Shown: piece by piece, positions 1-31,077 of the stretch | Position numbering within the stretch: the stretch's first letter is position 1 | Layout of the letters: each line of letters opens with the position of its first letter | DNA from: a virus | Direction: 5' to 3' (one strand) | Length of the DNA: 31,077 bases | Virus record (IMG/VR): IMGVR_UViG_3300032116_014794 | Coordinates: 1-31,077 of that record | Position numbers and translations under genes: made by a program | The notes under the pieces: model-generated | The model's database searches: none | What the model was told of the DNA's origin: nothing | The model's input: the letters and a program-made list of their open reading frames with translations, nothing else

Positions 1-1
1 T

Positions 2-619
2 TTAAGAGACACAATAGGGAAGTTTACTCAACTGTATGAAAAACATATGATTGAGGAAAAAGACGATGACTCCAAAACTTTTGAACTTGATCTATCTGGC
101 AACACAGAAGAGTTGGTCGTAACTGAATATTTTAATTATGAAATACTAAGTGAAGTAACATCTTTAAACTTACAAGACCACTTCAAGTTTAGAGATAAAG
201 ATGAATTGTATAAATTCATGTATGAGGATTTTGCTATGCAAATTTTTGGTCACGCAGGATCAAGTGAAACTTTTACTTTTAATATGTTAAATGATTTATA
301 TCACACATATAGAGATAATAACGAACTTGTGGTAGTTTCTGATGAGATTGGTAAGTCTAAACCCGCGTCTTTATTTTTCCTTTCAAAATTTGGTTGTTTA
401 TTGGAAAAAGTAAAATTTTATTCAAATTTCACAATAAATACGATGTGGGATGAAATTGACATTTTACTTACGGCTAATCCTGATTTATTATTGAATAAAC
501 CAAAAGATAAAATTGTTGTGAAATACAACACAACATATAATAAAAACGTCAATTGTGAATATGAAATAGACTCGTTGAAGGAATTTGACCAAACATTAAA
601 AAAACTGAACATATGTTAA
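2..619 (+). CDS. HAD-like hydrolase, C-terminal part (5' end outside window)
   Basis: The reading frame is open to the left edge of the window, so the true start lies upstream; the Met at 47 is probably internal. The first visible residues, LRDTIGKFTQLYEKHM, look like the stretch just after HAD motif I (DxDxxLRD), with the nucleophile Asp off the window. VVVSDEIGKSKPASLFFL, about two thirds along, could carry the motif II Ser, and DILLTANPDLLLNKPKDK could be the region around the motif III Lys. HAD proteins are phosphatases, and several T4-like phages carry such genes as presumed nucleotidases or polynucleotide phosphatases. The substrate cannot be read here. The stop overlaps the next gene by 7 bases, so the two are co-transcribed. 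The HAD call is tentative because the decisive first motif is missing. Confidence 0.5.
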   Translation, partial: LRDTIGKFTQLYEKHMIEEKDDDSKTFELDLSGNTEELVVTEYFNYEILSEVTSLNLQDHFKFRDKDELYKFMYEDFAMQIFGHAGSSETFTFNMLNDLYHTYRDNNELVVVSDEIGKSKPASLFFLSKFGCLLEKVKFYSNFTINTMWDEIDILLTANPDLLLNKPKDKIVVKYNTTYNKNVNCEYEIDSLKEFDQTLKKLNIC

Positions 620-912
620 CATTTTTAGGAGAAAATTATTACTTGGATGTGACCGAGTTAGAAAGACAAGTTAGTTATGAGAACTCTGTTTTACAAGTAA
701 CGCAACCAACCGAGTCTGAGAATTCTGATCAACCAGAACAACAAATAAGCGTAACAAGATACGAGACTTTCAAAAGTTTAATAGATGTTGTATTAACGGA
801 AAGAGAAGAGTTAGATGAAAGTTTAGGTATTCATGGAGCGAAGGATTTAACAATCCCATTCAAAATTGCATTCAATACACTATTAATAAACAAAATAATC
901 AAAAAATTTTAA
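613..912 (+). CDS. Small protein of unknown function (99 aa)
   Basis: This is an acidic 99-aa protein that I do not recognise. The middle (residues 31-48) is rich in Gln, Ser, Glu and Pro and probably disordered. The C-terminal third, after GIHGAKDLTIPFKIAFN, looks helical and ends in a basic tail (IIKKF). Its ATG lies inside the end of the upstream gene, and the next gene begins three bases after its stop, so it is translated within the same polycistronic message. No Shine-Dalgarno-like sequence precedes it. The tight packing and codon use like the neighbours support a real gene. Confidence 0.7.
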   Translation: MLTFLGENYYLDVTELERQVSYENSVLQVTQPTESENSDQPEQQISVTRYETFKSLIDVVLTEREELDESLGIHGAKDLTIPFKIAFNTLLINKIIKKF

Positions 913-915
913 GTT

Positions 916-1983
916 ATGGATTTAGAAAAAATACAAAAGATTGAAGGGTCTTTGGAGAATCTAAAAAATAAAAAATCAAGAATTTATTTTTTAGTCCAAG
1001 ATACAAAAGGAAACCCAAAAGCAGGTATCAGACACATTTATGATATTGCTTACACATTGAAAACTAATGGGTATAATCCTATAATGATTCACGAAAAAAC
1101 AGATTACCAAGGAGTTGCTAGTTGGTTAGGTGAAAAATATATGGAATTACCTCATGAATCAATCGAAAATAAAAATCTTTCAATTTCACCTGAAGACTTT
1201 ATTATAATTCCTGAACTTTATGGTCACGTAATGGAACAATTAAAAAGTTTTCCTTGTGGAAAAATCGTACTTTGTCAAGCGTATGATTATATGTTAGAAA
1301 CATTATCACCAGGAGTTACATGGGGACAATTTGGTTTTAATAAATGTATCACAACTAGTGAGACACAAGAAAAATATTTAAAAGATATTTTTAGAGGTAT
1401 TAGTGTAGATATTATAGAACCTTTAATTCCTGAATGTTTTTCTAAAAAAGATAAACCTTCTAAACCTATTATTGCAATTCACACTAGAGAGCAAAGAGAT
1501 ACCGCTAAAATCATTAAAACTTTTTATTTGAAATACCCACAATATAGATGGATTACATTTAGAGACATGAGAGGTATAAATCAAGAAGAGTTTGCGAAGT
1601 TTATAAAGGATTCTTTTGTTTCTGTATGGGTTGATTATGAATCTGGATTTGGTACATACCCTTTAGAATCTATGATTACAGGTACACCAGTTATTGGTAA
1701 GGTGCCGGCCATGAAACCTGAATGGATGTCAGAAAATAATGGAATTTGGACATTCCAATTCAACGAGATCGTAGATTTATTGGCTAGTTTTACACAAAAT
1801 TGGTTAGAAGATAATATTAATGAAGAATTATACAAAAACATGTATGAAACCGCGAATAAGTATCAGGACATAACAAAATTTGAGTCAAGCATACTTAAAA
1901 ACTTTGAATCTTATTTTGAAGTGAGAACTCAAAACTTTGAAGATCAATTAGAAAAATTAAAATTAACAGAACAAAACGCATAA
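916..1983 (+). CDS. GT-B fold glycosyltransferase, GT4-like
   Basis: A 355-aa protein with the two-domain layout of GT-B glycosyltransferases. The N-terminal half (about residues 22-170) starts with RIYFLVQDTKGNPKAGIRHI, like the loop-bearing first Rossmann strand. The C-terminal half begins near residue 183 (KPIIAIHTR). The donor-binding signature is ESGFGTYPLESMITGTPVIG (residues 242-261), a variant of the GT4 E-x7-E motif with one extra residue between the glutamates. There is no signal peptide or membrane segment, so it should act in the cytoplasm. The acceptor is unknown: modified phage DNA, a virion protein or a host glycan are all possible. It is followed after 2 bases by a second glycosyltransferase, suggesting both act on the same product. 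Confidence 0.82.
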   Translation: MDLEKIQKIEGSLENLKNKKSRIYFLVQDTKGNPKAGIRHIYDIAYTLKTNGYNPIMIHEKTDYQGVASWLGEKYMELPHESIENKNLSISPEDFIIIPELYGHVMEQLKSFPCGKIVLCQAYDYMLETLSPGVTWGQFGFNKCITTSETQEKYLKDIFRGISVDIIEPLIPECFSKKDKPSKPIIAIHTREQRDTAKIIKTFYLKYPQYRWITFRDMRGINQEEFAKFIKDSFVSVWVDYESGFGTYPLESMITGTPVIGKVPAMKPEWMSENNGIWTFQFNEIVDLLASFTQNWLEDNINEELYKNMYETANKYQDITKFESSILKNFESYFEVRTQNFEDQLEKLKLTEQNA

Positions 1984-1985
1984 TT

Positions 1986-2798
1986 ATGGAAAATAAAAAT
2001 AAATTTGATGTATCGGTAATATTACCGGTTAGTTCTTCTAAGAATGTATTTTTTGAGGAACTTTTTGATAGATCTATCAAGTCTTTACACAATCAATCAA
2101 CAAAAATAAATGAATTAGTGGTTGTTCATACCGGTGAAGAAACATTGTGTAATTTTTTGTCTAACTACAATTTTAGTGGGTTAACAGTAAATCTTGTAAA
2201 AAATGAAGGTGACTTTGATTTTTCTACACAGGTTAATTTGGGAGTTAAAAACGCCAAAAGTAAATATGTTTCAGTTTTGGAGTTTGATGATGAATACGCA
2301 TCTATTTGGTTTAAGAATGTTGATAGATTTTCTAAAGCTTACGGTGATGTTGATGTGTTTTTACCTTTGGTTGTCGATACCGATGATAAAGGTGTTTTTG
2401 TTGGTTTCACAAATGAAGCATCATTTGCAATGAGTATAAATTCAGATATGGGTCTTTTAAATAATGATTTACTACTGAATTATCAGAACTTTCAAACATC
2501 AGGAATGGTTATTAAAAAATCAACCTACGAAAATAACGGTGGATTCAAGTCGTCTATTAAATTAACTTTTGTTTATGAATTTTTACTTAGACTTACTTAT
2601 AACTCAGTAAAAATTATGACAATACCAAGAATTGGTTATAAGCACACAAACCTAAGAGAGGGATCTGTTTTTTGGAACTATAAATACGGTGAAACTAAAA
2701 TGACAGATAACGAGGTAACTTTTTGGTTAGAGACGGCAAAAAAAGAACATTTTTTTACTGCGGATAGAGGCATAAAGTATGAGCCGACAGAAGTTTAA
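1986..2798 (+). CDS. GT-A fold glycosyltransferase, family 2-like
   Basis: A 270-aa protein with a GT2-type nucleotide-binding start: FDVSVILPVSSSK (residues 7-19), a helix, then NELVVVHTGEE. The stretch GDFDFSTQVNLGVKNAKSKY (residues 75-94) matches the GT2 region preceding the metal-binding site, and SVLEFDDEY (residues 96-104) supplies the DxD-like acidic cluster. The second half, with SGMVIKKSTYENNGGF (about residues 172-187), fits the acceptor side. It has no membrane helices. The stop overlaps the start of the sigma-factor gene (TAATG), so translation of the late sigma factor is probably coupled to this gene. Acceptor and sugar are unknown. Confidence 0.8.
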   Translation: MENKNKFDVSVILPVSSSKNVFFEELFDRSIKSLHNQSTKINELVVVHTGEETLCNFLSNYNFSGLTVNLVKNEGDFDFSTQVNLGVKNAKSKYVSVLEFDDEYASIWFKNVDRFSKAYGDVDVFLPLVVDTDDKGVFVGFTNEASFAMSINSDMGLLNNDLLLNYQNFQTSGMVIKKSTYENNGGFKSSIKLTFVYEFLLRLTYNSVKIMTIPRIGYKHTNLREGSVFWNYKYGETKMTDNEVTFWLETAKKEHFFTADRGIKYEPTEV

Positions 2799-3547
2799 TG
2801 TTTATAGATACTAATGAAAATGAAGACATATTAGAAGAGAACAAGACGAGCAAAAAAATAAAAAAAAATAATTACTTTGATACTCGTGAAGAAAACGCAG
2901 TCATAGACTATATTAATTCGGACTCAAGAGAAGAAAAAACTAAAATTTATAATAAGTTTCTTAGAGATCCATTAGATAAAATGATTGAGTCAATTATAAG
3001 AAGGTATAAGTTATACAGAAAAGATATGGATTATAGTGACGTTCACCATGATACTCACTCTTTTCTTATGACAAAAGTTGACAAATTCAAACCAGATAAG
3101 AATAAAAAAGCATATTCATACTTTGGTACTATTTGTAAAAACTACCTTATGGGTCAAATACAAAAAGACCAAAAAGATATGAACAGAAAAATATCCTATG
3201 AGGATATTTCATCTAGTTTAGAAAATAGACCTGACATGATTTATTATTTAGAATTTGAAGAAGTTGATGCGGTTAAGGTTATAGACATTTTTGTGAAGGA
3301 TATGAAAGATTACATAACTAACACAAAGTTGAATGAAAACGAAATAAAGTTGGGTGTTGCGTTAATTGATTTGTTTGATAATTATGGAAACATTTTTATT
3401 GGTAATGATAACAATAAATTCAATAAAAATATTATTCTTCTATCTCTTAGAGAGATGACAAATCTTAGTACAAAAGAAATCAGAATTTATCTAAAAAAAT
3501 ACAAGACATTATATTTGGATACAGTAAAAAGAATAAATAATAAATAA
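2798..3547 (+). CDS. gp55: Late-transcription sigma factor, gp55-like
   Basis: A 249-aa sigma-70 family protein of the divergent phage late type. The N-terminus is charged and probably disordered. Residues about 56-125 look like sigma region 2: DPLDKMIESIIRRYKLYRK, then FKPDKNKKAYSYFGTICKNY, with the aromatic-rich helix that in sigma factors contacts the -10 element. A helical tail (LREMTNLSTKEIRIYLKKY) ends the protein. In T4, gp55 directs host RNA polymerase to TATAAATA late promoters and works with the sliding clamp and gp33; neither partner gene is visible here. The repeated TATTTAT elements in this window are the likely targets. The ATG overlaps the previous stop by one base. Confidence 0.78.
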   Translation: MFIDTNENEDILEENKTSKKIKKNNYFDTREENAVIDYINSDSREEKTKIYNKFLRDPLDKMIESIIRRYKLYRKDMDYSDVHHDTHSFLMTKVDKFKPDKNKKAYSYFGTICKNYLMGQIQKDQKDMNRKISYEDISSSLENRPDMIYYLEFEEVDAVKVIDIFVKDMKDYITNTKLNENEIKLGVALIDLFDNYGNIFIGNDNNKFNKNIILLSLREMTNLSTKEIRIYLKKYKTLYLDTVKRINNK

Positions 3548-3559
3548 TTCCACTCTAAA

Positions 3560-3566
3560 TATTTAT
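3560..3566 (+). promoter_or_regulatory. TATTTAT promoter-like element
   Basis: TATTTAT lies in the only gap between the sigma-factor gene and the next coding sequence. It ends just 5 bases before the annotated ATG, so if it is a -10 box the message would be leaderless or start downstream of that ATG. It belongs to a family of the same 7-mer found before many units here. Confidence 0.4.
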
Positions 3567-3571
3567 TTAGT

Positions 3572-3937
3572 ATGAACAGGAATAGAAAAAAAGAAATATC
3601 CTTGAACAAGGACTCAGTATTGAGTCTTATGCAAGAAATTTATAATGAACTTGTTGAACAAAAAGCAACTGCAACTAGAATTCAAAATAAAATGTTAGCG
3701 ATGCTTAAGGACCCCGAAGACATGACACTTATTGGTCCTGTTATTAAGGAACAACAGAAAATAATTAATGATACTATAGAAAAAAAACTTACCCTATCAA
3801 AATTACAATCCACTTTATGGGAGAAATCCAATAAAGATAAGAGTGATGATTTTATTCTTACTGATGTTGATGATGATCTAATACAAAATCTTTTGAAAAA
3901 AGATATTGATAAATCTAGTGATAATTACAAATTATAA
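3572..3937 (+). CDS. Helical protein of unknown function (121 aa)
   Basis: A 121-aa, charged, mostly helical protein that I cannot assign. Residues about 12-85 alternate hydrophobic and charged positions in a way that suggests a coiled coil (LMQEIYNELVEQKATATRIQ). The C-terminus is acidic (TDVDDDLIQNLL). It lies between the sigma factor and a long structural-type protein, and its stop overlaps the next start (TAATG). In T4-like genomes such small helical proteins near baseplate genes are often hub-assembly or chaperone-type factors, but that is only a positional guess. A later Met could be the true start because the promoter-like motif is so close. Confidence 0.65.
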   Translation: MNRNRKKEISLNKDSVLSLMQEIYNELVEQKATATRIQNKMLAMLKDPEDMTLIGPVIKEQQKIINDTIEKKLTLSKLQSTLWEKSNKDKSDDFILTDVDDDLIQNLLKKDIDKSSDNYKL

Positions 3938-5886
3938 TGGGATTAGATTACAAAAAAGGTGTTGATGACGCGGCTAAAAAAATGGATAGCTACGCGACAG
4001 TTAATAACATAAAAAAGCAACAAAAAAAAATAAAAAAAAAATTAAAGGGAGACGAGAGAAAACAAAAATCACCTAAGGAAAAAATAGCAAGCTACAAAGA
4101 AAAAGCCGCTAAATTTGAGGAGAACGCAAAAAGTCTTTTTGAGGACATGATTTTTCTTTTTAAAAAATCTGCTCAGTCAGCATTTTCAACATCAGGATCG
4201 TTAGGAAGTACTCAATTTTTGAATGAGGCTTTATTTTTTGCGGTTGATAGGGTTAAATCACAAATAATAAACATAATATTAGAAGAAATTATAAGTTCTT
4301 TAGGTTGTAGTGAAGAAACAAACTATAATGACATAGTAAATGTACCTATGTATATTCGTGTTAAAGATATAGATTTATTTAGTATTTTGAAATATAGTCC
4401 TGATGATGAAAATTCAAAGTTTCTTTACGAAAAAGCTGACACACAAAATGGAGATGTACCATACTCAATGAACAGACAGTTATATCATAGATTAGTTTCT
4501 TCACAATCATTTCAACAGGAGTACGGTAGTTTTTTCAAAGGATCTTCAGGCGCAAATCTTTTTGATATAAAATATGTTACCACAGGTTTTGATCCGTTTG
4601 GTAATCAAATAGATGGCGACTTATTTGAAATTACATTAACTAGTTTACCATTAAACTCAACAAATGTTACTGATTTTTTATCAGAATATTTTAATACAAT
4701 AGAAGTCTTTAACTTAGATGACGTAATAAGTCAAGCAATTAATATAGTACTTGGTAGTATAAGTATTGGTTTAGAACAACCAGATTTAGAGTTAGAGTCA
4801 ATTGAAAAGTTTTTGAAAGTAGTAAAGAGAATTATAGGTATTTGCGATGACCCAAATAAAAAAATAGATGTTTCTGGTGTTGCTAAGTTAAGTGATGAAG
4901 ACTTAATAACTGATGATTTCTTTGAGGTTACGGGACAAGAACTAAGAGAAGTTGAGGAAAGAGTTGATCAAATTAAAAGAGGTATAATTACATTTGCAGA
5001 TTGTGGTAATATTGAAGTTCCCGTTAATGTTCAAGCAATAAACGCAGGTCTAAGTGAAATAATTTCAGAAGTTAAAACCGCAGATAAAATTACAAAATTG
5101 AGCAACTTAGTTAACGATATTGCTAGTGACCCAAAATGGAAATTTTCTTTACCTATACCAACAATTAGTATTTCAGAAACTTTGTTTAATGATTTACTAT
5201 TAAGTTTACCAACCGCCGTGTTTAAGACTCTCTTGAGTCCTAAAGTTTTATTAGGGTTTTTTATAATGTTGAGAGCAATTACTTATAGTGCTAATCAATA
5301 TGTACAAAATCTTGTTGGTTCTGCGGATGAGTTTTTGAAAAACTTTAGAAAATTAGCCATTTCGGTTTGTAGAAAAATAGTTGCACTATTCATAAAAGAA
5401 CTTTTCGGTTACATCAAATCTAATATTAAAAAATTAGTTGAAAATATAATTTTAGACATCGTAAAAGAATCTAAAGATAAACAATTTGCAATGTACACCG
5501 CAATTGTTGGAGCTCTATTACAAATCGGTAGTGCTCTTGTGGATTTTAGACAATGTAAGAGTGTTATTGATGAAATATTAAAACTACTTCAGTTGGCTTC
5601 TGCTCAATTTGGATTTGGGTTACCTTCATTTATTTTACAAGGTGCTAAGTTTTTAGGTGGTGTTTCTAAAACAAGATCTTTAGCCAAAACTATTCAGAAT
5701 TTACAAGAATCGGGTTTACCAACAGATGATAACGCCGACGGTAGTCCAAATCTAATGAACCAAATGATGGACTCAATTCTTCAAGCAAGTATTGATGAGC
5801 AGGCACAAAATGGAAAAACAGAAATTGCTTTTCCACCAACACCGCAATTCCCAAAAGGATTCAAATTATACGGAAAATCATATTAA
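3937..5886 (+). CDS. Large putative virion or baseplate protein (649 aa)
   Basis: A 649-aa protein that I do not recognise by motif. The first 60 residues are extremely Lys-rich (for example KKQQKKIKKKLKG), followed by long amphipathic helices. The centre (about 215-330) has mixed beta/alpha character. Residues 400-580 contain hydrophobic stretches such as LLGFFIMLRAITYSANQY and YTAIVGALLQIGSALVDF, which could be membrane-active or buried helices. The C-terminus is Pro-rich (IAFPPTPQFPKGF). It is sandwiched between small helical genes and an OB-fold hub-like protein, so a baseplate hub or membrane-contact role during DNA entry is plausible. The poly-A tracts encoding the Lys-rich start (about 4010-4040) could be slippage-prone. 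Confidence 0.7.
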   Translation: MGLDYKKGVDDAAKKMDSYATVNNIKKQQKKIKKKLKGDERKQKSPKEKIASYKEKAAKFEENAKSLFEDMIFLFKKSAQSAFSTSGSLGSTQFLNEALFFAVDRVKSQIINIILEEIISSLGCSEETNYNDIVNVPMYIRVKDIDLFSILKYSPDDENSKFLYEKADTQNGDVPYSMNRQLYHRLVSSQSFQQEYGSFFKGSSGANLFDIKYVTTGFDPFGNQIDGDLFEITLTSLPLNSTNVTDFLSEYFNTIEVFNLDDVISQAINIVLGSISIGLEQPDLELESIEKFLKVVKRIIGICDDPNKKIDVSGVAKLSDEDLITDDFFEVTGQELREVEERVDQIKRGIITFADCGNIEVPVNVQAINAGLSEIISEVKTADKITKLSNLVNDIASDPKWKFSLPIPTISISETLFNDLLLSLPTAVFKTLLSPKVLLGFFIMLRAITYSANQYVQNLVGSADEFLKNFRKLAISVCRKIVALFIKELFGYIKSNIKKLVENIILDIVKESKDKQFAMYTAIVGALLQIGSALVDFRQCKSVIDEILKLLQLASAQFGFGLPSFILQGAKFLGGVSKTRSLAKTIQNLQESGLPTDDNADGSPNLMNQMMDSILQASIDEQAQNGKTEIAFPPTPQFPKGFKLYGKSY

Positions 5887-5888
5887 TT

Positions 5889-6089
5889 ATGGAAAGTGAA
5901 AAAGTATTAGAAATATTAAACGATTATAAAAATAAATCTAATAAAGAATTATTAGATACTGTAACATTTTTGTATGATGATTTTTACAAAACAAAAGATT
6001 TAATTCTGAAACTAACTAAACATTTAGATTCCACAGAAAATAGTTATAATAAAGTTTTAGAGGAACTAAATAATAGAAAAACTTTATAA
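5889..6089 (+). CDS. Small coiled-coil protein (66 aa)
   Basis: A 66-aa highly charged protein, almost entirely predicted helix, with heptad-like spacing of Leu and Ile (LILKLTKHLDSTENSYNKVL). It begins 2 bases after the stop of the 649-aa gene and ends one base before the next ATG, so it is firmly inside the same operon. No homologue is recognised. Its size and position suggest an assembly chaperone or adaptor for one of the two flanking structural proteins. Confidence 0.65.
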   Translation: MESEKVLEILNDYKNKSNKELLDTVTFLYDDFYKTKDLILKLTKHLDSTENSYNKVLEELNNRKTL

Positions 6090-6090
6090 G

Positions 6091-7734
6091 ATGAGTGAAT
6101 CGAATATGGGATATGAAATGACTCGAAATTTTTATTTTGGGGAGTGTTTAGATAGTGATGATCCATTGATGTTAGGTAGAATCAGAGCCAGATTGTTTGA
6201 TGAAAATATCGAACAAAGAAAAAAAGCGGCTAATGATTTTGATGAAAATGGAAGTAGCACAACTAACGGACCGTGGTCAGATAAAGATCCATTTATATTC
6301 TTACCGTTTTTACCTTATTTTATAAATCAAGTACCAAGAGTAAAAGAGCAGTGTGTTTTATTTTACTTTGATAGGACTAGAAGATCGGGTAGAAATAAAT
6401 TTTATATGATGGGCCCGTTCTCGTCACCAATGACAATAAAATACGAGGATTATAGGTCCTCACAAACTAACCTTGATTCTGGTAGACAAAACTCAAATGC
6501 GAGTTTACCGAATATAAAAAATTCTAATGGTGTTTATTATGATGTAGAAAAAACAGGAGTTTTTACCGAACCTTTTGATATTAGCTTAAATGGTAGAGAT
6601 ACTTCTGATATAATTCTGAAAGAAAGAGATATACTTTTAAGAGCGGGTAAACATTTACCGTTTGTTAGAGGCGAAGTTCCGTTTCCAAACGAAAGAAGAG
6701 CATTTTTACAAATGTCATATTTTGATAAATTATTAAATTATGAAGAACCTGTAACATATCAAAAACTAGAAAGAAATAATGAATCAATAAAATATCTTAT
6801 CGAGTATCAGTGTTCGACAAAAAACACAAACGCAGATTCTTTTACTGGTATGATTATTATTTATAAAATAGATCCAAGTCCTTTTACTCAAACCGATTTT
6901 TTTGATTGGGAAACACAATTAACTGGAGTTACACCTCAAATAATTTATACAAAAACTTTAACCGCCTTACCACTTGATAAATTCGCAAGTGAAATTAATA
7001 AAGTAATAGTTGATTTCCAACAAAGACCCTTCAAGTTATTTAATACAACAAACAATATTGTAACAACAAGCGGGACCTCAACTGTTACGACAGGCGTTAC
7101 GGAAATAACAACAGCAACAGGGTTCGATTCGGTTGAATATTGGGCATCTAACCCACCTTTTCCATTTTTTTATAGACCAGATATTGCAATTAGAAAAACT
7201 ATCACAGACTTTTTAGGTAATGTTGATACTAAATCGGTTGAAAATATGGCAAAATTACTTCAAAAAGTAGAGGTTAGTGTAACAACAACACAAAAAGGTT
7301 ATGGTTTAGTTAACGATAAAGAAAATGGTATTAGGTCACCATTTAGAGGAATAGACGAAACGGTAATACCTATAACAACAAACGTTATAGATAATACTTG
7401 TACATTAATGGGTGCTGAAACTTTGTATTTTTTATCTCATTTAGAAACAATACCAGGTAAAGAAAAGGTCGATTTATCAAATAGTATTTATGGTATTAGC
7501 GCAAATACAGTTTTTGAGCAAATATTACCAAACACATCTTCTATGGTTAGAGGTGAAGAACTAATGGAATTACTAAGATTGATAGTTAATTTTTTAATAA
7601 CTCATGATCACCCTTATCCTCAATTACCCCCAACACCAATAGCAGCAGCATCTAATATTAGTACACAAGATTTACTAACCACATTACAAGAAGCGTATCA
7701 AAAAGTTTTAAATAAAAATATTCGTATTAACTAA
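6091..7734 (+). CDS. Baseplate hub protein with gp5-like OB-fold
   Basis: A 547-aa protein. Residues about 12-115 resemble the OB-fold of T4 gp5 and related spike-hub proteins: NFYFGECLDSDDPLMLGRIR is the usual entry strand (xxGRxR), then PFIFLPFLPYFINQVPRVKE and a closing strand YMMGPF. No lysozyme active site follows, unlike T4 gp5. The centre includes a Thr-rich stretch (VTTSGTSTVTTGVTEITTA, about 326-344). The C-terminal third has ELMELLRLIVNFLITHDHPY followed by a Pro-rich segment. The family role would be the central hub under the tail spike. It is the last gene before a promoter-like element. Confidence is moderate because only the OB-fold is recognisable. Confidence 0.65.
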   Translation: MSESNMGYEMTRNFYFGECLDSDDPLMLGRIRARLFDENIEQRKKAANDFDENGSSTTNGPWSDKDPFIFLPFLPYFINQVPRVKEQCVLFYFDRTRRSGRNKFYMMGPFSSPMTIKYEDYRSSQTNLDSGRQNSNASLPNIKNSNGVYYDVEKTGVFTEPFDISLNGRDTSDIILKERDILLRAGKHLPFVRGEVPFPNERRAFLQMSYFDKLLNYEEPVTYQKLERNNESIKYLIEYQCSTKNTNADSFTGMIIIYKIDPSPFTQTDFFDWETQLTGVTPQIIYTKTLTALPLDKFASEINKVIVDFQQRPFKLFNTTNNIVTTSGTSTVTTGVTEITTATGFDSVEYWASNPPFPFFYRPDIAIRKTITDFLGNVDTKSVENMAKLLQKVEVSVTTTQKGYGLVNDKENGIRSPFRGIDETVIPITTNVIDNTCTLMGAETLYFLSHLETIPGKEKVDLSNSIYGISANTVFEQILPNTSSMVRGEELMELLRLIVNFLITHDHPYPQLPPTPIAAASNISTQDLLTTLQEAYQKVLNKNIRIN

Positions 7735-7735
7735 G

Positions 7736-7743
7736 TATTTATA
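7736..7743 (+). promoter_or_regulatory. TATTTATA promoter-like element
   Basis: TATTTATA sits one base after the upstream stop codon and 14 bases before the next ATG, in one of the few gaps of this otherwise tightly packed strand. It shares the 7-mer core seen before many genes here and would separately drive the two large surface-type proteins that follow. Confidence 0.45.
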
Positions 7744-7756
7744 TTAAAAATACGAA

Positions 7757-9217
7757 ATGTCAATTCACAGATCTTACTTTGATAAGTCAAATACTATTTT
7801 ATACAATTCCTATACTAATACAGGTAGAAACCCCATTGTGGAATTATTTTTTGGTAGGGTTGAAAATTCACCCGTACCATTAGGATACAGTAGATATATT
7901 TTTGACATAGATTTAAGTAAATTAAAAGAAAAAATTGTTTCAGGTGTAGTTTCAACAGGATGTACCGGATTTTTGGGTATAACACACACTCTACGAATGA
8001 CAAACACTTCTTTCTTTGATAAAGATTTGTTAAACGATAAAACTTCACAGGGTAGAAGGAGAGCTACTTCTTTTGACTTAATTCTTTTTAGAATTCCTCA
8101 AAATCAATATTGGGATAGTGGTGTCGGTTATGATTATTATGATTTCGGAATAACTAATTTGAATGATCGGTCATTTTCGAATAGACCAACAAATTGGTTT
8201 GAAAGAACTACTATAAGTGGTTGGTCAACGCCAGGTCTTTATAGTAATACTAATTCGTCAACAGGAACAGGAGTTAATTATTCAGCACTTACTATAGTTG
8301 ACACCCAACATTTTGAGTTTGGTAATGAAGATATAGAATTTAACATGACAAATGAAATAAATTCGATATTGTCCGGTGGAACGACAGGAGTAACAGGATG
8401 GGGTATTGCTTTTTTACCTCAAGTAGAAAATATTTCTGGACTTACTGAAAATTATTCTGTTGGTTTCTTTTCTCCTCACACACAAACATTTTATGAACCA
8501 TTTTTAGAAACTTCATATAATGACTTGATAGATGATGATAGAAATAATTTTTATGCAGGAATTAATAATGACCTATACTTATATGTTTATGAAAATGGAA
8601 ATCCTATAAATTTGGACACTAACCCAACAGTTGATATTTTAGATTCAAATGGTGATCCTGTTGTTGGGTTTACTACACTTACCACTTGTTTAGTAACAAA
8701 AGGTGTTTATAAAGTAACAATTTCTGGTTTAACATCTAATTCGATACCTTGTTTATTTTCAGACGTATGGAAAGGATTATCAATTAATGGTATATTATTA
8801 TCTGATGTTGAAAATGAATTTGCGGTACTTGAAACCGCCGGAAACTATCAAATAGGTACAACAACAAGTAAACCTAAAATTTTTGGTTTTTCTGTTGATG
8901 GTATTAAACAAAATGAGAAGGTTTTAAATACAGACATTAGAAAGGTTAATTTAACAATTAAACAAGCTTACACATCAAATTCAGTATTAAACCCAGTAGA
9001 GTGTTATTATAGAATATATGTAAGAGAGGGGTCAAATACAGAAGTACAGGTCCAAGATTGGACAAGAGTTAATAAAACACCAGACGGTTATTATTTTGTT
9101 TTTGATACAACAGATAAGATACCTAATGAATATTTTATTGACATAAAAGTAATAACTGATAAAAATGTAGATACTTATAAAAGAGAACTACAATTTCAAA
9201 TAGTAAATAAATTATAA
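7757..9217 (+). CDS. Beta-rich tail or baseplate protein (486 aa)
   Basis: A 486-aa protein rich in Thr, Asn, Tyr and Ser. The N-terminal half (about 1-255) looks like a jelly-roll or DNRLRE-type beta domain: it opens RSYFDKSNTILYNSYTNTGR, includes YSRYIFDIDLSKLKEKI, and ends with a strand-rich GWGIAFLPQ. The second half looks like two or three Ig-like sandwiches of about 80 residues each, with the strand-turn pattern PTVDILDSNGDPVVGFTTL near residue 287 and a third unit near 385. There is no signal peptide, consistent with a virion protein assembled in the cytoplasm. A peripheral baseplate or tail-fibre role is inferred from order and composition; no catalytic motif is visible. Confidence 0.65.
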   Translation: MSIHRSYFDKSNTILYNSYTNTGRNPIVELFFGRVENSPVPLGYSRYIFDIDLSKLKEKIVSGVVSTGCTGFLGITHTLRMTNTSFFDKDLLNDKTSQGRRRATSFDLILFRIPQNQYWDSGVGYDYYDFGITNLNDRSFSNRPTNWFERTTISGWSTPGLYSNTNSSTGTGVNYSALTIVDTQHFEFGNEDIEFNMTNEINSILSGGTTGVTGWGIAFLPQVENISGLTENYSVGFFSPHTQTFYEPFLETSYNDLIDDDRNNFYAGINNDLYLYVYENGNPINLDTNPTVDILDSNGDPVVGFTTLTTCLVTKGVYKVTISGLTSNSIPCLFSDVWKGLSINGILLSDVENEFAVLETAGNYQIGTTTSKPKIFGFSVDGIKQNEKVLNTDIRKVNLTIKQAYTSNSVLNPVECYYRIYVREGSNTEVQVQDWTRVNKTPDGYYFVFDTTDKIPNEYFIDIKVITDKNVDTYKRELQFQIVNKL

Positions 9218-9231
9218 AAAAATAAAAAAAT

Positions 9232-11043
9232 ATGGCAGATGGTAATAACGCTTATAAATGTGGCGACTCAGGAACAACATTAGACGTTAATTATAACGGA
9301 TTAACTTTATCGCCTGGTGATGTTGTTTCTTGGCAACTCATATCTAAAGGTGGTTTTGAAACTGGATGTGTAACAATTACAGATGTTGATGTTTCAGATT
9401 CGTCATATAGTGCACAAACACAATACACTGATTGTTATGATTGTTTAAATAACAATAATGGTGTGGTAGAATTATCTAATTGTGCTAGAGGAACGGATAG
9501 TATTATATTACCTGTATCAGATTTAGGAAGTTTTTTAGAGGTTGGTACAGTAATATATGCAACTATTGATGTTAATGTTAAAGGAATAACTGTTAGAATA
9601 ACTTCATGTTGGACTATAGATGGTTACTCAACACCAACAACTGAAAATTATAATAGATTAAATTTGTCATCTATTGTTACATTAGGTGGTAATTATGTTG
9701 GTTTTATAGATAACTGTACTGAATGCTTAGTTGAAAATTTATCACCATATGCCGTTACTAGATGTTTAGAAGGAACCATTGATCATGTTTTACTTTTGGG
9801 TGATGGATATGTTGGTAATGTTATTTCTTATACTGATGGTGTAAACATTTATTGTGGTACTGTGGGTGACCAAGAAGCCGGTTCACCTGAATGGTTATTT
9901 GTTCAAGATTTTGGAGTACCTGTATACAATGGTGAAGCGTGTGATTTATGTTTAACAACATCAAATCAAAAAGTTTTACTTGAAGATTGTACAAATCCTG
10001 AAAATCAATTAGTTGTTTGGGCATCTAATTTATTTGGTAGTGGTGAGTTTTCTCATTTATCATCATCACTTGGTTGTTTTAAAGTAATAGGACCAACAGA
10101 AGAGGCAGTAACAGAAAGTTATTTTTTAGATTTTGTACCTTCTCCAGGTTGTAGTCCATGTATTGAATGTAACGGTGTTTTGAAAGGATATATAGAGTGT
10201 GGTGACGAACCAAGTAGTGGTTCTGTTTTAATTTATGAAGATATACCATATGGTACTGTAATTTATTCACCAAATAGAGAAAGATGTATAACTATAGATA
10301 AAACAACAACAATGCCTCAAGATCATACATTGTATAGTATGACAACATTTGAAGGATGTACTGATTGTAGTGAAAATGCAAATTTTGAGTTATGGGAAGG
10401 ATCTATATGTGAAACAGGACAAATTATTTATGTCTCAACAGTATCTAGTGCTGGATTATCGGCTGGAAACATAGTAAAGGCAATGTGGGGATCGAATGAA
10501 TATGTTTGTATTGAACTACTATCAACTGCCGCTGGTGGTGATAGTGGTACATGGTACGATACCAAAAAAGATAGTTTAGGAAACAGTGAATTATATGACG
10601 ATTGTAATACTTGTGTTGGATCATCAACAATTGTTGTTGGTTTAATTAACTGTGACACAGATGAAGATAGTTATGTGACAATCAGTTTAAGTAATTACCT
10701 TTCGATTATCGGAAATGGTTTTTCATTACCTAATTATACAATAAGAGATCAAAGACAAAATTGTTACACGATTACAAGTGTGTGTCCTTTACCTAGCTCA
10801 GCATCAACTGAAAGCATGTTGGCGGTTTATTTTTATTTTAGTTGTCAGTATTGTCCTGATCAAATTATTACAAGTGCGAATACAGAATACAACACATGTG
10901 TTATATGTTGTGAGTGTGGATCAACAGGTAGCACAGTAAACTCAGTATCAACACCACATCCAACATATACAGACGGTTATAATAACCCAATATTACAATT
11001 AAATATGGTTGTACTTGGAGGTCAAAACGGATTAAACGCTTAG
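9232..11043 (+). CDS. Cysteine-repeat virion surface protein (603 aa)
   Basis: A 603-aa protein, unusually rich in Cys, built of about seven divergent repeats of roughly 70-94 residues. Each repeat has a C-x-x-C pair (CYDC 68, CTEC 162, CDLC 237, CSPC 307, CTDC 376, CNTC 458, CQYC 538), a further Cys 13-18 residues later (84, 178, 253, 323, 393, 474, 556) and a C-x-x-(I/V/L) strand before the pair (46, 126, 208, 282, 352, 426, 511). The rest is beta-rich and acidic. It has no signal peptide. The last repeat ends in a denser cluster (CVICCEC, 556-562). The family is not one I can name. The regular Cys suggest zinc knuckles or disulfides in a tail fibre or host-binding appendage. Confidence 0.72.
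   Translation: MADGNNAYKCGDSGTTLDVNYNGLTLSPGDVVSWQLISKGGFETGCVTITDVDVSDSSYSAQTQYTDCYDCLNNNNGVVELSNCARGTDSIILPVSDLGSFLEVGTVIYATIDVNVKGITVRITSCWTIDGYSTPTTENYNRLNLSSIVTLGGNYVGFIDNCTECLVENLSPYAVTRCLEGTIDHVLLLGDGYVGNVISYTDGVNIYCGTVGDQEAGSPEWLFVQDFGVPVYNGEACDLCLTTSNQKVLLEDCTNPENQLVVWASNLFGSGEFSHLSSSLGCFKVIGPTEEAVTESYFLDFVPSPGCSPCIECNGVLKGYIECGDEPSSGSVLIYEDIPYGTVIYSPNRERCITIDKTTTMPQDHTLYSMTTFEGCTDCSENANFELWEGSICETGQIIYVSTVSSAGLSAGNIVKAMWGSNEYVCIELLSTAAGGDSGTWYDTKKDSLGNSELYDDCNTCVGSSTIVVGLINCDTDEDSYVTISLSNYLSIIGNGFSLPNYTIRDQRQNCYTITSVCPLPSSASTESMLAVYFYFSCQYCPDQIITSANTEYNTCVICCECGSTGSTVNSVSTPHPTYTDGYNNPILQLNMVVLGGQNGLNA
9367..10899 (+). repeat. Seven divergent protein-level Cys repeats
   Basis: The part of the 603-aa protein covering Cys46 to Cys556. 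Repeat phase is set by C-x-x-C pairs spaced 94, 75, 70, 69, 82 and 80 residues apart. The DNA is not conserved between copies, so the repeats are old and kept at the protein level. Confidence 0.7.
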
Positions 11044-11046
11044 ATT

Positions 11047-11496
11047 ATGAATATAAATTATATTATACGTAAAGTATTAAGAGAAGAAGAGAAAAAACAT
11101 TCAAGTAGATACATGTTTTTTTCTAATTTAGAACAAATGAAAAGACAATGTGAAATGTTATTAGAAATGGATCAAGATGATATTGAGTCTATTTTGGAGA
11201 ACGGTCACGATTGGGCTCAAGATCATATTGCTGAAGCTAAAAATAACATGGACCAAGTCTTTGATTTTTTGAAAAACGAAATGGTAGGAGACCGTGATTA
11301 CGAAGAAGATGAAGATATGATTGAAGAAGGTCGTAAAAAAACAGGTACTAAACTTTGCGCTAGAGGAAAGGCTTCCGCAAAATCGAAATATGACGTTTAT
11401 CCCTCAGCTTATGCAAATGGACACGCTATTCAAGTTTGTAAAGGAAAAGTTAAAGGACTTGACGGTAAAAAAAGGTGTTCACCACCATACTGTTAA
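11047..11496 (+). CDS. Small basic Cys protein with C-terminal YPSAYANGHA motif
   Basis: A 149-aa protein in two parts. Residues 1-95 are helical and acidic. The C-terminal 50 residues are basic and Cys-containing: KKTGTKLCARGKASAKSKY, then DVYPSAYANGHAIQVCKG and a CSPPYC end. This tail resembles a short domain (KxxYDVYPSAYANxxAxxVCKG) found in many phage and large-virus proteins, usually annotated as structural or unknown. The N-terminus (INYIIRKVLREE) holds an L-x-E site that could be cut by a gp21-type protease, so it may be packaged in the head or tail. Its stop overlaps the stop of the convergent minus-strand gene by four bases. Confidence 0.72.
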   Translation: MNINYIIRKVLREEEKKHSSRYMFFSNLEQMKRQCEMLLEMDQDDIESILENGHDWAQDHIAEAKNNMDQVFDFLKNEMVGDRDYEEDEDMIEEGRKKTGTKLCARGKASAKSKYDVYPSAYANGHAIQVCKGKVKGLDGKKRCSPPYC

Positions 11497-12209
11497 AGAC
11501 TTGATAAAATATTTTTAACTAAAATATCTAAGGACTCTTTTTGGGTCCTTTTCTTTTTTGGTTTGTATGATGTCATTACAGGTTTTTGGCCTTTACCCGA
11601 TTGTGGATCATTTTTTTCAGCCTTTCTTTTTTGCTGACAAGCGGCTCTTTTTTGAGAATCAGACATTTTTCCCGCAACACCAGCTGCCCTACATTTAGGA
11701 TAAGAACCACTATTAGCGTCACTTCTACCACAAGGTGGATGTTTACCATCAACTTTCCTACAAATGTCAACCCAAGGACCCTTAGGTTGTTTAGAACCTT
11801 TTGGTTTTTTCTTTTTACCAAACCATACCGCCAAATCTTCATTAAGAAGTATTTTATCTAATTCGATCCACTCATTAACAGGAACAATATTTTTACCTTT
11901 ACCTGGCGTTTGATTTATTATTCCACCATCTTCGTCATTTTGTTGTTTGTGAGTTTTATTATATTTTGAAATACTTTTAGATTTCATTTCTAATTTTTTT
12001 CTATCTTTTTTATGAGAATCTACTGAACCGTCGTAACTGTCATATTGTAATTCAGCATTTGAAAAGTTTGAAACTTTTTTAGTAAAAGGACCTAAAGAAC
12101 TGTCTTCCCAATCTATTTCACCCATACTCAAAGGTCCGTTATAATAACCAGCATATCTATCAGAATTTGCCTCCCTAATAATTTTTTTAACTATTTTTTG
12201 AATGTCCAT
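11493..12209 (-). CDS. Lys/Cys-rich DUF6321-like protein
   Basis: A 238-aa basic protein. The C-terminal domain (about 128-222) begins WFGKKKKPKGSKQPKGPW and continues VDICRKVDGKHPPCGRSD, YPKCRAAGVAGKMSD and QKRAACQQKRKAE. This Cys/Lys-rich pattern resembles the DUF6321/DUF5872-type domains common in phages and large viruses, of unknown function and perhaps nucleic-acid binding. The N-terminus MDIQKIVKKIIREA contains an I-x-E|A site like those cut by T4-type prohead proteases. The start overlaps the stop of the upstream membrane-protein gene (TAATG), and a TATTTAT element lies 19 bases upstream inside that gene. The stop shares a TTAA with the convergent gene. The exact DUF number should be verified. 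Confidence 0.75.
   Translation of the reverse strand: MDIQKIVKKIIREANSDRYAGYYNGPLSMGEIDWEDSSLGPFTKKVSNFSNAELQYDSYDGSVDSHKKDRKKLEMKSKSISKYNKTHKQQNDEDGGIINQTPGKGKNIVPVNEWIELDKILLNEDLAVWFGKKKKPKGSKQPKGPWVDICRKVDGKHPPCGRSDANSGSYPKCRAAGVAGKMSDSQKRAACQQKRKAEKNDPQSGKGQKPVMTSYKPKKKRTQKESLDILVKNILSSL
11530..11559 (+). terminator. Candidate intrinsic terminator of the plus-strand operon
   Basis: AAGGAC (11530-11535) pairs with GTCCTT (11545-11550) around a 9-base loop, followed by TTCTTTTTT. It lies 34 bases past the end of the plus-strand run, inside the C-terminal codons of the convergent minus-strand gene. The stem is short, so confidence is moderate. Confidence 0.45.
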
Positions 12210-12670
12210 TATCTTCTTTTACTTTCTAATAAATATCTATAAACCAGTAAATGTATATGATAAAACACCAGCACCATAATACCCCAAGTTTCCGCCCAAA
12301 ATAAACCATTAAAAAGTAACACCGCAGAAAATATAAAGATAAACAAATAATATCTAAATCTTTTAATAGACCACAAAGATACGCCTGAAAAAATAAAAAA
12401 TAATATAGCAAAAATATTATGTAATACAAAATAATCACAAACAGGAAACGCGGTTAAAAGTAATAGAAGAGTTGCCGGTATTCTCCATTTTTCTAATTTA
12501 AAAAAGAAAAAACTAACAAGAGCATTTGTTATAATAAACATGGGTTGGAGTGGTGTGCTCCAAGACTGTGATATTGCACTATTATCACCATATAGGATAT
12601 AAATAATAAAAGGTTGTAAGACCGCTAAAAACGATGCGAACAACCTTTCAAAAATATCCCACCTACTCAT
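12209..12670 (-). CDS. Polytopic membrane protein (153 aa)
   Basis: A 153-aa very hydrophobic protein with about five or six membrane helices, roughly at residues 10-28, 42-58, 66-82, 84-102, 107-125 and 127-146. Loops are short and the C-terminus is basic (YLLESKRR). No transporter or enzyme motif is recognised, and it is too long for a simple holin. Its ATG follows directly on the TAG stop of the secreted CUB-domain protein (TAGATG), which points to translational coupling. A role with that exported protein, such as superinfection exclusion or envelope alteration, is inference from position only. Confidence 0.7.
   Translation of the reverse strand: MSRWDIFERLFASFLAVLQPFIIYILYGDNSAISQSWSTPLQPMFIITNALVSFFFFKLEKWRIPATLLLLLTAFPVCDYFVLHNIFAILFFIFSGVSLWSIKRFRYYLFIFIFSAVLLFNGLFWAETWGIMVLVFYHIHLLVYRYLLESKRR
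12229..12235 (-). promoter_or_regulatory. TATTTAT promoter-like element inside upstream gene
   Basis: Read on the minus strand this is TATTTAT, 19 bases before the ATG at 12209, within the last codons of the membrane-protein gene. It would let the DUF6321-like gene be expressed late, apart from the rest of the cassette. Confidence 0.4.
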
Positions 12671-14662
12671 CTACCTAATCATTTTTCTAATACTTCCGTC
12701 GTCATAAATTTCAATAACAAACCCCTTTGTGTAATCAGGATTTACTTCTTGACCCATTAAATTTACATATTTAATAATTTTCTTCTCAGTAATTGTTTTT
12801 GTTACTAATATTGGTCCGTAAGTTTCAAATTTACCATCAATATCAAATTGTTGTAATCTATAATAAGTTAATTCATTTAAATTATAATCAATATAAGAAT
12901 ACTTTAATTCTTGTATTGAGTTACCGGCTGACGGAATTGTTGTGATTTTTCTCCAATTCTCACCGTTTACTGACACCTCTAAATCAAAATGACTTGAGTT
13001 ATTTTCACTTGCTGTTGTCCATTTAACAACATTCCACTGAGGGTATGGTGTGGCTTCAAATTGTGTTAATTCTACAGGTAATGAAATAGGGTTAGATATT
13101 CTTATTGTATACTCTTCAATTTCACCATAACCATAACCTATTGAATAATAAGCGTCAATATCAGGTGTATTATTCCATACAGATAATACTCTCATTAAAA
13201 CGTCCCCTGTTACCGCATCTGAAGGTATTGTTACAAGTTGTGATGTAGAATTTGCAGTTGCTTTTAACAAAACATTTTCTGTTGTTTGTAAGACACCATC
13301 ACCGTTCCAATCAATCCAAGCAGCATAACCTTGTCCTGGATTTAAAGTGTTTGCTGCAGTTACAGATAAATTGTAAGGTTCACCTTTTGTAACATTTGCA
13401 ATTATTGAGGTATAATCTGAATAAGCATCACCGTCATTAGTCGTTGTATTATTTATATCATTAAAAGTAACATTTGTTATATGATCTCCATCAACAATTC
13501 CTGATGAATATGGTGGTGCACTTTTAAGTGTTATATTTACAATATTAGAAACACCAGATGGACAAGTACCGTCTTTTGATGTTGTTCTAAAATACGCATT
13601 TGTTTCTTGTACGTTTAATTGAATGTTGTACGGATTTGCGGGGTTTGTAACAGTACCGTCTACTGTCGTAAAATTATCAAATGACCACTCAATTTTTGTT
13701 ATTGACCCACCATTTCCGGTAGTCGTTAAAGAAACCCCATCATTAACTGTTGTTAAACTTTTATTAGTACTTAATGTTCCTCCATTTGTTGGTGTTGTAC
13801 ATATCGTAACTGATGTTACTGTTGCTTGGAAACCAACCCTAATACCACTAATATCTGAAGTAAACCTTAATGTAAGTTGTCCTGAAGCATTTTCAGCAGT
13901 AATAGTTGCAGGTAATGATGTACCATTTAATGTTGCAAGTAAGGGAGAACTTGTATTTGGCCCATCATAAACATATAAGAAATCATAAACGGCCTCTATG
14001 TTGAATGATGAAAAATTTAATTGTAATTTTTTTGTATTGTCAGATGGTGTTAAAGTTACTGTTTGATCTAAATTATTATTGTATGTGTCAGTAGGTCCTC
14101 CGGCATCAGTTATTGTATAAGTAAGTGTAGATGTTAATGTTTGACTACAATTTCCTAAAAATGGTATTAGTGTATTTTGATTTGTTACAGTTGATGTAAT
14201 ACCTAAATCATCGACATATCTTTCGTGTGCACCTGATGCTCTACCATCTAAAAGTCTTATAAAAACATTTGTAAGACCTAAAGCACCAATATTTAAAGTG
14301 TATTGTTGATAGGTTGTTGTTAGTGCTGATACGGTACCCCTTGTTGTCCAAGTTGTTCCGTCAGGAGATGTTTGAACATTTAAAGTCCAAGCAGTTGAGT
14401 TACTACTTCTTCTATACCAAAAAGAAAGAACACCAGGATTTGCAATTTGTGGTGTTCTAATCCAATCACCGGCACCATTAAATCCTGCCGCATAATTACC
14501 GGTTCTTACTGGTGAAGTTGATGCAAGTATGGAATTTACACCCCATGTACCTCCTTGTGTTGTTAATGTACTTGTAAAACTTTCGTAAATTAAATATTGA
14601 TTACATTGTGAATTTGCTATCAGACTGATAAGCATGGTTAAAATTAAAAACAGTTTTTTCAT
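12671..14662 (-). CDS. Secreted CUB/GEVED multidomain protein with T9SS-type C-terminus
   Basis: A 663-aa protein that looks like a Bacteroidota exported protein. Residues 1-18 form a signal peptide (MKKLFLILTMLISLIANS). Next come a MAM or jelly-roll-like domain (about 25-160), a CUB-like domain (165-285, with YDFLYVYDGPNTSSP), an Ig-like domain (290-380) and a GEVED domain (390-522, with GYAAWIDWNGDG and GYGEIEEYTI). A fibronectin-like linker (527-620, LPVELTQFEATPYPQWNVV) is typical of flavobacterial type IX cargo. The last 38 residues, with YVNLMGQEV and GFVIEIYDDGSIRKMIR, fit a T9SS type A sorting domain. No catalytic residues are evident, so binding or adhesion is likeliest. It heads a tight run with the membrane protein and the DUF6321-like gene. 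Confidence 0.85.
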   Translation of the reverse strand: MKKLFLILTMLISLIANSQCNQYLIYESFTSTLTTQGGTWGVNSILASTSPVRTGNYAAGFNGAGDWIRTPQIANPGVLSFWYRRSSNSTAWTLNVQTSPDGTTWTTRGTVSALTTTYQQYTLNIGALGLTNVFIRLLDGRASGAHERYVDDLGITSTVTNQNTLIPFLGNCSQTLTSTLTYTITDAGGPTDTYNNNLDQTVTLTPSDNTKKLQLNFSSFNIEAVYDFLYVYDGPNTSSPLLATLNGTSLPATITAENASGQLTLRFTSDISGIRVGFQATVTSVTICTTPTNGGTLSTNKSLTTVNDGVSLTTTGNGGSITKIEWSFDNFTTVDGTVTNPANPYNIQLNVQETNAYFRTTSKDGTCPSGVSNIVNITLKSAPPYSSGIVDGDHITNVTFNDINNTTTNDGDAYSDYTSIIANVTKGEPYNLSVTAANTLNPGQGYAAWIDWNGDGVLQTTENVLLKATANSTSQLVTIPSDAVTGDVLMRVLSVWNNTPDIDAYYSIGYGYGEIEEYTIRISNPISLPVELTQFEATPYPQWNVVKWTTASENNSSHFDLEVSVNGENWRKITTIPSAGNSIQELKYSYIDYNLNELTYYRLQQFDIDGKFETYGPILVTKTITEKKIIKYVNLMGQEVNPDYTKGFVIEIYDDGSIRKMIR

Positions 14663-14692
14663 TTAAGTATTTTTAAAAAATAAGATTTCCCC

Positions 14693-14704
14693 TATAAATA
14701 AATA
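14693..14704 (-). promoter_or_regulatory. Double TATTTAT element before the CUB protein gene
   Basis: Read on the minus strand this is TATTTATTTATA followed by GGGGAAATCTT, about 31 bases before the ATG at 14662. It lies in the loop and stem of the 14689-14710 hairpin, so promoter and terminator readings overlap. Confidence 0.4.
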
Positions 14705-14748
14705 TAGGGGAACTCCTGATTGATCAACCATTTTAATGTGTAAATGAA

Positions 14749-14755
14749 TATTTAT
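14749..14755 (+). promoter_or_regulatory. Opposed TATTTAT element (possible antisense promoter)
   Basis: TATTTAT followed by GGGGAAATCTT on the plus strand, a copy of the element facing the CUB gene. No plus-strand coding sequence follows; transcription from it would run antisense into the 32-aa peptide gene and the subtilase gene. Confidence 0.3.
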
Positions 14756-14772
14756 GGGGAAATCTTTTATAT

Positions 14773-14871
14773 CTACACTCCTATAATGATTATCTTAAAT
14801 ACTGTCGTTATTGAAAACATGGTCATAAAGACTAAAGAGAACAATTTTAGATTATCTAAAAACTTTTTCAT
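14773..14871 (-). CDS. Possible 32-aa single-pass membrane peptide
   Basis: An ATG one base after the stop of the subtilase gene opens a 32-codon frame ending in TAG. The product begins MKKFLDNLKLFSLVF and continues as one hydrophobic helix rich in Met, Phe, Ile and Thr, ending KIIIIGV. A Lys-rich start followed by one long hydrophobic segment fits a small membrane peptide. The near-overlap with the subtilase stop suggests coupled translation. It could be a spurious frame, since AT-rich DNA yields short hydrophobic frames easily; codon pattern and tight spacing are the only support. Confidence 0.4.
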   Translation of the reverse strand: MKKFLDNLKLFSLVFMTMFSITTVFKIIIIGV

Positions 14872-14872
14872 A

Positions 14873-16327
14873 TTAATTTTTGTATATTTTTTTGATTATT
14901 AAATTATTGCTAACAATAAAGTAAAACCCAGGTAACGCGTTTTCTAAGTTTGTTACTTTGCCGTTTATGTCGATTACTGTCAAGTTTGATAAGTCATCAC
15001 CTAAAGTTATTTTATCTTTGTTATCCCACCCGAAGTGATTTCCATTACCACCTTGATTACCGTTGTTTCCTCCACCTTGGCCAGGGTTAGAGTTATCAAC
15101 ACCGTCAGCATCGTTTCCGTGACCGTTATTACCATCTTCCACTTCTTGAATCATGTTCCAAGCAGTTTGAACTGCCAATCCTGAGTTTAATCTTCCCGAT
15201 CCGATTTTACCTACATAGTTAGGATTTAAAATATCTATGTTAGTTGCTGTTAATCTTAAAATTGAATCTATTTCTTGATTTGTTAAGTCAGGTTTAACAG
15301 ATAACATAAGTGCAACTGTTCCTGTTACGTAAGGAGCTGCAAATGATGTTCCTGAAGAGTAAGTATACCACCCCGGTGCCGGTGTCAATAATACGTTGTG
15401 GCCAGGTGCACAAATATCTACACTTGAATTTGTTTGGTGTCTTGTGTTAGGATTACCGATTGTTTTTTCGATATTATCTTGTGAACCTACACTTGTTACT
15501 GAAAATACGTGATTATAAGACGCAGGATATACTAATGTGTTTGGTCCTCCACATGTAGTTCCGTTTCCTGCTGAAGCCACGATAAATGTGCCGTTATTAT
15601 AAACCTCATCAATAGCCATTTGAGCATAAGGGTTAAAAGAACAACCTGAAGCCCAAGATAAGTTAATTACTTTGGCTCCAGAGTAAGATGCGATTAACAT
15701 GTCGTTATAGTTCATTCTATAAAGACTAAGTGTTGTGTTGTAACCGATTGACGATAAACCGATTGAGTTGTTTGTGTTTCCCGCAACTATTGTTGCCACG
15801 GCCGTACCATGTGTACGGGTTGATGTGTTTGTGTTGTCATAATAATTAATTTTACCTGTTAATTCTTCGTGATTTGTATAGAAGTTTTGATCTGATACCG
15901 CCACGTTTATTGTTGAGTCTCCTGTTGTATAAACCCAAGCATTTTCTGCCCCTATTAAATCTAAAGCCCAATTAGATGTTGAAACTATATTATAATCATT
16001 TGGTAATTCTAGGGTTTCGTATGTTGGTCCGTATTCTAACCCCTTTAATCCGTTTACTCTACTTAATGATACATATAAATCAGTTATATCACAATGACTA
16101 CAAGTAAATTCAAATACATTTTGTAATTTTTCTTGTTTTGAAGAAGGAAACGCTTTATAGTAAGTTAAGTCAGTATGTAAATCTGTAACTATTGAAATAA
16201 ATTGTGTATTTCTTTGTAATTGTTCTACATTTTCTACAGTCACCCATACAGAATTTTTTTGTCCGAAAGATACTACAGTTATTAAACTGATTAGTAATGT
16301 TGTAATTGTTGTTTTTAAGTTTTTCAT
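14873..16327 (-). CDS. Secreted subtilisin-like protease (S8) with T9SS-type C-terminus
   Basis: A 484-aa exported serine protease. Residues 1-22 are a signal peptide ending VVSFGQ, a common flavobacterial cleavage context. Residues 25-105 resemble a propeptide. The S8 catalytic domain spans about 112-392: Asp146 in INVAVSDQNF, His173 in HGTAVATIVAG, oxyanion Asn255 in ASAGN and Ser328 in SSGTSFAAPYVTG, so the triad is complete. A Gly/Asn-rich linker (about 398-432) leads to a short C-terminal domain (LSNLTVIDINGKVTNLENAL, then GFYFIVSNNLIIKKIYKN) like a T9SS type A sorting signal. Exported subtilases of this design are normally host enzymes. Here it lies directly downstream of the capsid gene in a phage head cluster. 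It may shave surface proteins, act at lysis or block superinfection. Confidence 0.9.
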   Translation of the reverse strand: MKNLKTTITTLLISLITVVSFGQKNSVWVTVENVEQLQRNTQFISIVTDLHTDLTYYKAFPSSKQEKLQNVFEFTCSHCDITDLYVSLSRVNGLKGLEYGPTYETLELPNDYNIVSTSNWALDLIGAENAWVYTTGDSTINVAVSDQNFYTNHEELTGKINYYDNTNTSTRTHGTAVATIVAGNTNNSIGLSSIGYNTTLSLYRMNYNDMLIASYSGAKVINLSWASGCSFNPYAQMAIDEVYNNGTFIVASAGNGTTCGGPNTLVYPASYNHVFSVTSVGSQDNIEKTIGNPNTRHQTNSSVDICAPGHNVLLTPAPGWYTYSSGTSFAAPYVTGTVALMLSVKPDLTNQEIDSILRLTATNIDILNPNYVGKIGSGRLNSGLAVQTAWNMIQEVEDGNNGHGNDADGVDNSNPGQGGGNNGNQGGNGNHFGWDNKDKITLGDDLSNLTVIDINGKVTNLENALPGFYFIVSNNLIIKKIYKN

Positions 16328-16356
16328 AATCTATTAGTTTTATTTTGTCTACACCA

Positions 16357-16373
16357 ATAGATATTCTATTATA
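16357..16373 (-). promoter_or_regulatory. Weak promoter candidate for the subtilase gene
   Basis: On the minus strand TATAAT (16368-16373) is followed at once by TATCTAT (16357-16363), one mismatch from the TATTTAT element. No good -35 box stands 16-18 bases upstream. It is the best candidate in this 210-base gap, which otherwise holds only the capsid terminator. Confidence 0.25.
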
Positions 16374-16492
16374 CAAGGGAAAACCACTTTTAGATACCCC
16401 CTAAACAGTCAATTTAAGTTATCACAATTAGTTATTAATATGTGAAAATACGTAGATATATACGTAATAAAAACTAATTTTTATAAAAACAA

Positions 16493-16518
16493 AAAAGGTC
16501 AGAGTAATCTGACCTTTT
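16493..16518 (-). terminator. Intrinsic terminator after the major capsid gene
   Basis: AAAAGGTCAGA (16493-16503) pairs perfectly with TCTGACCTTTT (16508-16518) around a 4-base loop. In the minus-strand direction the stem is followed by further T residues. It lies 20 bases past the capsid stop and should isolate the abundant capsid message from the protease gene downstream. It may work in both directions. Confidence 0.85.
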
Positions 16519-16537
16519 CCTATTCTAAAGATATTGA

Positions 16538-18343
16538 TTATCTCAATTCTTGTAAGTCGAATGTTCTAACTCCATCAACTGTGATTCTACCATAGAAACG
16601 GTTGTTAACCATTTTCTTAGCGTATCTTGTCATGATACCTTTGATAGGTGTAAAGTTGAATGGGTTATACATTGTAGGTGTTAACTGTAGAGGAACATAC
16701 GGAGCGTATACATATCCTGTGTCTAACAAAGATGAACCTTTGTGTCCGATAAGGATTTGGTTAGCCGGGAAGTATGGATCTCTATACACTTGGTAACGAC
16801 CTGCTAATGTACCAACTCTTTCGATACCCATGTTGTACTGATCTTGCTCAGGTGAAGCGTTAGATACGTGGAAGTACTCTAGGTCATCAAAAATAGCTGA
16901 AACTTCAGAAGAAACAACAATCCAGTTAGCCCCACCTCTCAATGTAGATTTGTGGATTTGTGCTGACAATTGGTTGATTGCTGTGATCAATGTTTGATTC
17001 CAGTCTTTTTGAGTGTAAGTCATGTTTCCTGAAATTCTTCTCCATCCGTTGTAATCCCATCTTAGGTTCCAAGCCGCCCCTTTTCTAAGGTCTCTCAAGA
17101 TTTCTCTATCGATTTCTGCCGCCACTTGCTCAGACAATAAAGCTGTTAATTCAGCCTCAGCGTCGATGTTATGGAATGCAGAAACGTCTTGTGCCAATTC
17201 AGGTGACCATTGAGCTCTTAGTTTTCTTTCTGTAACCGATACAGTAACTGACTCAAGGTCAAAAGATACTTCACCGATTTTATCTTCGAATTCTAATTCA
17301 GCATATCTTCTAAATACAGCCAAGAACGCAGTTCCTGCAACTAATTTAGTGATAGATGCTCCTGTGTAACCATCTAAAGAACTAGCGTTACAGTCAGCAC
17401 ATACTGGACAAGATAAATCTACTTCTAAGTAAATACAACCGTTTTGGTCACATACGTTATCATAAGAACCACCATTTCCGTTAGGGAAAGTAGTACTAAC
17501 TTGAGAATAAGTAGGACTTACAATTCCTTTACCATATTGTTGAGTAACAACTCTGAACAATAAAGGTCCTGAACTAACTTCACATGGAGTAGTTGCTGCT
17601 GTTAAACCAGCTGACTTGATGATTTTTAAATCAGAAAGAAAAGTTTCTGTATCGATTTCTGAACCATCAGGACCCATTAATTTACCAACACCGTTATCGT
17701 AGAAACCACACATTTTAACAATTACTTTTCTTGTGCTTGAACCGTCAAACTGAGTAGATGCTTCAGTTAATGATCCGTTGTTCCAAACTTGTACTGTTGT
17801 TGTAGCAGTAACCGCTGTCCAAGTACCTTTTGAATAATCAAACAATCCTGGAGGATCTAATGCTGCTTCAGCACCTTCATAAAATAAATCGTAAAGGTTT
17901 TTAGCATATGCGTTAGCATCATTGTAACCTGAATTAGTATCAGTTGTTGAATTTGGTGCTCCGATTGGTGCAAAGTGTGTGTTAGGGTTAGCTGCTCCAC
18001 CATTATACCCTTGAATTTTAGGTACGAAGTAGAACAATTTACCGATTGGTAAGTTCATTGCTTGTACAGAAACGATGTCATTCGCTAACAATTTAGAGAA
18101 TACTCTTCTAACGATAGGAAATACTACAGTTTCGAATGAACCTGAACTATCAGTTGATGCCGCTTCGTTGATTAAGTGAGACGCTTGGTTTTCATATAAT
18201 TGTGCCATGTTCTCTTTGATGTGTCCTCTTAGACCATCTAGGAATCCTAATCTATCCCATTTGCTAATTGTATCTTCTTTGATAACTTTAAGGTGTTTAA
18301 GACCGATGTTACCAACAAGACCTGATTCTAATAATGCTCCCAT
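16538..18343 (-). CDS. gp23: Major capsid protein, gp23-like
   Basis: A 601-aa HK97-fold capsid protein of the T4 gp23 type. Diagnostic stretches are FPIVRRVFSKLLANDIVSVQ (residues 75-94), matching T4 gp23 around its own VRR-aa-IPNLIAFDI region, and ERKLRAQWSPELAQDVSAFH followed by NIDAEAELTALLSEQVAAEI. The likely prohead protease cut is INE60|A61, close to the cut after residue 65 in T4. A region of about 200 residues (roughly 115-330) carries Cys at 212, 254, 298, 303, 312, 315 and 318, including CPVCADC. T4 gp23 is shorter (521 aa), so this region may be an enlarged insertion domain. The gene has its own promoter-like element and a strong terminator, and looks less AT-rich than its neighbours, as expected for a very highly expressed gene. 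Confidence 0.93.
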   Translation of the reverse strand: MGALLESGLVGNIGLKHLKVIKEDTISKWDRLGFLDGLRGHIKENMAQLYENQASHLINEAASTDSSGSFETVVFPIVRRVFSKLLANDIVSVQAMNLPIGKLFYFVPKIQGYNGGAANPNTHFAPIGAPNSTTDTNSGYNDANAYAKNLYDLFYEGAEAALDPPGLFDYSKGTWTAVTATTTVQVWNNGSLTEASTQFDGSSTRKVIVKMCGFYDNGVGKLMGPDGSEIDTETFLSDLKIIKSAGLTAATTPCEVSSGPLLFRVVTQQYGKGIVSPTYSQVSTTFPNGNGGSYDNVCDQNGCIYLEVDLSCPVCADCNASSLDGYTGASITKLVAGTAFLAVFRRYAELEFEDKIGEVSFDLESVTVSVTERKLRAQWSPELAQDVSAFHNIDAEAELTALLSEQVAAEIDREILRDLRKGAAWNLRWDYNGWRRISGNMTYTQKDWNQTLITAINQLSAQIHKSTLRGGANWIVVSSEVSAIFDDLEYFHVSNASPEQDQYNMGIERVGTLAGRYQVYRDPYFPANQILIGHKGSSLLDTGYVYAPYVPLQLTPTMYNPFNFTPIKGIMTRYAKKMVNNRFYGRITVDGVRTFDLQELR

Positions 18344-18385
18344 TTTTTTATTTTTTAATTAGAGTTTATTTTTATTTTATGTATA

Positions 18386-18392
18386 ATAAATA
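18386..18392 (-). promoter_or_regulatory. TATTTAT promoter-like element before the capsid gene
   Basis: Minus-strand TATTTAT, 42 bases before the capsid ATG in a 74-base gap between scaffold and capsid genes. The leader between them is almost pure A/T. A separate late promoter for the capsid gene matches T4 practice. Confidence 0.5.
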
Positions 18393-18417
18393 TACAGTTT
18401 TTTAAAAAAGTTTATTT

Positions 18418-19872
18418 TTATTGAATTTTTGCCATTAAATCCTTCATTCTCAAGAATTGTGGATTTTCATAGGTTTTAGTTTCGATTAGATTTGTTGCCG
18501 ATCCTGTTTGTGGAGATCTTGAAACATTTCTTTGAACTGATTCTTTGATTGACTCCTTAACAACATTAGTCGAACCTTTTCCGTCTAATTCGTTTTTAAT
18601 TGATTTGTAAAGATTTTTAGATTCTTTCAAAGACTCGACATCATCAAATCTTCTAAGAATATTTATCTTTTCTTGTTTGGTTGTAGAATGTTCTGTAAAC
18701 AAACGTGTAGAATAAGCAAGATTTGAGTTGAATACTGCAACCTCGTTTAATTTGTTTCTGAAGAAATCTAAGGCCTTTTTATATTCTTCATTTTTTTCTC
18801 TTAACAAATTAACTTCTGATTCTAGAGATTCTACTCTAATGTGTCTTGGTGCTGTTCTTACTTTTGGTAAGCCCTTTCTACCCCAATACTTTCCATTTCC
18901 TAAAGTTCTAGCAGCTTCTTTAGTTTCGGTTTCTTTATAATCTTTTTCACCATAAACTAAATCTTCAGCACCTTCTTCTTCAGTCCATTGACTTTCTTTT
19001 TCTTCGTCACTTGTTTCAGTAACACCATGTTTCATTTTAGAAGGGTATTTGGTTGCTGATTTAGCGTTTCCACCTTTACCATGTCTTTTTGGTCCTACTT
19101 TTGGTAGTTTATCAAACCCTCCTGACATGTTAGGGTTTTTTGAATACTTGAAAGATTCCAAAACTGATTCCAAAGCTTCTTGGTCAATTTCAAAAACAGC
19201 CTCATCTTCTTCCTCTATTTCTTCATTTTCATAATATTCGCCCTCAGTTTCTTCGTAACCTTTCTTATACATTTCTTTTGGTTCTTTCATCGGTACAGGT
19301 TCAAATTCACCGCTTTCGATGCCACTCAATACAGAGTCAAAACCCATATCTTCTGATTCGTTCATATTCCCTTGTGTGTTTAAGTCATCCATCACAATAA
19401 TATATTCATTTTCTTGATCTTTGATGTGGATATCTCCGCTTTCGTCTTTTTTAACGTAAATACCATCTTCATCTCCCATCGCTTTGAATACTTTAAACAC
19501 ATCACTCATAGGTGATTTAGTCATGTCAAGTGGTGGTAACTCTGGTTTATTAGTATCCATAGTTGATACTGTTGGTTCACCTATTGGTGTTGCTTCAGTG
19601 TCTACTTCAACTTCATCTTCTACATCTTCTTCGTCTGGCATTTGATCACCTTCTTCATCTGGCATTTGATCACCTTCTTCATCTGGTGCATCTCCTTGTT
19701 CATGTAGATTTCTTTTTTTTGAACCACTTAATGATTCCTTTACTAATTCGCTGATTTCTTCCTTCATTGTAGAAGCAAGTATTCCTTTTGCATTTTCACT
19801 GATAAGTTCTTCAAGGTTCTTCATTGAAAGAAGAGCCTCTTCAACTACAGAATTCGATTTTAATTCACTCAT
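18418..19872 (-). CDS. gp22: Prohead scaffold (core) protein, gp22-like
   Basis: A 484-aa, very acidic, Glu-rich protein between the prohead protease and capsid genes, exactly where T4 has gp22. The first residues (MSELKSNSVVEEALLSMKNL) are helical, the centre is a long low-complexity acidic region with tandem GDQMPDEE units, and the last 150 residues form coiled-coil helices ending PQFLRMKDLMAKIQ. Many E-rich sites would suit digestion by the gp21-type protease, as happens to T4 gp22. The frame is open 28 codons upstream to 19956, but the ATG at 19872 is preferred: it leaves room for the TATTTAT element upstream, and the extra residues are Lys/Asn/Phe-rich noise. The assignment rests on position and composition, since scaffold proteins diverge fast. 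Confidence 0.8.
   Translation of the reverse strand: MSELKSNSVVEEALLSMKNLEELISENAKGILASTMKEEISELVKESLSGSKKRNLHEQGDAPDEEGDQMPDEEGDQMPDEEDVEDEVEVDTEATPIGEPTVSTMDTNKPELPPLDMTKSPMSDVFKVFKAMGDEDGIYVKKDESGDIHIKDQENEYIIVMDDLNTQGNMNESEDMGFDSVLSGIESGEFEPVPMKEPKEMYKKGYEETEGEYYENEEIEEEDEAVFEIDQEALESVLESFKYSKNPNMSGGFDKLPKVGPKRHGKGGNAKSATKYPSKMKHGVTETSDEEKESQWTEEEGAEDLVYGEKDYKETETKEAARTLGNGKYWGRKGLPKVRTAPRHIRVESLESEVNLLREKNEEYKKALDFFRNKLNEVAVFNSNLAYSTRLFTEHSTTKQEKINILRRFDDVESLKESKNLYKSIKNELDGKGSTNVVKESIKESVQRNVSRSPQTGSATNLIETKTYENPQFLRMKDLMAKIQ
19627..19690 (-). repeat. Tandem 24-base repeat in the scaffold gene
   Basis: Two nearly identical 24-base units (19627-19650 and 19651-19674) plus a partial third encode GDQMPDEE. 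They differ at one base, so the duplication is recent. The repeat keeps the frame and only lengthens the acidic linker. Confidence 0.7.
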
Positions 19873-19906
19873 TTTTTTCGCAAAGTGTTTTTTGTTTATT
19901 TTATAG

Positions 19907-19913
19907 ATAAATA
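19907..19913 (-). promoter_or_regulatory. TATTTAT promoter-like element before the scaffold gene
   Basis: Minus-strand ATATATTTATC, 34 bases before the chosen ATG at 19872 and just past the terminator at 19980-19999. Its position supports starting the scaffold protein at 19872 rather than 19956, because the longer frame would contain the promoter. Confidence 0.45.
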
Positions 19914-19979
19914 TATCATTTTTCAAAAAAAACCTTTTATTGTATGTGTTATTCAAAAAAAAGTGAAAAAATAAAAAAA

Positions 19980-19999
19980 GGGATAACTAATGTTACCCC
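19980..19999 (-). terminator. Intrinsic terminator after the DUF4494-like gene
   Basis: On the minus strand GGGGUAAC pairs with GUUAUCCC (one G-U pair) around an AUUA loop and is followed by UUUUUUAUUUUUU. It ends the unit carrying the prohead protease and DUF4494-like genes and separates it from the scaffold promoter. The rest of the 155-base gap is A-rich with no coding potential. Confidence 0.82.
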
Positions 20000-20027
20000 C
20001 CTTTTTCTTGATTCTAAATTTTATTAA

Positions 20028-20237
20028 TTATTCAATTACCTCGTCAATTTTACTTTCAACTATTGCTGTTATTCTCCAATCTAAAGTGTATGATTCATAC
20101 GCCTTTGTGACTTTTGCTTCAACATCTGTTGGTGAAAAACCTTTGACTAGTTTTTCCTCTTTCATTTTTTTTACTTTACCTGTGTTCTCATCTACCATGT
20201 CTGTGGTAACCCTTGCAACAAAATACTTTTCATCCAT
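20028..20237 (-). CDS. DUF4494-like small protein
   Basis: A 69-aa protein opening YFVARVTTDMVDENTGKVKK and ending TLDWRITAIVESKIDEVIE. The pattern of an N-terminal strand, a Lys-rich turn, a 'LV..FSPTDVEAKVTKA' helix and a closing ITAI..SKI strand matches DUF4494, a small family seen mainly in Bacteroidota and their phages. Its function is unknown. It starts 10 bases after the prohead protease stop and is followed by a terminator, so it is expressed with the protease. The family assignment is from memory of the pattern and should be checked. Confidence 0.7.
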   Translation of the reverse strand: MDEKYFVARVTTDMVDENTGKVKKMKEEKLVKGFSPTDVEAKVTKAYESYTLDWRITAIVESKIDEVIE

Positions 20238-20247
20238 AACTTATTTT

Positions 20248-20952
20248 TTATTTATCCAAATAATCGGATAATTTTTTCATTAAGTAAATAGATTTGTCTA
20301 AACTTGTTGATTCTACGTTTTCGTGCTCAGTAAGTTTTTCTTCGTACTTAGGTCTATCTTCTTTGTTTAAGTAAAGATATGCGCCAGGTGTAGAAGGTGA
20401 AGAAACTAAGTCAAAACAAATTAATTCAAAATCTTCCTGAACTTCATTTTGCTCTCCTTTTTTTACTAAAGACCCAACACCTCTAGAAGAAACACCCATA
20501 GTCACTCCTTGTCTCATCATGTTAGCTGCCACATCTCCTTTTGAAGAAATAATACCTCTTTCGTGAAAACCAGGAGAGGTTAGTAATTTAATCTTTCCCA
20601 TCAAAACATTATCTTCCCACCAAACATCAGTAATTAAATGAGCAACTCTATCTAAATCAATAAGTGAAGATTCGGGGTGATTTAATTCAGAAATCGCCAT
20701 ACCACGATTAATCATTTCCTTATATTTTTCAGCTTCCCTTTTTAAAATCTTTTCAGGATATATTCTACCGTTTCTATTTGGTACTCCATATTTCTGTAAA
20801 GTAGCATAAAATACAAATGGTTTAGAATGATCCAATTGTCCATAAGACTCTTTTATAACTTGACTATTTCTATGTTCGTTTGGATTTATAATTCCAGCAT
20901 CCCACTCAACTAGAATACCCTTACCACTATCATTTGGTCCTAATATTTTCAT
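20248..20952 (-). CDS. gp21: Prohead core protease, gp21-like
   Basis: A 234-aa serine protease of the herpesvirus-assemblin/T4 gp21 type. FVFYATLQKYGVPNRNGRIY (residues 47-66) is the typical entry, followed by the catalytic His92 in SELNHPESS and the nucleophile Ser155 or Ser156 in MGVSSRGVG. The downstream ELICFDLVSSPSTPGAYL also matches the family. In T4 the enzyme sits in the prohead core and cuts scaffold, capsid and internal proteins after (I/L)-x-E, then itself. Its place between the portal and scaffold genes is the T4 order. A TATTTAT element lies 13 bases upstream, overlapping the end of the preceding gene. Confidence 0.92.
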   Translation of the reverse strand: MKILGPNDSGKGILVEWDAGIINPNEHRNSQVIKESYGQLDHSKPFVFYATLQKYGVPNRNGRIYPEKILKREAEKYKEMINRGMAISELNHPESSLIDLDRVAHLITDVWWEDNVLMGKIKLLTSPGFHERGIISSKGDVAANMMRQGVTMGVSSRGVGSLVKKGEQNEVQEDFELICFDLVSSPSTPGAYLYLNKEDRPKYEEKLTEHENVESTSLDKSIYLMKKLSDYLDK

Positions 20953-20960
20953 AATGTTTT

Positions 20961-21422
20961 TTATGATAAATATTCAATAAGTTGTGTTTCTTTAGATTTT
21001 GTTTTACTTAAAGTGAAATACTGAGATTTTTTTAGGTCGTCAAAGTAAATTGCATTTGCTATTTTTTTTATTTTTGATTTTAATATTAAAGATTTAAAAT
21101 CTAAATTTTTTTCATGTACAAATAAAGTTATCTCTAAATTTAAAAAACTTTTTTTATTTTTTTGAATTCCACTAGTCCTTAAATCTAAGTCTACAATTTG
21201 TTTTCTTTCGAAAATTGTATGGTCTACGACTTCTAATAAAGTATGGAGAATTTGTCTTTTTATGGTTCCTGTAATTTTATTCCAATTACCTTCTTCGTTT
21301 TTTGGTTCCACCCAAGTTTGAATCACAATATAAATTGATTTTAGTTCTTTAGAGTCGACGGTGCCATATCGACAATTTGCATCATCAAAAACATTTAGTT
21401 TTGAAGTTTTTCCTTTTTTCAT
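20961..21422 (-). CDS. Unknown protein in head cluster (153 aa)
   Basis: A 153-aa basic protein that I do not recognise. It looks alpha/beta: SIYIVIQTWVEPKNEEGNW and FLNLEITLFVHEKNLDF are strand-like and the rest is Lys-rich helix. There is no signal peptide or membrane helix. It is the first gene after the perfect TTGACA/TATAAT promoter at 21453-21481 and is divergent from bS21. It ends 8 bases before the prohead protease. In T4 the genes between portal and protease (67, 68) encode small prohead core proteins, so a core role is possible. The early-type promoter argues for an earlier or dual role. Confidence 0.68.
   Translation of the reverse strand: MKKGKTSKLNVFDDANCRYGTVDSKELKSIYIVIQTWVEPKNEEGNWNKITGTIKRQILHTLLEVVDHTIFERKQIVDLDLRTSGIQKNKKSFLNLEITLFVHEKNLDFKSLILKSKIKKIANAIYFDDLKKSQYFTLSKTKSKETQLIEYLS
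20966..20972 (-). promoter_or_regulatory. TATTTAT promoter-like element before the prohead protease
   Basis: Minus-strand AATATTTATCATAAA, 13 bases before the ATG at 20952 and overlapping the last codons of the upstream gene. It would allow late expression of protease and DUF4494-like protein apart from the upstream gene. Confidence 0.45.
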
Positions 21423-21452
21423 TAATCATAACTTACAAGTTTATTTTTTACA

Positions 21453-21481
21453 ATTATATTAAAAAAAATAACAGTTGTCAA
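21453..21481 (-). promoter_or_regulatory. Perfect TTGACA-N17-TATAAT promoter
   Basis: On the minus strand TTGACA (21476-21481) and TATAAT (21453-21458) are separated by exactly 17 bases, followed by an ATG 31 bases downstream at 21422. The same bases also fit the Bacteroidota pattern (TTG, about 20 bases, then TATAATTG, one mismatch from TAnnTTTG). This is the best host-type promoter in the window. Confidence 0.7.
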
Positions 21482-21500
21482 AATTTGAAAAAATTACTAC

Positions 21501-21508
21501 TATTTATA
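21501..21508 (+). promoter_or_regulatory. TATTTATA promoter-like element before bS21
   Basis: TATTTATA, 19 bases before the bS21 ATG, on the opposite strand to the TTGACA promoter 20 bases away. It suggests bS21 is expressed by the late-type system or by both. Confidence 0.45.
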
Positions 21509-21527
21509 TTGTAAACGAAAAAAAATT

Positions 21528-21716
21528 ATGATTATAATACAAGTAAAAAACGAAAAATCTATTGAGCAAGCACTTAAATCTTATAAATTTAAAGTGTATA
21601 AAACAAAACAAATACAAATTTTACAGGAACGTCAAGAATATAAAAAACCCTCCGTTAAACGAAGGGCTGAAATTAAAAAAGCTCAATACAAGCAAAAGAA
21701 TCAGTTAGATTCTTGA
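21528..21716 (+). CDS. rpsU: Ribosomal protein bS21 (phage-encoded)
   Basis: A 62-aa protein matching bS21 along its length: MIIIQVKNEKSIEQALKSYK at the start and KKPSVKRRAEIKKAQYKQK at the end, the KPS-RR-(A/E)-I-KAQY pattern of Bacteroidota S21. Cellular S21 in this phylum is about 64 aa, so it is full length. bS21 sits on the 30S platform near the 3' end of 16S rRNA. In Flavobacterium ribosomes it helps hide the anti-Shine-Dalgarno tail. The phage copy probably joins host ribosomes and biases translation. It is the only plus-strand gene inside the minus-strand head block and its 3' end overlaps the holin-like gene by 16 bases. No Shine-Dalgarno sequence precedes it, whereas the host gene is known in flavobacteria to carry a strong one. 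Confidence 0.9.
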   Translation: MIIIQVKNEKSIEQALKSYKFKVYKTKQIQILQERQEYKKPSVKRRAEIKKAQYKQKNQLDS

Positions 21717-21955
21717 TTTTTGTCTTTTTTTCCAAAAATCTTTTCAGTAGACGTAAGACCTAAACAACCAAAAGCTAACATAGCAACTGCATTAACTAAA
21801 GTGTCAGAAGGCTTAATGTCTCCGTGTGAGTAACTGTTTACATACAAAGTAATACATAACGACACCCCACAAAGAATACCTACGAATCTTTTAGAAGACG
21901 CGTTACCATCACTGTCCATAAACAATCTACCTAGTGATTTAAAAAAATTTTTCAT
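21701..21955 (-). CDS. Two-helix small membrane protein, holin-like
   Basis: An 84-aa protein with a basic amphipathic start (MKNFFKSLGRLF), a helix at about 24-41 (FVGILCGVSLCITLYVNS), a short loop and a second helix at about 50-68 (TLVNAVAMLAFGCLGLTST), then a charged tail (KIFGKKDKNQE). Size and topology fit class II holins. No endolysin gene lies beside it, which weakens the call, and it could be another small head-cluster membrane protein. Its ATG overlaps the previous stop (ATGA), so it is coupled to the 243-aa gene. The sequence around DSDGNASSKR is a conserved-looking N-terminal element before the first helix. Confidence 0.6.
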   Translation of the reverse strand: MKNFFKSLGRLFMDSDGNASSKRFVGILCGVSLCITLYVNSYSHGDIKPSDTLVNAVAMLAFGCLGLTSTEKIFGKKDKNQESN

Positions 21956-22683
21956 AGTCCCAAACTTAATTTTTTTAGTTTATAATAATCATAATGGTTA
22001 CACTTTGCTTCCATTACTTTATTCATTGTTTTATCGATCGCACCTTTAAGTTCCTTGTCTGTTGATTCATTTATAGAAACTTTTAAGTTATCTAAAACAA
22101 TTTTTTTAGTCTTTTCAAATTCCTCTTTTAATTGTTCACCGTTAAGTGACAATATATCGTTTAGTTCTTTTTTGTCAGATTCATTTAATCCATCAAATTT
22201 TTTCTTCAAATTTGTATTTGCAACTTTTACCATTGATGATATTGGTAAATTTATATTTTCAGATACTACTTTATTTTTACTTTCAGAAATTAAAGTATTT
22301 TTTATTTTTCTTTTTGATTCTAAAACAGATTCTAAATTTTTAATACTATTATTATAGATAATATTATCAATCTCTTTATAATTATTTTCATTTGTTTTAG
22401 TCCACGAATCAACCCATTCCATTAAAAATTCTAAGTTTTCACTCTGTGTTTCTAATAGTACTTGTGAATATTCTATTGATTCATTAATGTAATCGTCAAC
22501 AATATCATTAGATAACCCTTTATTTTCTGAAAGGTCGTCATAGATAAAATAAATTTCACTAATGTCTTTATTTTCTAAGACTAATTTTTGAAATCCATAC
22601 ATGAATTTTTTAAATTCAGGTTTTTTTGCTAACTCTGAGGACGCGTTTTCTATCTTTGTTTTAATATTACCAAAAGTGCTCAT
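21952..22683 (-). CDS. Helical head-cluster protein of unknown function (243 aa)
   Basis: A 243-aa, Glu/Lys/Asn/Ser-rich, almost wholly helical protein directly downstream of the portal gene. In T4 this slot holds the prohead core genes 67 and 68, so a core or scaffold-accessory role is a reasonable inference. The N-terminus (FGNIKTKIENASSELAKKPE) and the run NESDKKELNDILSLNGEQ are typical of coiled-coil scaffold-type proteins. It has its own TATTTATAAATA element 14 bases upstream, and its stop overlaps the holin-like start. No catalytic motif or membrane helix is present. Confidence 0.7.
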   Translation of the reverse strand: MSTFGNIKTKIENASSELAKKPEFKKFMYGFQKLVLENKDISEIYFIYDDLSENKGLSNDIVDDYINESIEYSQVLLETQSENLEFLMEWVDSWTKTNENNYKEIDNIIYNNSIKNLESVLESKRKIKNTLISESKNKVVSENINLPISSMVKVANTNLKKKFDGLNESDKKELNDILSLNGEQLKEEFEKTKKIVLDNLKVSINESTDKELKGAIDKTMNKVMEAKCNHYDYYKLKKLSLGL

Positions 22684-22696
22684 AAAATATTTTATT

Positions 22697-22704
22697 TATA
22701 AATA
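22697..22704 (-). promoter_or_regulatory. TATTTATAAATA late-promoter-like element
   Basis: On the minus strand TATTTATA here runs directly into AATA, so the site holds both the window's TATTTAT motif and a T4-type TATAAATA in the same direction. It fills the short gap after the portal gene, 14 bases before the ATG at 22683. Confidence 0.5.
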
Positions 22705-24525
22705 TCACTTATCAATTAAATCTTTCAATTTTTTGTCAATTTGGTCAATGGTTATTCTACCTTTAGATAAATCAAAGTAGTCGGGACCGTTTAATAGTGT
22801 TTCTTCTAGTAATAAATCTAAATCTTTTCTAACTAACCTTTCAGTTGTAGGTGGTTCAGATCCTCCTCCCGCTGGTGGTTCAGGTGGTGGGGGTGGAGAT
22901 GATGGTTCAGCACCTCCCGGTGGAGGTGGAGCACCTCCTTCAGCACCTCCTTCAGTTGGTGCCGTTTCGGTTCCTCCTGATTTTTGTACATAAAGATTGT
23001 CTAAGTTTGAGAATAACCCGGTTTTTGTAATTATTTCAGGTGTTTTCACTAACTCACCAGCAACCGCTCTTTCAATTCTTTGTTGTTGTATATCTAATCT
23101 AATTTCTTCGTCTGAGAAACCTAAGATATGTTTTTTAGCCCAAGACGCGGATGTTGGTGAAATTGTATTAGCAATTTCTGTTACCGCTTCTTTATAAATG
23201 GCAAACTTTTCTTTCCATACCTCTAAATTTAATAATTCACCTTGTTTAGATGGATTATTTAATGATAATACAAAATTTGTTAATTCATCTTCAAAACCAA
23301 GTAAAAATAAATGAATAATAGCGATTTTATTTAACTCAGCTAACATTGATTTTTGAATTCTATTTATTGTTCTTGCAAATCTAATATCAAGTAAAGATAA
23401 ATTTTTACCGTCACCTACCGCTTCCTCAAAACCTAAATACGCCTTTGGTATTCTTAAAGCGGTTACTAATTTCTTTTGAATATATTCAATATCCGCAATC
23501 TCCGCCATGTTTGCGGCGCCTGCTAATGTTTCTATTGGGTTATTTGCAGTCGCATCTCTAACAGGAATAAAATAATCTTGGTCGACAGCCATTTGATTAT
23601 ACCTCATGTCAACATTACCCGTTTTAGGATCAACAATTTGGTCTCTTTTAAATTTACTAGCAACTCTTTGTACATAAGCATCAACATCTTTATCGTCCAT
23701 ATTACCAACAAAAACTTTAAAAACTCGTCTTTCAGGTGCTCTTGATAATCTGTAAATTAACATTGCATCTTCACATAAAAGTAATTGTTTCCAAATACGT
23801 CTAGCTTTTTCTAACATTGAAGTTCCATATGGTAGTTTTCTGTCATCACCTAAAATTCTAAAGTGAGCAATTTCCCAAGTGTTAAACTCCATATTTTTTT
23901 CTTTCCAAACAAATTTTAAAGCATCGTTTTCCATTTCCTGAGAGTATTTATCAGGTTGGAATCTCATACCTTTTTCTAATCTTTCAATTTGAATGTTTGG
24001 TAACTGCTGGCATCCTACAACACCTTTTTCTGGATCTAATTTTAAGTAAATAAAATTATCTCCGAACTTACATGTGTTTCTTGTCCACATAGGTAAGTTA
24101 GTGTTTATATCCAACTTATTAACAAACAAATCAATTAAAACTTGTTTGATTCTTTTTGATTCTGAAAAAACTTTTAAAATATCACCATCTTGATCTGGAG
24201 TTGTTGATTCCTCCGCATAAATGTCAAGAGCAGCTGATATTTCAGGTGTGTACTCCATAGATTCATAATCATAATATGAAGCCATTCTTGTCGGTTCATA
24301 ATACACTGCTTGTTGATATAGATTACTTTCAACTTTTTGCCATTGTTTACCTATGTATAGTGTTTGCTGTGCTTCTAATTTTTCTGTTTCAAACTCCTGT
24401 TTATTTTTAGTTTTTAGAAGTTCCTTTTTGTCAAATTTAAAAACCGGTGCTTGCTGATCTAAATTAGAGTCAGGCCCAAAAACCTTACCTAATCTCTGCC
24501 AAACGGTTATCTTTTTTTCTGCCAT
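22705..24525 (-). CDS. gp20: Portal protein, gp20-like
   Basis: A 606-aa portal protein, the dodecameric DNA channel at the head vertex. Recognisable stretches are MASYYDYESMEYTPEISAAL and DIYAEESTTPDQDG near residues 80-115, LPYGTSMLEKARRIWKQLLL with EDAMLIYRLSRAPERRVF in the middle, and YIQKKLVTALRIPKAYLG with an aromatic-rich follow-up; all are typical of T4-like portals. It exceeds T4 gp20 (524 aa) mainly through a C-terminal low-complexity tail (about 520-565) of Gly, Pro, Ala and Glu, including runs of four or five prolines. The gene lies between terminase and the core protein gene as in T4. Upstream there is only a weak variant of the promoter motif. Confidence 0.93.
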   Translation of the reverse strand: MAEKKITVWQRLGKVFGPDSNLDQQAPVFKFDKKELLKTKNKQEFETEKLEAQQTLYIGKQWQKVESNLYQQAVYYEPTRMASYYDYESMEYTPEISAALDIYAEESTTPDQDGDILKVFSESKRIKQVLIDLFVNKLDINTNLPMWTRNTCKFGDNFIYLKLDPEKGVVGCQQLPNIQIERLEKGMRFQPDKYSQEMENDALKFVWKEKNMEFNTWEIAHFRILGDDRKLPYGTSMLEKARRIWKQLLLCEDAMLIYRLSRAPERRVFKVFVGNMDDKDVDAYVQRVASKFKRDQIVDPKTGNVDMRYNQMAVDQDYFIPVRDATANNPIETLAGAANMAEIADIEYIQKKLVTALRIPKAYLGFEEAVGDGKNLSLLDIRFARTINRIQKSMLAELNKIAIIHLFLLGFEDELTNFVLSLNNPSKQGELLNLEVWKEKFAIYKEAVTEIANTISPTSASWAKKHILGFSDEEIRLDIQQQRIERAVAGELVKTPEIITKTGLFSNLDNLYVQKSGGTETAPTEGGAEGGAPPPPGGAEPSSPPPPPEPPAGGGSEPPTTERLVRKDLDLLLEETLLNGPDYFDLSKGRITIDQIDKKLKDLIDK

Positions 24526-24549
24526 AATTTTTTTATAAAAAAATAATAC

Positions 24550-24556
24550 TAAATAT
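24550..24556 (-). promoter_or_regulatory. Variant promoter-like element (TATTTAG)
   Basis: Minus-strand AATATTTAGTATT, one mismatch from TATTTAT, about 24 bases before the portal ATG in the 37-base gap after the terminase gene. It is weaker evidence than the exact copies elsewhere. Confidence 0.25.
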
Positions 24557-24562
24557 TACAAA

Positions 24563-26335
24563 CTAAACTCTTTTAGGTCCGAATAACCATAAATACTTTT
24601 CATAATCAGTTTTTGTTGGTTGATTATTATTATATTGAGATAAGTATGGGTCTATTGGTATTGAAGGGTTAAAGTCTATAGATGAGTTTTTATATGTTTT
24701 AACATCTGTTGTCCACGATTCAATCATTGCCTTTGCTTGTTCTGTTGCTTTTTCTAATTTAGAAAAAGAAGTTTCAGCGACATATAAAGCCATAGCCATC
24801 GCCATAATTAAATCGTCATGCTGACCTTTTTGGTGGTCGGGTTTACCGTTTATGTAAACAAAAGTATTTAATTCATTATAAAGTCTTTGAGATCTAACTC
24901 CAAAATCATGTCTCAACGCTTCTTCAAACGCGGCCACTATTTGAACCCTTTTTGAATTAAAATTAATACCAGGTATTTTATCTTGTGCTTTTGGGTCCCA
25001 TTTCCATTTATCTGCCGGGTTTACTCCATCAACATAAAGATTTTTATAACCAAGTTCCTGTAGTTTTCTTGATGTAGCAACACCCATCCCACCGGTAATG
25101 TCAGTAACAATAAAGGCATTATACATTGTGGCCCATTTATACGCTATTTCAGCAACAACATCAGGTGGTACCTTTGCAATGTATTCTAAAACTTGTTCTC
25201 TTTCATCAAAATCAATTATAATAAAAGTTGTAAAGTCTTCGCTATCACCTCTTGAAACATCCATACCCATAATATATTTATGACCTTCAACCGGCTCTTT
25301 CCATTGCCATAAAACGCCGCCCATAAATTTATTTTCAGGTTCTTTTAGTTGATTGTCTTTAATTGACTTCATTGTTTCAGGTGGAATTACGTTATCACCT
25401 GAACCCAAAAAGTTACACTCAAGTTCCTGAGAAATTTTTCTCCTATCAAACTTTAACTTTTTAGCCATGGCTTCAAACCACGAACTATAAGCCCTATAAC
25501 CTTTTTCTAATTTTTGTTTGATACCTTCAAAATCTCTTTCTCTAACTTTTACTTCTGAATAATCTAGTGTTATTTCATTATCTTTATAATCGGCTCGATT
25601 TAACATGTAATGTACAATATCATTACACTTAATTAATTTTAAATCTTTAGAATATCTAGGGTCTCTCCACCAATACATTTCAGTGATTCTAAAGTCATTC
25701 ATTCCTTTTATTGCTTGACTGTAAATAGAATAATAAATTGGATCAAAACCGTTTGGTGTTGATATCACAATAACTTTACCTCCTGTTGAAAGGGAAGCCA
25801 TACATGCTGACCAAAAATCTTCGTCAGCATCAATATAAGCAGCCTCATCGAATATTAAGATTGTTGGGGTATACCCACGTAACGCATCTTTTGAAGTTGC
25901 AACCGCTTTTACTTCACACCCATTAGTCAATTTAAAGTGTCTTTGTGAGTTTTTTTCAGCAGAAAACCCAACACCCATCCATTTTGGCCATTGATCAACA
26001 AATGCCCTGACTTTATTTGCCATCTCAACCGCAGTGTCAAGTTTGTTCGCAATTATTAGAATTTTTTCAGGTTTTTCTTTTTTTGCAAATACCAACCTTT
26101 TTGATGCCCAAGCAGATGTAACTGTTGATACTCCAGCCTGACGATATTTTAGTGCTATATTTTCATCACACTCATCGTAATCTTTTACCAATGTTACTTG
26201 ATCATTAAATAATTCTAACGGTACATACTTAGATTGTGTGTTGTCGTAAGTTTGTAAATAGGTTTTAAGTGCGTAAGGAGTATCGTTTACACATTTGGCA
26301 TATTCTAAAAGAGCTTGTTCTCTTGATAAAGACAT
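24563..26335 (-). CDS. gp17: Large terminase subunit, gp17-like
   Basis: A 590-aa packaging motor protein. The ATPase half has Walker A-like LKYRQAGVST (residues 62-71) and Walker B TILIFDEAAYI (158-168), followed by the coupling motif VISTPNG (190-196). The nuclease half has Asp359 in YIMGMDVSRGDSEDFTTF, a second acidic site in IVTDITGG (Asp412) and GQHDDLIMAMAMAL (Asp507/508). The P-loop lacks the usual Lys before Ser/Thr (T4 has GKTT) but has Lys63 at its first position, the arrangement seen in the deviant Walker A of lambda-type terminases. Length and order are close to T4 gp17 (610 aa). No small terminase is evident next to it. Confidence 0.94.
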   Translation of the reverse strand: MSLSREQALLEYAKCVNDTPYALKTYLQTYDNTQSKYVPLELFNDQVTLVKDYDECDENIALKYRQAGVSTVTSAWASKRLVFAKKEKPEKILIIANKLDTAVEMANKVRAFVDQWPKWMGVGFSAEKNSQRHFKLTNGCEVKAVATSKDALRGYTPTILIFDEAAYIDADEDFWSACMASLSTGGKVIVISTPNGFDPIYYSIYSQAIKGMNDFRITEMYWWRDPRYSKDLKLIKCNDIVHYMLNRADYKDNEITLDYSEVKVRERDFEGIKQKLEKGYRAYSSWFEAMAKKLKFDRRKISQELECNFLGSGDNVIPPETMKSIKDNQLKEPENKFMGGVLWQWKEPVEGHKYIMGMDVSRGDSEDFTTFIIIDFDEREQVLEYIAKVPPDVVAEIAYKWATMYNAFIVTDITGGMGVATSRKLQELGYKNLYVDGVNPADKWKWDPKAQDKIPGINFNSKRVQIVAAFEEALRHDFGVRSQRLYNELNTFVYINGKPDHQKGQHDDLIMAMAMALYVAETSFSKLEKATEQAKAMIESWTTDVKTYKNSSIDFNPSIPIDPYLSQYNNNQPTKTDYEKYLWLFGPKRV

Positions 26336-26338
26336 TCA

Positions 26339-26926
26339 TTATCTTTTATAATTTTTAATCGCCGAAAGTAAATCTTTTTTAGTAGTCATAGGTGGTAAGT
26401 AATCCTTTATGATACTCATTATATTTTCTTCTAATTTTTTAACGTTTTCTTTAGATTCTTTTTTTTCAGGTAAACCTTTGTCTTTAGTTGATGCGAAATC
26501 TTTAACTTGTTTTTTAGACATAGAGTCAACAACTTTCTCTACTTTTTTTCTATAACTTTTTGGGATGTCTTCTAAATCTTTTTCTCCCTTTTCAACTGAA
26601 TATGCAGCACCCATCAGTCCTCTTTGTTTTTTTGAAACCGCCTTTTCTTTAATTTCTTTTTCACTAACAGATGCGGTATCTTTTGTTGGATCAAAAGTTA
26701 TTTTATTTTTATCTGTGACATTTTTAGTTGCGTCAATAAATTTATTCTTGTCTTCTATATTTCCTAAATTGTAGACCTTAGTAATTTTACTTTCTTCTTC
26801 TTTTGTCTCTATTTTTTTTACTTTTTCATATAGTAGTCTTAACTGCTCTTCATTAAGACTTTCTAAAGTCTGAATTGAGAAACCTTCGTAAAGTAACCCA
26901 ACTAAATTAGTATTCATATGTTTCAT
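26339..26926 (-). CDS. DUF3008-like basic protein
   Basis: A 195-aa Lys/Glu-rich protein. Residues about 101-157 (VSKKQRGLMGAAYSVEKGE, IPKSYRKKVEKVVDSMSKKQ and VKDFASTKDKGLPEKK) match the small DUF3008 family, found in many phages and bacteria and of unknown function. The N-terminus MNTNLVGLLYEGFS contains LYE|G, a good (I/L)-x-E|(G/A) site for a gp21-type protease, so the product might be an internal head protein. The start could be the first ATG (26926) or the Met three codons later (26917). It overlaps the upstream gene by about 20 bases and ends 3 bases before the terminase start. Confidence 0.72.
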   Translation of the reverse strand: MKHMNTNLVGLLYEGFSIQTLESLNEEQLRLLYEKVKKIETKEEESKITKVYNLGNIEDKNKFIDATKNVTDKNKITFDPTKDTASVSEKEIKEKAVSKKQRGLMGAAYSVEKGEKDLEDIPKSYRKKVEKVVDSMSKKQVKDFASTKDKGLPEKKESKENVKKLEENIMSIIKDYLPPMTTKKDLLSAIKNYKR

Positions 26927-27326
26927 CTTGTACTAAATTTTTTTCCCATTTTAATACGATATCTCGTTCATATAGTTTGTTTTCCACACTTTCAGTACTT
27001 TCACCATATCTGAAAAACAATCTTTTCTTTTTATTAATTAATATTTCTTCACTGTCTGATTTTTCAAAAGCCAAAGCAATAACTCCGTCGATAGCATCAT
27101 AAATGCCAAAATAATCAGAGTTTTGTATAAGCTCAAGCTCTATTTCAGAATTTTTTAATACCCCAACTTTTTTTATGTAACTTATATTTGGTGGTGAAGG
27201 TTTACCGGCTGCTGGTTCAGCATCCCATTCCTCTCCCCAAACATCATCCAAATCAGAAAATATAAATTCATATATGTTATCTCCTTTATAGTTTGGGCCT
27301 AACTCATTTACATAAACTAAATTCAT
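26907..27326 (-). CDS. Unknown protein before the terminase cluster (139 aa)
   Basis: A 139-aa acidic protein that I cannot assign. It opens MNLVYVNELGPNYKGDNIYE and has a Trp-rich acidic patch (DDVWGEEWDAEP) followed by a short PSPP segment. The rest looks alpha/beta with strands such as IALAFEKSDSEEILINKKKR. It has no membrane helix or signal peptide. Its ATG overlaps the previous stop (ATGA) and its end overlaps the DUF3008-like start, so the three are translated together. The position next to terminase and portal suggests a head-completion or packaging accessory, without motif support. Confidence 0.7.
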   Translation of the reverse strand: MNLVYVNELGPNYKGDNIYEFIFSDLDDVWGEEWDAEPAAGKPSPPNISYIKKVGVLKNSEIELELIQNSDYFGIYDAIDGVIALAFEKSDSEEILINKKKRLFFRYGESTESVENKLYERDIVLKWEKNLVQDETYEY

Positions 27327-28729
27327 AGTACTTGTCCTCTACTTGTTACTCTAATCTGTTTTCCATTTTTAATAAAAACTAAATTTTCTTTGTTTGTTTT
27401 ACCAACAAATTTAGCATTTTCATTAAAAAGTTTTAAAGAAACTTTCATTTGTTCTTTTGACTCTGATAAATTTCTTATCTCATTTTTTATTTCAATCTCC
27501 TTTAATTTTGTCTTCAAGAAGTTTTTTTGTTTTTTTTCTTCTGATAATTTTTTTTCTTCAGGTTCAAACTTAAAGTACTTTGACAATATGTTTTGTACTT
27601 TTGATTCAGAAACAGGTGGTGGTGGAGGTGGCATTTCATTCATACCAGATTCTTCATTAGACCCCATATTTTCATCACCAAGATCTAAATCTTCATCAGA
27701 AATATCAAAGTCCCCCTCACCTTCGACCCCATATTCATCAAAAGATTCCAATTTATCTAAAATATCATCTCTGTCCTCATCATCCAATTTTTTCAAATCG
27801 ATTGCAGATATAATAGAGTTAATTACATATTTAATATCTTCAGATTTCATTTTTTCAAAACCTCTCAATCTTTGACTTAATCTTCCTGTAAGTTTTTGTA
27901 TTGTTTTTAATCCAGTAGGACCTGCAGGTTGATCTTCACCCTCATCACCTATATTTGGTTGAGGTAATTCAGGTCCGTCAGATCCCATATCACCCCCCAT
28001 ATCATCACTTGGTGGTGGTGTACCCATATCTCCTCCCATATCATCAGCAGGTGGAGGTGGAGTTCCCATATCTCCTCCCATATCGGCACCCATATCACCA
28101 GCAGGTGGAGGTGGAGTCCCCATATCTCCTCCCATATCGGCACCCATATCACCAGCAGGTGGTGGTGGAGTTCCCATATCCCCTCCCATATCACCAGCTG
28201 GTGGAGGAGGTGTACCCATATCGCCGGCAGGTGGAGGTGGAGTTCCCATATCACCAGCAGGTGGTGTTGGTGCTGCAGGTGGTGGAGTTGCAGTATCTGC
28301 GGGTGGAGGAGTAGGTTCTGCGTTCTTTTTTTGTTTTAGAACGAATCTTTTTTCATTTATGAATTTTTTTTTTACGTCCTCACCAATTAATGGTATTTCG
28401 TCTTGGTGTCCTGTTACTCTATTTATTTCAGTTGCCATGATATTTAATCTTTTCATAGCCTCAGAGTATGAACGGTAATACTTTCTATGTCTAATAGTGT
28501 CATTATATTCTAAGGTAGATTCATTTAATCCACTTTTAATAATGTAACCTAATTTTTCTTTTACAATACCATAAACGTTACCATCAGACAAACGAATAGT
28601 ATAATTTGTTGTTTCTAAAATGTTAGTACTTGTCTTTGGTGCTTCATTATATTTTGCGATTTCCAAGATACGTTTAATTTTGTCCATACCTTGTAATTTT
28701 TCACTTCCTAAAGGTCTTAAATCTGCCAT
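27323..28729 (-). CDS. Proline-rich repeat protein in head cluster (468 aa)
   Basis: A 468-aa protein in three parts. Residues 1-135 are folded-looking (TTNYTIRLSDGNVYGIVKEK near 45-64). Residues about 139-260 are low complexity: repeated PPPPAGDMG and DMGGDMG units, Met/Asp/Gly/Pro-rich. Residues 262-468 are acidic then helical, with a Pro-rich break (MPPPPPPVSE) and a basic C-terminus ending IKNGKQIRVTSRGQVL. The function is unknown; the family is not one I know. It starts the run that continues into the terminase, with promoter-like DNA about 55 bases upstream. Internal tandem DNA repeats make its length likely to vary between related phages. Confidence 0.7.
   Translation of the reverse strand: MADLRPLGSEKLQGMDKIKRILEIAKYNEAPKTSTNILETTNYTIRLSDGNVYGIVKEKLGYIIKSGLNESTLEYNDTIRHRKYYRSYSEAMKRLNIMATEINRVTGHQDEIPLIGEDVKKKFINEKRFVLKQKKNAEPTPPPADTATPPPAAPTPPAGDMGTPPPPAGDMGTPPPPAGDMGGDMGTPPPPAGDMGADMGGDMGTPPPPAGDMGADMGGDMGTPPPPADDMGGDMGTPPPSDDMGGDMGSDGPELPQPNIGDEGEDQPAGPTGLKTIQKLTGRLSQRLRGFEKMKSEDIKYVINSIISAIDLKKLDDEDRDDILDKLESFDEYGVEGEGDFDISDEDLDLGDENMGSNEESGMNEMPPPPPPVSESKVQNILSKYFKFEPEEKKLSEEKKQKNFLKTKLKEIEIKNEIRNLSESKEQMKVSLKLFNENAKFVGKTNKENLVFIKNGKQIRVTSRGQVL
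28011..28259 (-). repeat. In-frame tandem repeats coding PPPPAGDMG units
   Basis: Successive units of 39, 54, 54, 42, 30 and 30 bases all share GGTGG(A/T)GG on the plus strand and a CCCATATC core. The two 54-base copies (28050-28103 and 28104-28157) differ at one base. Every unit is a multiple of three, so copy number can change without breaking the frame. Confidence 0.85.
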
Positions 28730-28763
28730 GTTGTTTTTTTATTTTTTTTTATTGATATAAAAA

Positions 28764-28780
28764 TTAAGGCCGAAGCCTAA
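28764..28780 (-). terminator. UUCG-loop hairpin before the proline-rich gene
   Basis: On the minus strand AGGC-UUCG-GCCU forms a short hairpin with the very stable C(UUCG)G loop, followed by UUAAUUUUU. It lies after the nucleotidyltransferase gene but also after the promoter-like element at 28782-28789. It could end the upstream message or cap the 5' leader of the downstream one. Confidence 0.5.
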
Positions 28781-28781
28781 A

Positions 28782-28789
28782 TATAAATA
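28782..28789 (-). promoter_or_regulatory. TATTTATA promoter-like element
   Basis: Minus-strand ATATATTTATATT in the 84-base gap between the nucleotidyltransferase and proline-rich genes, 52 bases before the ATG at 28729. A transcript starting just after it would carry the UUCG hairpin near its 5' end. Confidence 0.42.
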
Positions 28790-28813
28790 TATCGTATTTT
28801 AGTAATTTTAATT

Positions 28814-29563
28814 TTATTCTCTATTTTCTTGCTCTAGAGATAATTTTTTATCTACAAATTTGTTTTTAAAGTTTTCTAACTTAGAAATATAACCATTTCT
28901 ACGTAAAAATTTGAAGACTAGGTTTTCATATGAAAACTCACCTTCTTTTCTCAAACCACATGTTCTATACTTTCTTAATTTTTCTCTATATTTTTTGACC
29001 AATTTTACCGCATCTTCAATATCTTCATCTTCAGCGTTCTCAAGAACACCATCAATAATTTTCATCCATTGTTCAGTCTTTTCTTTTATTTTTTTCTCAT
29101 CTAACTTAAAGTTTTCTTTTTCAGGTTTTCTTAACCATTCATCATTCAGTAAAGAATAAATTCCTTCTATACTATTTTTTTCATTACTGTCTTGAACAAA
29201 CAATTCTGTTTCGTAACCCTTTATAAAAATTTCGTGAGCGGCGTTAAAGACAGTTTTTTTTAACCTGAAAAGTTCTTCAGTCATTTCCTTATTTTCAGAT
29301 TCATTTAGGTCGATTAAAACATGTATGTCAAAATCAGAAAATTCACTCCAATTGTAACCAACTAATGAACCAACAAAAATTATATCTTGTACAAATAAAT
29401 CAGTATCCAAGTAATCAATAAATAACTTAGCAACCTTTAATAATCTATCTCTAATTTCTGATTTAAGTTTTACTTTTTTTGGGTCATTGGCATTATCCCA
29501 TAGATCTGGGTTAAATGTGTCTTGTAGATAAAAACTATTAATTATTTTTTCGGTACTTGCCAT
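28814..29563 (-). CDS. Nucleotidyltransferase-fold protein
   Basis: A 249-aa protein with the Pol-beta-type nucleotidyltransferase signature: IIFVGSLVGYNWSEFSDFDI (residues 61-80) gives the G-S pair (65-66) and the D-x-D metal ligands (Asp77, Asp79), then HVLIDL. A third acidic ligand may lie in ETELFVQD near residue 140. The C-terminal half is helical and Lys-rich (KLVKKYREKLRKYRTCGLRK). Stand-alone proteins of this type occur in several T4-like and marine phages; their substrates (tRNA, protein or nucleotide) are unknown. A TATTTATA element stands only a few bases before its ATG. Confidence 0.8.
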   Translation of the reverse strand: MASTEKIINSFYLQDTFNPDLWDNANDPKKVKLKSEIRDRLLKVAKLFIDYLDTDLFVQDIIFVGSLVGYNWSEFSDFDIHVLIDLNESENKEMTEELFRLKKTVFNAAHEIFIKGYETELFVQDSNEKNSIEGIYSLLNDEWLRKPEKENFKLDEKKIKEKTEQWMKIIDGVLENAEDEDIEDAVKLVKKYREKLRKYRTCGLRKEGEFSYENLVFKFLRRNGYISKLENFKNKFVDKKLSLEQENRE

Positions 29564-29566
29564 GTT

Positions 29567-29574
29567 TATAAATA
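29567..29574 (-). promoter_or_regulatory. TATTTATA element adjacent to start codon
   Basis: Minus-strand TATTTATA ends 3 bases before the ATG at 29563. As a -10 box it would give a leaderless message or one starting inside the frame, the second such case in the window. Confidence 0.38.
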
Positions 29575-29585
29575 TGGCTTCGATA

Positions 29586-29834
29586 TTAATTATCTAATTT
29601 TTTATATTTGTATTTTTTAGAAATTGAAGTATTAAAAAATTTACCTTGTGACTCTGATAATCTAAATTGTGCGTAAATGTTATGGGGTACGTCCTCGTAT
29701 TCATATCTTTGACCATTTTTGAATTCAACAATTAGTTTACTTTCACTTGTATCATATTCAGTTAATTTCAAATTACTTGATTCGATTTCACAAGTAATTT
29801 TTGTCCCTTCTATTGATGTTTTTGTTATTGCCAT
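29586..29834 (-). CDS. KTSC-domain small protein
   Basis: An 82-aa protein. The last 55 residues fit the KTSC domain: LTEYDTSESKLIVEFKNGQR, YEYEDVPHNIYAQFRLSES, then QGKFFNTSISKKYKY. The family pattern is S/T-x-Yd...L.v.F.nG..Y.Y..VP...y..l...S.G.ff...I...Y. KTSC proteins are common in phages and sometimes fused to lysyl-tRNA synthetase-like proteins; their role is uncertain. It is the first gene of the minus-strand block and has a TTGATC-N17-TATGAT promoter candidate about 40 bases upstream, in the gap shared with the divergent ClpC-like gene. Confidence 0.8.
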   Translation of the reverse strand: MAITKTSIEGTKITCEIESSNLKLTEYDTSESKLIVEFKNGQRYEYEDVPHNIYAQFRLSESQGKFFNTSISKKYKYKKLDN

Positions 29835-29873
29835 AGGTTAATAATAATCATATCAAAAAATAAATCTATAGAA

Positions 29874-29902
29874 ATCATATTAAAAATTTATTCAACGATC
29901 AA
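29874..29902 (-). promoter_or_regulatory. Promoter candidate TTGATC-N17-TATGAT
   Basis: Minus-strand TTGATC (29897-29902) and TATGAT (29874-29879) are 17 bases apart, about 40 bases before the KTSC gene. It matches the consensus at 4 of 6 and 5 of 6 positions and faces away from a similar element on the other strand. Confidence 0.45.
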
Positions 29903-29916
29903 TGTCATAAGAATTA

Positions 29917-29945
29917 TTGATTATACTAAAGACTTTGATTAAAAT
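29917..29945 (+). promoter_or_regulatory. Promoter candidate TTGATT-N17-TAAAAT
   Basis: TTGATT (29917-29922) and TAAAAT (29940-29945) are 17 bases apart, 31 bases before the ClpC-like ATG, the same distance as at 21453. It has no TATTTAT element, fitting early or host-type expression. Confidence 0.42.
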
Positions 29946-29976
29946 TAAATAAAAAATAAATTCAAATTTTAATAAG

Positions 29977-31077
29977 ATGATTGAGTCGTTCGATGATATG
30001 GAGAAATCCAAAAATAAAAATAGTGAAAATAAAACAAAAACTCCAGTATTAGATAATTTTTCAAGAGATTTAATAAAATTAGCAGAAGAAGGTAAATTAG
30101 ATCCTGTTGTAGGTAGAGAAGATGAGATAAATAGAATCGCACAAATTCTATCAAGAAGAAAGAAAAATAATCCAATAATATTGGGTGAGCCTGGTTGTGG
30201 TAAAACCGCAATAGTTGAAGGTTTGGCTAAGAAAATATTTGAGGGAGATTGTCCTCAAAACCTTTCAGGTAAAAGAATCGTTTCATTAGATATGACATCA
30301 ATTGTTGCCGGAACAAAGTATAGAGGTCAGTTCGAAGAAAGAATGAAAGTTATTATAGAAGAGCTTTACGCAAATCCTGACATTATAATTTTTATAGATG
30401 AGATTCACACTATGATTGGTGCAGGAAATGCTTCAGGTTCTATGGATGCGTCCAACATTTTCAAACCTGCACTATCTCGTGGAGAATTACAATGTATTGG
30501 AGCAACTACTTTAGAAGAATATAGAAAAAATATTGAGAAGGACGGTGCACTAGAGAGAAGATTTCAAAAGGTTATGGTTGATCCGTCAACAAAGGAAGAA
30601 ACTCTTCAAATATTAATGAATGTAAAAGAAAGATATGAGGATCATCACAAAGTTTCATACACTGAAGAAATTCTAAAACTTTGTGTTGAACTAGCTGATA
30701 GATATATTACTGATAGAGAGTTTCCTGATAAAGCGTTTGATATTATTGATGAGGTTGGTGCTCGTTCACAAGTAGAAATTAAACTACCTGAGGTAATCGA
30801 GGACTTAAAAAGACAAGCACAAGAAATTAAAGAAGAAAAAGTTAAAGTAATAAATAGTCAAAGATATGAGGAGGCAGCAAATCTTAGAGATAAAGAAAGA
30901 AAAGTCTTATCAGATTTAGAAAAAGAAAAGGCGGAGTTTGAAAAAAATAAAAATTTATTTAAGAGAGAAGTTACTGAAGATATTGTTTATGACGTGGCGT
31001 CTTTAATGACAAAAATACCAATTTCTAAAATAACAACAGATGAAACTGAACAACTAAAAACACTTAAAGAAACCCTA
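29977..31077 (+). CDS. ClpC-like AAA+ ATPase lacking the N-domain (3' end outside window)
   Basis: An open frame of 367 codons runs off the right edge. After a 22-residue charged leader it enters the first AAA+ module at TPVLDNFSRDLIKLAEEGKL (22-41) and DPVVGREDEI. Walker A is GEPGCGKT (70-77), Walker B IIFIDEIH (137-144), sensor-like CIGATT (173-178) and arginine finger near Arg194/195 in ALERRF. A short middle region (about 272-330) with RYEEAANLRDKER resembles the UVR-type motif of ClpC. The second AAA+ module would follow beyond the window. Cellular ClpC has a roughly 150-residue N-domain for adaptors; here it is absent, since the only upstream DNA is promoter. It could replace or divert host Clp unfolding, or act alone in protein remodelling. 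Confidence 0.88.
   Translation, partial: MIESFDDMEKSKNKNSENKTKTPVLDNFSRDLIKLAEEGKLDPVVGREDEINRIAQILSRRKKNNPIILGEPGCGKTAIVEGLAKKIFEGDCPQNLSGKRIVSLDMTSIVAGTKYRGQFEERMKVIIEELYANPDIIIFIDEIHTMIGAGNASGSMDASNIFKPALSRGELQCIGATTLEEYRKNIEKDGALERRFQKVMVDPSTKEETLQILMNVKERYEDHHKVSYTEEILKLCVELADRYITDREFPDKAFDIIDEVGARSQVEIKLPEVIEDLKRQAQEIKEEKVKVINSQRYEEAANLRDKERKVLSDLEKEKAEFEKNKNLFKREVTEDIVYDVASLMTKIPISKITTDETEQLKTLKETL

Follow-up and report, generated by a model that had tools for sequence, protein, structure and literature searches.

A subtilase gene behind the capsid gene

The stretch analysed here (the window) is a 31,077-bp IMG/VR viral contig from a T4-like lake-water phage of Bacteroidota. Its head cluster lies on the minus strand, where profile matches and gene order give the T4-like succession TerL, portal, protease, scaffold and major capsid protein (MCP), gp23 included. 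As the preliminary description had it, a subtilase gene occupies positions 14873–16327, inside this cluster and directly behind the capsid gene. It reads on the minus strand.

24563–26335, minus strand: TerL, head cluster
22705–24525, minus strand: portal, head cluster
20248–20952, minus strand: prohead protease, head cluster
18418–19956, minus strand: gene at the scaffold position, head cluster
16538–18343, minus strand: major capsid protein gp23 (PF07068, E = 5.7e-75)
14873–16327, minus strand: S8 subtilase preproprotein, 484 aa, with a short T9SS-like C-terminal domain (PF00082, phage homologues, dN/dS)

A scan of IMG/VR found homologues of the subtilase in other phages, at 20 loci, and at least 18 viral contigs among these loci share the MCP–subtilase junction, at 76–100% identity, with one additional gene between the two in L009 and L010. 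Because the junction recurs in this way, misassembly, by which a host segment would have been joined into the viral contig and which the preliminary description had itself raised, is excluded, its probability being negligible. A full-length version of the gene is also found in the phage contig L139, and the closest bacterial copy found is only 57% identical. Pairwise dN/dS of the whole gene among phage homologues is 0.09–0.15, indicating purifying selection.

Elsewhere in the window, positions 9232–11043 encode a Cys-rich protein with homologues at many loci; its C-terminus is constant (PHP.YTDGY...QLNMV.LGG.NGLNA), its length among relatives is hugely variable (59–929 aa) and it is perhaps a virion surface protein. 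Separately, many ORFs of phage L027 (1991–3834 and 15279–17769) start with short motifs like MKKLKTYQNFNES, which recall the T4 capsid-targeting sequences cleaved by the prohead protease.

The subtilase gene is flanked by the following non-coding features:

16491–16520, minus strand: terminator-like hairpin between gp23 and subtilase (hairpin search)
16328–16420, minus strand: conserved leader upstream of subtilase, TTGAnTGTTTAGGGG...TATCTATTGGTGTA, kept among divergent phages
14687–14712, minus strand: terminator-like hairpin between subtilase and the CUB/GEVED gene (hairpin search)

The leader spans the 93 bases ahead of the start codon and holds conserved blocks in phages at synonymous distances of 0.5–1.1; its core, TGTTTAGGGGGT, has no second exact copy in the window. 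It is probably a promoter or a leader/regulatory RNA. In a search for late promoters, exact matches to TATAAATA were scattered on both strands and none precedes the subtilase. Seven terminator-like hairpins were found in the region, with 2.7 expected. Selection, the conserved leader and the flanking hairpins therefore indicate that the subtilase is maintained in phages and is probably transcribed as a separate unit.

A predicted secreted protease with intact catalytic residues

The protein can be divided as follows:

16262–16327, minus strand: signal peptide, residues 1–22, predicted cleavage before Gln23 (sequence, homologues, Q-rule)
15998–16261, minus strand: prodomain, residues 23–110 (AlphaFold2 blocks at pLDDT 54–79 over residues 31–100)
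15152–15997, minus strand: S8 catalytic domain, residues 111–392 (profile, alignment, catalytic residues)
15890–15892, 15809–15811, 15563–15565 and 15344–15346, minus strand: codons of Asp146, His173, Asn255 and Ser328
15005–15151, minus strand: Gly/Asn-rich linker, residues 393–441 (comparison with relatives)
14876–15004, minus strand: short C-terminal domain (CTD), residues 442–484 (motifs, profile comparison, purifying selection, three predicted strands)

Residues 139–364 match Peptidase_S8 (PF00082) with E = 3.7e-31 and 108.9 bits, the cut-off being 21.8. The Asp146/His173/Ser328 triad named in the preliminary description is complete; together with the oxyanion residue Asn255 it is intact in the window, invariant across nine phage homologues and aligned to the catalytic residues of solved subtilisins, including Ak.1 protease (1dbi). 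The signal peptide was likewise borne out by heuristic prediction from the sequence, as the N-terminus, MKNLKTTITTLLISLITVVSFG followed by QK, is a typical Sec signal in which Gln occupies position +1. The site is conserved in phage homologues (SFGQ/SFAQ/AFSQ) with the hydrophobic core kept, and a Gln right after the cleavage site is the Bacteroidota “Q-rule” (PMC10653852).

The AlphaFold2 input was the nine aligned phage sequences, and with a mean pLDDT of 38 the model is usable for the prodomain and tail only, that of the S8 catalytic domain being unusable. The prodomain is compact, precedes the catalytic domain and runs strand-helix-strand-strand-helix-strand; by this element order we take it to resemble an inhibitor I9-type subtilase propeptide. 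The Gly/Asn linker occupies the place of the SprB repeats in bacterial homologues and in phage L139.

A position directly after gp23 within the head cluster would suit a structural or head-decoration protein of the virion carrying an incidental protease domain. This reading was rejected as very improbable, however, as the Q-rule signal peptide would remove the protein from the cytoplasm, and a terminator-like hairpin separates the gene, with its own conserved leader, from gp23. Its presence is also patchy: among the capsid-selected loci, most close relatives sharing the head cluster are without the subtilase, and other phage contigs have copies of it and of the neighbouring CUB protein at places away from the gp23 slot.

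A probable shortened type IX sorting signal

Aligned with long-CTD relatives, the window tail shows motifs B (VIDINGK), D (GFYFI) and E (KKIYKN), with the YPNP half of the domain absent. This is the pattern of P. intermedia-type short CTDs, namely a Gly in motif B, GxY then Ile/Val in D and basic residues in E. AlphaFold2 places strands at residues 450–452, 467–473 and 476–483 with pLDDT 55–76, in a model that is poor as a whole (38).

The likeness to type IX secretion system (T9SS) type A sorting domains drawn in the preliminary description stood in part. There was no match of the last 80 residues to the T9SS type A profiles (TIGR04183/PF18962) in NCBIfam and Pfam at E ≤ 10, hence the window protein is not assigned to the curated family. 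Relatives of the protein do score above the cut-offs, and a profile of short phage tails, with L027 left out, matched 39 bacterial long CTDs at 81.6% in profile–profile comparison, against at most 1.8% for the C-termini of control gene families from the same loci. As a single sequence, the window tail scores weakly against the CTD HMM (7.3 bits, a value reached by 2 of 332 other ORF tails, one of them from a cargo-like gene, and by 10 of 2000 shuffles), and profile comparison gave no match between the tail and the Crocinitomicaceae short-tail module. Given the bacterial homologues, phages L139 and L027, the kept motifs and the 81.6% profile match, we read the tail as a shortened CTD, homologous by sequence comparison to T9SS CTDs, to which the curated profiles are blind. 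As standard profiles miss such short signals, the T9SS cargo of phages and of Crocinitomicaceae-type bacteria is probably under-counted. A further side observation is a 1015-aa ORF in G012 (the contig of L049, 182849–184369) with several internal, sub-threshold T9SS CTD-like matches.

If the shortened CTD were non-functional, the enzyme would halt after Sec as a periplasmic protease and aid lysis by cutting envelope proteins, which would agree with a tail that lacks the YPNP half and is recognised by none of the curated T9SS profiles. We consider this improbable, however. Purifying selection maintains the tail (pairwise dN/dS of the tail alone is 0.07–0.19 among phage homologues), and two adjacent genes as well as an SprB-repeat gene in L010 all have short CTD-like tails. 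Furthermore, cleavage and C-terminal glycosylation have been demonstrated for several short-CTD proteins of P. intermedia (PMC11969387), and the 22 C-terminal residues of HBP35 are enough for P. gingivalis to export GFP (PMC4804311, PMC11969387). Each species has its own form of the CTD interface, and CTDs are not freely swapped between species (PMC11285876), hence likeness at the level of motifs is no guarantee of recognition.

Descent from bacterial T9SS cargo

Bacterial homologues of the subtilase, 47–57% identical, lie in chromosomes of Crocinitomicaceae and other Flavobacteriales (e.g., L056, L065 and L060). They have the architecture signal peptide–S8–SprB–long CTD over about 715 aa, with Por_Secre_tail above cut-off in both of the two tested. 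The full bacterial architecture recurs in the same slot of L139, a 229-kb T4-like phage contig with a capsid protein 87% identical to that of the window; the sorting domain of its 683-aa subtilase reaches 43.9 bits for PF18962 Por_Secre_tail (cut-off 27) and 46.5 bits for TIGR04183 (cut-off 23). Phage L027 combines S8 with a long CTD (26–31.4 bits, TIGR04183 cut-off 23). A search of INPHARED found only subtilases of about 30% identity.

Phage subtilases form a single clade (support 86/94) among those of Crocinitomicaceae. The branching order is L139 (SprB and long CTD), L027 (long CTD), L031 (short CTD) and the window clade (short CTD), with the position of L139 unsure owing to its long branch. 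Capture followed by trimming would yield this order, which is that of CTD reduction. It is well supported that the phage subtilase descends from long-CTD T9SS cargo and that the window form lost the SprB repeats and half of the CTD. SprA is encoded in all five genomes that hold the near bacterial homologues, and none was found in the three phage records searched. Of the host T9SS route put forward in the preliminary description, descent from T9SS cargo thus stands, through relatives in the same slot and the same clade, and export itself is strongly suggested by these comparisons.

A possible exchangeable slot for predicted exported proteins

The gene next to the subtilase is predicted to encode a second exported protein:

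12671–14662, minus strand: predicted exported CUB/GEVED protein, 663 aa, with signal peptide, CUB, GEVED, FN3-like part and short tail (PF00431 5e-10, PF20009 2e-13)
12674–12784, minus strand: C-terminal tail of the CUB protein, 37 residues, VNLMGQEV..GFVIEIYDDGS.RK (Crocinitomicaceae exported-protein tail family)

The front and middle of this protein are swapped between phages and the tail is constant, modelled by AlphaFold2 as three strands at a mean pLDDT of 82.8. A model of the FN3-like part plus tail matches 53 of 60 Crocinitomicaceae-type family genomes, many matches extending to the tail end, and in the 20 loci read a signal peptide starts most proteins with a full N-terminus. CUB-type phage tails and bacterial tails match at 99.4% in profile comparison. 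In a fold search with the tail, all matches were to FN3/Ig-like domains (E about 1e-3), which is uninformative on the CTD. Because its single-sequence HMM score against long CTDs lies within the background, we place the CUB protein in the Crocinitomicaceae tail module only and claim no CTD homology.

In 45 of the 80 capsid-selected loci the slot, which runs from gp23 to the conserved genes that follow, is complete, and nine of these 45 carry such a cargo gene (both counted by hand from the table). Many other complete slots hold unrelated ORFs, several of them HNH-type endonuclease-like. In L010 a third cargo gene (7101–7790, 229 aa) with a signal peptide and SprB repeats (PF13573 3.6e-10) lies between gp23 and the subtilase, and its product ends in a short CTD (VYDLSGK...GMYIILENNKTTKIIK). 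Behind gp23 and an HNH-like ORF, L204 encodes a DNA/RNA non-specific endonuclease with a signal peptide (7875–8450, Endonuclease_NS, PF01223 2e-23) and a second subtilase (8478–10733, PF00082 1.6e-31), only 26% identical, with a signal peptide and a CTD-like GFY...KK tail. This second subtilase looks like an independent capture into the same slot.

Several side observations concern the same kinds of gene. The SprB gene of L010 appears as if the SprB part of an ancestral protease had turned into a separate gene. L027 (10132–12792) has three consecutive ORFs with signal peptides (490, 193 and 188 aa), the first two ending in ..PISHD and ..PIQHD and the last being type B CHU_C (PF13585 3e-11); the trio resembles one large adhesin divided into separately exported pieces. 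In L055 (8001–8171), and also in L054, the CUB-protein homologue is shrunk to about 56 aa by an internal deletion, the signal peptide and protein start being fused to the last ~16 tail residues.

The cargo set, comprising two unrelated subtilases, an exported nuclease and SprB- and CUB/GEVED-type surface proteins, may point to a broader arrangement. Through an exchangeable slot behind gp23, T4-like Bacteroidota phages would export varied enzymes and adhesins via the host T9SS, with signals that shrink to ~40 residues once captured, and these exports together would remodel the surface of the infected cell, excluding rival phages. We regard this generalisation as doubtful at present.

A proposed role during infection

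We consider it likely that the window subtilase is an exported T9SS cargo. A T4-like Bacteroidota phage would have taken the gene from the T9SS cargo of a Crocinitomicaceae-type host. Sec would export the protein, which would fold in the periplasm with its own prodomain, and the host T9SS would then carry it over the outer membrane by means of the miniaturised CTD (motifs B, D and E). Removal of the prodomain would activate the enzyme, which would arrive on or outside the infected cell. There it may strip or alter T9SS-dependent surface proteins, probable phage receptors, during infection, and such stripping would limit superinfection and the loss of progeny on cell remains. Sec export, T9SS passage and surface attachment, activation, the working of the short CTD, timing and role are all steps that we infer.

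As possible purposes the preliminary description had suggested receptor shaving against superinfection, attack on the surface layers of neighbours, or help with release. For the role, removal or masking of receptors is favoured because work on F. johnsoniae and F. columnare has put forward parts of the T9SS-dependent gliding machinery as candidate phage receptors (PMC7345892). We put forward surface stripping tentatively, with much less confidence than export.

An auxiliary nutrition gene would share the export step and differ in purpose, the exported protease digesting environmental protein to feed the infected cell and taking no part in conflict among phages or between phage and host. T9SS peptidases of Bacteroidota are commonly nutritional, and the bacterial homologues of the subtilase are ordinary cargo. 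However, its slot partners are adhesin-like (CUB, GEVED, SprB) or, in L204, a predicted exported endonuclease, and these suit surface remodelling or exclusion at least equally well; we therefore hold the nutritional purpose to be rather unlikely.

If the proposed export is true, phages can use the T9SS of their host to bring an active protease to the exterior of a Gram-negative cell, a way of changing the infected-cell surface which has so far been proposed solely from annotation. The phage clade is also a natural deletion series of the sorting signal, from SprB plus long CTD through long CTD to short CTD, which can test minimal T9SS recognition.

Comparison with known systems

The preliminary description considered the strategy unusual, but the idea of T9SS hijacking is already present in Bellas et al. 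2020, who proposed for Cryophage that phage-encoded T9SS cargo hijacks the host system, with superinfection exclusion among the roles (PMC7468147). Cryophage is alike in being a Bacteroidetes phage with T9SS type A sorting domains on phage proteins and variable genome islands, but it is a 76-kb circular phage whose cargo consists of an endoglucanase, a GH39 hydrolase and a PA14 protein (PMC7468147). The window differs in its subtilase, catalytically complete by sequence, its T4-like lineage, the position behind gp23 and the shortened CTD.

In P. intermedia, 48 cargo proteins are predicted with short CTDs of ~40–55 residues that contain motifs B, D and E in one three-stranded sheet (PMC11969387), and the window tail is alike in length and motifs, with three strands predicted in a poor model, but differs in the spacing from motif B to D and in sequence. 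The same paper calls P. intermedia the sole species for which CTDs of both lengths have been reported (PMC11969387), whereas the short tails described here occur in phages, and CTD-like ones in the host family Crocinitomicaceae.

The Crocinitomicaceae subtilase cargo (L056, L065, L060) shares the signal peptide, the prodomain and an S8 domain 47–57% identical, but consists of ordinary chromosomal genes of ~715 aa with SprB repeats and a full Por_Secre_tail. In crAss-like phages, ORFs with T9SS sorting domains adjoin the head module near BACON ORFs; the available part of that source gives a carbohydrate-binding context and mentions no protease (PMC6949934). Bacillus SPO1-like phages (phrog_3677; SP-15, Goe3) also encode S8 proteases, but these are about 30% identical, belong to phages of Gram-positive hosts and are comparable by the S8 protease only.

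Within the literature searched, Cryophage is the one case in which T9SS cargo encoded by a phage is described in detail (PMC7468147). What the present case adds is a protease as cargo, a T4-like lineage as its carrier and a slot beside the capsid gene; the main novelty is the shortened signal together with its intermediate forms.
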